Source: Anadara kagoshimensis (Eukaryota; Mollusca; Bivalvia; Arcoida; Arcidae). From it: 64,000 nt of DNA. The stretch's first letter is position 1. Each line of letters opens with the position of its first letter. The position numbers were made by a program, and so were the translations under genes. Below are positions 1-64,000 of the stretch, in pieces. Location of the stretch: contig CM037869.1 of the NCBI GenBank assembly GCA_021292105.1, positions 48,181,077-48,245,076 of the forward strand, written 5' to 3'. The notes beneath the pieces are model-generated. The model had not been told where the DNA came from, ran no database searches, and saw nothing but the letters and a program-made list of their open reading frames with translations.

Positions 1-226
1 TGCACTCGGGGCATTGTGCAAGGAGGATTCTTTAATAAGCCACACCTGTAGTGATACAATGCATCAGTTTTAAGGTCACTTCTAACAAACCCCATGACTT
101 TCATTTCTAAATGATGAGTTTTTCCAGTCATTAAATATTTTCAAGTCTTGCTCAGACCCAGCTAGGGTTTAAATCCTAACCTCCTACATATACAGCAGAC
201 ACTCTACCATCTAAGCTACCATAGTG
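1..226 (-). mobile_element. SINE-A fragment
   Basis: Reverse-oriented, 3'-truncated by the window edge. It ends in a decayed tRNA-like head (ACTCTACCATCTAAGCTACC, reverse of an A-box region) preceded by the CAAGTCTTG..CAGACCC block seen in all SINE-A copies. Old copy with many substitutions. Confidence 0.75.
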
Positions 227-655
227 CCATTATAGATTTAAGGGCGAAAACAGTTGTGTACAACTTTAAACAGATGTAGTTCTGTCCTTCTGTTAAAATG
301 AAATTATAAAAATAATCCCATATGATATATTTTAAGTGTTTATTATTCATTAGAGTAAGTTTTCTTTATCCACATTTCCTCCTCTACAGGAGAACCCAGT
401 ATCCCACCTTATATAAATATACTCCAGATATCTTATCTTTCCATATCTCCTCAAGTCTTCATTTTCTTTGTTTATATGTTTATCCATATGTTGTAAATCT
501 TCTTTTTTTAAAAGTAAGATATCCTTCAATCAAATACTGATTGAACACTATTTTCATTGCCTAATTTTTCATCCCCCGCAACGTCAAATTTTGTTTTTGT
601 TTTCGTAGACATAAAGTGATATCCCCTCTATTTTCTTCTGTTTTCTGTGTGGGTT

Positions 656-1050
656 TCTTCATTTTTGTTCATTCAGAGTCTTGGAGTAGGCATTTTTCAT
701 GTTTTCTGCATTTTGGATTTACTTTAATTTCAATTATTTGATGTATCAAGCTTTTTCATTTTTGTTCATTTAAAGTTTTGGAAAAGGTGATTTTCATATA
801 TTTTATGCACCTTGGATTTTCATGAATTTAAATTATTTAATGTATCAAGTTTCTTCATTTTCGTTCATTCAAAGTTTTGGAGTAGCCATTTTTCATGTTT
901 TCTGCATCTTGGATTTACAGCAATTCAAATTATTTGAAGTATTAAGTTCCTTCATTTTTGTTCACTCAAAGTTGAAGAAGACATTATCATGTACGTTTAA
1001 TCATCTTGCATTTTCATAAATTCAAGTTACCAGTAATTGCTGTATGAAGT
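656..1050. repeat. Degenerate ~98-bp tandem repeat, about 4 copies
   Basis: The phrase TTCATTTTTGTTCATT recurs near 658, 755, 854 and 951, each followed by a TTTTCATGTTTTCTGCA-like and an AATTATTTGAAGTAT-like segment. Diverged, AT-rich, no coding value. Confidence 0.7.
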
Positions 1051-1454
1051 TGCTTGAAATAATCTAGAGATATAAACGGATTTTAAAAGTTTTGATTGGT
1101 GCATTTATTTGAATTAATTAAGTTACTAAATGGAGATTGGATTGATCTACAGGATATTCATAATTGAGTTGGACAGTTTATATAATTACTGTGAACGAGA
1201 TAAGTCAAATGTATTTAATTTGAATTTTGAAGTTTCCAAGCTCAATCAGTTATCTACCAATAATTCAAAAGATGACAGAGAATAACAGATAGGATAAAAT
1301 AATCTGGGCTTCACCAATGTTGTTAATTGTGATTTTGGTTTACAAGTTACATGACATTTTTTGTCGACCATGAATTTAAAAGTTGTGAGTGCTTTGCTTC
1401 TTTTAAAAATGGTGGTAAAATTAGGCTTCTGGTGATTGTTTTTATGATGGTGAA

Positions 1455-1835
1455 TTTTGTGCCAAAAACTTAAATTAAAAGATTTTGACATCAGAACTGG
1501 AGACACAATTTGATTTTTGGATATGTTCCTGTTAACAGGATATTTGGAGCCAGAGCTAACCCTTAGAGATTTCTATGGTTTTCTTGAAAACAACTTTTAA
1601 GTTTTCAAGACAGGCTTTGTAACATTGTATAGCGGAATCTTGTGGCATCAATTTAAAAACACAAATTAAAAGATTTTGACATCAGATCAGGAAACAAAAT
1701 TTGGCTTTTGGATGTATTTTTGGTGACAAGATATTTGGAGCCATAGCTAACCATTAGAGATTTCCGTGGTTTTCAAGATAACGACTTTTAAGTCTTCAAG
1801 ACAAATGTTGTACATGTATTGTGGCATGTATTAGA
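1455..1835. repeat. Direct tandem duplication, ~196 bp unit
   Basis: Both units carry AAATTAAAAGATTTTGACAT, then GATATTTGGAGCCA.AGCTAACC, then TTTTAAGT.TTCAAGACA, offset by about 196 bases. Divergence is moderate. Confidence 0.75.
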
Positions 1836-2210
1836 TGCATGCAGTTATGTTTTGTATGGTATGTTTTTTAAACAATTACACATAATATTAGGTTTAAATA
1901 CAACTGTGTGATTTGAATGGATGCACTTTAAAAAAAAACCTGATTTTCAGTCGACTTAGTTTAGTGAAATTTGTAAATTCCATGGATTATACTACAGAGA
2001 CAAACATATTTGGAGATTTAAAATTGTAAAAAAATGTACCTATCTTATGGAGGGATAAATCTGTATGAATTGAGACAGAAAAGTTTGGACGATTAATGAT
2101 TAGTGTACACAATGTGGTGGGAGGATTTATTATTTCACAAAGACGTCGGAGATTGTACATGTAGTTGTACGGAACATCTAAAGTCTGTAATAGGGTTTGT
2201 ATTATAATGA

Positions 2211-2550
2211 GTGAGTTGATAAATGGTGTTTAACATCGCAGTCAAGAATATTTCACTTATATCGAGCCATCGCCAACTGTAGGCGAAAGTGCAGAAATTT
2301 TGCCTGTGCGTTGGGCTGATGGCATTGTACAGCAGGGTTTTTTAGCGTGCCAAGCCCACCGTGAAACGGGACCTCGTTTATTTTAAGTTCCCATCAGAAA
2401 GAACCCTGATTTTCATTTTGTAAGGTCGAGTGCTTGGTGAAAGAACAGTCACTACCCACTTTCAAGTCTTGGGTCAGACCCGGCCAGGGTTCGAACCCAC
2501 AACCTCCCACTTACAGAGCGAGCACTCTACCAACTGAGCTACTGCAGTGG
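2211..2550 (-). mobile_element. SINE-A, full length, with target-site duplication
   Basis: Reverse-strand tRNA-derived SINE. On its own strand it has an A box (TAGCTCAGTTGGTAGAGTGC), a B box (GGGTTCGAACCC), a ~230-bp body and the 3' end CTTGACTGCGATGTTAAACA. It is flanked by a perfect direct repeat TTTGTATTATAATGA (2196-2210 and 2551-2565, 17 bp with the preceding GG), as expected of LINE-mediated retroposition. Best-preserved target duplication among the SINEs here. Confidence 0.9.
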
Positions 2551-2879
2551 TTTGTATTATAATGATCTGTAATGCAACATTTTCTTTAAATAGTTTCTTT
2601 CATCTTGAGAAGGAATGGCATATATTGTCACCTGTCAAAGAAATTTGTTGCATTGCGATTGGTTAAATTTCTGGGGTACATAGAATTAATGTTTGGAAAT
2701 CTGCTGTGGTACATCAACACACATGATATTTAGCAGTAAAAGGGAAGTAACTTGTACATTGCGGAACTCTAGTTATGATAAACAAACATGGCCACTGAGT
2801 ATGTAAGTCAATCAGAATACAAAATCCAAGTTAAGGAGACCAAACTAATAACGCTTTGAAGAGTTACAAAAACATTATA

Positions 2880-2986
2880 CAGGGTTTTGGCAGGTTACAT
2901 GGCCCCATGTACCCTGTCAAAGATCAATGTACCCTGAGCCACATCTTTGACAGGTTACATGGGGCGATGTAACCTGTTAAACCCTG
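2880..2986. mobile_element. Foldback MITE, CAGGGTTT termini
   Basis: 107 bp that is almost entirely inverted repeat. Both ends read CAGGGTTT inward, and arms of about 44 bp (including GGTTACATGGCCCCATGTA) pair around a short loop. Flanked by TATA on both sides. No coding capacity. Confidence 0.8.
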
Positions 2987-3225
2987 TATAACTTAAATAG
3001 TCTCATTTCAAGAAATGCAATGTCATAACTTGGACCATTTTGAGAAAGCAATATTTATTTATTTACATTGAGAAAATAATATACATGTCTATGTTTATTT
3101 TGGAAAAAAGCAACACATATAATATGTTGGATAATTTTTAGAAATTTCATATTTATGAAAAGGTTATGATATAAATTGGTCTTAAACAAATTTTACAAAA
3201 ATGAGTGACAAACTCATCAGGTATT

Positions 3226-3537
3226 GATTGATTAAATGGGATTTTATGTCCCAGTCAAGAATATTTGACTTATCTTGAGATTTCACCAGCTATAGGCAAA
3301 GTGGCAGAAATTTTGATTCTTGCAATGCGCTCAGCACAATGTGCTGGTAGGGTTCTCAATGTGCCACACCTGCCACGACATTAGGCATCGGTTTTAAAGA
3401 TCTCTTCCAACGGTTTCTGTGACATTCGTTTTATGACTGCTGAATGCTTGGCGAAAGAACAGTCACTACCTATTTTCAAGTCTTGGCCAAAGTCGAATCA
3501 ATAACCTCCCAGATACGAAACGAGCTACCATAGTAGT
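3226..3537 (-). mobile_element. SINE-A
   Basis: Reverse-oriented copy from the 3' end (ATGTCCCAGTCAAGAATATTTGACTTAT) to a damaged tRNA head. Flanked by AGGTATTGAT near 3219 and again near 3544, a likely short target duplication. Confidence 0.8.
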
Positions 3538-4061
3538 ACATTAGGTATTGATGTAAATATTAAATCTTTGTACTCACTCATGAAAAAATGTCATAAATAA
3601 CAGAAATCAAGCAAAATTTAATGGTATAAATAAACTTTGAACATTGTTTTATCAAGATGGGGCTCTTGCACCATCGACCCAAAAACTATAATTTTGTCCC
3701 ACAAAAATACTTTGTGTAAGCCAACCCTGGCCCATCTTTTCAGTCTTAGATAAGCTTGTGAAAAATCCATTTATACATATTCCAAATATGTTTATTTATT
3801 TTTTGTTTGACTTATTAATGGTCATTCTAAATAAAATGTATCAAGTTATGTTATTATGTAGAGCCAAAGTTTGGAGACATGGACCATTTTCTCAAGGCCA
3901 AGGCTAGGATGATCCCATCATTAAACACTGTTTGAATCTATACATGCATCAGTCAGAGGAGTGGTTATGATTAGAGACAATGTTTGGCCTAAATATTTTG
4001 AGAAAAATGACTTGTCTTGTTAGTGAAAGGAATGTCTGTTTCTAATGACTATGAATGAAAA

Positions 4062-5397
4062 TATATTGATATAAAATTGTAAATAAATTCTGTCAGTCCA
4101 AACGATGTCACATCATGTATATTGATATAAAATTGTAAATAAATTCTGTCAGTCCAAACGATGTCACATCATGTATATTGATATAAAATTGTAAATAAAT
4201 TCTGTCAGTCCAAACGATGTCACATCATGTATATTGATATAAAATTGTAAATAAATTCTGTCAGTCCAAACGATGTCACATCATGTATATTGATATAAAA
4301 TTGTAAATAAATTCTGTCAGTCCAAACGATGTCACATCATGTATATTGATATAAAATTGTAAATAAATTCTGTCAGTCCAAACGATGTCACATCATGTAT
4401 ATTGATATAAAATTGTAAATAAATTCTGTCAGTCCAAACGATGTCACATCATGTATATTGATATAAAATTGTAAATAAATTCTGTCAGTCCAAACGATGT
4501 CACATCATGTATATTGATATAAAATTGTAAATAAATTCTGTCAGTCCAAACGATGTCACATCATGTATATTGATATAAAATTGTAAATAAATTCTGTCAG
4601 TCCAAACGATGTCACATCATGTATATTGATATAAAATTGTAAATAAATTCTGTCAGTCCAAACGATGTCACATCATGTATATTGATATAAAATTGTAAAT
4701 AAATTCTGTCAGTCCAAACGATGTCACATCATGTATATTGATATAAAATTGTAAATAAATTCTGTCAGTCCAAACGATGTCACATCATGTATATTGATAT
4801 AAAATTGTAAATAAATTCTGTCAGTCCAAACGATGTCACATCATGTATATTGATATAAAATTGTAAATAAATTCTGTCAGTCCAAACGATGTCACATCAT
4901 GTATATTGATATAAAATTGTAAATAAATTCTGTCAGTCCAAACGATGTCACATCATGTATATTGATATAAAATTGTAAATAAATTCTGTCAGTCCAAACG
5001 ATGTCACATCATGTATATTGATATAAAATTGTAAAAAATTCTGTCAGTCCAAACGATGTCACATCATGTATATTGATATAAAATTGTAAATAAATTCTGT
5101 CAGTCCAAACGATGTCACATCATGTATATTGATATAAAATTGTAAATAAATTCTGTCAGTCCAAACGATGTCACATCATGTATATTGATATAAAATTGTA
5201 AATAAATTCTGTCAGTCCAAACGATGTCACATCATGTATATTGATATAAAATTGTAAATAAATTCTGTCAGTCCAAACGATGTCACATCATGTATATTGA
5301 TATAAAATTGTAAATAAATTCTGTCAGTCCAAACGATGTCACATCATGTATATTGATATAAAATTGTAAATAAATTCTGTCAGTCCAAACGATGTCA
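4062..5397. repeat. 56-bp satellite, ~24 nearly identical copies
   Basis: The unit contains TGTATATTGATATAAAATTG, then TAAATAAATTCTGTCAGTCC, then AAACGATGTCACATCA. CTGTCAGTCC first occurs at 4090 and last at 5377, which is 23 x 56 minus 1. The single missing base is a T deleted near 5036. I see no other substitution, so the array expanded or was homogenised recently. No open frame. Confidence 0.97.
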
Positions 5398-5514
5398 TAC
5401 TTGCAGCTTAATATTCATGTCCTGCACCTTTTAAAGATAGAAGTTGAGTGAAGCAATGCTGTTTTATGCTCCATTCAGGATTTTTATCCTCGCCTTTCAG
5501 AGAAAAGTATCAAC

Positions 5515-5655
5515 ATAGATAGCAGATGCGCATACCATTAACCTGAGTTGGTTTGCTAATTTTCCTCAAAGTTATGGCCCTTTCAACATAAGCGCAAATC
5601 ACAAAAAAGACTTGCTGGCAGGGGATTCGTATTCACTGAATTTGCTTGTTTTCAC
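5515..5655 (+). repeat. Dispersed repeat fragment (GTTATGGCCCTTT family)
   Basis: Shares CATTAACCTGAGTTG, AGTTATGGCCCTTT, ACATAAG.GCAAATCACAAA and CTGAATTTGCTTGTTT with 61570-61695 in the same order. A piece of the family described at 61425-61700 and related to the arrays at 19990-21275 and 58745-59885. Confidence 0.75.
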
Positions 5656-5941
5656 TAATATCAAAATGGTTAATTCTCAGATGGTTGAGGATAATTGATT
5701 TTTCCTAGGAAAACCATTGACCATTGGCAAGGAAATAGAAAACTTTCTTACACTTTAATCTGTTTTAGTGGGATAATTAATCAAACCTATGTGTTCAGAG
5801 GAGCTGTTATCCATTACTGTACATGATTTTTTACCCTGAGGCCTTTCATTTGGAGATGGGGTATAGTCCACGTTCTTATTTTAATTGCATGATTTGGCAC
5901 AAGATTTTACTTGGCACCAAAAGTAAATATTTGAATGAATA

Positions 5942-6123
5942 TACAGTCAAACTTGTCTATAACGGCCACCCAAGGGAACCAGTAAACCTGGCCGTAATGG
6001 ACAGGTGGCCTTTATATACAGGTTTAAATAATATGAATAAAGAACATTCGGAAGGAATTCTAATGACCTTTGTCAGCAGGTGGCCCTTATACAGAGGTGG
6101 CCTTTAAGGCAGGTTGGACTGTA
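5942..6123. mobile_element. MITE M1, TA-flanked, copy 1
   Basis: 182 bp with ~28-bp terminal inverted repeats, TACAGTCAAACTTGTCTATA at the left and TACAGTCCAACCTGCCTTAA read inward from the right, followed on both sides by GGCCACC. TA at each end suggests a Tc1/mariner-type target. The 94-aa open frame crossing it (5823-6107) is an artefact. Confidence 0.85.
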
Positions 6124-6417
6124 TTGCTTTATAAAAATGTATGCAAATATTAAACAGATATTATTGCAGATACAAATTTATTGTATATTATATAATCTTC
6201 TCAATATTCCATACAATAAAGCCATGTTATAAAAATCATATTACATGTACAAGTGTAATATTGTAATTTGTGACATTGGTAACCAGTGTGCGACATTCCA
6301 ATGCATATTACAAAGGCTCGTTGCATAACATTTATTTAACTTGCTTGATAAATTCAATATTATATAAGTACTCATACAAGATCCTCTATGTATTGTATAG
6401 ATTTGTTTTGGGTTGGA

Positions 6418-6705
6418 GGAATCTAACCATACCCTATTTGATAAAACTTTTTATAGCATACAGATTAAGGGTGGGACAAATTTAGCTCTTTAGCATAGAA
6501 TTTTTAGGGATTGGGCAAATTTAGCTCTAACCATACCCTATCCTTTTTGATAAAACTATTTATAACATAGAACTTAAAATTGTTTTGGGGTGGGGGTTGT
6601 GTGTCAAAATTAGCTCTGTAGCATAGAAATTTTAAGGGGGGGGGGGGCAAATTAGCTCTAACCACATCCATCCTGTTTTGATAAAACTGTTTATAGCATG
6701 TCATC
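6418..6705. repeat. Imperfect ~130-bp tandem repeat with poly-G
   Basis: The blocks AATTTAGCTCTAACCATA, TTGATAAAACT.TTTATA and TAGCATAGAA recur two to three times. A 13-base G run lies near 6637-6650. Confidence 0.7.
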
Positions 6706-8156
6706 ATGATATTTTATTATTTAATACTGATATAGTTGAACTATAAGAACTAACTCCATTGATTTACATGTAGTTTATTACCTCTCGGTAGACATAAAAT
6801 AATGTAATATTTTAACTTTTCCAGACTTGCCGTACGCACACGTTATTAAATTTATTAATTCCTTTTCAATTGATCTCCATTTTCGTTTTCACTAGTAAAA
6901 GTAATTGCTATATATTTGGAGCACTAATTAACTTATATAGGGGTAAATACGAGTCAGCGAAGTTGAAAATTACGATTGTGCCATCTTTTTAGTGTTCAGT
7001 TCTCCGTGAAACTGAAAGCGTAATTGATTTTTGTTGATTGACAATAATTGATCTTTATAAAGTTACGATAAAATGATGTGATTTGATGGATAGGAAATGA
7101 AATTTGATAAGTCCGTATCTGTTCATAAAAGATATAGAAATGATTTCATTGGCTTTCAGTCTATTGTTAATAAACATGATTGATTGTTTAGGATTTCGTC
7201 CCCAGGGGGACAACTCCGGGTTAAATACTGTTGTCTAACAAATCGAATTATTATGTTTTATGAGTGATAGTAGTAATCAAATCATACAAACATGATTATT
7301 AAGACGTCAGTCCGGTCTGTCTCTGGGAAAGTCGGGAAATGGTACAGGGAATACCGTGTTTATTTTAAACTCCATCAAAATGTTTCTTATTAGCTATTAG
7401 TTGTAATTAAGACTGGACAGCTGGTATATGAAGATGTTGTGTGGCTAGCCATTAGTACTGGACGTCTGTATTCTTCTCGGCGTATTGTTCCAATGATCTG
7501 CCATGTAATATTTATGAACTAGTGTGTAATAAGGAGAAACCTTAAGCGTTTGGTCAGGAAAACTATAATTTAATCAGCACGCTATTTGAGGCCAGTTAGC
7601 GGGAAAAATTAGCTCTTATCGTCAGAGCAAACTCGTCAAATGTGTAATTGCTGTGTGCTATAAAGAGAATAAACAGAGACAAATTTGCCAAGTAATGAGA
7701 CTGTTTTCACAACAAATATTGAAGTGATTATATGTGTAATTAGACACCTTTTACATCATCGAGACATTCTGATCATTAATTGGTTCCCCCGTTGGGAGCC
7801 CCGGTATAGGTATTACGATTGGCAGTTGTACAATTGAAGATGTTTGCCTTCTTGATTTGATATTATAAGAATGGAACTTTGGACATGGGTAGATGTTACA
7901 CGGCTTATAAAACAATGAGAGACACCTATGTGGATATAGCAGAGTTCAGGAAACGTCCCGCGCCTTGTGCATGTGCCAGGTGGCTACACGGAAGTCTTGG
8001 GTTTGTAGTACTCTTTATTAAATTGATACAGTATATACCTGTCAACAAAGACCACCCACAGCATATGGAACAAATAACGGTTCATTTAGCAGGTGGTTTT
8101 GATAATTTATGAGGAGTTTTAATTGATATCTGAATTAATGGTTAACTATCTTGCTT
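6706..8156. other. Intron 1 stretch without recognisable feature
   Basis: Moderately complex sequence with no repeat family I recognise, no plausible exon and no similarity to the N-terminus of CASK. The 77-aa frame at 7879-8112 shows no domain. Because it is less repetitive than its surroundings it could hold conserved non-coding sequence, but nothing here demonstrates it. Confidence 0.5.
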
Positions 8157-8402
8157 TTTAAAGAGTTGAGTTGATTAAGGGTATTTTATGCTTCAGTCAA
8201 GTTCTTTTCACTTGTATGGAAGTTGTCAGTTCAGGGATGGTGGAGGAAACCAGAGTGCCCAGAGAAACCACTGACCTTTGACAAGTGAACTGACAAAACT
8301 CATACTAGAGTACTGAGTGTGAGTTTGAACCTTGGCAGTGACAAGCACTGTGATTTGTAAGTTGGTTCTTTAAACCACTCGGTCATGGAGGCTCCTGATT
8401 TA
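8157..8402 (-). mobile_element. SINE-C
   Basis: Reverse-oriented. It begins with the shared 3' end (TTTTATGCTTCAGTCAAG), has the SINE-C body (GGTGGAGGAAACCAGAGTGCCC, ACAAGTGAACTGACAAA) and ends in a decayed tRNA-like head. Confidence 0.7.
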
Positions 8403-8560
8403 TAGAACGCTGTTCCTTATATATACAGGGGGTTACTGGATGTCATGATTTTTCTTTTCTTTTTTGTTAAAATTGAAATAACAGGTGTAATATGTGTTAA
8501 GTGCTTCAATACAAAATTTATGCATTAAGAATTACTCAGGCAGACCGCATGATTCCTTAT

Positions 8561-8862
8561 ACTACAGTTGCTCAGTTGTTGGTCAATTTCCTGCTATGCT
8601 CAATGTGGGAGGCATGTGGTTTGAACCTCATTTGGGTCTGACTAACACTTGAAAATTAATAGTGACTATTCTTTCGCCAAGCACTCTGCAGTAAGAACTA
8701 AAAAAGACACAGTGTACACCAGAAAAGACCTTAAAAACTGAGTTGACTTGGTAAATAATCCTTTCTACACATTGCCATGAGTGCATTGCAAAAGGTCACA
8801 ATTTATGCCACTTCACCTATAGCTGGTGATGTCTCAATATAAGTGAAATATTCTTGACTTAT
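8561..8862 (+). mobile_element. SINE-A, diverged
   Basis: Forward copy: decayed A box (AGTTGCTCAGTTGTTGG), decayed B box (GTGGTTTGAACCTCA), CTTTCGCCAAGCACTC, and the 3' end TATAAGTGAAATATTCTTGA. Confidence 0.8.
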
Positions 8863-8879
8863 TCAATGAATCAGTTTTT

Positions 8880-9047
8880 CTATAGGCAAAGGTGCAGAAA
8901 CTTTGATTGTGTGACTTGCACTGATGGCATTTAACAGCAGGGTTCTTTATCATGCCATGAACCTCGTTTATTTTAAGTTCCCATCCCAAAGAACTGTGAC
9001 TTTTATTTTGAAATGCCGAGTGCTAGGATATCTTGAGTGTGTAAAAC
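8880..9047 (-). mobile_element. SINE-A fragment abutting a DNA transposon
   Basis: Reverse SINE-A body (TATAGGCAAAGGTGCAGAAA to TGCCGAGTGCT). It lacks its tRNA head. The Harbinger-like element starts at 9051, shortly after the recognisable SINE sequence stops. Confidence 0.7.
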
Positions 9048-9050
9048 TTA

Positions 9051-9776
9051 GGGCGAATTTCTTGGCGACAAACCGGTTTCGGTTTCAAAGTGGTTTGACA
9101 AACCATTCATTTCTTACAACAAACTAGTTTTAAACTGGTTTTGGTTTTTCTATTTTATGCAGACAGTTTCAATCCGGTTTATCAAACCGAACAAACTACC
9201 CCCAGAGGTGGTTTGAATGGTTTGCCTTCCGAGGGATCCATCATGGCGGGCAGAAAAAACTTGTCGCTTCAAGTGAATGACACATGTTTAGGGGAATGGA
9301 TTTGCAACGAACATATCAATGGTATAATTTTGCATAAATGTGTTTTAGCATTTGGACATAAAAACCAAAGCAATTAGGTTATATTCTTTGGCGCATATCG
9401 TGATGTATACATAGCAGAAATATATAAATTGTGTTTTCGCGGAATCTGGTGAACTCGATCCACACAACTCGTCCCACCTTTTTTTAAAAACATAAATATT
9501 CGGTACCAACTTGCCCCAGCAAAGCCACTCGTCCTAATTACTTTCTTCTTTATTTATCCCCTTTTCCCATCACCTCCTTTTAGAAATTAAGAGATCTGTT
9601 GTCAAATGAAGATCATTCGACTCAAGAAAATTGTCCACAAAGAGCATAACGCCTGCCATGTTGAATTTTAAAACTACTCATTTCATGGAAAAATGCAAAC
9701 CAAGAAAACCGGTTTCAAAGTAGTTTCAAACCGTCAAAACCAAACCGAAACCGGTTTGTCACCAAGAAATTCGCCC
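9051..9776. mobile_element. PIF/Harbinger-like non-autonomous element, 726 bp
   Basis: Terminal inverted repeats of about 35 bp, both reading GGGCGAATTTCTTGG inward, followed by C or T and then GACAAACCGGTTTCGGTTT. The element is flanked by TTA at 9048-9050 and 9777-9779, and a 3-bp TWA target with GGG termini is the hallmark of PIF/Harbinger. Both subterminal zones are full of AAACCGGTTT-type motifs, possible transposase binding sites. No transposase is recognisable; the internal frame at 9141-9377 is not a known family. Confidence 0.85.
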
Positions 9777-10047
9777 TTAGATATCTTGCTGGATATAACT
9801 TTGATGTTATTATTGTATTTAATCTGGGTAGATGTAGGTGAAGGTAGTAGAGAAACAGGTGTAGTTCTACTGCCAGCTGATCATTGTTATGCAAAACTTT
9901 ATGCAAATTAATTACCTTATATGGTCAATTTTTACCTGTCCATGCTGTGGGATGAGAGTTGGTAGCAGACCATGTGCTGAGAAGGTCCTGTGTGGATGGT
10001 CATTTTTTTAAGAGAGAATGGTTTGACATTTTTTAGTTAAATATTTT

Positions 10048-10210
10048 GCCTGTGTGGCTCTAAAATAATAGATATTCAAACCTGTGTGGTTAAAACATTT
10101 AAACCTGTGTGGTTAAGACTTTTAAACCTGTGTGGTTAAAACAGTTGCACTCGTGTGGTGAAAATATTTTGTACCTGTGTGGTTCAGCCATTTTATACCT
10201 GTGTGGAGAA
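10048..10210. repeat. Degenerate short tandem repeat, CCTGTGTGG core
   Basis: CCTGTGTGG (or CTCGTGTGG) occurs seven times at roughly 23-32 base intervals, separated by TTAAAACATTTAAA-like AT-rich spacers. Confidence 0.8.
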
Positions 10211-10525
10211 ATATGGTGAGGATATTTGCATTGATTGACAGCATTGACCAGCTAGGGATAGTACAGAATTTTAAAATATATTAAGAAGTGTCAGTGTATG
10301 AAATTATGTGTACATTTATTGAACAAGTGCGAAAAATAGCCAGAGGGTATTGAAAAGTATTTTCGGATGTTTCCAGTGTTTCTGTGAATAAGTACTGAAG
10401 TATTGTTTGTGTTTTGTACCACAGTTATACTCTGGTGATTTCTAAGTCTACGGTGACCCGTATGTGCCATGTGTTAAGCAATAAGGACAATACAAGTGTA
10501 ATAGTTGTTATGGACCACTATTTCT

Positions 10526-11085
10526 TAGGGGTGTGCGATATTACCGGTATACCGGTATATTGCGGTATGAGAGGGTCGATACAATATACCGGTACGCAAA
10601 ATAAAAAACCGGTATACCACGGAATTTTTAAAAAAAAATCAGTAGATTATGCTTTACGGTCATTACTAAAAAGGCTGTAATATAATCTTTATCTCGTAAG
10701 TGTTTGTCAACTACATACAAAATAAAGCGCGTCTGAGATACAGACATGTGTATACATATAACCGATAATGGCAGACGACGAAGTAAAACTTGTCAAAAAC
10801 AAACGAGCAAAGGCAAAATTGTGGGAACATTTTAAATTTAGGCAAATAGCGGGGACTATTAATGAAAATATAGCAGTATGCACTGTCTGTAATGCAGACG
10901 TTAAATATGCTGGGGGTACAAGTAATCTTACTTCGCACATTTGCCGCCATCACCCAACTTGGATGCCGGTTCGTTTATCTTTTAAGCATTCATTAACGTT
11001 GCAATATATTGCAATATGTATTGCAATATTTTCTCAAATATTGCAATATATTGCAATATGCTTTTTCCCCCAATACCCACCCCTA
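10526..11085. mobile_element. hAT DNA transposon remnant, 560 bp
   Basis: Ends are TAGGGGTG at the left and CACCCCTA at the right. The element is bounded by a perfect 8-bp direct repeat CTATTTCT (10518-10525 and 11086-11093), the diagnostic hAT target-site length. The left subterminal region repeats ACCGGTAT motifs and the right repeats ATTGCAATAT motifs. A BED zinc finger sits inside, so this is an internally deleted derivative of an autonomous hAT that kept its first coding segment. It lies next to a half copy of MITE M1. Confidence 0.93.
10768..10968 (+). pseudogene. BED zinc finger, N-terminal piece of a hAT transposase
   Basis: Starts at ATG 10768 (MADDEVKLVKNKRAK...). A tryptophan-led LWEHFKF segment is followed by CTVCNADVKY, GGTSNLTSH and ICRHHP, giving the Cys-x2-Cys and His-x3-His zinc ligands and the aromatic start expected of BED fingers, which bind DNA in hAT transposases and ZBED proteins. 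The frame then runs into ATTGCAATAT subterminal repeats and on past the element end, so the RNase-H catalytic domain is missing. The finger itself has no stop and its ligands are intact. It is probably not expressed as a useful protein. The initial MADDE resembles the start of CASK only by chance. Confidence 0.8.
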
Positions 11086-11093
11086 CTATTTCT

Positions 11094-11185
11094 CATGATT
11101 TATGTCATTTGAACCTGTATAAAAGGGCCACCTGCCCACTTTCACTGTTTTCAATGGGTGGCCTTTATAAACAGGTTTGACTGTA
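11094..11185. mobile_element. MITE M1 half copy
   Basis: Right half only (CATTTGAACCTGTATAAAA, GGGTGGCCTTTATAAACAGG, ending TTTGACTGTA). It begins immediately after the right target duplication of the hAT element, and no left half is visible at 10517. Confidence 0.7.
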
Positions 11186-11639
11186 TAACAAATTTCAACA
11201 AATAACTTTAAAACTCTGATGCTTATTCCAATGGGGTACTACATATTTGCTATTAAAGATGCAAATAACCCTTGCTATTCAAGTCGCAGTAAACCCTTAC
11301 CATTTCTGTATAACCTGTTCCGTTTATTTACATTTTCTCATATTTGTCAGATACTGACGTTTCTTAGACATCAACATTTACCCAACTTCTTGGTCAATAT
11401 TAGTGTAAAGTTTTCCCTCTGTTTATAAATATTTAATTTGATTTGTTAGTACGCCATTAATTCAAATTTGGCCAACTGGGCCTCTCCATCGCCAGACTTC
11501 ATTGATCTACGGGGGATAATTTTGTTTTGTTTTACTTAACAATCAATAATAGACTGTTTACCACTAATTAAGTCACTTTTGTTGTCTGTTTATGCCTCCC
11601 TGGATATTCTACTCTCACAGGTGTAAAGGCTTGTGTAAT

Positions 11640-12132
11640 TCTTTCTCTTTCTGTCTGTGTGATTTTCTCTCTCTCATTCCCCCTTCTCTGTATAATGGGT
11701 TTCGATATTGGTGCTGTTTGTATGAATTCAATTCACGCAATTCATACCAATCACAGCTTTACATTTATTTTATCTCTCTCTGTTTCTATGTGTGTTTTTC
11801 TCTCTCATACTCTCCCTCTCTGTCGGTATGATGGGCCTCAGTATTTTTTTCGTGTGTGTGTGTGTGTGTATATGTGTGTGTATGTGTGTGTTATCCCCAC
11901 ATTGAAAGTTAATGGACCACTGCATATCCTATTTATCTCCAAAAGAGAGAAAGAAAGAGAGAGTGAGAGAGCTGTTAATTGGGACTCTCTTGTTAGTTAT
12001 ATGTAAGGTCCAATATAAACATAGTATTGTGTTATTAGTAGTTAACCTTACCTTGCTAATTACTGGAGATAGGACTTACTTAGTCCACAGAGTTACAGCA
12101 AATGTGTGTGTGGGGGGGGGGGGGGGGGGGGG
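11640..12132. repeat. Low-complexity stretch: TC-rich, (TG)n, (AG)n, poly-G
   Basis: TCTCTC-rich blocks (11640-11830), a (TG)n microsatellite at 11852-11892, AG-rich 11941-11972, and an uninterrupted ~20-base G run near 12112. The 115- and 97-aa open frames here are products of this composition. Confidence 0.85.
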
Positions 12133-12929
12133 TGTTATGATATTGGAATTTTCCTGTATACTTTTTCAACGCCATATTAGGAAGAATTATGTTGCTATTG
12201 TGTAATTTTAGATTATGGAAATTTATCCTTCTTCAAAAACAACTTTTTGGAGAAACCTACCATCCTTAATTAAAAGAACTGGCAAATTTTTTCAAACAAT
12301 CTGGAATACATACTATTGGGTTTTGAGTCTCAGCAGTGAGGATCACTGTAAGTCAGTTAAGACCACCTGACCAACTGTTGTTTTAAAATATTTGAAAATA
12401 GACAGTTCCTAACTTTTACCCAGTAATTATTCCTCTTTGTTGGAATTCTTTTGTAAAGAAACACAAAGTAAATGATGGTGGATACAAAGTTGACATAACT
12501 AAGAAGAGACTCCACTGGGGTAACATTATTTTACTGATGACATGATAATATGTGTACTGCACTGGACATAAATTACACTTTTAAGCCTACATAGAACACT
12601 TGTATGAGCAATAAATAATTTTTACCTGTCAGTGCTCAAGCTAGAAGAAATGTCACTATGTACCTCAAAGTCAGATAGCAGATAATTTCACAATTATTTT
12701 TTAATTTGAACTTAATTTTTCCTTTAAGTTATCTTTTATCTGGTAAAATTTGACAATATTTTATGGCACAACATGTACAAATAAAAATTTTCCACAAAAT
12801 CAAAATACAGATGTAAAAAGTTTACATATGCATGATATGACACTTTTAATTCACATGCATCTTGAAAATTGGGTTTACCACTGTACCACATGGTCAATAC
12901 CTCTTAACGATTGTGCGGAACATTTTGGA

Positions 12930-13075
12930 AAACGTCAACCGTCACAAATTCCAGGAATAACGTTGTTTTTATGGGAAAACGTCTTATTGTGCGATTCCAT
13001 GTCCATTGGAAACAAGTGTTTCTCGGACATGTTAGAAGATGTCACGTGGTACAGTGGCGAACCCCATTAACAAAA
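12930..13075. repeat. Dispersed repeat, copy 1
   Basis: Aligns collinearly with 26113-26245: CCAGGAATAACG/CCTGGAGTAACC, GATTCC, AAGTGTTTCTCGG/ATGTGTTCTTCGG, and GGTACAGTGGCGAACCCCAT/GGTACACTGGTGAGCCCCAT. The 106-aa frame at 12750-13070 overlaps it and is not a recognised protein. Confidence 0.65.
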
Positions 13076-13084
13076 TTGATTTGA

Positions 13085-13160
13085 TTTGATTCAAATTTGC
13101 CAGATTTAAGAAAAAGCTTCGTTAAGAAATAAATAATTGTGAAACTGGGGATAGGTAACT
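13085..13160. mobile_element. MITE M4 end fragment
   Basis: AATTGTGAAACTGGGG followed by GGTAACTTAG matches the right end of the M4 element at 15983-16242 (GATTGTGAAACCGGGG..GGGTAACTTG). Only one end is present, close to the exon 2 acceptor. Confidence 0.5.
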
Positions 13161-13223
13161 TAGTTTTACATTGATCTTGTTAAAATTTATTTTGACCATT
13201 ATTGGTGTTTTTTGTACTTTCAG

Positions 13224-13336
13224 AGGACCATACAGCATTGTAAAAAGATGTGTTCACAAAGACACAGGTCGACAGTTTGCTGTCAAAATAGTAGATGTAG
13301 CCAAATTCACATCCAGTCCTGGATTAAGTACAGAAG
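13224..13336 (+). CDS. CASK: CASK coding exon 2: glycine loop and ATP lysine
   Basis: 113 bases between TTTGTACTTTCAG and a GTAAAT donor. The first base completes a codon begun in exon 1; the exon then reads [35 protein letters not shown] and ends one base into the next codon. This is the second half of the glycine-rich loop and the beta3 strand: the lysine of FAVK corresponds to human K41, which anchors ATP. The stretch [19 protein letters not shown] is the best identifier of CASK, since other CaM kinases differ there. The array at 13337-13475 starts directly at the donor. In-frame read-through into the intron is open only to about 13476. Some uncertainty remains over the acceptor, because an AG two bases downstream is also possible. 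Confidence 0.95.
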
Positions 13337-13475
13337 GTAAATGTAAAAACACCTCTGATAGGTTAAAATGTAAAAACATCTCTGATAGGTTAAAATGTAA
13401 AAACATCTCTGATTGGTTAAAATGTAAAAACATCTCTGATTGGTTAAAAAATGTAATAACACCTCTAATTTGTTA
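13337..13475. repeat. 27-bp tandem repeat, ~5 copies, starting at the exon 2 donor
   Basis: The unit reads TTAAAATGTAAAAACATCTC followed by TGATAGG or TGATTGG. The first unit begins with the functional donor (AAG|GTAAATGTAAAAAC), and the next units carry TAG|GTTAAAATG in the corresponding place. The frame runs open through the array because 27 is divisible by three. Confidence 0.9.
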
Positions 13476-13488
13476 AAAAAAACACCAT

Positions 13489-13690
13489 TTTTCCATCCTT
13501 CAACTTGACTTGGGCATAAACCACCATAACTCCACCCCTCCACTTAACTGGGGCATAGACCACCATTATTCTCCCCTCCAGTTGACTAGAACTTTAACCA
13601 CCATATCTCAAACCCTCCACTTAACTGGGGCATAGACCACCATTATTCCACCCCTCCACTTGACTGGAATGTAAACCACTTTTCCAACAA
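13489..13690. repeat. ~39-bp tandem repeat, ~5 diverged copies
   Basis: Units have the form CCTCCACTTAACTGGGGCAT then AGACCACCATTATTCCACC. It follows the 27-bp array closely, so two unrelated arrays sit in the first 350 bases of intron 2. Confidence 0.85.
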
Positions 13691-14522
13691 GCCAGCTAGA
13701 ATGGTGTGACTGAACATATAGAAAATTATTCTTATTGAACATAGATTTGATAAATAATGAGTTTCAACACAGACATGCTATATTATTTTTACCATATTTA
13801 TGTTTCTGATGGATTGTGAATGTCAATTTAGAACGGCTATATCATGTTTAAACTCATGTATTGTGGTGGATATATAACATATTACTTCTATATAGTTGTT
13901 ATAACTTACTCGCAACATTTCATTTATGTTTTCGGGGCGATATTGTCTAGAGACATCGGTATCCAGTAATTTGACACGTCGTCTGTCGTCCTGCGTGCGT
14001 TCGTAACAGAAGATGGAGCAAATGGTGTTATTTATATATTGATTAGAATTTGTGTCTATTTTCAAACCATATTATTATCTAACTAAGTGGTCGGAAACTT
14101 GTTTATAATCCGCCGTAGTTAGTTATTGAATCAGGAGATATCTTATATATCCTCCCTCCTCCTAAATTTCCCGACAGAGAATAAACATTAGATTGTTGAT
14201 GAATTAAGGACATCAATCTGCTCAATGGCTGCAAAATAAGCCCTATTTCCCCAAAAATGTAAGTAAATTTACCAATCCTATAACAGTGATTCCCTTAACA
14301 AACTTATAGATTCTTTCCAAGTAAAAAAAATACATATACAGTAAATCATTACTATATTGTCCTTCGATAGATTTTCCACCTCACTTTTCATCCAGAATTT
14401 ATTTCTTCTATGTTTTTCTTTATGAGTCTCCCTCAATTCATTCCCAAGCCCCTTTCTAATGCCAGAATTTGACTGTAGAAATGGTTGGCGGTGAATCCAG
14501 GTTTTATGTTATTTCATTTGAA

Positions 14523-14932
14523 CAGGGGTCCTACCATTCCTATATTTTCCTATATTTCCTATAATTTTGACCCTTTTCAATATTTTCCTATACAATTTGA
14601 AAACCATCCTATATTTCCTATATTTTCTATATTTTTGTTACTGATAGCCTTAAGGAATTCAGAATGTGGAAATTTTCCCTGCATTTAGTGCATATCTGAA
14701 GCAAGATTAACATTGGTGTATTTTAAAGCAGTAAGCGTACATTACAGTTGCCAATATTTTATGTTTGTTAGTAAAAGGAGGAAAGAGAACGGCTGAAGGA
14801 GAGAAAAGGAGGCCATGGATGTAAACTTTATGTGTAAACTATTACAAAATATTCCTAAAATTTTAGTGAAAACTTCTATAACGTCCTATTAAACTCGTAT
14901 AATTGTATAATCCAAAACTGGTAGGACCCCTG
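14523..14932. mobile_element. Non-autonomous DNA transposon, CAGGGGTCCTACCA termini
   Basis: 410 bp with 14-bp perfect terminal inverted repeats (CAGGGGTCCTACCA at the left, TGGTAGGACCCCTG at the right). The left interior is rich in CCTATATTT. Flanks are CATTTGAA and ATTGAAGT, so the target duplication is unclear or eroded. CAGGG ends suggest hAT affinity. No transposase. Confidence 0.75.
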
Positions 14933-15244
14933 ATTGAAGTGTAAGTGAAGATTTTCATATGACCAATCTTGAATTGTATTGGTAGCTTTGCAGGAGTTAG
15001 CCCCATCAACTTTTATGTGCATCTACATAATCTAGCGGTATTGTCAATAGTTTTCAAAGTCATATGAATTGGGCTTTAATCTAATCAGCACATACTCTGG
15101 TTCAAATGGATAAGACCTGAGAAATTGATTCCCTGTTTCTAGGTAGATTTGTCCCATTCACTATTTGTGTCCAGTCTGTGGAATAGCAGATTTTACCATC
15201 AACACTGTTTATATTCCTAAGTGCAATTCAGTGGTACATTTGTT

Positions 15245-15320
15245 TAAAACTTGACTTACAGCTGGTGAAATCTTAATATAATAAAATAATTTTTTGACTG
15301 GGATGTAAAACCCATTTCAT
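15245..15320 (+). mobile_element. SINE-A 3' end fragment
   Basis: CAGCTGGTGAAATCTTAATA, AAATAATTTTTTGACTGG and GATGTAAAACCC match the end of SINE-A. The rest of the element is not recognisable upstream. Confidence 0.6.
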
Positions 15321-15796
15321 TTTCTCACACTTAATGGCTTTAAACTTTCTAGTTTTTTCCTGACATAAACACATAAAGACAAAAAAGAAATTGATACACT
15401 AAGTTCTGTAATAGATTTTTAGTGTGATAAATGCTACGTCAAAATATCTTATTTTGTTTCTTTGTTAATTAGTTAATCATAGAAAATATACCTACATAAC
15501 ATATAAATAACACAGATGAACCTAGACTAATGTATTATATCATCCAATACACACATTTATAATAAATTGTACAGGGCTTCTCAAAACATTTTACTTGTAT
15601 AATATGTAATTTAAACCCCTGAGCCGATATCTCTGCTGGTGGCTGATTCCCCGAGGATATCAAAAACTCAGTAGGCAATAATTTCGTATTATTGTCAGAA
15701 ATATTCTATAATTGTCTAAATTTCCTGCAAGTCAAAATTTGAAATTTCTCAAAAACTAAGGTATACTCCCTCATGCAAAGTATTTCCTTAGCTTAA

Positions 15797-15957
15797 TTTG
15801 GTAAAATATATTTTGGTCCTTTGGGTAGCTTTTCAACATCTTCAAAATAATTTTGGTTTCATAATTTTGGTCCAAGCACTACTGATGAGGAATTGTATTC
15901 CGAAACGGCCGTCTAGTGCTGTAAAATTAAAACTGTTAAAATATGTAATAATAATAA
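15797..15957 (+). mobile_element. Hammerhead-bearing retroelement, copy 1
   Basis: Similar to the reverse strand of 33283-33421 from AATTTGGTAAAATATATT, through CAACATCTT, AATTTTGGTTTCA.AATTTTGGTC, CTACTGATGAGGAATTGTAT, to TAAAATTAAAACTG. It ends in a short (AAT)n tract, like a retroposon tail. The body contains the complete ribozyme annotated at 15875-15920. No coding region. Such ribozymes occur in Penelope-like elements and small retrozymes of animals; I cannot tell which this is. Confidence 0.75.
15875..15920 (+). ncRNA. Type I hammerhead ribozyme
   Basis: All invariant elements are present in order. Helix I is AGCACTA (15875-15881) pairing with TAGTGCT (15914-15920), seven base pairs. 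The core CTGATGA is at 15882-15888. Helix II is GGAAT-TGT-ATTCC (15889-15901). The second core segment GAAA is at 15902-15905. Helix III is a very short self-complementary ACGGCCGT (15905-15912). The cleavage triplet GTC ends at 15913, so self-cleavage is predicted after 15913. Short helix III, helix I open toward the flanks and a GTC site match the small type I ribozymes of metazoan retroelements, for example the schistosome satellite. It would be transcribed with the CASK intron. Confidence 0.9.
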
Positions 15958-15982
15958 ACCTTCAAGTTTTAATGTCCAGACT

Positions 15983-16242
15983 GGTCCTGGTTTTACAATC
16001 ATTCATTAGCTAAGATTTTCCTTAACTTAGATTTAACAAATTTTTGTAATCTCTTTTTGGAGCTACTAGTGAATATTTGTGTCAAAACTAAATGCAAATG
16101 TTTTAATCTAGAAGTGATGTTAAAAATGACACCTTAAATTCCTCAATATCTTGAAAATTAACAAAATTATAAAGATTTGAAAATTTGCAAGATTGAAAGT
16201 AAGGGAAATCTTAGCTAAAGAATGATTGTGAAACCGGGGCCT
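15983..16242. mobile_element. MITE M4
   Basis: ~260 bp with long imperfect inverted ends: GGTCCTGGTTTTACAATCAT at the left, GGCCCCGGTTTCACAATCAT read inward from the right, both followed by TC.TTAGCTAAGATTT. It starts about 25 bases after the hammerhead element. Related ends occur at 13085-13160 and near 62715-62755. Confidence 0.75.
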
Positions 16243-16296
16243 GGGTAACTTGAAGTAATCCTAACAGTTGTGAAGACTTTTGAGCTTTTCAGCCCT
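16237..16296. mobile_element. Diverged relative of the foldback at 34878-34996
   Basis: CCTGGGTAACTTGAAGTAAT followed by CCTAACAGTTGTGAA resembles one arm of that element. TTTTCAGCCCTGG near 16296 may be the other terminus. Confidence 0.5.
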
Positions 16297-16872
16297 GGAC
16301 CAAAACATTGTTTGTTGATAAAATGTACTTAATTGAAAGATCCCCGATGTTCCAACAAAGGCCTGACATGCTTAAATTACACACAAAAGAATGGAAATTT
16401 GGCCTGAATTGTGCCCTTTAATGACATCACTGACATAAGTAAGTCATTAGTTGCCGTGACGCTGCTTTGGTACCGTGATGGCGGCCAGTGTTGGAACATA
16501 AAAGGCATGGCCGGCGATACGTCAATTTGATGGACTGCTAACAGGCTCCCTATGGTTGTTTCTATATGTTATATGTCAGGGTTTAATTCCTAGCCGAGTT
16601 TGACTTTATACTGGTCTCCTGTTGTTTTCCATAATTGACAAAAGGCAGTTACTAGCGACATAACAAAAAAGATGTTGTTGAAAAATTTGGAAAATTATCT
16701 TTCTATAAATATTGCTGTTTGAAATAATTTTGTAAATGTGTACTATAAAGATATTAACTTTAGCCTTGTACCAATTTTGGGAATTTTAGAGATGATACAG
16801 TAGTTTTAAATTGAAATGCATAACCAAATTAAATACAATCATAATACACAAGGTGATTCATAAGATTAACAC

Positions 16873-17348
16873 TACTGTAGGTACCACTCTGTTTGTGACA
16901 GTCAAATACTCTTCATATTCATAGAAAATCAAATAAATTTGAATAAAGATTGATATTTTTCACTATCTTGTACCTAGTCGTAACAGGAAATCTGTATGTG
17001 CATCCGCAATTAACCCAGAATATATTTGCACAGGGTAAAAGGTTGACGCTATGGGGATTTAACATGTTGAAAAACCAGACAAATGGCAGATTATGTTGCG
17101 CATATGACATTAAACGTCACCAAGGATATCACTTCCTGTGTAAACTTTTTCGCCATGTAAAATCCCCATAACGCCAACATTTTCCTTTCTACAGACAAAC
17201 TTTATGCCAATCGCGGATGCACATACAGATTTCCTGTTTCGACTAGGTACAAATAAATGAAAAATATCAATCTTTATTCAATTTTATTTTATTTTCTATG
17301 GATATAAAGAGTATTTCACTGTCACAAACAGAGTGGGTTCCTACGGTA
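16873..17348. mobile_element. Foldback element M5, copy 1 (476 bp)
   Basis: Arms of about 190 bp. Left TACTGTAGGTACCACTCTG with GTTTGTGACAGT, right TACCGTAGGAACCCACTCTG with the same continuation read inward. Further inside both arms carry a GTACCTAGTCG motif, then GGAAATCTGTATGTGCATCC, then a GGGGATTTTACATG-like block near the centre. TA at both ends suggests a TA target. The opposing open frames here (16919-17171) only reflect the symmetry. Confidence 0.9.
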
Positions 17349-17683
17349 ATTCAAGTCCAAGTGAATTTACTGAAATGTGCTAAATTTTTAGACAGGCTAA
17401 AATTAATACATTTACAGGAATTAACATGGGACTGTCTTGGCAATGAACAATGAAATAAACTCACATTACATTGTAGCAATTTTATGATGTCAAATTTCAG
17501 TATTTAGGGTATTTTTGCTTAAAAAAGCTAACATAATTGGTGTAGACAGGTTCTGAGGGGAGTGGAGAATTGTAATCTCCATTTGTAGATGGCTGACATA
17601 ATTACCTGTCTATCACTGGCAAGGGTTTACTCTTGTAACGTAATAGATAAAAGACCAGTTAAAGTCAAAGATAAAGACACCAG

Positions 17684-18026
17684 TCCATGTTCAAACCATA
17701 ATCCTAAAAAAAGAACACAAACATACAGGTTCATGTTCAAATTTAAGTCCAAAAAAGCAAACACAAACATATTGGTCCGTGTTCAAATCACAATTCTTAA
17801 TGTCAAACACAAACATGCTGGTCTATGTTCAATTCACACTCCCAAAAGTCAAATACAAACATACTCTTCTATGTTCAAATCACAGTCCCAAAAGACACCT
17901 ACAAGACTATGTCCAAATCACAATTCTTAAAGTCAAACATGAACATATCATATCGGTCCTTCTTCAAATCACAGTCCGTAAGTCAAACACAAAAATACTT
18001 GTTCATGTTCAAATTACAGTCCCATG
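17684..18026. repeat. Degenerate ~50-bp tandem repeat, ~7 copies
   Basis: The phrase ATGTTCAAATCACA.TCC(C/T) with AAAGTCAAACACAAACAT recurs seven times with many substitutions. Overlapping open frames of 78-113 aa are driven by the repeat. Related single units occur near 22400 and 27400. Confidence 0.8.
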
Positions 18027-18570
18027 ATAATTTTGGATACAGAGACATGAATCAGACTTGATACATAAAAATGGGTAGTCATTGTTCTTTTTGACAAACT
18101 CTCAATAATATTAAAATGAATAGATGGGATCTAAAAACTAAACCCCTTTGTCAGAAGTACACATGGCTTAAGAATGTACTTACTTCTTGTTGCCATTCAT
18201 AGCTGCTTCATCATCACAAATGTTCCAGCCTTTCAACCTTTATTGATTTCATCTCTTACTTTATAATTTGTTTCCTGAAACATGTTGTTGTTCTTTGAGA
18301 ATTACCGAAGTATAAGTAATTAATTAGTTTAGGTCTAATTAGACATGGAGTAGGCCATGTGTGATGTTACTCGATGTGGAAAAACTCTGATTAAAGGGAG
18401 ATAAATCTTTTGGTCTTAGCATTTGTACTGAGCATTGATCACTATCTTCATTTCTGTTTTTTGTTCTGTGTTAAAAAATTATTGTTTTTAAAACAGAGCT
18501 TATAAAAAGCTTGAAATTATTCTATACTAAAATGAAATTTTGAAAGACTCGGTCACTTAAGTTGCACCTT
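18027..18570. other. Intron 2 stretch without recognisable feature
   Basis: AT-rich single-copy-looking sequence; no repeat family, exon or structured element seen. Confidence 0.5.
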
Positions 18571-18735
18571 GAGTATACTACAGTGAAACCAGAGTAAACT
18601 TTAAACATCTCTAACCTGACCTACAGTGAAAATTTGAAAGTTGAACCCAGAGTAAAGTGAAAACCTGTCTAAACTGACCTACAGTGTAACCTGTAAAACA
18701 CTGAACCACAGCAAAACCTTGTTATAATGTATATC
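18570..18735. repeat. Degenerate ~70-bp tandem repeat, 2-3 copies
   Basis: GACCTACAGTGAAA or GACCTACAGTGTAA with GAACC(A/C)AGAGTAAA recurs; strongly diverged. Confidence 0.55.
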
Positions 18736-19200
18736 AATGACTTTGCCACCTCAATTACTGTCTCAGTATTTTGATGTCCCAAATTAATTTCTTCCAATGT
18801 ATAGGCAGGGAAAAAATAATGGCGATTTTCATGGTGACTTTTTTACCGCGAATATAATTATCTTTTAGCGAAAATTTCTTATTTTCCTTGTTACACTTTC
18901 CCTACAGTTGGAACCTAAAACTTTTCTTTAAAGTTAAGAAGAGCAGAAATCAAAAATTTCTGACTGCTAATGTTTATTCTTTATAAGCCTCCTTTGACAT
19001 ATTGCCTTTAGAATGCCAAAATCTGAGTGACCAAATGGTGGTGATGAATCAAATGTATTACTGGACTTTATAATGACCAGACATTGATGTTGATTGTACC
19101 TAAATAAAATAAAAAACTTTGGTTTCATAGGTGCTTGGTATAATTGTTGTTTAGCTTGCCAGATGTTTGGTGGACTTATATATATTTTTTTCTGTTACAG

Positions 19201-19306
19201 ATTTAAAGCGGGAAGCCAGTATATGTCACATGTTAAAACATCAACACATAGTAGAACTGTTAGAGACATACAGCTCAGAAGGAATGTTATATATGGTGTT
19301 TGAATA
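19201..19306 (+). CDS. CASK: CASK coding exon 3: alpha-C helix to hinge
   Basis: 106 bases between a polypyrimidine tract ending TTCTGTTACAG and donor GTAAGT. Joined to exon 2 it reads [35 protein letters not shown] and the first two bases of a tyrosine codon (human residues 58-93). The glutamate of LKRE corresponds to human E62, which forms the salt bridge with K41, so the ATP-site pair is intact. MVFEY is the hinge. Differences from human are conservative (Q for P after LKH, E for D in SSDG, Y for F at the hinge). The exon lies 5.9 kb from exon 2 and 33.5 kb from exon 4. Confidence 0.97.
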
Positions 19307-19835
19307 GTAAGTGTAACCATATATAATATATAGTAATATTTCAGTAACATTACATCCTTTTATATGACTAGTTCTAAAAAAACAGGACTTAACGTTTTGT
19401 AAAACATTGCCCATCCATCTATCAGTTTGTCCATCTGTATGTATTATCATCCATAATAGTTTATCCAGGCAGCCTACTCATCCAACACTGTTGAAGATAT
19501 TTTACTGAACTCATTGTGTCTGTCAGAAGAGGGGTAACTCTGTGTAAATATTTCAGAGTTGTGTCCCTTTGAAATGTTAATCATGTTTTTTCTTATCCAA
19601 CCTACTCCTACCACAAACTGACCAGAACGGGATTATTATTATTATTATTATTATTTTTATTCATCATTTCTCCATTATGGACTAGAGCCTTAGTTTTTGT
19701 TTCTCTTTTATGTGATGCTACTTAAATATTTTATAAAGATGTACAAGAAAACTAATGCCCCTAAAGTGTAGAAACTGGTATTGTTTCTTCAGGTGATAAA
19801 TTCAATAGAGTTCCAGAATGTGGTCATAAATAATG

Positions 19836-19968
19836 AAATAAATGAAGCTCAACGCCAGGAGAAACTTTGATGTAACAATTTTGTCAACTGGACCAGTATT
19901 TTATTAACTGGACCAGTTACCAAATTGTTACATTAAAGTGTCTCCTGGTTTTGAGATCCATTTATTTT
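19836..19968. mobile_element. Foldback MITE
   Basis: Arms of ~60 bp: AAATAAATGAAGCTCAACGC and AAATAAATGGATCTCAAAAC read inward, both continuing CAGGAGA.ACTTT.ATGTAACAATTT..AACTGG.CCAGT. The central loop is only a few bases. Confidence 0.8.
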
Positions 19969-19989
19969 GCCATCACTTGGCGTCCGTTG

Positions 19990-21275
19990 TCGTCCGTCGT
20001 CTGTCGTCCGTCGTCGTCGTCCGTCCGTAAACTTTTCACATTTTGACTATCTCCTCTGACACCACTGGAGCAATTTTAACCAAACTTTACAGGAATGATG
20101 TATGGAAGGTCCTTTACTTAGATTGCCGAAATTTTTTTGATCCGCCAAAAAACATGGCTGCCAGCACAGAAGATAGTTTAACATTGGACCCTATGGGAAA
20201 AGTGCATTTTTAACGATTTCCTCAGAAATGACTGAAGCAAATTTAACCAAATTTTACAGGAATGGTGTAAGGAAGGTCCTTTATTTGGATTGCCAAAATT
20301 TTTCTGATCCGTCAAAAAACATGGCCGCCAGCACAGAAGATAGTTTAACATTGGACCCTATGGGAAAAGCATATATTTGCTATCTTCTTTGAAACCGCTG
20401 ATCTAATTTGAACCAAACTTTACAGGAATAATGTATGTAAGGTCATTTACTAAGATTGCCCAAATTTTTCTGATCTGCCAAAAAAAAATGGCCGCCAGGG
20501 CCAAACAAAGTTTAACATTGGGCCCTATGGGAAAACGTATATTTTGGCTATCTCCTCTGAAACGACTGAAGCGAATTCAATTAAACTTTACAGGAATGAT
20601 GTATGGAAGGTCTTTTGCAAAGATTGCCGAAATTTTTCTGATCCGCCTAAAAACATGGCTGCCAGCGGGGAACATAGTTTAACATTGGACCCTATGGGAA
20701 AAACGAATTTTTGGCTATCTCCTCAGAAATGACTGAAGCGAATTTAACCAAACTTTACAGGAATGGTGTAAGGAAGGTCCTTTATTTGGATTGCCAAAAT
20801 TTTTCTGATCCGTCCAAAAACATGGCCGCCAGCGCAGAAGATAGTTTAATATTGGACCCTATGGGAAAAGCATATATATGCTATCTCCTCTGAAGCTAGT
20901 GAAGCAAATTGAATCAAACTTTACAGGAATGATGTATAGAAGGTCCTTTACATAGATTGCCAAAATTTTTCTGATTGGCCAAAAAACATGGCTGCCAGTG
21001 CAAAAGATAGTTTAACATTGGACCCTATGGAAAAATGTGTTTTTGACTATGTCCTCAGAAATGACTGAAGCAAATTGAACCAAACTTTACAGGAATGATG
21101 TATAGAAGGTCCTTTACATAGATTGCCAAAATTTTTCTGATCTGCCATAAAACATGGCTGCCAGCGGAGAATGTTGTTTCACATTGGACCCTATTGGAAA
21201 AGCATATATACAAATTTGCTTTAAAAGCATTTTAGTCAGGTGAGCGATACAGGCTCATCCTGAGCCTCTGGTTAT
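19990..21275 (+). repeat. GTCC-led array of ~167-bp units, ~7 copies
   Basis: Starts with a GTCCGTCGTCTGTCGTCCGT tract, followed by units sharing CTATCTCCTCTGA, ACCAAACTTTACAGGAATG, GATTGCC.AAATTTTTCTGAT, AAACATGGC.GCCAG and TTAACATTGGACCCTATGGG. TTTACAGG recurs at 20086, 20252, 20419, 20587, 20753, 20919 and 21086. The end carries CAGGTGAGCGATACAGGCTC, a counterpart of the AGCTCACCTGACC start seen at 36269. Open frames of 60-83 aa are repeat shadows. I do not know the transposition mechanism. Confidence 0.85.
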
Positions 21276-21496
21276 TTAAATATTTTAGGTGCCTTTATAT
21301 TTTGCCATCATTGCAATTTTTTACCAACAGTTTAATGTCAAAAATGGCTAACCCTAGCTCCCTCTACCAGTGCTCTTGTTTCTAACATCATGGATTATTT
21401 GCAGATATTATTTGTCCCAAGTTGTTTTTGTTTTTGGTTATTTTTCATTTGACACTTAGTTACTCAGAGTAATATGAGTAAAAGCTTAGAGATAGA

Positions 21497-21501
21497 AAGA
21501 G

Positions 21502-21538
<37 letters not shown>

Positions 21539-21661
21539 TTTAATCAATATGTTGACTTGTATAGATTTTCTTGTTGAATTTTCTGGTGATTAATTTCACA
21601 GCTACTATCTAGAGAGCACACACAAGAGGAGAACACACGCAAGAAAAGGAGAAGGAGGAGC

Positions 21662-21715
<54 letters not shown>

Positions 21716-21734
21716 GAGAGAGAGAGAGAGAGCA
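21497..21734. repeat. (GA)n microsatellites
   Basis: Two GA tracts (21497-21534 and 21660-21734) separated by about 125 bases. Confidence 0.95.
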
Positions 21735-22394
21735 AGACGAATAGAGAGAATCTTTTAATTCAACAATTGATAATAGAAGATATACAATTTCTTATTAAAT
21801 TTTCCAATGATTAATTTCTCTACTGATATTTATAAATATATTTAGGGACAATTTTCAAGTGCAATTTCATTTCTCAAAAGTATAATTTAAAATGCGTAAC
21901 ATCATTAAGGCACTTCAACAAGTGTTGATGATGGGGATCAGTAACGTTATTACTATTCATATCAGAGCCAAGTGTTACTATCGTTTTGTCGTCTATGTCA
22001 CTTAATCCAGTTACCATGGTTATTTGTCAATAAATGTATCCACAGTGACATGACAAAAATTTTAATACAGTTTTATTTGAAAAACGTTGGTTAGATTGGT
22101 TAAATTGATGGCCGATTAATTGATGCTACACATGAATAACTGGTTCTAAAATTAAATTATCCCCGATGTATTCATTTGCAGTTTCATCCTACAATTTTAG
22201 AATGCTCAATTTGCTGATTATTTATTTTATAATCAGTTTGACCTAAAATATAATCTTTTTGTAAGTGGCAGACCAGAAAAACAGCTACTTCTGAGGAGAA
22301 GATGGTTGTCAAGTTGATGGTTTGCATTTATGAAGTCAAGTAGAGGGTTAACTGTTTTATTGACTTTATATACAGAGAAAGACCGATTCCCAGT

Positions 22395-22545
22395 GCTCAA
22401 AATCAAAAACAAACCTACCAATCCAAGTCTAAATCACAATCCCAAAGCATAATATAAATTTTGAAACTGGTGAAATAGGTTTAACAAATGAACTTCCACC
22501 AGAGATTTATTTAGTGAGACTGGATGCTCTGGAAATTTTTTTATC
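22395..22545. repeat. Dispersed repeat, copy 1
   Basis: Collinear with 27400-27545: AAATCACAATCCC, AAACTGG, GTTTAACAAATGAA.TTCCACC against GTTAAACACTTGAATTTCAAC, and GGATGCTCTGGAA against GGTGCTCCAGGAA. Its left part resembles the units at 17684-18026. Confidence 0.55.
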
Positions 22546-22861
22546 AAATATTTGGACAAATTTTCCCAATTAGAATAAATTAAGTACAATATTGTATGTA
22601 TCTTTTACTATTCTACTTTGTGTGTTTTCCTCATCAGAATGTTTCTCCCAAAATTGCATGAATTGACTTATTTTCCAATTCCAGGACCCCATCCCCAATA
22701 CAGCCCTGTTAAAAGTAATTACATTCTGTTACCCTAGTACTATAATCAAGTAGTCTTACTTCTTTCTAAGTTTGTAATTATTACCAGGTATAACATTTTG
22801 AATTTTCAGTAAACCATTTGTTAAAGTACAGAGCTTTAAACTACCATACAGTAACAATGAG

Positions 22862-23111
22862 TTAAGTAATGTTGTTTAATGTCCCAGTCAAGAATATCTC
22901 ACTTATATCGAGATGTCACCAGATATAGGCGAAGGTGCAGGAATTTTGCCTGTATGTTGCACTGATGGCATTATACAACAGGAATCTTTATTGTGTCAAG
23001 CCTACCATGATATAGAACCTTGTTTATTTTGAGTTGCCATCCCATTTGGGGTTTGAACCCACTACCTCCCAGTTACAGAGCAAGCACTCTGCCAGCTGAA
23101 CTACTACAGTG
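22862..23111 (-). mobile_element. SINE-A with internal deletion
   Basis: Reverse copy from GTTTAATGTCCCAGTCAAGA to the tRNA head (AGCACTCTGCCAGCTGAACT). The segment between GTTGCCATCCCA and GGGTTTGAACCC is missing. Confidence 0.85.
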
Positions 23112-23553
23112 ATCTATTATAAAAATGATTTTAGTTGCTGTTGCATTGTTTTAGTTTGTTCTGTATTAGTCAAGAGTGGCCAGTTGGTTTTAAATATTGT
23201 CAGGTGAATACTGGTCCTGGGAATCAGGAAATGTTTGTTTTTTTTATATTCATGCCAGGGAAAAGGCAGGGAAGTTTTATTACAGGTCAGAGAATTGTCA
23301 GGGAATTTTAAAAAAAATGTTGGGGAATTTGAAAAAATTATGGAAATCAATCCTCCCAAACAAGTGAACAGAACAGGACACATTATGGACTAGAGGCTTA
23401 ATTTTTTGTTTACCTTCCACTTATTGCGATTTAAATATTTAATGTCCATTCATACTTTGCCATACTTGCCCTCTTTACTAAAAGTTTGATGGGAAAAATG
23501 TAAACAGAGTTATCTTGCTCTGCCTAATGGCATTCTTGTTTTAAAGTGTATTA

Positions 23554-23736
23554 TACAGTCCAACCTGCCATAAAGGCCACCTGTATATAAGGTTCACCTG
23601 CTTATAAAGACTAGTAGAATTTTATACCAATTGCTCTTTATTCATATTATTTGAACCTGTATATAAAAGTCACCTGCAAATAAAGGTCACTTTTACTGGT
23701 TCACTTGGATGGCCCTTATAGACAGGTTTGACTGTA
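23554..23736. mobile_element. MITE M1, copy 3
   Basis: 183 bp, TA-bounded: TACAGTCCAACCTGCCATAA at the left, TACAGTCAAACCTGTCTATA read inward from the right. Opposite orientation to the copy at 5942. Confidence 0.85.
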
Positions 23737-23979
23737 ATGTCAGGTGAAAAATGGAATTATGTCAGGAAACTGTCGGGGAATCATTAAGGAATTTTGAATG
23801 AAGTCAAGTATGGGAACCATAAAATATTTTGTGTTAATTTGTGAGAGTATCAATACATGAAAATAATCTTGACTGAGTGTTTTATCAGAGTCCAGGCTAC
23901 TCAATCAGACAATAGATAAGACTAGATAATTTGACTGTATGGCACTAATATATATTATTGTAATCAGTATTGTTTATAC

Positions 23980-23982
<3 letters not shown>

Positions 23983-24030
<48 letters not shown>

Positions 24031-24200
24031 TACAGATACATAGATACTTACAAATATCGTTTTATAAGTATTCACATACTATCAAAGTTATTTTTGTGTG
24101 CTTTTGTCAAAATTGTATGCAAGAGTATGTGTGCATGTATGTGTGTGTATTTGTGTGTGTGTGTGTGTGTGTGGGTGGATGTGTGTGTGTGTGTGTGTGT
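23983..24200. repeat. (TA)n and (TG)n microsatellites
   Basis: A TA tract at 23983-24028 and TG tracts at 24118-24200. The cysteine/valine-rich 73-aa frame here is the translation of the TG tract. Confidence 0.95.
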
Positions 24201-24653
24201 TGGCAACCAATAAGTTTTCTGATAGTAAATGTATAAAGATTTTTATGCCCCGGCCATTCATCTTGAATAGCCAGTTTCTGGGTTCAACCTTTTGTCATTT
24301 ATTTTGTTTAAACATTTAAAAATGTATACCGGTAATGAATTAAATTACTGATGCTGAACAGACTATAAAAAAAAAGAAGAAAAAAAAAAGAATATGGTAC
24401 AATACTTTTTCCTATTACATGTGTTTAAGTTTGTAGTTAACCTTGATAAGTGTTAATTAATAATTAGTATGGCGGGTGTTTATAACAACGACAGCTCTTA
24501 CTCTGGTTAATGTTCTATGTGACAAAGTACATGTAACATTTTCTCTGTAAATAATTGATGCTATTACTGGTACTACTCTTCAAGGTAAGATGATCACTCA
24601 TTTTCTTTTTCAAACAGTTTTATGCAAATGTTTTGATTAATTGATTGATTGAA

Positions 24654-24980
24654 TGAATGGGGTTTTACATCCAAGTCAAGAATGTTTCACTTATATTGAG
24701 ATGTTACCAACTCTTAAGTGTAGTGGCAAAATTTTTTAACCTTTGCAGTGTGGGGTAATTGCAAGGAGAGTTCTTTAACTTGTCATGCCTGCTGTGACAC
24801 AGGACATCGGTTTTTATGGTATCTTCCTAAGGACCATGTTACTTCCATTTCCAAATGCCGAGTGCTTTGCAAAAGAACAGGTTCTGCCCATTTTCAAGTC
24901 TTGGTCAGACCTTCCTGAGATTTGAATCTATGACCTCTCACATAGGAAGTGAGCACTTTACCAACTGAGCTACCAAAGTG
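24654..24980 (-). mobile_element. SINE-A
   Basis: Reverse copy, nearly complete: 3' end GTCAAGAATGTTTCACTTAT, body, B-box region decayed (GAGATTTGAATCTATGACC), A-box region ACTTTACCAACTGAGCTACC. Confidence 0.85.
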
Positions 24981-25375
24981 GTCAATTGTTGAGAGGTGTA
25001 TAAAAAATACACAGTATTTGTTGAATCTGACCAAAAAGTTATGTGACACCACATATTTAAATAGATAAGTTTTATCAAATATGGCCATCATTTTAAACTA
25101 TGAAAGTTAACAGTTGCCATGGAAACTAAGTAAATGATACAAATATGTTATTTCAAAATTTCAAAACGGTCAGAAATTGGATTGGTTTATAGTCAGATAT
25201 AGCCATTGATTTGAAGTCTGGTTTGACATATGATGCTGGAATATGTTAGCATTTTAACACTAGGTCACAGTTCAAGGTCATGATTGGGATGAGGCTCACC
25301 TAACTGTACTTGAATTGTGATTAAGTATTTGTCAGATGCTAATTTATACAGAATGACATTGACAGTTGTTTAAAA

Positions 25376-25600
25376 GAATCTGATGTATTTTATAGATAGA
25401 TTTAATATACTTGATAAATGTATTATTTTTTGATTGATGATTACCATGGCAACTCAGCACCATGAATTTCAGGTATTACTTTATTAATCTGATGTCTTTC
25501 ATAGAACGTTTTCATATACTTGATATGTGTATTATTATTTGATTGACAGTTACCATGGCAATTCCACACTGTGAATTTGGGATATTAATATGGGATATTA
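25376..25600. repeat. Imperfect ~120-bp tandem duplication
   Basis: CTGATGT.TTT.ATAGA, ATATACTTGATA..TGTATTATT, TTTGATTGA and TTACCATGGCAA.TC occur twice in the same order. Confidence 0.75.
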
Positions 25601-25863
25601 ATAGATTAACTATAATTACAATAGATAAATTCATATTTAGTTTATAAAAGTCATTTTTGTTTTGTAGTATTATTTAGATGATGTTGACTTGCTGTGATTA
25701 TTGACAAATTCCTATCAATACCTCTGACAGTGCATATTTAATTCCCATTTTATAGTCTCACTACATGCATAATTCTGTTTGTTAGAAGGAAGGAATCTGT
25801 CTGAAATCATTTTTGTCAGATTTTCATATTTTGTATTCCTGTGACATTAAGTGTAATAGATAG

Positions 25864-25912
25864 AGTTTAGTATTGATGCCAGTCAGGGTTCTTTCACTTA
25901 TATCCTCTGAGT
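25864..25912 (-). mobile_element. SINE-C 3' end fragment
   Basis: GTTTAGTATTGATGCCAGTC followed by AGGGTTCTTTCACTTATATC matches the reverse of the shared SINE 3' end. Confidence 0.45.
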
Positions 25913-25945
25913 GGATCATTTCTTGGATCTTGGATGAAAACAGAG

Positions 25946-26113
25946 TACAACCAACCTGCCTTAAAGGCCACCTCTTTGTAAGAAACACCTGCTTATAAAA
26001 GCCAGTAGAATTGTATTCTAATTGTTCTTTATTCATATTATTTGAGGCTGCATATAAAGGCCACTTGTCCATAAAAGACACTTTTACCGGTTCCCTTGGG
26101 TGGCCTTTATGTA
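25946..26113. mobile_element. MITE M1, copy 4, right end lost
   Basis: Left end TACAACCAACCTGCCTTAAA, internal TTTATTCATATTATTTGA as in the other M1 copies, right side CCCTTGGGTGGCCTTTATG. The terminal TTTGACTGTA is missing where the dispersed repeat at 26113 starts. Confidence 0.75.
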
Positions 26114-26245
26114 CCGAAATTTCCTGGAGTAACCTAATTTTCAAGGGAAGATGTAATCTGAAGTGATTCCTTTGCCATAAGAAATATGTGTTCTTCGGAA
26201 ACTTTATTGGTATCATATGGTACACTGGTGAGCCCCATTAACAAC
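26113..26245. repeat. Dispersed repeat, copy 2
   Basis: Partner of 12930-13075, joined directly to the broken end of M1. The shared right end is GGTGAGCCCCATTAACAA against GGCGAACCCCATTAACAA. Confidence 0.65.
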
Positions 26246-26287
26246 ATATTACAGGTCCAAATGAAAGGTTACTGTTCTTAGGTCCTA

Positions 26288-26405
26288 GGAGTGGGGTAAC
26301 AGTGGTTTATGCTCTAGTGAAAATCCTTTTACTTACATTGAAGGGATCAGTTGAGCAAACCAGAGTGGCCTTAGAAAACACCTAGCATCATGTTTTATGC
26401 CACTT
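26288..26405 (-). mobile_element. SINE-C fragment, decayed
   Basis: GTTTATGCTCTAGTGAAAAT, CTTTTACTTACATTGAAGGG and AACCAGAGTGGCC follow the order of the SINE-C 3' half in reverse. Confidence 0.45.
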
Positions 26406-26644
26406 ACAAAAACTTACATAAATCCCTGTTTAATCTTGGTTATTTTACTAGTATATAACATTTAGCTTTCATCTGATGATCCAGATTTACAATTGGCCAT
26501 TGGTAGCAGGTCAGTATGAGTTTAATATTTTCTTTTGACTTTAAGAAAGAAAATTTATTATTGAACTGTTTGCTACTTCCACCATGGGTTCTGAATTTTT
26601 GACAATTCAAAACTATGTTGATTTGGTTACTGGAAATTGGAAAT

Positions 26645-26823
26645 ATGGGACATGGGTTTTAAGGTATCTTCTGAAAGACCCCAAGACTTTCATTTCTAAA
26701 TGCTGAATGCTTGGCAAAAGAACAGTCACTACCTTTTTTTCAAGTCTTGGTCAGATCCTGGCCAGGGTTCAAACCCACGACCTCCACATATTGAATGAGC
26801 ATTCTACTAAGCTACTATAAGTA
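26645..26823 (-). mobile_element. SINE-A 5' half
   Basis: Reverse copy containing GGCAAAAGAACAGTCACTAC, CAAGTCTTGGTCAGATCC, GGTTCAAACCCACGACCTCC and a damaged A-box end. The 3' half is absent. Confidence 0.8.
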
Positions 26824-27399
26824 GCATAAGGCATCTGTATAATTTGGCATCTCTATTTTACAAAGAGGGAAGTCATACTTGAAAAAAACCAAAAGAATAA
26901 ATATTGACACATTTAATTGAACCCGTGTAGCCAAACAAGAAGTTTTCCTTTCAATTACAAGCTTATCTGATAAATATCTGTTTTATCCTTGTGATCTTTT
27001 TTGTCAGCTTAAGAGCTACTAGTTGTCATTTTGCTGACGGCATTGTGGAATCAAAAGAAAGTGTTGTAATCTCTGACAATAAGCTAAGTATTATTAATGG
27101 GGCTCTCTGCTGTCAAGTTTTACATCTTAAGGCTTCATGGGTAATGTTTACTGTGTACACAAGTGTCATTACTAGCCTCCTTATTGGCCATTTGTAAAAA
27201 CATGGCTGACAGCAAGTGTGTTTTTTGATTATTAAATAACTGGGATTTAGATCATGATGAATTAGTTTGTCCTTTGATGTCTAAACTTAATGTGGGTCTT
27301 AACCCATTTGTCTATATATCAGGAGGTTGTGAGATAGAACCCCTGGTTGTTTATGAAATAGAATTTGAAAAGAGAGACTTGTGTGAAAAAAATCACTTG

Positions 27400-27545
27400 G
27401 AATGAAACACAAATATGACAATCCATATCACAATCCCTAAAAAAAGTTAAAACTGGCATATTGAGTTAAACACTTGAATTTCAACTGGGAAGTGGGGCCA
27501 GGTGCTCCAGGAAGGCAAGCATTTCCTGTCTAGCTAGCTATACCG
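27400..27545. repeat. Dispersed repeat, copy 2
   Basis: Partner of 22395-22545; shares ACAAATATGACAATCC-like and GGTGCTCCAGGAA segments. Confidence 0.5.
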
Positions 27546-28033
27546 GCCATCTGTGAAGTCAGAATTTATAATGAAAGGAACATGGGACTATGAGACATCA
27601 AATATATTTCTCCCATGACAGGTCATGTTATATAGAAATTTGATTTTGAGATACTCGTGGTGGATATTTCTATCCTCTATGGGTCGCACATGCAAATAAG
27701 CGCTGGTGGCGTCATAATCAAAGACAATTGCATGCATCATTAGGTGAGGAACATGACGTCATTATGCCGGAAAGGGAACACACAAGTCTTCAAAATTTAG
27801 AAATTTTGATTGCGTTTCAAATGCTTATTCTCAGAGTTCAGAATAAATAATTTTGTTTTGTAGTTTATACTTTTTGTATAAACCAAAATTCTTTCCGATG
27901 GTAATATTTATTTTAAATTAGAATGTTGAATAACAAAGTTAATTTTTTCCATCGTGGCGTCGATGTTTATGTAAATCAAAATTGAATCCAAATATTGTCA
28001 TTAAAATGGGAGAAAAACAATCGATTATGAGTT

Positions 28034-28158
28034 TATCCATGTATAATAGGGAAATCTCACCCTAAGGGTTGAACATTTCTAGTCAGAGACTCGGCAAGCC
28101 TGGTCTCTGACTGAAATATTTAACCCCTTGGGTGAGATTTCCCTATCCTACATGGATA
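28034..28158. mobile_element. Foldback element, 125-bp hairpin
   Basis: Arms of ~55 bp pair almost fully: TATCCATGTATAATAGGGAA with TATCCATGTAGGATAGGGAA read inward, then ATCTCACCC, and GTCAGAGA with TCTCTGAC around a 14-base loop. Likely a MITE; could form a long hairpin in CASK pre-mRNA. Confidence 0.8.
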
Positions 28159-28757
28159 CTTATTATGAATTCTTATAATCCAGGATAATTTTGGATACAG
28201 AGACATTATACATATTAATGATATTATGATGATGGACATAAGACTTTTTGAGTGGCTTGATAAGCCTTGGTTTTCAATAGTTCAAAGTTGGAATTTGTAA
28301 TCTGTGTAAAGACTATGAAACAGTTAATTCCAGTGAAAAGCAAGATCGCTGAAAACAAAGGTTTACAAGAAAAATTGTATTTATGGTGGAAAAATGCTGA
28401 ATGAATTTCTTAAAGTTAAAATTAGGAAATTATAATCTTCTTAAAAAGGTGTTGTAAAACAACATTAGTAGGAGTATGCCAACTGAAGTGAGTGAATTAT
28501 AGTTTAATGGTGCATCAGCATTATTACAGCTATTTATAGATAGAGTATGCCACAAGCAATTAATTATAATGCATAGAAAATTTGTTTATATATGGTGATG
28601 AAAGAATGATGCTAGAATTTTTGAAATTTAAATCATATTAATGCAGGAGTTATTGAATCAAGATGGAAAGATTTTATAATTAAAAAAATGTAATAACTTT
28701 GAATTAAAATTGATGCTTGTATAATCTTACTTTAAAATGAAGAATTTTGTAATCAGT

Positions 28758-28965
28758 GGAGTGGAGTTTATAGTGTTTAATACCCCAGTCAAGATTTTTT
28801 CACTTATATTAAGGCCATCAGTTCAGAAATGGCTGAGGTAAAGTTAAATAGCAAGTGAACTGACAAACTATCTCACCCTTGGATCTGTTTAGAGTGGGAA
28901 GTTAAAGGTGCTGACATCTGTCAGCAGGCACTTTAGATGCCTCTGTGACAAGGTACCCTTTTGTA
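28758..28965 (-). mobile_element. SINE-C
   Basis: Reverse copy: GTTTAATACCCCAGTCAAGA, CATCAGTTCAGAAATGG, CAAGTGAACTGACAAAC, then a decayed head (ACTTTAGATGCCTC). Confidence 0.65.
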
Positions 28966-29703
28966 ACCACTAAAATTGCTGTTAAATGGGATCATATATT
29001 CATTGAAATTAAAATAACGATTACCAGTATATATCTTCTTGTAAGACTTGCACGTAAACAGGTTAACACTTTGTGTTTAACTAGTAAACATTACAAAATC
29101 TGTAAATGTGTAAAGAGTCATGTGTCTGTTATTATATATTTACAATTGTAATATCTTTCCTTCAATAAAGTATTTGACATCAACTGTACTTTGCAACTTC
29201 ATAGAGACATTGCTCCATGTGCTGACACGATGATGTCAAATGTCAAAGGCTCTCGTTGACTGACAGGAGCAGACCCATTTTATAAGAAGGTGAACCAACA
29301 TTGTATTTCAAAATTGTTTTCAAATTAAAATGGAAAATGTGAGATGGTAATAGATTTATTTTTATAAATAATGTAAATATAAGAAATAAGATAACTTTCC
29401 AATGTCTTGCAAAGTATAATCGGCATTTTCAAATGTTTGCACAAAAGGCTTTGCCTTTTATGCAATTTGAGACAGCCTTATTTCTTATATTTAATGTAAA
29501 TAGTGACATTACTTGTATTGCATGGTGTTTTACATGTCCTTATTTGCACATAAGTGACCAAAAGATACAAAAAGTTAACTGTGTTGAATATACACATACA
29601 ACCAACCCCAGACCATGATTTTCATGTTTTACTTTAGATTGTAGTGTTTTGTAAATTTTGAAATATTCACTTTTTAGCAATTTAAATATACAAACATTTT
29701 ACT

Positions 29704-30176
29704 TATTGTCAGAGCCGGTCTGTTTGTGACAGTGAAATATGCATAGTAACCCAAATACCTCTGAATAAAAAATTGATATTATTCACTTACTTGTGCCTAG
29801 TCGTAACTGAAAATCTGTATGCGCATCCGCGAATTTTATAAAGTATTTCTGTAGAAAGGAAAATGTTGGTGCTATGGGGAATTTACATAGCGATAGTGGA
29901 GATGTTTATACCGGAAATGATGTCCTTGGTGACGTTTTATGCCTTATGCACAACAGTGGCTGCCATTTGCATGGTTTTTCAACATGTTAAATCCCCATAG
30001 CGCCAACATTTTTGCTCTGTGCAGATATATTCTATGCTAATCACAGATGTGCATACACATTTCCCATTACGACTACGTACAAGTAGTATATAATATCAAT
30101 TTTTCTTCAGATTTATTTTGTTTTCTATAGAAATAAAACATTATTCACTGTCACAAACAGACTGGCTCTGACAGTA
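29704..30176. mobile_element. Foldback element M5, copy 2 (473 bp)
   Basis: TA-bounded long inverted repeat: TATTGTCAGAGCCGGTCTG at the left and TACTGTCAGAGCCAGTCTG from the right, both followed by TTTGTGACAGTG. Inner arms hold CTAGTCGTAA, AATCTGTATGCGCATCC and ATGTTGG.GCTATGGGG as in copy 1. The TA at its right end (30175-30176) is also the start of the next hairpin. Confidence 0.9.
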
Positions 30177-30323
30177 AGAAATAACATTATATTTGAGTGT
30201 ATTTATTCAGTATTATGAATGAGAGTCAGGAATAACATTGAATACAGTTCATGTTAAATATGCTATTCTTGACTCTCATTCATAATACCGAATGAATACA
30301 CTCAAATATAATGTTTTTTCTTA
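30175..30323. mobile_element. Foldback MITE with 60-bp arms
   Basis: TAAGAA...TTCTTA: arms 30175-30234 and 30264-30323 match at 56 of 60 positions around a 29-base loop. TA at both ends. It abuts M5 copy 2, sharing its terminal TA. Confidence 0.9.
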
Positions 30324-31440
30324 TATTAACAATCATAAAAAACATTATTAGTATGTCAGAGTGTTAAAGAACAATAATACAATATGAGATGGCCATTATA
30401 AAGAGTGCTGACTGTAATACAATAATTTATTTAAACATTTCGGCAAACAAGTCAGATTGATGGAACAGCCTTTTTCCAAATAAGGATTGAAACGTTTGAA
30501 CTAGGCTTGAATACTGAACAATCAAACAGTGCGTGATGCAATAGGTTGGCATTCGATAGTTAAATGTTACGTCATCAGAGTTCATGAACCTATGCCATAT
30601 TCATGAGCAGTTGAATGCCAGCAAAAACAAACGGGTTCATCTAAAGAAGATTGTTTCCAATTGTAAATATTTTTCATTAATTTAAAGAAGCAAGTTGATT
30701 ATTCACCAGGTAGCAGTTGTATAGAGTAAAACTTTGTGGTTTTGGAAATATTGTGTTGCTATGGTATTAGATCGACTTTGTTTCATGTGAACAGAACTGT
30801 TTCATTTAATAGCATGTTAACAGATTTTTGTAAACCTGGAAGCCTTACCCTTTTGTCTGCAATTCTAGACAGACAATATTAGAAATTGCCATTTTATTAA
30901 ATTTTAGGTAATTTTGAATCTAGAGCTAAAATTATAGCATTATTGAGGGAAGCCAAATGTTGTAAAACTTAATTTTCAGAGATTTTGAAATTCACTTATT
31001 GAAATGTTTTCAGAGCTATAGATTAATTATACAGGAACAGTCGTGCGATAAAAGCAACCATTTATAGATTTATAATTAAATTATTGAATTTTTCTTTCAG
31101 TAATAATAATGTGGAAATCCTGTTTAATCAAATTTGAATAAATTGTTAACATTTTAATTTAATTAAATATTGAAAGCATTCTGTTGAAGCTAAATTTTTA
31201 GCCTATTTAATACCGGTATTGTTTTTATCTTGAAAAATATTTTTTGCCGTTTCTAAATTTTCAAAAAAAAAAAAAAAAAATCTAGGAAAATTGTTTTTCA
31301 TGAAAATCAACTTTGTTGCATATATTTAGATCATTAAGTTATGTTATCATTCACAAATGTTGCAAAAATTGATGACTACAATATAAATCAAAAACAAACA
31401 TATTGATCAAGGTTTGTATCAAAATCAAAAACTTTTGGAG
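30324..31440. other. Intron 3 stretch, mostly featureless, with one dispersed repeat
   Basis: 30540-30672 aligns with 35566-35697 (CATTCGATAGTTAAATGTTA against TATTCGGATAGTTAAACATT, then TCAGAG.TCATGA, GGTTCATCTAAAGAAG and GTAAATAT). A poly-A run lies at 31263-31280. No exon seen. Confidence 0.55.
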
Positions 31441-31689
31441 GGTCTTGATAAGCCTAGGCTTGCAATATCTAACTCAACAATTTGTATGTAAGCAGCTTAC
31501 CTTTGTTGTATAAAATCTCTGTAGTGGGAACAAGCTCTACCATAGCACATTAATTGGGAAACAAATACACCATAAGCAGGAACAGGGAGCATGTTGCTGC
31601 ATTGGAAAAAAAGTTGGAAAAAGAAAAGTTGAAGTGATAAACCTGTGCACTGTGTATGTATTAACTTGGATCTTAACACTACCCATTTA

Positions 31690-31765
31690 TTGGGTGGACC
31701 CTCCTGTATGAAAATTCCTAATGAAAGGTGAAACGGACAGATCAAAGTTGTTTACCTATACTTTA
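31690..31765. mobile_element. M2-type MITE end fragment
   Basis: GGGTGGACCCTCCTGTATGA, AATTCCTAATGAAAGG and AGATCAAAGTTGTTTACCTA match the right end of M2 at 42927-43149. Confidence 0.6.
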
Positions 31766-31769
31766 TAAA

Positions 31770-33241
31770 CTTATGGCAAATATAAATTTGTATATTTATG
31801 GATGACGGTGTTATAATGATGGTCTTTGATTGAACCTTGATTGGTAAATGTGTAAATACCTGATAATCTAAATTAAAATATAAATGTTTGTAATGAAAAT
31901 GTTCTTCGGACACTGACAAGATCATATGAATATTCATGATAATTTAATAGTGTTTATAGGTGTAATTATCGAAAATATCGGCCTCGATTGTTAGGAAATC
32001 AGCCAGGTTTTATTGCCGGGATATCAGCGCCATTGTCAGCAGCCAATCACGATGTTTTATTGTTATAGAGAAAAATTTAGTATAATAATGTATAGTGTAT
32101 AATGACAGATAAAAGATATAGTATACAGGATAGATGACGGGATAAATACTCTAGTACGATACCGACCACCAATTTATATTGATTGGATCAATGTTTCCCA
32201 TTAAGCATCCCTCCCGTGTTTTCGCCGTGTAATTTAACATCGTCGTGTGTAGTAGTGTATCACCTTTTATAGAAAATAGATGCTTCACACTTATTTAATG
32301 TGTCTTATGAGGGAATATTATTATATGGTGTTTGGTAATTCTTACCATTTTGGTTATTGGGAATTTTTATTTTGTTTCTGTTGTGGTGGTCGTCGGTGAT
32401 ACGGTGATACGAGTGATGGTGATTTTGTAACTTCTAGAGTAAGTAATATAACTATTGTTGTACGTGATCCTCCAGAATTAAGTTAATTATTTACAGCTCC
32501 AGAATTTAGCCAATTATTTACAATTTATTTATATCTGTTTTTAATTCCATTACTTTTGTCATTCTGTAAAACGGGAAATTTTCTGTGTCAGTAAAACAAA
32601 ATTTCATCTTATTTTTGTACTTTTATTTTTGACCTTGTTTGATGACAGCTAGTGCAAATACAATTCCAATATAATAGAATTATTGCATTTTTTAATTCCA
32701 AATAAAAAAATCAGAATTGGAGAATGACCTGATACAATTCTAATACTAGGTTCCCACTAATTTTTTCAGTAGTAGCCAAAAGTGTGTGACCGAAAATTTG
32801 CTAAAGTTAAAAAACATTCAATTTTCGCGTATTCTTAGGTTTTTTTGACAACTGATGATGCCATTGTACATGTATTTTTCTCTACTTGTCACAGCTTAAT
32901 GTCTATTTCAGACTTTGATCTTCATCAGAGTTTCAATAAGAATGCATTTAGTGTTCATTAAATTATAATATAATATTAAAAGATATGCATTTTGTTTAAT
33001 TATTGAATGATAAAACACCTGACTAAATTTTTCTTATAAATAAAAGTTTGATTTTTTCAGTCTGTGTTAAGTCAGGCAACATTTTATTGCAATTATCACC
33101 CATTATTCAAGACTGAGGTTATCAATTAATTAATTAATCCTGTGATGGCTGCTAAACTGATATACCTAGTATAAAAAACAAAAATATAAGTAATATAATA
33201 AAATTATCACATCTTTTATTAAAAAAAAAAAAAAAAAAAAA
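31770..33241. other. Intron 3 stretch without recognisable element; poly-A run
   Basis: 31960-32470 is more complex and GC-balanced than the surroundings (for example GGGATATCAGCGCCATTGTC) with no repeat partner in the window; it could be conserved non-coding DNA, unproven. 33218-33241 is an A homopolymer. Confidence 0.5.
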
Positions 33242-33282
33242 ATCAAATTGAGACTGTCCTGATTTACAATAGCAGTTTATTT

Positions 33283-33421
33283 ACATATTTACCAGTTTTA
33301 ATTTTATTACATGGAATACAATTCCTCATCAGTAGTCTTAGACCAAAATTGTGAAACCAAAATTTTTTTCAAGATGTTGAAAAAACATACATAGCATCAA
33401 TATATATTTTACCAAATTTAT
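33283..33421 (-). mobile_element. Hammerhead-bearing retroelement, copy 2, ribozyme inactivated
   Basis: Reverse strand matches 15797-15957 on both sides of the ribozyme. CTACTGATGAGGAATTGTAT and TCC (core 1 and helix II) are intact, but the following GAAACGGCCGTCTAGTGCTG block is replaced by a short ATG-containing stretch, so the second core segment, helix III, the cleavage site and the 3' strand of helix I are lost. Confidence 0.75.
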
Positions 33422-33507
33422 ACTATGTAATGTCATATATATATATTGACAAGCAACTATGAAATGGTGTTTTTGTGAACTTTTCTATTACAAATGTTTA
33501 GAAGACG

Positions 33508-33685
33508 GAGAGGTGTATTGCATTTTACGCCTCAGTCAAGATTCTTTCCTTTAGATCAAAGCAGTAAGTTCATGGTGGTGGAGAATCTGGAGTGCTTAGA
33601 AAAAAATTACTATCTTCTACAAGTAAGCTGACAAAGTTTCTGAAACTAGGATCTGCTTGAATGAGATTTGAACCAAGGTTATAAA
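33508..33685 (-). mobile_element. SINE-C
   Basis: Reverse copy: TTTTACGCCTCAGTCAAGAT, GGTGGTGGAGAATCTGGAG, AGTAAGCTGACAAAGTTTCT and a decayed B-box region GAGATTTGAACCAAGG. Confidence 0.65.
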
Positions 33686-33750
33686 ACTTGATGTGATATT
33701 ATTGTTGTTGAGAAAATTTACCCTTTATTGAGCAACTCTATATATTTTAA

Positions 33751-34075
33751 TTGACTTGACTTACTTGACTTAGTCCTCTGCAGCCCTGAAGGGCATAGGC
33801 CTGGACAATAGCTTTCATCTGTGCCAGTCATGTGCATCATTTGGCCTCTCCCCATGACATCTGGATCAACCTCAGATCGCTGTCTAATGTTTTTTGCCAT
33901 TGTTACGGGCCCTCTCTTCCTCTTTCCTGTGGGTTCCAGTCCAGAGCATGCTTCGTTATATTTCCCTGTTCTCGTCTTAAGATGTGGATAATCATCACCA
34001 TTTTCTTTTCTTTATTGTATCTGATAATGGTTTTTGGAGTGTCTTTATCCATAGTCCTTGTTGGATATTTTCTCA
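33751..34075 (-). pseudogene. LINE ORF2 C-terminal remnant
   Basis: Read on the reverse strand, 34000-33900 gives IIHILRREQGNITKHALDW then NPQERGREGP, the basic tail with a tryptophan-proline segment common at the end of non-LTR retrotransposon reverse transcriptases (ILRR..., AL.W.P.GKR.RG.P). The same frame continues after a stop as WQKTLDSDLRLIQMSWGEAK and, after more stops, AIVQAYALQG. A tail of repeated AAGTC follows (33751-33773 on +). Broken by several stops and frameshifts; the catalytic reverse transcriptase domain is absent. Clade not assigned. Confidence 0.7.
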
Positions 34076-34192
34076 GGCCATCTGATTTTAAAGAGCTGTC
34101 TAAGACATTTGTAACAAAAACTTGGAGAATTGTTAATCTTAATCTTTAATGACTGATTAGTCACGGTCCAGAGACCTCTAAAACCTACTTAC

Positions 34193-34530
34193 CTCTGCGG
34201 TAACTCAGTTAGTTATGTGCCTGCTCTTTAAGTGGGAGGTCGTGGTTTCAAATCTCAACCGGATCTGACCCTAGACTTGAAAGTGGACTGTTCTTTAGTC
34301 AAGCACTCAGCATCATGAAATGAAAATCACAGTTCTTTTGGGTGGGAACTTAAAACTAAAATGAACGAGGTTCCGTATCATGGTAAGCATGGCATGATAA
34401 AGGACCCTGCTGTATAATGCCATAAGCCCAACACACAGGCAAAATTTCTGCACCTTCTCTAATAGCTTCCCTCGTCTCAATGTAAGTGAATCATTCTTGA
34501 CTAGGACATTAAACACCACTATTCAACTTT
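34193..34530 (+). mobile_element. SINE-A, nearly complete
   Basis: A box (GGTAACTCAGTTAGTTATGTGC), anticodon-arm region, B box decayed (GGTTTCAAATCTC), body, 3' end TCTTGACTAGGACATTAAACACC. Confidence 0.85.
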
Positions 34531-34659
34531 ACTATCTGAAATCTACTAGCCAAATTCTAATGTCCAGTTATCAAAGCTTGAAGTTGACTAAGAAACCTAT
34601 GTTAAATTGATTGTATAAAAAAGGTCGGTTAGCCCTAGTTTTTATTTTTACCACTACTG

Positions 34660-35080
34660 TAGCTTTGTTAATAGGATAATCACTCCAGATGCTGGAGGTT
34701 GTGGTTTCAATTTCAAATGATTTGACCAAGACTTAAAAATAAGTAGTTAATGTTCTCTGTCCAAGCATTCAGCATTTATAAATGAAAGACATGTGGGTCC
34801 ATTGGAAGAGACCTTAAAACTAATGTCCAGTGTCACAGAAGGCATGTTAAGTTAAAGAATCCACCCTGTATATAGGCCAGGGCTGGGTAACTCGAAGCTA
34901 TTTTAGCAGTTATGAACACTTAACTCCTTTGTGTTATATACCGGTAGGCATTAAGTGTTCGTAACTGCTAAGATAGCTTCGAGTTACCCTGCCCTGCTCT
35001 GCAAAAGTTAAAATTTCTGTCACTGAAATTCACCTATAGCTGGAAATATCCCTATATAAGTGAAATAATCTTGACTGGGA
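34660..35080 (+). mobile_element. SINE-A interrupted by a foldback MITE
   Basis: Left part 34660-34877 (head to CCACCCTGTATA), right part 34997-35080 (AAAGTTAAAATTTCTGTCAC to TCTTGACTGGGAC). Together they rebuild a diverged SINE-A. Confidence 0.8.
34878..34996. mobile_element. Foldback MITE, CAGGGC termini, nested in SINE-A
   Basis: 119 bp. Arms of 46 bp: CAGGGCTGGGTAACTCGAAG at the left, CAGGGCAGGGTAACTCGAAG read inward from the right, both continuing CTAT.TTAGCAGTTA.GAACACTTAA. No clear target duplication. A related arm occurs at 16237-16296. Confidence 0.9.
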
Positions 35081-35099
35081 CTTATTTGATCAATCAATC

Positions 35100-36260
35100 T
35101 TAATCTTTGATAAAGTACCCGGATAATAACACTATAAATCACTGTGGCAAAAATATTCATTATTTCACTTTATTCTCGTTAACGTGGTAATTAGTTCATT
35201 ACTGATGGTGAAGAGGACTGTTGATTTTCCCTCTAATTGTCTGTCTGTCCTCAAACAGTTTTTTGGACATTTTCCTTTATTGGTTGATGTATTTTATTTA
35301 TATTTTGTATATATCTTTATATAGTTGTACTACAATTTAAATTTAACTTGCATTACACTAAATTTTGTTTAGACTTTACAGAGTTATGGTCCTTTAGTCT
35401 GTTTTTCGGGCTAGTCAATAATTTTTCCTAAAATTCCCAGCACTAGAGGAAGGGGTAACATATCAAATTCTAGAGTCTTACGTATGACCTGGTCAAGAAT
35501 CAAACTCAAAGACATTCTCAGGACGAATGCTCTAATGACTTACCCACCAAGGCAGTGAACAGGATTGGCATTCTGTGATGTATTCGGATAGTTAAACATT
35601 ATGTAATCAGAGGTCATGACCTCACACGAATTCAGCAAATCCAGCAAAACCAAATAGGTTCATCTAAAGAAGGTCAATTTCAGCTGTAAATATATGAGGC
35701 CAAAAAATCAAGGTTTTACTGTACACTACATCTTGTTTGATTTGACCTAGTTCAATTCCATAAAAAATTCTGTATTCATCCGTTGATGTAGTTCAAATCT
35801 ATAACGTTTTATTGTTCGTGTGTTATTTATGATGGTACATGGTAAATGGTTTCAATGATAGATGGCGTTAACGGGTTTTATACTATGTGTTTTACACTTA
35901 CGGCAATCTTTTTGTATAATTTACCATTTTATTCACAATGATTAATTATTTATTACATAATTATAACCCCGTTACAAGTCCCCGTGGAAGTAATTCTCAC
36001 GTGGAGGAGAAATTGTTAAACCGTAATGGTTGAATTAAGTTAACTCTATTATTGTAATACGTTCAGAAGTATGTTTCAATATTAGATAAGCAGTTATTAC
36101 TTATATATGTTTTAGTTATTGTTGGTGAGCTTCATGTTTAGTTAATTAGTATAATAAAGAGATTTCCCCCGTGAATTCAAAGTAATTTTCCCCCAAAAAC
36201 AATTATGTTTGTTGTGGTGTGTAGTATTCCAGCAGAATCAAACTGATTGTGTGCACATGA
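35100..36260. other. Intron 3 stretch with one dispersed repeat, otherwise nothing seen
   Basis: 35566-35697 is the partner of 30540-30672. The remainder is AT-rich with no exon or structured repeat recognised. Confidence 0.5.
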
Positions 36261-36268
36261 CTTTTTAG

Positions 36269-36620
36269 CTCACCTGACCAAAGGTCATGTTAGCTTATAG
36301 CATAGTCAGCATGTGTATGTGTGTGTTTGTGTGCATATGTAATTAACACCTATATTTTATACTTCTTCTCTGATACTGCTGGACAGATTTCAGTAAAACT
36401 TGGTCAGAAGTATATACACGATCAGTGTAATTCAAGAATGCCAAATGTTCAGGTTAACAAACTTAAGATATGTGCATTCTATTTCCGAAACCACTGGACA
36501 GATTTTAGTAAAACTTGGTCAATTGTGTATACATGGTCAGTGCAATTCAAGAATGCCAAATGCTCAAGAAAACAAACTTAAGATATGTGCATTCTATTTC
36601 CGAAAAATGGTGGAATAAGA
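36269..36620 (+). repeat. AGCTCACCTG-family repeat with two ~114-bp units
   Basis: Begins AGCTCACCTGACCAAAGGTC, then a TGTG-rich tract, then two units sharing GGACAGATTT.AGTAAAACTT, GGTCAGTGTAATTCAAGAAT and AAACTTAAGATATGTGCATT. Same architecture as 19990-21275 with a different unit. Both 72-86 aa open frames are repeat shadows. Confidence 0.75.
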
Positions 36621-37007
36621 ATTTTGGTTTTACCATGAATGAGCCAGAAACTTGATTAGTAAAATCTACTTCACAATTGTTATTTATATACAGTGTTAGA
36701 CTTAATCTGAAAATTGGTCCTGATAAAAATGGCAGGTTCATTGGACTTTCACCATGAAAATATCAAACGTCTCAATGTAAAATCATTAGGTCCTGGACCT
36801 TGAACCTTGGGAATTTTAGTCCCCTGTCCTAAACTAAGTACCTCATTATAAATGGAAAAAGTCTTGATTGGTGCAATAAAACATCGTACAAACCAGCCAT
36901 CAAATCCACCAAGTGTATCACAATACTCAATACATTTCTGATGATTTCTATAAATCCTAATTTTACTGCCATCACATTTTATTGGTGAACGGGATTCCAT
37001 AATAATT

Positions 37008-37582
37008 TAAGGGATCAGTTTAAAGAAAAACCTATAAAACTGGATTGAGTGACTTTTAACAACTTGGGCGATGAGAGGCGGCAAAGTAATTGAGGAAATT
37101 ATAATGATGTTTTATTTGTTGTAATCCTTCTTATGCAATTAATAGAATCAATATCATGTGATCACGCTAACTAGTTGTGTAGTTTCTGGATTTATTCTGA
37201 ATAGATAGACGGTACAAGTGTTGTAAAATCCGTGTAAGTCGTCGTCCTAACCAAGAACCAATTTGTGAGAATGATTGTGACGGTTTGATTTACAGATTTC
37301 GAGGAATTTATCAATGAAATAGAAGATTGACAGTCTAATCTAGAATATACGGATATACTTCATATCTGTCAAAATTTAATTTCCCGTTCATTACTGGAGA
37401 AAATGTGGTAATGCATATAGAATTGCTGATTTTGAAGCAAAATCATATTAATATCCCAGACGAAATAATAACTGGTGGTATTTGTAGATATCATAACATG
37501 TCAATAGATTTTTTATGAACAGAGATGCCTGATGAGAGAGAAAGAAAGAGAGAGAGAGAAGACCGAGAGAGAGAGAGAGAGA

Positions 37583-37628
<46 letters not shown>

Positions 37629-37994
37629 TAAGTCTTAATGAATACTGCCAACAAAGGACGTGGAATATCTCTGTTTTTGTCTTGATGGAAAGATCTATTA
37701 AATTTTTGACACAATCCGCGTTATAATGTACTGAATAGTTTTATCACTTTGAGTGACAGCTTAATGCAGTTACAGTGAACAAGACAGACTTATAATGACC
37801 AATGCCGTCCAAATGGTAGTATGGATTTAAAACAGTCTGCATGCAAAATACAATTTATTCATTTATTTTTATTTCACAAGAGTGAGTATATGAACTATTG
37901 TTTAAGGCTCATCAGCTTTATTACAACAGCTCAGTGGGTTTCTTTCACAAGAATTAAGTTGTGTAATATAAGTTGATAATTGGTAATGTAACAA
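37008..37994. repeat. Intron 3 stretch with (GA)n microsatellite
   Basis: GA-rich tract 37536-37626. The rest shows no recognisable element; 88- and 64-aa frames crossing the tract are artefacts. Confidence 0.8.
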
Positions 37995-38233
37995 TATAGT
38001 GCGTCAAGTTTGACCTGGCTGTTTGACCTTTAATTTGAATATTGAATCGGGCTTATAGACTGTGTGATTTAGGTAAGACAGCATGTTTCATTACCATAAA
38101 CACCCAGTACCTGGTATTACTATCATTTATCCTTATTTATCAACTTTAAATAGTCCTAAATTACATAATGGATATGTCTGTTTTAATATTCAAATTAAAG
38201 GTCAAACGACCAGGTCAAACTTGACACACTATA
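37995..38233. mobile_element. MITE M3, copy 1 (239 bp)
   Basis: TA-bounded with ~50-bp inverted ends: TATAGTGCGTCAAGTTTGAC at the left, TATAGTGTGTCAAGTTTGAC read from the right, both continuing CTGG..GTTTGACCTTTAATTTGAATATT. Confidence 0.9.
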
Positions 38234-38364
38234 CAGGTTACTACAGTAAATGATATTGTTATTTACATGCAGACTATCTTTAAAAAAATGAGCTTTCTAA
38301 TAATGAATTAGTCAATTATTCACTTTGTAAGCAGTTTGTCCTTACAATTTATCTTTTTTACAAG

Positions 38365-38580
38365 TATAGTGCGTCAAATTTGACCTGGCTGTTTAACCTT
38401 TAATTTGAATATTAGATTGAGATAGACTGTGTGATTTAGGTAATTAAGGTGATTTACCATAAACATTCTGTATCAAGTACCTTATATATATCAGAATTCT
38501 TCTGGCCCTTATATTACACAGTGGATATGTCTGCTGTTTGAATAATCAAAATTAAAGATCAAATGACCAGGTTAAACTGT
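38365..38580. mobile_element. MITE M3, copy 2, right end decayed
   Basis: TATAGTGCGTCAAATTTGAC at the left, internal AGACTGTGTGATTTAGGTAA and GGATATGTCTG as in copy 1, right end eroded (ATGACCAGGTTAAACTGTCC). 131 bases separate it from copy 1. Confidence 0.85.
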
Positions 38581-39344
38581 CCTGAACAAGAACTGCTTTT
38601 GGAATGTAATATAAATAATAGTTGCAATGAAAATTTTTCACTTCCCCAGACACTGGAAATCAAACCCAGGTCATCCATTTGTAAAGCAAATACTCTACTG
38701 TTTCACCTAAAATTTATAAACGTTTTCACTGATGCTATAAAACAAAACAGCTCTAATTACATGAAACCTTGCACAATAAAATACTATAACAGAGCAATAT
38801 CTCCAAAACATAATATCATGTCAGGTTTTGGTTCTATGACAGTAGTTCCACACTGTTGACTTTCTGTATTTGGCCATCTTTGGGTACAAAAGGACATGTA
38901 AGACTTAATGTAATAATGTTGATATATACAACACCGTGTGACCGTTTGCATTTTACAGAATTTGCAAATGATAACTGGCTAAACAAGAACTCCTATTTGC
39001 AGGCAGACCTTATACTGACCCATGATTCAGTTTGTAGGCAATTTGTCTCTTTTATAAACAGCAGACTGAATAACTACTTCAGGAACAGTCAGTTGTCTTG
39101 TATTGATGGGTTTACTTTGTGAAGTCAATGAGAGAGATCCAGGCTTGGTTTCAAAGTAATTTCATAAATCAATGAAACATAGACAATTAAAAAAACTTCT
39201 TATCATAAATGCTAGATTCCTGGAAAACAACCTGATTTTTAAAAGTGGCCACTTGTTCATTTTCATTAACAGTGGTTGCTAAAAAATAATTTTAATAAAT
39301 CAAGATGGAATATTGTTATTCCAGTGTTAAATAAAGGGGCCTTA

Positions 39345-39570
39345 ATGATGGCCTAGTGTTTTAAAGCACTAGCCTACAGATCACCATGCCTCGCATCTCC
39401 TAGGTTCAAACCCCTCTCCTGGAATGCTCCGACAACTCCTATAAATGTGAGAAAGTTTGTCAGTTGGTTTTTCAAAGGTTGAAAGTTTTCTCCCAGAATT
39501 GATCTTTCGATATAAGGGAGAGAATCTTGACTGTACTTTTAAACACTATTACTCCGTTCCACTCCATTCT
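39345..39570 (+). mobile_element. SINE-C, nearly complete
   Basis: Forward: tRNA-like head GATGGCCTAGTGTTTTAAAG with B-box-like TAGGTTCAAACCCC, AATGTGAGAAAGTTTGTCAG, and a 3' end GATATAAGGGAGAGAATCTT plus GACTGTACTTTTAAACACTA. Confidence 0.75.
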
Positions 39571-40990
39571 TAAATATAGGACATTTTACATACAGTAAAA
39601 CCCCAATAACTCACTTCCATTTCTCAACTGCCATGGATAACTCAGAGTCATTTTTTAGTCCCGATTTGTTTCCTATAATCTATACAAAACAACTTTGATA
39701 ACTCCAACTTTTTTAATTCACACATAATAATAAGAAACATGGTCAAAGTCAAAGTCAAAGTTAAAAAATTGCATAAATTATTACATGTACTTCGAAATCT
39801 CTTTTTTTTTTCACAATGAGCTGATCGGTATATTATCATGGCAACTAGCCTAGTGTGTAATCAGATTTGGACTGGAGTACACATATAGGTCACTGTGTGT
39901 ATTTGGTGTTGCTACCAGTGAACACCCCAATAACTAGAAAGCTGTCATTGAAGCCCTGTTCAATTCTGTGTTATTGAAGCCCATTATTCTGAGTTATACT
40001 GAGTGAACCTGTCCAAATTAAACAGCAATATCTACTATTGAAAGGAAATGACAAGGGAAAGATAGATAGATATAGTTCTTGGCAGTATACTGTAGATTTG
40101 TAAAATTTAATTTCCCCTTTTTTCTGTGAAAAAATGTATATAGAAAAGCCAATTTGGATGCTGGATTATATTAAGATCTCCTTAGACAAATGAGAATGTG
40201 TTGTCGTCCATGTAAATAATAAAACATGTACACGCTGTTTTTGTCTTGATCTGGCGGGATCTATTAAAACTTGTGAGACAATAGGGTCTCATTGAACGGA
40301 CTAGTTTTATCACTTTGATTGACAATTGACAGTTTAATACAGTTACAGTGAACACGACAGACTTACTAATGACTCGAGTTTGATGACGGTAAGGTAGAAA
40401 GAAAACAGCCTGCATGTGATTGTCGTCAGCTCTCTCGTTGATTAAATATATGCAGCGTTTTTTGTTATCAATAGATCAGATATAGACCAAGCTGGGGAGA
40501 TTTTTACGATAAACACAACACACAGTGTGTAATTATTTTAATTACAGTTATATAAGTTATTTTGGTTAAAATGCTTCGACTTTCTGCAGTGACAGGAAAT
40601 TCATGTGTTTTTCGTTGACAGAAATCAATTTTAGAATTACATTGCAATTTTTTATATGCATATATATTATAGACATAGGATCGGGGTTTTGTAACCGATC
40701 GTTGTTGACATAATTTGTCGAGTATCTAGGGATTATACTCTCGTTGGATCTGAGAGAAAAAAGTTTCCATTAGAACGACACAGTGGCAATACATTAATAC
40801 AAATATATCAATTACTCATAGCGGTTTAATGGAAATAATTCAACGGAAGGAAATATTTTGTATTGAATCTTTGACATAAGTGAAGTGTTTTTTAGTGTGC
40901 TTGATAGCTTTGTGGTCGTTATTGATAATTCTTCTATATATACAATAATGTGACAGGATCCTTTTAAGATTCAGTAATAGTCATTTTGAA
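39571..40990. other. Intron 3 stretch without recognisable element
   Basis: Contains CAGTAAAACCCCAATAACTC and other low-copy sequence; no exon, structured repeat or open frame with a domain. Confidence 0.5.
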
Positions 40991-41330
40991 ATATTGTATA
41001 TGGGTAAATGATTCTTTGTCCTAATTCTGAAGGTAAGTAAAAATATTGTATATGGGTAAATGATTCTTTGTCCTAATTCTGAAGGTAGGTAAAAATATTG
41101 TGTATTGGTAAATGATTCTTTGTCCTAATTCAGAAGGTAGGTAAAAATATTGTGTATGGGTAAATGATTCTTTGTCCTAACTCAGAAGGTAGGTAAAAAT
41201 ATTGTGTATGGGTAAATGATTCTTTGTCCTAACTCAGAAGGTAGGTAAAAATATTGTATATTGGTAAATGATTCTTTGTCCTAACTTAGAAGGTAGGTAA
41301 AAATATTGTAAATGGGTAAATGATTTTTCC
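40991..41330. repeat. 52-bp tandem repeat, 7 copies, with splice-donor-like motifs
   Basis: ATATTGTATATGGGTAAATG followed by ATTCTTTGTCCTAATTCTGA and AGGTAGGTAAAA; starts at 40991, 41043, 41095, 41147, 41199, 41251 and 41303. The first unit contains GAAGGTAAGT, a perfect donor consensus; the others read GAAGGTAGGT. Confidence 0.95.
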
Positions 41331-41624
41331 CCATGATACAGAAGACATACTCCTCAATTCTGGAATTAAGTCCCCAGTCTTGTGATTGGTGGTGATTTTG
41401 TCTGAAGACAGTGTCAGGTGTGGAGTTTGACTGGGGCAGTACCCGGTATATCTCTCAAGAGGCAACGTAGGTGTCCTTAGGTGAGCTCAGCAGGGCGGCA
41501 ATTTCATGAAGAGTAAAAGAACAAAAACTTGTTTATGTTTTTATCACTTTTTTTCATAAATGGTAATTTGAAATTGATTTGTAACAGTGCTTATTTAATA
41601 GATGTTCTTATTAGTGAACTAGAT

Positions 41625-42085
41625 TGTGTTACACTCCCAGTCAATATAAATGCACTTATATTGAGATACTACCAGGAATAGGTGAATCAATCACAATTTT
41701 ATGACATGATATAAAGTGTATATATTTGAGGTTATGAAGAAGAGTAAAATAGTCAAGATTCTTTTATTTATATTGTGGCCTTTCAAACCTGGGATTGTAG
41801 AGGAAACTGGAGTCCCTTAAAAATCCCACCTACCTTTGGCAAGTGAATTGGCAAACTTTCTCACACTAAAAGGATCTAGTGTCAGAGCAAGATTTGAATC
41901 TCAAGTCTATTCACAGCAATTAGTCTTTTAGTGTTCTTTTATTACTTTGGTAAGGCATTCATTTGAGAGCAGGAGGTCATAGATTTGAACTCCTGACAGG
42001 TCATACATAAAACTTTAAGATTTGAAATACTAAATACAGCTTCCTTGCCTAGCAATCAGTATTAAGAAGACAAAGTCTCAATTGG
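41625..42085. mobile_element. Cluster of decayed SINE fragments
   Basis: 41625-41700 (-): SINE-A 3' end (ACACTCCCAGTCAATATAAA). 41740-41930 (-): SINE-C (AGTCAAGATTCTTTTATTTA, GAGGAAACTGGAGTCCC, AGTGAATTGGCAAACTTTCT). 41944-42085 (+): SINE-A-like head (GAGCAGGAGGTCATAGATTT then GAACTCCTGACAGGTC). Confidence 0.6.
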
Positions 42086-42104
42086 TGACAGTATGACAGT
42101 ATGA

Positions 42105-42404
42105 CAGTAAATTATGACTAAGAAATTTGTATGGTTGTCTGCAGCATACTAAATCTGTGACCTTAAGCTTATTAAAGCTGTCCTGAATGTTTGCTACTTC
42201 AAGGCAGACCATAAAACATACTGACATTGGCAAATTGTTCTTAGATTAACCCTTAGAGATTAATAAACTTGATCTCGCTGTGAATAGCTGAAAAATTGCT
42301 GATGCGACTATTAACAACATTACAACAATCACAACAACAACAACAATCTTTTTAAATAGCTAAAAGTTTCCGATGCAATGTTAAACAACATTACAACAAC
42401 AACA
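42105..42404 (+). mobile_element. SINE-B 3' part with repeated tail
   Basis: TTGTCTGCAGCATACTAAAT, TTCAAGGCAGACCATAAAAC, TTAACCCTTAGAGATTAATA, GAATAGCTGAAAAATTGCTG, then AACAACATTACAACAA; a shorter second copy of the tail (AATAGCTAAAAGTTTCCGAT..GTTAAACAACATTACAACAA) follows. Confidence 0.75.
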
Positions 42405-42760
42405 ACACTTCAACACTGCGGTTGCTCAATTGGTAGAGTGCTTGCTCCGTAAGCGGGAGGTCGTGGGTTCGAACCCCGGCCGGGTCTGACCCAAGACTTG
42501 AAAGTGGGTAGTGACTTTTTTTTCGCCAAGCACTCGGCATTATGAAATGAAAGTCATGGTTCTTTTGGATGGGAACTTAAAATAAACGAGGTCCTGTGTC
42601 ATGGTGGGCTTGGCACGATAAAGAACCCTGCTGTATAATGCCATAAACGCAATGCACAGGCAAAGTTTCTGCACTTTTGCCTATAGCTGGCGACGTCTCG
42701 ATATAAGTGAAATATTCTTGACTGAGACGTTAAACACCATTTCTCAACTCAACTCAACAC
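42405..42760 (+). mobile_element. SINE-A, best-preserved copy
   Basis: tRNA head with near-perfect boxes (TTGCTCAATTGGTAGAGTGC; GGGTTCGAACCCC), an anticodon-arm-like CTTGCTCCGTAAGCGGG, GGCCGGGTCTGACCCAAGAC, body, and 3' end CGATATAAGTGAAATATTCT, TGACTGAGACGTTAAACACC. A pol III internal promoter is intact in sequence, so this copy could be transcribed. Confidence 0.92.
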
Positions 42761-42926
42761 TTTTCTTTCCGTATCATCAGTAAATCATAATTTATAATAA
42801 AATGTTGATACTCGTGAACATTAACTGACATGGAACTTTCCTAGTTTATGGTGATCAGGATACATGTACATATTAAAGAAGCCATGAAGAAACTGTGTTA
42901 TTGGAACTAAACAAGATATACATTTG

Positions 42927-43149
42927 TATAGTTAAACGACATTGACCTGGTCGTTTGACCTTTCATTTAAATATTTATGTTTTTATTTATGTATAAGGAA
43001 CACAGGTGTTAACTTTATCTACATAATTGGTGAACATGCATTGTTTACCTATAGATTGTGAATTCCAACAATATATGTATTGGATGGATTCTCTACTATT
43101 CATATTTCTAATGAAAGGTCAAGTGGCAGATCAATGTTGTCTGCCTATA
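42927..43149. mobile_element. MITE M2 (223 bp)
   Basis: Inverted ends TATAGTTAAACGACATTGAC and TATAGGCAGACAACATTGAT read inward, both continuing CTG...TTGACCTTTCATT. TA-like termini, no coding. Its right end is the sequence amplified at 45500-46075. Confidence 0.75.
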
Positions 43150-43166
43150 CCAATGCATTGAATAAG

Positions 43167-43336
43167 TGAGTCCAAGTCAAGAATATTTCACTTATATTGA
43201 GACATTGTCAGCTATAGACGAAGATGCAGAAATTTTGCCTGTGCATTGCGCTGATGGCATTATACAGCAGGGTTCTTTAATGTGACCTCCCACTTAGGGA
43301 ACGAGCACTCTACCAACTGAGCTACCACAGTGGTAA
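43167..43336 (-). mobile_element. SINE-A with internal deletion
   Basis: 3' end AAGTCAAGAATATTTCACTT through GGCATTATACAGCAGGGTTC, then directly to the tRNA head (GACCTCCCACTTAGGGAACG, ACTCTACCAACTGAGCTACC). About 170 bases of body are missing. Confidence 0.85.
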
Positions 43337-43354
43337 CAAAGTATTGAGTGGATC

Positions 43355-43440
43355 ATCCAATTTTAAAGGTCAAGTGTACAGGTCATAATTGTCTGCCAAT
43401 ACTGTTATACTGTTGGTGTTTGATATTCTTGATCAGAAAC
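43355..43440. mobile_element. M2 end fragment
   Basis: AAAGGTCAAGTGTACAGGTC, ATAATTGTCTGCCAATACTG; a similar fragment lies at 44735-44805. Confidence 0.55.
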
Positions 43441-43603
43441 ATATCACTGGTTTTATTAATCTGATTAATAACAAGTAAGTTTTATCTCTGTCTCTGTCTG
43501 TCTGATAAGTTTATAAGTCTATTAAAGAACCAATTCCTTGTAGAAAGAATTAAACACTAGTCCTAGCTATTATACCACTATTTTATACACTGTGTAAATC
43601 AAC

Positions 43604-43942
43604 TTAGGACATTGCACCGAGTGGCACAGCTTAGGACATTGTACCGAGTGGCACAGCTTAGGACATTGCACCGAGTGGCACAGCTTAGGACATTGTACCG
43701 AGTGGCACAGCTTAGGACATTTGCACTGAGTGGCACAGCTTAGGACATTGTACCGAGTGGCACAGCTTAGGACATTGTACCGAGTGGCACAGCTTAGGAC
43801 ATTGCACCGAGTGGCACAGCTTAGGACATTGTACCGAGTGGCACAGCTTAGGACATTGCACCAAGTGGCACAGCTTAGGACATTGTACCGAGTGGCACAG
43901 CTTAGGACATTGCACCGAGTGGCACAGCTTAGGACATTGCAC
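43604..43942. repeat. 27-bp tandem repeat, ~12.5 copies
   Basis: Unit TTAGGACATTGTACCGAGTG then GCACAGC, alternating GTACC and GCACC variants. One unit carries an extra T (ACATTTGCAC near 43720). Because the period is a multiple of three and few units contain stops, both strands show long frames (76, 90 and 124 aa) that are artefacts. A stray unit and a half occurs at 44808-44850. Confidence 0.95.
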
Positions 43943-44693
43943 ATCTTCTGTTACACAGGACCCCTTTATCTTAAGTCAGTGTGTGCCAAACTTTCAAAAT
44001 GATTAATGGACATTCGGTCTGGTAAACCTAGAAACTTTACTAGACCGTAAAGTTTTTTACTGGACCAAAAATTCTTCAATAAAAAGAAAACAATTATTCG
44101 GTTTTGTAAATATTTACTTATTTTCTCCTTTAAAACGGAAAGCTACGGGAGGCACAGCAGTGTGTGCATTTCATTACACATTTCTCCTCGTCAAATTGCA
44201 ACCATGGTCGCCCCTCCATCCAATGCTGCTTAAATTTTCTTTCACGTTTTCTTCATAATTTGCACCTCCTGTTGCTTTCCGTTTTATTGGTTTTATTGGT
44301 TTCCCTGGAATAGCTCCTGGAACGTACATTTTTGTAATAACGGAAGTCGGATGGCAATAATAAAATTCGAGTTGAATCGGAACTATAAATCCGAATTTTT
44401 GGCACTCTCTATTTTCCGAACTGGTTACCGGACATACGGTCCGGAAAAATCTGATTTTTTATCGGACCAGTGGTAATTTTATCGGACTTGTCCGACGGTC
44501 CGACGAAGTTTGGCACACACTGTTAAGTTCCCATTCAGGAAAAAAATTGTGACTTTCATTTCGTAATGTTGAGTGCTTGGCGAAAGAACAGTCACTACCC
44601 ACTTTCAAGTCTTGGGTCAGACCCGGTTAGGGTTCAATCCCACTACCTCCCACTTATGGAACAAGCACTCGAGCAACTGAGCTACCCCACTGG
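43943..44693 (-). mobile_element. SINE-A interrupted by a DNA transposon
   Basis: Left piece 43943-43976 (TTACACAGGACCCCTTTATC TTAAGT) and right piece 44523-44693 (TTAAGTTCCCATTCAGG to the tRNA head CACTCGAGCAACTGAGCTAC). The junction rebuilds the SINE-A phrase GTTTATTTTAAGTTCCCATC. Confidence 0.8.
43977..44522. mobile_element. Non-autonomous DNA transposon, CAGTGTGTGCCAAACTT ends
   Basis: 546 bp. Both ends read CAGTGTGTGCCAAACTT inward (17 bp perfect). It is bounded by TTAAGT at 43971-43976 and 44523-44528. Subterminal regions repeat GGTCCG/CGGAC motifs (ACGGTCCGG, TCGGACCAG, TCGGACTTG, ACGGTCCG). CAGTG ends resemble hAT, but the visible target duplication is 6 bp, not 8. No transposase. 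Confidence 0.85.
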
Positions 44694-45359
44694 TCACAAT
44701 GTATTGGGTAGATAATCATATATGAATATTCATAATAAAAGGTCAAGCAGACAGGTCAATGTTGTCTGTCCTATACTGTTATACTGTTAGTGTTTGATAT
44801 TCTTGACATTGCACTGAGTGGCACAGCTTAGGACATAGGACCGTGTGGCAGGTGAAGCTAGCTAGACCCTTTTGGAACCTCTATTTATTTAAGAACCAAT
44901 TCCTTGTAGAAAGAATTAAACATGGGGTGCTAGCTAATCACTGGTCAGTTTATAATGCACACACTGTCAGTCTACTCTTGCAAAAAGTACAGTACAGACC
45001 GGTCAATAGTTAAACACTGAAAAGGAGTCAGAGCTTGACTGCCGAGTGGCCAAGTCACTCAAAAAACTGCTGAGATATAGCTAACATGAGATGGTTGCTA
45101 ATTCTGCACTGATGTTAGCTTAATGTTAAACTTTCAACAGGCCTGTACTTTAAGTTTGAGATTAATATAATGTCTTAAGATTTGTGAAATTCTAAGTAGA
45201 CCCTGAATGTAAAAAATGCAAAAGTATTTGCAAGGAGTTTGTCAGCTATTTAAAATAATCTCAATATTTTCTTTTACTCAACCTTCAAACTTGGATTGTT
45301 CAATTATCAACTAGACTTTCAGTACCAACATTTATTATCTCTGACGGAAAAAGGAGCTT

Positions 45360-46195
45360 CAGTGGCCAAGTTGTCTAAAGCATACACTTACAGGTCATAT
45401 TGCCTCTTAATGTCTAGGTTTGAATACCACTTGTTTGACAAATTTTAGTGTGAGAAAGTTTGTCAGTTTTCTTTGCCAAAGGCTGGTGAATCCTAACATT
45501 ACCCATGTATTGGATCTTCCAATATCGTTTTTCCAAATAAAAGGTCAAGCAGACAGGTCATTGTTGTCTGTCTATACCAATGTATTAAGTGGATCCCCCA
45601 ATATCGTTTTTCCAAATGAAAGGTCAAGCAGACAGGTCATTGTTGTCTGCCTATACCAATGTATTAAGTGGATCCCCCAATATCGTTTTTCCAAATGAAA
45701 GGTCAAGCAGACAGGTTATTTTTGTCTGCCTATACCAATGTATTAAGTGGATCCCCCAATATCGTTTTTCCAAATGAAAGGTCAAGCAGACAGGTTATTT
45801 TTGTCTGCCTATACCAATGTATTAAGTGGATCCCCCAATATCGTTTTTCCAAATGAAAGGTCAAGCAGACAGGCTATTTTTGTCTGCCTATACCAATGTA
45901 TTGAGTGGATCCCCCCAATATCGTTTTTCCAAATGAAAGGTCAAGCAGACAGGCTATTTTTGTCTGCCTATACCAATGTATTGAGTGGATCCCCCCAATA
46001 TCGTTTTTCCAAATGAAAGGCCAAGCAGAGAGGTCATTGTTGTCTGCCCTATACTGATATACAGTTGGTGTTTGATATTCTTGGTCTGAATCTAGGCATT
46101 CCGGTTTTCTCTACCATCCTTGAACTGACCCCTTCTGTATAAGTGCAAAAATCTTTACTGGGGCATAAAACTCTATTACTCCACTCTGAAGGATA
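45360..46195 (+). mobile_element. SINE-C interrupted by a MITE-derived tandem array
   Basis: Left part 45360-45490 (AGTGGCCAAGTTGTCTAAAG, AGTGTGAGAAAGTTTGTCAG). Right part 46080-46195 (GGTTTTCTCTACCATCCTTG, AACTGACCCC, TATAAGTGCAAAAATCTTTA, ACTGGGGCATAAAACTCTAT). The halves fit the SINE-C order. Confidence 0.7.
45500..46075. repeat. 79-bp tandem repeat, 7 copies, derived from an M2 end
   Basis: AATATCGTTTTTCCAAATGA, AAGGTCAAGCAGACAGGTTA, TTTTTGTCTGCCTATACCAA, TGTATTAAGTGGATCCCCC; unit starts at 45521, 45600, 45679, 45758, 45837, 45917 and 45997. The middle of the unit equals the right end of MITE M2 (AAAGGTCAAG..GTCTGCCTATACCAATG). Four overlapping 62-92 aa frames are shadows. Confidence 0.95.
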
Positions 46196-46411
46196 AACAG
46201 GATTTGATTATACATTTATTACCACTACACAATCATACACAGTACAGACCTAGTTCTCTATACAATAAAGATGTATGATATATAATGTGAAATGTCACAG
46301 TTATTATTGACTGACTTTAACATTAGACCATCTTACAAATGTCAACTTTTATCTATCTGCAAAATTACAGTACACTTCCTAGTTAGGCCACATTAAATTA
46401 ATCTCCTTAGT

Positions 46412-46900
46412 TTCTAGCTCACCTGGTCAAATGTCAAATCAGATATTATTTTCCATTTGTGTTTTATAATGTATTTTATGATTTATTGAAGTAGAATGTT
46501 TCTGTAAAAATTTTGACATTGATGTTTTCAATTTTGAAGGTTTTTAAGCATTTCAACTTACCATTATTTATCAGATGAAGACATCAGGCGATTGGGACTA
46601 TTGATTTATTCCTATCCACCCTTCTTTATACCCTCTGTAAGCTAGTGGAGGGGGATGGGGGTTATATAGGAATTGTCCATGTAAAATCCTGTCTGGGCCA
46701 TATCTCATAATTGCATTGGACAACTATCATAAAACTTTACATGAATAATCCACATGAATAATCATCGCCCAAAGGCAAGTCTTGACCTTTTCAATTCATA
46801 TTGAAAAGGTCAAGGTCAATATTAAACCCTTTACATGTTTTTGGCAGGGGGTATTTGGCTCTTACATGTCTCAAGAGACAGTTCTAGTTTGTAACTTGTC
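46412..46900 (+). repeat. AGCTCACCTG-family remnant
   Basis: CTAGCTCACCTGGTCAAATG at the left; GGCCATATCTCATAATTGCA and AACTATCATAAAACTTTACA further right resemble the unit grammar of the GTCC-led arrays. Contains AAAGGTCAAGGTCAAT (46806-46820). Confidence 0.5.
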
Positions 46901-47159
46901 CCAGATTTTGTAGCTTATTTGTATCTTATAACAAATCTGAAGTAACAAGTGCTTCTAAATAAAGAAATATAATTTGTTTTGCAACAGTCTCTTAATAAAT
47001 TAATTGAATGAAAATCTACTAATTATTCACAGTAAAATCTAGATTCATTATCATCATTGATTCAGTCAAATTTTAGTTTTATAAGTGTTTAGCAATAAAA
47101 TGATATTGCCATATAATGAAAAATATAAAAGAAATAGATTTTTGAGCTTTATATATATA

Positions 47160-47455
47160 GTGTTGGTTGAATGTTTCTTAACGTCGCATCAGCAATTTTT
47201 CAGCTATTTGCAACAAAAACTATTTTATTAATCTCTATGGATTGATCTATGAACAATTTCGTGTATGCATGTAAAGTCTGAGTGTGTTGTATGGTTTGCC
47301 TTGTCCATTATACTGATACCAAGTGAATCAATAAAGACCAACGACAAGGAAAATTCACTTTAACCACATGTGGTCCGAGCGGGACTCGAACTCACAGCGA
47401 TGAAAAACCCTGGATTTGAAGACTGACCTCTTATCCATTAAGCCAATACGGCCTC
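47160..47455 (-). mobile_element. SINE-B
   Basis: Reverse copy: TTGGTTGAATGTTTCTTAAC, ATCAGCAATTTTTCAGCTAT, ATCTCTATGGATTGATCTAT, ACCACATGTGGTCCGAGCGG, GACTCGAACTCACAGCGATG (B-box region) and TTATCCATTAAGCCAATACG (A-box region). Confidence 0.9.
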
Positions 47456-48352
47456 CTTTATATAGTGAAGTAACAAGCAAGGTGGCAATTAAAGTTATCA
47501 AGGGACATTATAACTAGGTTAAACTGTATTATGGTTTAAGGTTGCAGGTGATTGAAGAATTAAAGCATATGTAACATTTAAACTGTAATTGATGAATTTC
47601 CATACACAGAGAATAATCTTGCAAAAAAAAATTGTGGAATGCTTTATTAATCTTTACAAATAAATAAATAAATTAATTAATATAAAAATAAAATACTTGT
47701 AAATAAATAAATAAAGGAATATAAAAATGAAAAACAACAATCTCCTTGCTACTGATCCTGATTTCAGAGAATAAATTGACCAATAAAAAAGACAAACCAG
47801 TCAGTACTGTCTGTCACATGACAACATCATTGTGATTCATGAGTCTATGAATCTAACAACTCTCAGAAGTAATTAATTGTTGATAATAAAGTTCTTTTAT
47901 TGTCCATCTTTATTTGTCTTTATTTGTACACAGATTTTTATAATCCTGTTATACAGATCAAGTCAGAAATCTATATTATAGGGTTATTGAACTGATATTG
48001 TGAAATATTTTCCAGAGTTGACTCGACATTTGTACGAGCTTGTGAAATATTTCCCTATATAATATATAATAACTAATATATAAACTATATTAACTATATA
48101 ATAATTTTATATATGGTCTGATCAGTTTCCTGACCAGTGTTCTTATTATTGTTTAGGGTCAAATATTTCTGGTGCTGTGTGTTTAGCTACTGTAAACGTA
48201 TTTAGTTTTGGGTGTATATATTTCCGAGGTATATGAAATTTAGAAATTTCTGCGTAGTTAAATTTTCGTGTTTTTAAATATGCACTATATCACAATAAGC
48301 ATAACTGAATTTTCTCTCAGTAATAATTTTTGCTCAAAACTGTGAAAAAAAG
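47456..48352. other. Intron 3 stretch, AT-rich
   Basis: TAAATAAATAAAT-type low complexity at 47655-47715; otherwise no feature recognised. Confidence 0.55.
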
Positions 48353-48615
48353 CTTCTTTATGGAAGGACGTGGGTTCAAACCCCCGCTAGAGTTTGACCA
48401 AGACTTGAAAATAGATAGTGACTATTCCTTTGCCAAGCACTTGGCATTTAGAAATCAAAATCACATTGTCATTTGGAAGATACCTTAAAAATTGACGCCC
48501 TATGCCACGGCAGAACCTTCCTGCACATTGCCCTTAGTTCTCTGCAGAGGTAAAAATTCCTGAAACTCACCTATACCTGGGGACATCTTGATATAAGCGA
48601 AATATTCTTGACTTG
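48353..48615 (+). mobile_element. SINE-A in unit 1, head truncated
   Basis: Starts inside the tRNA head (GCTTCTTTATGGAAGGACG) and runs to GATATAAGCGAAATATTCTT. The A box was lost at the duplication or breakpoint. Confidence 0.8.
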
Positions 48616-48682
48616 GATGTCAGTTCAACCCCATTCAATTAGTCTATAAAGTAAAAATTTCATGGATCCCATGAATTAATAT

Positions 48683-49060
48683 GAGAGTGTGGTGGCCTAG
48701 TGGATAAGATACCAGTCTTCAAACCCAGGGTCTCTCACTGTTGTGAGTTCCAGTCCTGTTCAGACCACAGACTACATGTGGGAAAGTGGATTTCCTTGCC
48801 GTTTGCCTTTACTGATTTACCTTGTATCAGTATAATGGACTGGGGGAGTGGTACCCTTGTCTGCAGCATACTGACTCTGTGAGCTAGCACGTTAAAGTCG
48901 CCCTGAGTGTGTGCTAGTACAAGGCAGACCATACAGCACACTCGCACTTCACAAGCATACACAAAATTGTTCATAGATTAATCCATAGAGATTTATAAAA
49001 TAGTTCTCATCACGAATAGCTGAAAAATTGTGATGTTAAGCAACATTCAACCAACCAACA
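48683..49060 (+). mobile_element. SINE-B in unit 1, full length
   Basis: A-box region GTGGCCTAGTGGATAAGATA, B-box region GTGAGTTCCAGTCCTG, ACCACAGACTACATGTGGGA, body, AATAGCTGAAAAATTGTGAT, GTTAAGCAACATTCAACCAA. Confidence 0.88.
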
Positions 49061-49567
49061 CTTATACAAACTTTAGGTGCATATAGGTCAACAATCAAGT
49101 TTACAGGAACAGAGTTTTCTTTTCAAATATTGTTTCTACCCCATATCTTCCATATTTATAATGGGTGGATTTTGATCAAACTTAATACAAATATAAACCA
49201 ATACAAGAGGATGTGTTACATTTCAAAATTAGGTGCATAAGTCAAATATTAGAGATAACAACTTGGCAAAGTAGGGGTGTGGGGGTGTGGGGGGGGGGGT
49301 AATTTCTCTTAAGAGTCTGCTCTAGTTTATGTTTTTCATTTTTAGACTGTCACTAATCAATCATAAAAATGAATTCACATTAAAATTGGTTTTAGATCTA
49401 TATTGGATCACTTAATCTTGATGGAACGGCAAGGGATTTCACCTGTAGCAATCACCAATATAGAAAGACCACCTCCCAATAAGTACCAATGTTAAAAAGT
49501 CTATTTGCTTCATGGTTTAAACTAAATAGATCCTTTATATAAAGACCACATGTCTATAAAGTATTAT

Positions 49568-49865
49568 ACACCACTACAGTGCTTAGTTGGTAGAGTGCTT
49601 GCTTCTTTATGGGAGGTTGTGGGTTCAAACCCCGGCTAGGGTCTGACCAAGACTTGAAAATAGTTAGTGACTGTTCCTTTGCCCAGCACTTGGCATTTAG
49701 GAATCAAGGTCACATTGTCATTTGGAAGATACCTTAAAAATTGAATTGCCCTATGTCACGTCAGAACCTCCCTGCACATTGCCCGTAGTTCTCTACAAAG
49801 GTAAAAATTCCTGCAACTTCATCTGGAGACATCTTGATATAAGCAAAATATTCTTGACTTGGATG
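49568..49865 (+). mobile_element. SINE-A in unit 2
   Basis: Complete head (CAGTGCTTAGTTGGTAGAGT, GTGGGTTCAAACCCCGG) to GATATAAGCAAAATATTCTT. Confidence 0.88.
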
Positions 49866-49929
49866 TCAGTTCAACCCCATTCAATTAGTCTATAAAGTAA
49901 AAATTTCATAGATCCCATGAATTAATATG

Positions 49930-50236
49930 AGACCGCGGTGGCCTAGTGGATAAGACACCAGTCTTCAAACCCAGGGTCTCTCACTGTTGTGAGTTCCAGT
50001 CCTGCTCAGACCACATGTGGGAGTGGTACGCTTGTCTGCGGCGTACTGACTCTGTGAGTTAGCATGGTAAAGTCGCCCTGAGTGTGTGCTAGTACAAGGC
50101 AGACCATACAGCACACTCGCACTTCACAAGCATACACAAAATTGTTCATAGATTAATCCATAGAGATTTATAAAATAGTTCTCATCACGAATAGCTGAAA
50201 AATTGTGATGTTAAGCAACATTCAACCAACCAACAC
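49930..50236 (+). mobile_element. SINE-B in unit 2, internal deletion
   Basis: Identical layout to unit 1, lacking about 65 bases between CCACATGTGGGA and GTGGTACGCTTGTC. Confidence 0.88.
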
Positions 50237-50713
50237 TTATACAAACTTTAGGTGCATATAGGTCAACAATCAAGTTTACAGGAACAGAGTTTTCTTTTCA
50301 AATATTGTTTCTACCCCATATCTTCCATATTTTATAATGGGTGGATTTTGATCAAACTTAATACAAATATAAACCAATACAAGAGGATGTGTTACATTTC
50401 AAAATTAGGTGCATAAGTCAAATATTAGAGATAACAACTTGGCAAAGTAGGGGTGTGGGGGTGTGGGGGGGGGTAATTTCTCTTAAGAGTCTGCTCTAGT
50501 TTGTGTTTTTCATTTTTAGACTGTCACTAATCAATCATAAAAATGAATTCACATTAAAATTGGTTTTAGATCTATATTGGATCACTTAATCTTGATGGAA
50601 TGTCAAAAGTTTATATATGTGATTCAAAGCTACCTAAACTTCTGCTTGTATATAAAATTAGAATTGGACACCTATTTAAGATGTTATAGTATAATTTTCT
50701 GTAGCAACCACCG

Positions 50714-50915
50714 GTATATAAAGACCACCTCCCAATAAATACCAATGTTATAAAGTCCAATATCCTCTATATAAAGACCACCTCCCAATAAATACCAATG
50801 TTATAAAGTCCAATATCCTCTATATAAAGACCACCTCCCAATAAATACCAATGTTATAAAGTCTATTTGCTCCATGTTTTAAACTAAAATATCCTCTATA
50901 TAAAGACCACATATA
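50714..50915. repeat. 53-bp tandem repeat, ~3.5 copies
   Basis: ATAAAGACCACCTCCCAATA, AATACCAATGTTATAAAGTC, CAATATCCTCTAT. Unit 1 of the segmental duplication holds only one diverged copy (49455-49560), so this array expanded in unit 2. Confidence 0.93.
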
Positions 50916-50917
50916 CC

Positions 50918-51205
50918 ACTACGGTGCTTAGTTGGTAGAGTGCTTGCTTCTTTATGGGAGGTTGTGGGTTCAAACCCTGGCTAGGGTCTGACCAAGACCA
51001 AGACCAAGACTGCCCAGCACTTGGCATTTAGGAATCAAGGTCATATTGTCATTTGGAAGATACCTTAAAAATTGAATTGCCCTATGTCATGGCAGAACCT
51101 CCCTGCACATTCCCCATAGTTCTCTACAAAGGTAAAAATTCCTGCAACTTCACCTATATCTGGTGACATCTTGATATAAGTGAAATATTCTTGACTGTGA
51201 TGAAA
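50918..51205 (+). mobile_element. SINE-A in partial unit 3
   Basis: Head GTGCTTAGTTGGTAGAGTGC and GTGGGTTCAAACCCTGG; GACCAAGACCAAGACCAAGA replaces part of the body; 3' end GATATAAGTGAAATATTCTT. Confidence 0.88.
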
Positions 51206-51924
51206 AAACCCATCTAATCAATTACTCAATCAATTGGTCTATAAAGTAAAAATTTGATGGATCCCATGAATTAATGGTCTTTATACTCAGATTTTTACTG
51301 TATTTTAAAGTTTCCTCTACTAAATGGTTTTAAGATACATATTACTAAGTAATCAATATTACAGACACTAGGATATGGGGATCAGATTAATAGCTTTGAC
51401 ATGTGGAAGGCAAATATACAGCAGCTACACTTCATGGGGTTTATAGTGGTATAATTAGGTGTGTTTTAAATGTCTCGGGAATAACCCAGCTTGTCAAGCT
51501 TGATATAGGTCTAAAATGGGTGTTAAAAGTTCTATGGTTTACGAGAAATGTACTTTATCTCTCAGCATCATCATGATGGAACAACTAATACATTTTTGAG
51601 TGTTAAGTGATGTATACTTAAAACTGAATTAAAACCAAATTTTAACACACAGCTCTCCATCAAACTAAATTTGATAGGATATATAGTTACATGGTTTCAT
51701 ATGTCTGTCTGTTTCTGTATGTAAAAAATTATGTCCATTCCATAACTCATTGCTGCTTTAGAGAAATTTAATGAAACATCACACAAATGTTCTCCCTGGT
51801 CCAAAGGTCATAATGAACGAATGTCATAATATGTTAAAGGTCAAGGTCACTAAAGATAGGGGTATTATTTACTCATGGAGAATTCTAGTTTGAATTATTT
51901 TTGTGCTGTATGCAATTTCAAAAC

Positions 51925-52495
51925 TTTCAGTATGAGTAATACAGGTCAAGTTTGAATGTAAGTTATATAGGTCAAGTTTGAATGTAAGTTATATATAGGT
52001 CAAGTTTGAATGTAAGTTATATAGGTCAAGTTTGAACCTAAGTAATATAGGTCAAGTGTGAATATGAGTAATATATATAGGTCAAGTTTAAATGCAAGTT
52101 ATATATAGGTCAAGTTTGAATGTAAGTTATATAGGTCAAGTTTGAATGTGAGTTATATATAGGTCAAGTTTGAATGTAAGTTATACAGGTCAAGTATGAA
52201 TGCGAGTAATATAGGTCAAGTTTGAATGTAAGTTCTATATAGGTCGAATTTGAATGTAAGTTATATAGGTCAAGTTTAAATGTAAGTAATGTAGGTCAAG
52301 TTTGAATGTAAGTTATATATAGGTCAAGTTTGAATGTGAGTATTACAGGTCAAGTTTGAATGTGAGTTATATATAGGTCAAGTTTGAATGTAAGTTATAT
52401 AGGTCAAGTTTGAATGTGAGTATTACAGGTCAAGCTTGAATGTGAGTTATACAGGTCTTTTGAAATGTGAGTTATATAGGTCAAGTTTGAATTTG
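51925..52495. repeat. ~26-bp tandem repeat, ~21 copies, AGGTCA in every unit
   Basis: Units of the form TATAGGTCAAGTTTGAATGT AAGTTA with variable TA number. About 14 of the 21 units read ATATAGGTCA. It ends 277 bases upstream of exon 4. Confidence 0.92.
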
Positions 52496-52771
52496 GCTTA
52501 AATTTTCCAATTTTACCACTAAATTCCCCAAGACAAATGAAGTAAAATCTAGTTGTCCTTACCTACAAAAAATTCAAATATTATCATAATATAACATCTT
52601 TGCAGTGGGGATTCTAGGTTCCTAGCTATTCCATGCATGTCATAATGCTGTTTGCTTTATTTAAGAATTTCAGTTTCACAAATTTTATAGGCAAAAGGTA
52701 GCTTTTTAGTGTAACAGATTGCTATTTATTGAATTGTTTTGTCTCACATGAACTTTATTTTATATTTTCAG

Positions 52772-52849
52772 CATGGATGGAGCTGATCTTTGTTTTGAGA
52801 TTGTTAAAAGAGCATCCATGGGTTTTGTTTACAGTGAGGCTGTTGCTAG
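52772..52849 (+). CDS. CASK: CASK coding exon 4: alpha-D/alpha-E region
   Basis: 78 bases between TATATTTTCAG and GTAAGT. The first base finishes the tyrosine begun in exon 3; then [20 protein letters not shown] and SEAVA, ending two bases into a serine codon (human residues 94-119). [14 protein letters not shown] is characteristic of CASK. The only notable change from human is SM for DA before GFVY. Retention of intron 4 would give a stop at once (AGG TAA). A decayed copy of the exon's end follows at 52861. Confidence 0.97.
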
Positions 52850-52860
52850 GTAAGTCCAGA

Positions 52861-52905
52861 CATGGATGGGTTTTGTTTATATTGAGACTGTTGTAGGTGA
52901 TTCCA
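52861..52905 (+). pseudogene. Decayed tandem copy of the 3' end of CASK exon 4 and its donor
   Basis: CATGGATGGGTTTTGTTTAT, ATTGAGACTGTTGT, AGGTGATTCCA aligns with 52813-52857 (CATCCATGGGTTTTGTTTAC, AGTGAGGCTGTTGCT, AGGTAAGTCCA) at a 48-base offset. The copied donor has mutated from GTAAGT to GTGATT, and the region is two bases shorter, so it is out of frame. Confidence 0.75.
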
Positions 52906-53099
52906 AAAAAAACTTGGTTTAATCATTAAAACCCTTAGTGTGTCACCCTTATGACATAGTCCAGCTCGATGCAAATGAGAATGGCTTTTTTCTGTGCCAT
53001 AGGCTTTTGTAGGTTTCCTTGATACCAGGGCAGTCTTTTGAAAAACAAATGCCTCCTGTTCCCAACAATTTCTAACATTTGACCTTGTGACCTGGAACC

Positions 53100-53330
53100 T
53101 TGACCTATGCACCTACATTACTTTACACAATGTCTTATATTGTTTTATATTTTCCAAGTTTGATCAAAATCCATCCACAGACATGAGAGATATGGAGCAG
53201 ATATTTGGACGAATGACCAGACAGACAGAGTGACAGACAGACAGACAGACAGATGGATAAATTGAGCAGCAGATAGACAGGATGATTCCTATATATCCCC
53301 TTTAACTTTGTTTAATGAACCCAGCGGCTT
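53100..53330. repeat. Mollusc-type dispersed repeat with (GACA)n
   Basis: TTTCCAAGTTTGATCAAAAT, CCATCCACAGACATGAGAGA, then GACAGACAGACAGACAGAC (53219-53252) and TTCCTATATATCCCCTTTAA. Related in grammar to the GTCC-led arrays, opposite orientation. Confidence 0.6.
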
Positions 53331-54547
53331 GTCATCTTGATCTGCAACATTGCAGGCTAGTACTCTAACTTGATTACTTTAATCAGTTGATCAGTTGGCT
53401 GTATCATATCGACTGCAGCCAATAACAAATTTTTCAGTCACAAATTTCCTTCTCCTTTTGTATACTACAGGGTATCAAATATTTTGTTGAAAAAATCAAA
53501 ATCAAATTGAACTAAATCAAAAATGAAGCCTATTGATTTAAAAAGTATTAATTTGACGACAATGTATTAGATTTTATTGATATTTTGAATTTATGTTAAT
53601 ATTGATTAATCTAATGAAGCCTTTTAACAACTGTGTCCTTCAAACATCTACACAGTATACGATAGGATACAAAATGTTTATTGATAAAACTTCAAATATC
53701 CATTAACCTGATGATAAAGTAAATAAAATCTGATTTAGTCTTAAATTAAAAAGGGGTAAATCCCTGATAAAACACAGTAGTATTCATTTAAAAATTGTCC
53801 ATGATAATGATATAAATATTTGGGAAAAATAATTAAAACCTTAAATTGAAATTTTCCACTTTCCTTCACCATCCCAAAACTGACCTCCTGGATATAAGTG
53901 TAAGATTCTTGACTTTGGTCAACATAAAACACCATTACGCCACTCTCCACTTCAAGCTGTCATATGGAGAAAAATCAAAAGTCATGTTATTATTGTTATA
54001 ACATCCTTTATAACTAATATAAAAGTACACATTACTGTGCCATTGATTTCTAATTTACAAATCTTGGAAAAATGTGTCTGCATGATTTTGACAATGACAG
54101 AGATCGGCTGACATCTAGCTAAAATTGGTAGGCTAAACACATATTTATTTTGATTTGAAAACACCATTTAAAAATTAAAACAAATACACGTTTTTTTACA
54201 AGACTGAGACAATGACATTTATTTTAAAGAAAAATATGTCTGCCTGATATTGACGATGAATGACTTGACCGACGTCCAGCTGATATAAGCTAATATTTTC
54301 CGACAGTAATTTAATAGTAGTTCTTTCTTCGCATCAGAGAGGTGATAAGCCTCATCAATCAATAGAGATATACTCCATCAAATTAATGACAACTACCCAT
54401 CAGCCTCGGCTCTCTCGACGGCTCACTCGACGCTCGGTCAACCTTTAAATTGAACATACAAGTACCAATAATATTATTTTTATTTCTTGGAATAAAATAT
54501 TGATGTTACAAAGGTAAACACTTACTGGAGTATAAAAGCTCTGCAAA
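53290..54547. other. Intron 4 stretch, one SINE-C tail
   Basis: 53858-53950 (+) is a SINE-C 3' end (TGGATATAAGTGTAAGATTC, TTGACTTTGG, ATAAAACACCATTACGCCAC). Nothing else recognised. Confidence 0.55.
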
Positions 54548-54727
54548 TAATGAAGTGGCTTAATGGTCTAAAACACTGGCTTACATACAGACCACGGCTA
54601 GCATCTATTACTGCCTGGGTTAGAATCCAGCTCGGTCGGTTCTAGTGTGAGAAAGCTTGTCAGTTCACTTTCCTAAGAATGGTGATTCCTTCCAGACCCT
54701 TCTGTTTAAGGCAGGTTTGACTGTACT
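54548..54727 (+). mobile_element. SINE-C 5' part joined to an M1 end
   Basis: Head AAGTGGCTTAATGGTCTAAA, B-box-like GGGTTAGAATCCAGC, TAGTGTGAGAAAGCTTGTCA; after CCAGACCCTTCTG it switches to TTTAAGGCAGGTTTGACTGT A, the terminus of MITE M1. Confidence 0.7.
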
Positions 54728-54910
54728 TTATATCAATTGCTGTTTTTGTTAAATGTTGCTTAACATCACATCAGCAATTTTTCAGCTATTTGCAACGGGA
54801 ACTACTTTATTAATCTCTATGGATTAATCTATGAACAAGTCCATGTATGCATGTGAAGTGCAAGTGTTTTATGGTCTGCCTTGTACTAGCCCACACTTTG
54901 GTGACTTTAA

Positions 54911-55541
54911 AGGTCACCGGTCACCAAAAACCGAATTTTTTTTAGTACTATTTTCCCAAAGATTACATAATAAAGAGTCGATTTAGCCAAAAATAACATT
55001 TTTTAATCATTTCTGTCATTAATTACAGCGTAAAATAAAGTCCTAAAACTGTTGAAAAACAGTGTTATCTCCCTTTGGTAGTAAAAGGGCATAAAACCGG
55101 AAGTGACGCAGAAGGTGTTATAACAGCTATTTAGTAACTGAAGCTTGTATAGTGAACTGTATTTATTACCCAGATTTATCAATAGTAACTTCTCATTTTT
55201 TTTATATATATTTGTTTATTTTTATCATTGGTTATATCAATTTCCTTCAGCAAAAAAAATAAAATAAAATAAAACAAAAACATTATAATAATAAAGAAAG
55301 AAAGAAAGAACTGTGAAGTGTGATTAACTTTTACTAATACTTTTACAAAACATAATTTTACATTTATTTATTTATTTTCATCATTTCTTTTGAAATTTAT
55401 TTATTTATTTATTTATTTTTATCTAGTTATCACAACTAAATAATAAAAAGAACACAAATTTTCGTTTTTTATTTAAAATATAATTTAAATTAATTTGGAA
55501 TTATTTATTTATTTATTTTCCTCATTTCTTTTGAAATTCAT

Positions 55542-55576
<35 letters not shown>

Positions 55577-55738
55577 TTATTTTATCTATTTACCACAAAG
55601 AATTAATAAAAAGAACACAAATTTTCGTTTTTTATTTAAAATATTATTAATATTAATTTCATCAGACTGAGACATATAAACCCCTGTTTTCATTAATATT
55701 TAATATCATTTTAATTATTTTAATATCTCTTTTGGGGT

Positions 55739-55777
<39 letters not shown>

Positions 55778-57236
55778 TTTCGGCGAACTAATACACGGGC
55801 AGAGAGAGAGAGAGAGAGAGAGAGATTCTAACAGGAAAGAATATGCACAGTCACTTTAATTTTTGTATCACAAGCAATTTTCGAGTTCTTTATACCGGAG
55901 TCCGTAGGTTTTTTCGTCTTCTCTCTAGAAACAGCTATATTATGACCTCAAATTGTCCGAGACCTGTAGTTTTTTGTACAACGAAATATCAAAATACGGG
56001 TTAAAAAAATAACTTCTCATTGTCTCTCATATCAAATATTTCATCCCAGGATAAACGTTTATAAACAATTTCCGATTTATAATAATAATAATAATGAAAA
56101 TTGAAGTTTATGTCAGTGCGTAATTTAAAAAATTATTTGTCTATAAGTCTTCATGTTTGATTCTCTTTAAATTTATTTCAGTGTTTCCATGATAAAATAA
56201 AAAAAAAACTATTTTAAAAATTGTCATCATAATAACAATAATACTAATAAAAATAACAATACGCCTAAACTCGGATCAAAATGTGATACCAGTGGGATTA
56301 TGCTCCAATAAATAACGTCTAAACCAAAACACGAGTGAAACTTTCTTTCATTTATTCACAATAAATTAATATCGTTTAAAGTGTGATTTACACACCGTCA
56401 CATACCAGTAATTAAAAGATTATCAATATGCTACATTGGGAAACATCCTGTTTAGAAGTAGACATCTATCACCTGTAATCAACAGAGTTCCAATATGCAA
56501 CATTAATTGACACGTGTGTACATCTTTATGATATACCCGGTAAATGTTATCTGTCATTTTTGATAGATTCTGAAAATCGAATAAATTAAAGTTAAATAAG
56601 ATTGGTTGATTTGAACAAGAGAATGCAAGTCTCTGTTTGAACGTATGAACTGGTGAAATGATTGAATTACGGAATTAAAGTAATTTTAAAAATTAAAATT
56701 GATTAAAATCGGTGCTTTTTTATTTGACAAAATTCATTAATAATAATTAGAATAGTCTCAAATAATTACACCACTCTTATTTCCCTGACTTATCTCGTAA
56801 TATTGAAATACATTCAAAACTGCATGCAGGACTTGTCTAAATCTGGCTTTAATTTGTTTTGAAATTTGTGAAAAAAATTGTTTATCGTTTATTGTGGTAT
56901 TATTATATCCAAACTTCACAAAATATATCATTTTGACTTGAAATCAAACTTTAAAACCCTTCAAAATGCCACACAAACCTCCATTTAACATATAGATACA
57001 TATATAGGTAATGTGTCTTTCCTCAGCAGCTTAACACCATGTACGTCATCAATTAGATCGCCGGAAAGTTACGAGCGGTGTCGGAAACTACCGAGTATTA
57101 GCAGTTCGTTCAGGTAAGGTTTTAGTGTATTACAGGTAACTGTAAGGTGTGGGAAACCGCCAGACACATCAATATTGATCATTCTACCCAAAGGGATGAA
57201 AAATACAAAATTGATAAATTTGGTGACCGGTGACCT
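54911..57236. mobile_element. TTAA-flanked DNA transposon, 2,326 bp, non-autonomous
   Basis: Perfect 18-bp inverted ends AGGTCACCGGTCACCAAA (GGTCACC twice). Flanked by TTAA on both sides (54907-54910, 57237-57240), where the intact SINE-B has a single TTAA. TTAA targets are used by piggyBac and Kolobok; with TTAAAGG ends I favour a Kolobok/T2-like element. The interior is AT-rich with (ATTT)n tracts, a GA tract, GTTATCTCCCTTTGG near 55064 and no open frame, so it must be moved in trans. Confidence 0.88.
55370..55826. repeat. (ATTT)n tracts and (GA)n inside the TTAA element
   Basis: ATTT tracts at about 55390-55425, 55500-55520, 55537-55580 and 55739-55780, GA tract 55801-55826. AACACAAATTTTCGTTTTTT with ATTTAAAATAT occurs twice (55450 and 55613), so a ~165-base block was duplicated. 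Confidence 0.85.
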
Positions 57237-57265
57237 TTAAGGTGTTAGCTCATCGAGTCAGTATG

Positions 57266-57647
57266 CAGGGATTTATCAAGGGTCTATTTAGGGCCGAAAT
57301 TCGGCCCCTTTCCCAATGGAAAAATATTGATTTTTTCCCAAAATTGGTTGAGAAAATTCTCAGTTAGAAAATTTTGTTGTTTTTAAATGATAACGAAAGT
57401 AAATTAAGCACTGATAAACACTAAGCAACAGAAAAAGATTATTCAGATTCAACAAGTGAACACGAGAATTATAAATTCCTAGTGGCTGAAAGTAACGATT
57501 CCAGTTCTGGGGATGAAGAGGTCAGTGATTTAAACATTGATGGCATCAAAAATGGTGTTGAAGTTTTCCCAAAATGACCAAAAAGTTGATAGTTTTTCCC
57601 AATTTTTAGTTTAGGGCCTTTTCCCAAAAGACCCTGATAAATCCCTG
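57266..57647. mobile_element. Small DNA transposon, CAGGGATTTATCA ends, with transposase-like exon relic
   Basis: 382 bp. Both ends read CAGGGATTTATCA inward, followed by an imperfect GGGTCT. Flanked by GTATG (57261-57265, 57648-57652), where intact SINE-B has a single GTATG. A GGGCCGAAATTCGGCCC palindrome lies near the left end. The stretch 57431-57578 reads without stop as an acidic peptide (DYSDSTSEHE, ESNDSSSGDEEVSDLNIDG), like the N-terminus of some DNA transposases, and ends at TGA. Superfamily not assigned. Confidence 0.8.
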
Positions 57648-57834
57648 GTATGCCACAGACAAGTGTACCACTCCCCCAGTCACATTATACTGACACCAGG
57701 TGAACAAAACCAGTAAAGGCCAACGGCATTAGAATTCACTTTCCCACATGTGGTCTGAGCACGACTCGATCCCACAGCGGTGAGAGACCCTGGACTTGTA
57801 GACCGATGTCTTATCCATTAGGCCATTACAGCTT

Positions 57835-58704
57835 CTTTATTTCAAAATCAAACTATATCTTCTTGCAAGTCTCCTATAATCTGTTTGCCAAACTCTTTAC
57901 AGTGCCAAAATTTAACTAATATTGTATGTTGTTGTATGTATATGGAGAGATTTGACAGAACTCTGATTTCATCTCCATTTTGATGTTTCATTTACATTCT
58001 GAACATCAGATTTACGTGTGTGTAGGTGATAGTTTCTTAAGATACAGTTTATTAAGATAACGATCATCATCTCTCAGAAAACACTTGTATATTCCTGTAT
58101 TGTCGGACTTCATTTAATTTACCCTCTCATTACAAATCAATCGGAGAGTATATTAGCCAATTTACATGGACGATTTAGATCACAGATTTAGATTGTGTCA
58201 ATTTCAATCAGTATTTGTGTCTTTTTAGTTTTATATGCTCGTCTGATATTGAAATCATCTCTGGCTAGCATTTTCAACAGAAGCTATAACATCTGATTAT
58301 TCCATGTTTAAAGTTTTGTTGTGCTGATGTTTCTAAATTGGGCAAATTGATTTAAATCTTTAATGTTAGGTTAAAAAAAGATTTAAGCATTGATCAGGGA
58401 AGTGTATAATTATATTTGTGTTTTCTGTTATCGACATCGAGTTTTTGCGCCTCGTGAATTAGTAATGAAATCGTTTGCATTCATTGGGTAGTTGTTTTGT
58501 AGTTTAATCTGGTTTTTGTTAAATGAGACTTAATTGGTTTTTTTCAACCAAGTTTTTTTTATTGTTTTTAGAAAAAAGGTCATTTGTGATTGTTTATTTT
58601 TCTGACTACTTGCAGAGTTGAGTAATAGATCTTATTTTAATGCCAGAAAAACATAAATTTTTCTCGATCTTTTGGAAAAAAATTCCTTATCAACTTCCAA
58701 AGTA
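57835..58704. other. Intron 4 stretch without recognisable feature
   Basis: No SINE, array or exon-like segment recognised. Confidence 0.5.
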
Positions 58705-59885
58705 CTGTCATGGCTTTTGAAGTCCAGGGTTGTGGGTTCGAACCTCTCGTGACTTGGACATTTTTGTCCCCCGCCACAACGCGGAGGGGGGACATAGAAA
58801 TGCCAGGCGTCCATCCGTGTGTACTTGTGTCCGTGCGTCCTTTTTTCCGTTCGTCACACATTTTTTTGTAAGCACTCTCATGCCTACAAATTTTGACCGA
58901 TTTTCATTAAATTTATACCAAATGTTTATAATACTAATACCTTTATCAAGTTCGAAAATCAGCATTGGTCGATACTTTTTGTTGGAGTTATGGGACTTTG
59001 ACCACAATAATGACTCTGTTTTATCCAAAACTTGACCTTGTAAGCGCTCTCATGCCTACAAATTTTGACGGATTTTCATTAAATTTATACCAAATGTTTA
59101 TACTACTAATACCTTGGTCAAGTTCGAAAATCAGCATTGGCCGATACTTTTTGTTGGAGTAATGGGACTTTGACCACAATAATGACTCTGTTTTATCCAA
59201 AACTTGACCTTGTAAGCGCTCTCATGCCTACAAATTTTGACAGATTTACATGAAATTTATACCAAATGTTTATACCACTAATACCTTGGTCAAGTTCGTA
59301 AATCAGCCTTGGTCGATACTTTTTGTTGGAGTTATGGGACTTTGACCACAATAATGACTCCATTTTATCCAAATATTGACCTTGTAAGTGCTCTTATGCC
59401 TACAAATTTTGACAGATTTTCATGAAATTTATACCAAATGTTTATACCACTATTATCTTGGTCAATTTCGAAAATCAGCCTTGGTCAATACTTTTTGTTG
59501 GAGTTATGGGACTTTGACCACAATAATGACTCCATTTTATCCAAATATTGACCTTGTAAGTGCTCTTATGCCTACAAATTTTGACAGATTTTCATGAAAT
59601 TTATACCAAATGTTTATACCACTAATACCTTGGTCAAGTTCGTAAATCAGCCTTGGTCGATACTTTTTGTTGGAGTTATGGGACTTTGACCACAATAATG
59701 ACTCCATTTTATCCAAATATTGACCTTGTAAGTGCTCTTATGCCTACAAATTTTGACAGATTTTCATGAAATTTATACCAAATGTTTATACCACTATTAT
59801 CTTGGTCAATTTCGAAAATCAGCCTTGGTCAATACTTTTTGTAGGAGTTATGGGACTTTGACCACAATAATGACTCCATGGTGGG
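58705..59885 (+). repeat. tRNA-head fragment then GTCC-led array of ~173-bp units, ~6 copies
   Basis: 58715-58745 looks like a tRNA-derived head (GTTGTGGGTTCGAACCTC). An imperfect hairpin (TGTCCCCCGC with GCGGAGGGGGGACA, 58767-58795) precedes GTCCATCCGTGTGTACTTGT and GTCCGTGCGTCC. Units share CTCTCATGCCTACAAATTTT, GATTTTCATTAAATTTATAC, CCAAATGTTTATA, TCAAGTTCGAAAATCAGC, GGAGTTATGGGACTTTGACC; CTC.(C/T)ATGCC recurs near 58873, 59049, 59220, 59391 and so on. Frames of 60-106 aa are shadows. Confidence 0.85.
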
Positions 59886-60176
59886 GGTAAAAAAATGTTC
59901 CTCCCGACCTCCCCACACATTTAATTCTGGAACAGCCCTGAATGATTGAAAATATTGCAATTTCATATACAGTATACTAGTATACTGCTTGACCAGTGGG
60001 GGACCCAGGAATTCTATTCTTGTCTGAGATGATTTTCATCTCCTGCCTATACTGGAGATGTAAAAAGCTTGATACTAGAATACTCTTTCTGATGAGACTC
60101 AAAACCGAGGTCTCGTTTCTCAGTGCATGCTAAAGACACCTCTATAAAGTTCCAAAAAAAGTAGGCTTCAAATAAT

Positions 60177-60328
60177 GCTTACAACTACAAGGGATTGGAA
60201 CAGACTGAGCAAAGTAAGGACCCATTACACTGTAAACTCTTAGCTACTCATAGCTTACAACCACAAGGGATTGGAGCAGACTGAGCAAAGTAAGGACCCA
60301 TTACACTGTAAACTCTTAACTACTCAAA
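60177..60328. repeat. 76-bp tandem duplication
   Basis: GCTTACAACTACAAGGGATT and GCTTACAACCACAAGGGATT start two units; both continue GGA.CAGACTGAGCAAAGTA AGGACCCATTACACTGTAAA. Confidence 0.93.
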
Positions 60329-61424
60329 GCCAAGGTGCCATTGTATAGGTAAAAATTAATACAGCTTAATTTTAAGTTTTACTGTCTCTATATATGTAAA
60401 AACAATCCTTTCAAAGGTTTTAAATCCATTTAATTGAGTGAGCTAGTTTATGTAAAAATTAATTACCCTTACTATTTTTGTATAAGTTGTACGATTTTGA
60501 AGCTAAAATTACAACAGTTAAAACTTATGATTAAAAAGAAATATCTGATAATTTCCGGAAATTGAAGTTAAATGTATATAAAGTGAAATATCAACTTCCT
60601 TCAATTCATTTTGAAAGAAAGGCAATGTTTTGCATGTAATACTGTCCAAGAGGGAAAGATGGGCATTTGTTTAAAGATGGCTTCTCAACGTCATGGTCAT
60701 GAAAGTGACAATTAGGATCTTCCGCTGCCTAACAAAGTGAGAAAGAAACAATGAGATCAGATACTAAACTATTGATTTTGTAAAACTTACTATGAAAATT
60801 TACCCAAATTTACTCCTTGTCTTAAAAAAAGGGTAGACAAGTATGCAAATATTATGATTTTTATTCATTTTATTTATAAGACCAAGTTGATAATTCTAGA
60901 CCAAGCCACATACTAGTGATCAAGATGGTGGTTGGTCTCCAATTTCACAATTTTGCGGATAGTAAATTATACCTGCTAGACTATAACATTTGGCCACCTG
61001 GTGGCAAGTTGTCATAATTATCATCAAAACTACAAATTTATGATTTGTCTTTGGCAAAAACAACAGGGGAGAAAATGTAATTACTGATGCTATATTTGTC
61101 AGTAATTCTCGTCGTTAGAGGACATCTTTGACGAGGCGGTCTGGGTAAATTAATAACAGAAGAAATAAAGTAATCATAAGCGACAGTAAGCTAATTTTTG
61201 TAAGCGGAATTATGTTTTCGTTTCCTACAAATTTGCTGTTGTAACTTGTTAGGCCGACAAGCTGTCATCACACTTCGGCTTGATTGGTGTAATAGGCATA
61301 TGATGAAGTCTGAAGTTTATGAAGAAAGTCGGTTTTGGAGATGGATATTTTTATTTGTTCTTTTCATTGAATCTTCTGCCAGTTTAGAATTTATTCTCAT
61401 TGTACAACCCAACCCGCAAAGTAG
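60329..61424. other. Intron 4 stretch without recognisable feature
   Basis: AT-rich, low-copy within the window; no exon or repeat family seen. Confidence 0.5.
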
Positions 61425-61700
61425 TGGGGGGGGGGGTTATAGAAATCATGATGTCTATCTGTCTGTCTGTCCATCAGTTCATCCGAAATTCTTGTCTTTG
61501 CTAATTCTCCAAAACTGTGAAGCACTATCCTGTGAAACTTGGTGCAAATTTGACATCAAAATTGATAGATGTGCATATCATTAACCTGAGTTGAATTGAT
61601 TATTTTCCTGGGAGTTATGGCCCTTTGAACATAAGTGCAAATCACAAAAAACAACCTGCTGACGGGGGATCTTAATTTTCTGAATTTGCTTGTTTCTGTA
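61425..61700 (+). repeat. GTCC/GTCT-led repeat, single unit
   Basis: G run, TATAGAAATCATGATGTCTA, TCTGTCTGTCTGTCC, then one unit: CTCCAAAACTGTGAAGCACT, GTGAAACTTGGTGCAAATTT, CATTAACCTGAGTTGAATTG, GGGAGTTATGGCCCTTTGAA, CATAAGTGCAAATCACAAAA. Same order of ideas as at 58745, and its right half equals 5515-5655. The 112-aa frame at 61246-61584 is spurious. Confidence 0.75.
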
Positions 61701-62339
61701 AACTTAACAGTCTACTCCTCTGAATCTAATGAGCTAAATTAAACCAAGTTTAGTGTGGAAGGTTCTTGGATAGTAAAGATTATAGTTTGTATCTGACATG
61801 CCCATTTGAAATCCAAGATGGCTGCCACTTCTATACATAGTAAAAACCTATTAAAGGCCATTACAGCTTTATTTATGTAATGATTCTGTTAGAAAATAGA
61901 AATTGTGGTATTGAAGGTATGTAACAGGTTTTATTAAACAATTTTATTGTGCATATTAGAAAGTGCCATTTTAAGGCTGCGAAGGAGAGACTTTCACTAT
62001 AGGCAACGTGTGTACATTATTCTTAAATCAATCAAATTACTAAAAGTTCATTAATGTTACACAACAATCTCATATCTGGTGAGTTAAAAATTTGTGTTAA
62101 ATTCAAGTGAATTTTCCCACAATATGCAGCCATATTGAAACATGAACGAAACAGGATCTCAAGAGATCATTCTTTCTTTTCGGAGATCCCACCACTGTCG
62201 AGCGCAAAACGTTGTAAGCCCACCCAAAATTGGACAAAATGCTTTTAATTTGTGGGACATCTTTAGGATTTCATTACACTAAACATTAATTTTTTTATTT
62301 ACAAATATTTATTTGAATCTTTTTATCATGTATTTTCAG
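61701..62339. other. Intron 4 end, nothing beyond the exon 5 acceptor
   Basis: GAATCTAATGAGCTAAATTA and AAATCCAAGATGGCTGCCAC near 61720-61830 look like remnants of the family upstream. A pyrimidine-rich TATCATGTATTTTCAG precedes exon 5. Confidence 0.5.
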
Positions 62340-62515
62340 CCATTATCTGAAGCAGGTATTAGAAGCATTACGTTATTGTCATTCCAACAACATCGTACAT
62401 CGAGATCTCAAGCCTCATTGTGTTTTGTTAGCAACTAAAGAAAATTCCGCTCCGGTCAAACTTGGAGGATTTGGTGTTGCTGTACAACTTCCAGAGTCGG
62501 GGAAAATATCCGGAG
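62340..62515 (+). CDS. CASK: CASK coding exon 5: catalytic loop and GFG motif
   Basis: 176 bases from TATTTTCAG to a GTATT donor. After the base completing serine 119 it reads [58 protein letters not shown] and one base more (human residues 120-177). HRDLKPHC is the catalytic loop: Asp141 is kept, but the metal-binding Asn is Cys (human C146). GFG replaces DFG (human G162). These two changes make CASK an unusual kinase active without Mg2+ and are specific to this family. The tail PESGKISG differs from human GESGLVAG. The donor GTATT is weaker than the GTAAGT donors of exons 3 and 4. Confidence 0.98.
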
Positions 62516-64000
62516 GTATTACAAACAATATTTAAAACTGATGCTATTAATGGCTTTATTGCTTTGATTGACCAATTGTTTTACCCTTTTAAACCCGTGG
62601 GGAAAAATCAGAAAACACACTAAGTTTATTCTTAGGATTAGTAAAGATTTTCAAAAAATAATAAAGGGACAGAACAAAATTGATGCAGTGAATAATCCCA
62701 GGCACCATGAAGTTTCACGATCATTTCTTTGCTAAGATTTTCCTTGTCTTACATTTAGTAAACTTTTATAATTGTTTTGGAACAACATATAAACAATTCT
62801 GAAAAAAAACAATGCAAATGCTCAAAATTGTAGCTAGAAATGTTTTTCAAAGTCCCATATATCTGAAAAATAGCAAAATTATAACAGTTCGAAATTCTAG
62901 TAAATTATATATTCAAATTTCTAAAAGTTGTGAACATATAGGACTTCCCTTTTCCACATATTTTTTCTAAAATTTGCTTAAAAAAGTTACTTTTGAAAGA
63001 ATTTTTCAGAAAAAGCCAATGGTGGTATTTTAGTACCCAGGAATGGAAACACAGATTTATGCCTCTAAACAAAGTTTGAAATGAAATGTTTTCAGCCAGT
63101 TGTTTCTTGAGCTATGATCATTATCATATTTTGTATGTCCAGTGATGGATACAAACAAATAGTTGTTGAACAGGAGGAATAGTTTTCTGAATTTTCTGAG
63201 GAAATTGATGTAGTCCTCTTTGTTAATATTTCAAAAACTGTAGAATTGGATAAAAAAAACAATTTCTTAATTTTAGTAAAAAAAATTATGTTTTTATTGA
63301 AAATAGGAAATTAAAAGGAAATTAGTTGCATCAATTTTGTCATGTTACTGCCAATACATTTATCCTAGCGTTTATTCACTCTGCATCATTCTGGATTGTT
63401 CCTAATGCATTAAAATTTGCATGCAACATATTAAGACCTTTCCATGCACCCCTACAAATTTGTGGTATGATCCATAAATCAAATATCTGGATCATACCAT
63501 TTCAAGTTTAGAGGTGAAAAGGATGATGGACATACCTTCCATCCCTACAAATCTGTAGTATGATCCAGAAAAGACCTGAATCATTCCATTTCAAATATAG
63601 AAATGAAAATTATTATTTCTGCTTTGGATGTTGTCTTTTTGTGCATCTTGTAATTATTATTATTATTTTTTTGCTACTGAGAGCAATTTCCTGCATGGCA
63701 ATATATTACTTTAAACAGAAAGAAAAGTGGAATATACCCAGATATATATGTTATTATAGTTACTCTGTACAACATTATACCTACTATATGGCCATCCTAT
63801 GGGAGATGGAGTGGGTGGGTGGCTGCATGGGTTGGAAGGGGTTTGGTCCTTTAGATCAAGATTTGTCTTGAAATAAGTGCAGTTATTTGATTTTTAGACA
63901 CAAGAGCAAATAACTGAGACTAGACTCTATTTGAAATGACATCACAGAATGTTTTATGTTACCCTGGCAACCTTCATGTAAATTCTCTTCTGTCAAATTG
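62516..64000. other. Start of CASK intron 5
   Basis: No further CASK exon: the continuation of the kinase domain (GTPHFMAPE region) is not found. 62694-62780 resembles an M4 arm (GTTTCACGATCATTTCTTTG, CTAAGATTTTCCTT). 63450-63612 is an imperfect ~93-bp tandem duplication (CCCTACAAAT.TGT.GTATGA, TCATACCATTTCAA/TCATTCCATTTCAA). The 61- and 103-aa frames have no recognisable domain. Confidence 0.7.

Follow-up and report, generated by a model that had tools for sequence, protein, structure and literature searches.

The question raised by the window (the whole 64,000-nt stretch of Anadara kagoshimensis DNA analyzed here) is why an intron of a CASK gene contains the sequence of a self-cleaving ribozyme. 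An earlier note, made from the letters alone, had described a complete type I hammerhead at this place. We asked whether the motif is real, what carries it, how the carrier came to be inserted and whether CASK is affected.

The hammerhead motif and its host intron

The motif consists of the following parts:

15875-15920, + strand: type I hammerhead ribozyme, from the letters, Rfam alignment and descriptor scan; cleavage predicted after C15913
15875-15881, + strand: 5′ strand of helix I, AGCACTA (letters)
15882-15888, + strand: CTGATGA (letters)
15889-15901, + strand: helix II hairpin GGAAT-TGT-ATTCC, 5 bp with a UGU loop (letters)
15902-15904, + strand: GAA (letters)
15905-15912, + strand: helix III palindrome ACGGCCGT (RNA: ACGGCCGU), predicted to have 2 bp in the monomer and 8 bp in the dimer
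15913, + strand: C17 (letters)
15914-15920, + strand: 3′ strand of helix I, TAGTGCT, completing a 7-bp helix I (letters)

The invariant core and three helices are present, with helix I open. The letters thus confirm that the hammerhead is complete and correctly ordered where the earlier note had placed it, the cut after 15913 being a prediction. Alignment of a 101-base query to the Rfam type I model RF00163 (Hammerhead_1) gave 28.1 bits (E=1.5e-5), with all 45 model positions aligned and zero non-standard pairs marked. This score is lower than the RF00163 gathering score of 34; a covariance score under threshold is literally what the earlier note had named as an outcome speaking against its claim. 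The motif was not listed by Rfam when 801 bases or the whole window were scanned, where filters are stricter; by arithmetic, 28.1 bits over the whole window would mean an E of about 0.01. The RF00163 consensus shares a palindromic helix III (ACGcgCGU) with our motif, which differs from RF00163 type I hammerheads in its score under the gathering score and in its unit. Newt satellite DNA is among the members of that family.

The window was also scanned with a descriptor requiring, in order, CTGANGA, helix II of at least 4 bp with a loop of 3-12, GAA, helix III of at least 2 bp beginning with A-U and with a loop of 3-12, H17, and helix I of at least 5 bp. Positions 15875-15920 were the sole locus found, and no match was obtained in 400 dinucleotide shuffles (800 strand-scans), in agreement with the earlier claim that a chance match is unlikely. 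A looser letter pattern without helices matched 11 times in the window versus 4.6 expected, so the letters alone are insufficient evidence for a hammerhead. The search was extended to the genome (1,115,223,567 bases, or 1.115 Gb, in 36 contigs). The exact 32-nt core was found 3,061 times (1,592 on the + strand and 1,469 on the − strand), and a relaxed pattern with part of the core fixed matched 6,643 times (3,306 + and 3,337 −); the reversed-pattern control gave 0 in both cases. Such recurrence across the genome marks the motif as a genuine repeat despite its sub-threshold Rfam score. The assignment to type I holds on the core letters, the RF00163 alignment and the thousands of genomic cores. 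That a hammerhead-like sequence arose here by chance, as a score under the gathering score could be taken to mean, has practically no probability in view of the empty shuffles and the thousands of identical cores.

The exons surrounding the motif are:

~13222-13336 (boundaries approximate), + strand: CASK exon upstream of the insertion (GPYSIVKRC...SPGLSTE), from characteristic motifs
19201-19306, + strand: CASK exon downstream of the insertion (...MVFE), with AG before and GT after; its best PDB matches are CASK, E=3.5e-16
~52.8 kb and ~62.4 kb, + strand: later CASK exons, from characteristic motifs; PDB E=2e-28 for the 62.4-kb exon

All four + strand exons are assigned to CASK by motifs taken to be diagnostic. 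For the 62.4-kb and 19.2-kb exons CASK was the best match in PDB, with CaM kinase II behind. The intron that separates the exons at 13222-13336 and 19201-19306 carries the motif on its sense strand; the placement of the motif on the sense strand of CASK is thus borne out by the exon motifs and the PDB matches of two exons. The label "intron 2" presumes vertebrate CASK numbering; the first CASK exon was not found within the window.

A repeat family with a 339-bp unit

The element carrying the motif had been described as about 160 bp long. BLAST against the 339-bp unit of a genomic array (locus L124) revealed two copies in the window:

15593-15949, + strand: full-length retrozyme copy, 357 bp or 1.05 units, 94.1% identity to the L124 array unit
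33276-33418, − strand: partial, diverged second copy, 0.47 unit, 76%, in which the ribozyme core has lost its 3′ half

The actual carrier is, therefore, a 357-bp insertion of a 339-bp unit, and a size of ~160 bp is ruled out by the unit match across 15593-15949. The smaller figure probably came from comparison with the partial copy at 33276-33418 (−), which, lacking the 3′ half of the core, is not a ribozyme. The CASK copy runs from unit position 20 round to position 37, past the cut site. Its ends overlap by ~18 bp (15593-15610 and 15932-15949, 83% alike, at a spacing of 339), and its best identity to other fetched copies is 95.8%. Just downstream of the retrozyme copy lies a foldback element (15983-16241) with 62-bp inverted ends that are 81% complementary; pieces related to it are found at 62712-62884 and 13066-13161.

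Elsewhere in the genome the 339-bp unit occurs in arrays. Core-to-core spans at unit spacing numbered 631 (341 + 290) genome-wide, with 0 in the reversed control. The family thus shows two features of metazoan non-LTR retrozymes: its type I hammerheads recur in tandem units within the 150-450 bp range, and its GC content is under 50% (33.9% in one L124 unit). In coral and mussel such tandem type I hammerhead units are described as metazoan non-LTR retrozymes (PMC7229834). Circular retrozyme RNA and repeats of 350-390 bp have been described for the mussel Mytilus galloprovincialis (Cervera and de la Pena 2020, PMC7229834). As described, mussel retrozymes share with our family a type I hammerhead, a unit of some hundred bp repeated in tandem (350-390 versus 339 here), GC below 50% and thousands of copies.

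The suggestion in the earlier note that tandem copies would point to a retrozyme is well served by the 3,061 exact cores and 631 unit-spaced spans. The insertion in CASK is of a known kind, a single-unit retrozyme insertion. We think it probable that the feature arose by insertion of a non-autonomous 339-bp element, a metazoan non-LTR retrozyme; this grading is a joint one for the whole explanation, i.e. retrozyme, double hammerhead, circles and Penelope-like helper together.

Relatives were also sought in other collections. Two specific patterns had 0 matches in IMG/VR. A loose core pattern matched in at least 120 IMG/VR stretches, giving 122 matches, 56 of them with helix II of at least 4 bp and only 2 with helix I of at least 5 bp; the IMG/VR matches listed are, therefore, mostly not type I. 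Among prokaryote contigs 3 stretches matched, none with the exact core. The window contains two further tandem arrays, with 167-bp and 172-bp units, at 20041-21207 and 58866-59879. They were considered as retrozymes and rejected, hammerhead patterns matching nothing in them.

Insertion ends and the template

To define the insertion ends, we used 84 exact-core loci on contig C1, taken from the first 100 places listed after omission of the overlapping loci L125, L126, L127 and L129, and the two window copies. Removal of 7 duplicates left 79 copies. With selection by the exact core, copies stopping at the cut site are detectable, and 33276-33418 is the one copy without a ribozyme in the sample.

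A common 3′ end was revealed: 64 of the 79 non-redundant copies end at unit positions 36-43, about 38 nt past the cut. The remaining 15 comprise 8 that end at 27-33 or 45, 4 arrays in which the alignment ran to the limit of the reference, and three exceptional copies, L128 (position 8), L161 (13) and L142 (325, with a partial further unit). The locus of L128 ends 17 nt after the core, so its flank is truncated there. When only non-array copies are considered, 63 of 74 end at 36-43 and 71 of 74 at 27-45, while the number of these 74 copies with a 3′ end at the cleavage site is 0. The 5′ ends, by contrast with this fixed end, are scattered from unit position 1 to 319, and one non-array copy (L167) starts exactly at the cut site. 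Lengths of non-array copies range from 0.26 to 1.57 units, with 13 of 74 exceeding one unit. Genome-wide, the 8 nt of continuation inside the unit are present in 1,461 of 2,344 exact copies (62%), and the 8 nt of continuation across the unit end in 379 of these 1,461 (26%).

The consensus is lost after ...TATGTAATT in 50 of 63 simple copies (those in which TATGTAA was found), and the shared 3′ end reads ...GTAATT. The flanks are A+T-rich, yet the window itself has only 33.5% GC, and flank composition thus shows no target preference. In metazoan non-LTR retrozymes, target-site duplications, when present, exceed 4 bp; here, at least 8 shared bases were seen in 11 of 63 copies compared to 7.2% of 1,260 mismatched control pairs. 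Target-site duplications are thus mostly undetectable, L130 being the sole long and clear case.

All sampled copies whose core is intact extend 8 nt or more past the cut site, which argues for a circle or uncut RNA as template and against a linear cut unit. Copies longer than one turn fit a circular or multimeric template. The position of the common end suggests that reverse transcription began at one internal site of the RNA. An insertion end that is internal, downstream of the hammerhead and on a template uncut there, as in 64 of 79 copies, is what mobilization by Penelope-like elements calls for.

A fixed 3′ end combined with 5′ truncation is also the classic signature of LINE-driven insertion, and the family could be viewed as a SINE-like element moved by a LINE, with a linear transcript that has its own 3′ end and a ribozyme that is incidental. 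We regard this as unlikely, since the unit-spaced arrays, and likewise the 13 non-array copies of more than one unit, require a template that is circular or multimeric. In addition, the 3′ junctions inspected show no poly(A) and have no simple-repeat tail in common, and the scarcity of detected target-site duplications is likewise at odds with a LINE.

For a retrozyme, circles have been proposed as templates and Penelope-like elements as helpers (PMC7229834, PMC7761336). The available text of PMC7229834 describes, for mussel retrozymes, nothing that corresponds to the defined 3′ end ~38 nt past the cut and the 5′ truncation seen here. This anatomy of dispersed copies may be new, being absent from the open-licence literature searched. 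The insertion ends bear on both template and helper in the return of metazoan retrozyme RNA to DNA, and supply a defined terminal sequence that can be tested against enzymes of this genome.

A closely related case is a Penelope-like element of Anolis, for which internal initiation of reverse transcription matching genomic ends has been described (Frangieh 2024, PMC11167929). Ribozyme mutants of the Anolis element still serve as template, and its enzyme cuts AT-rich sites with an ATT motif (PMC11167929). The insertion end of our family resembles that of Penelope-like elements in being internal and downstream of the cut, on a template uncut at that point. In Anolis, the start of reverse transcription is farther from the cut (111-118 into the ORF, with the cut at 26; PMC11167929).

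Predicted folding, candidate helper and the fate of the CASK copy

Folding predictions were made for one and two copies of the motif. In the monomer, the hammerhead fold has −8.9 kcal/mol versus −13.4 for the misfolded minimum-free-energy (MFE) structure. For two copies the pairing in the MFE structure, at −36.7, is precisely that of a double hammerhead in which helix III has 8 bp, an assignment that is read from the MFE pair string; the energy gained by dimerization is unexceptional, 104 of 500 shuffles being as good. One real pair of tandem units is predicted to fold as a double hammerhead in cis, while in a single 339-nt circle the core is predicted to be misfolded. Among the 100 copies listed, helix III is GGCC in 62 and still self-pairing in 76; its variants look mostly like neutral decay and are uninformative. 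Action as dimers has been described for type I hammerheads with a weak helix III, including newt and Penelope motifs (PMC6155905, PMC7761336), and newt ribozymes cut best as dimers (PMC6155905). On the other hand, self-cleavage at ~0.1 per minute has been described for a cloned repeat of a mussel retrozyme (PMC7229834), so single copies may work, counter to a strict dimer rule.

Taken together, a retrozyme cycle can be proposed, in which arrays would be transcribed into multimers and neighboring ribozymes would pair through the palindromic helix III to form a double hammerhead. This would cut out unit-length RNA, which would then be ligated into circles. On a template that bridges the cut junction, either circular or uncut, a Penelope-like reverse transcriptase would nick DNA and start to copy at the fixed internal site of the RNA, usually stopping early. 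The CASK copy would be one such product, with a full turn and 18 nt more.

The architecture of Penelope elements is a reverse transcriptase followed by GIY-YIG (PMC11167929), and some Penelope-like elements carry minimal hammerheads (Cervera and de la Pena 2014 and Lunse 2017, cited in PMC7761336). Our family has in common with them a short helix III, an open helix I and a tandem arrangement. Its unit encodes neither domain, 339 bp being too short for a reverse transcriptase plus endonuclease, and it is not itself a Penelope-like element. When open reading frames of the genome were searched, at least 50 GIY-YIG matches were obtained from 150 scored of 248 candidates, one of them UvrC. This one, L212 on contig C22, is the best GIY-YIG match and not a transposon (UvrC RNase H domain, E=3.9e-31). 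UvrC is normally a bacterial repair protein, and contig C22 may come from a symbiont or contaminant. Among eight other ORF pieces, RVT_1 and GIY-YIG occur together in three (L219, L224 and L226); GIY-YIG alone was found in 3, RVT_1 alone in 1 and neither in 1. The link to a Penelope reverse transcriptase raised in the earlier note is supported by the presence of ORFs with both domains in the genome. The helper would be a Penelope-like reverse transcriptase, with any individual helper element only putative. Several GIY-YIG matches form close pairs on opposite strands (C15:54986423/54989902, C15:56872115/56875592, C15:59520667/59523173, C3:1658447/1660515, C3:2308968/2311040 and C6:15379015/15384018), which suggests inverted double copies of Penelope-like elements.

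Hammerhead-like motifs were identified near several Penelope-like ORFs. Their helix III sequences are AGCGCT (L214, L220 and L226), AGTACT (L224) and ACATGT (L217 and L219), all of them palindromes. These motifs were missed by our strict descriptor, and an Rfam scan of L224-L226 listed no hammerhead. Folded as pairs, the motifs of L214, L224 and L226 were double-hammerhead-like and those of L219 and L220 were not. Such motifs near GIY-YIG ORFs, together with retrozyme copies near ORFs of this kind in L216 and L226 and the minimal type I hammerheads of Penelope-like elements (PMC7761336), would agree with the unit being a pseudo-LTR, solo or decayed, that belongs to an autonomous Penelope-like element and is no independent retrozyme. 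We find this quite improbable. The unit was compared by blastn with 15 GIY-YIG loci, which are 3 to 7 kb long, overlap in part and may stop short of the element ends; strong matches were confined to L216 and L226, where they are separate copies. The 339-bp spacing between successive units, moreover, leaves no room for an ORF.

We return to the retrozyme insertion and its host gene. Being single, the CASK copy should cut itself poorly and would probably have little effect on CASK. The contrary reading is that of a functional intronic ribozyme, whose cleavage of CASK pre-mRNA in cis would control splicing or the isoforms made, in the manner of the conserved amniote intronic hammerheads. The core is complete, on the sense strand and within an intron, and conserved intronic hammerheads are known in RECK and other genes (PMC6155905). 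The amniote hammerheads of RECK and CTCL (PMC6155905) are likewise type I and intronic; they are isolated and conserved, whereas the CASK copy belongs to an abundant repeat family. A regulatory function is very unlikely, given that the copy is one among thousands and that its monomer is predicted to misfold. No tested feature sets it apart from the thousands of others. Cleavage of CASK pre-mRNA by the motif is possible but unsupported; the copy probably cuts poorly, as judged from predicted folding, and probably has no role specific to CASK. For the CASK gene itself the insertion is ordinary.

Finally, lone intronic copies might act as conditional cut sites by pairing in trans with free retrozyme RNA as a double hammerhead. 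The palindromic helix III would serve as the contact, which the dimer prediction permits, and many copies are presumed to lie in introns. We consider this highly improbable; if true, expression of the retrozyme would cut host pre-mRNAs such as that of CASK.

Several other repeats are present in the window. A near-perfect array of ~24 copies of a 56-bp unit occupies 4062-5397. SINE-like repeats are dispersed over the window at 2212-2551, 22858-23113, 42414-42751, 43147-43334 and 44615-44694. They have a tRNA-like part, share their middle portion near AAGTCAAGAATATTTCACTTATA and resemble mollusc SINEs. The 116-aa ORF at 10762-11112 on the + strand, probably a transposon remnant, encodes a BED zinc finger (zf-BED in Pfam, E=9.5e-10).
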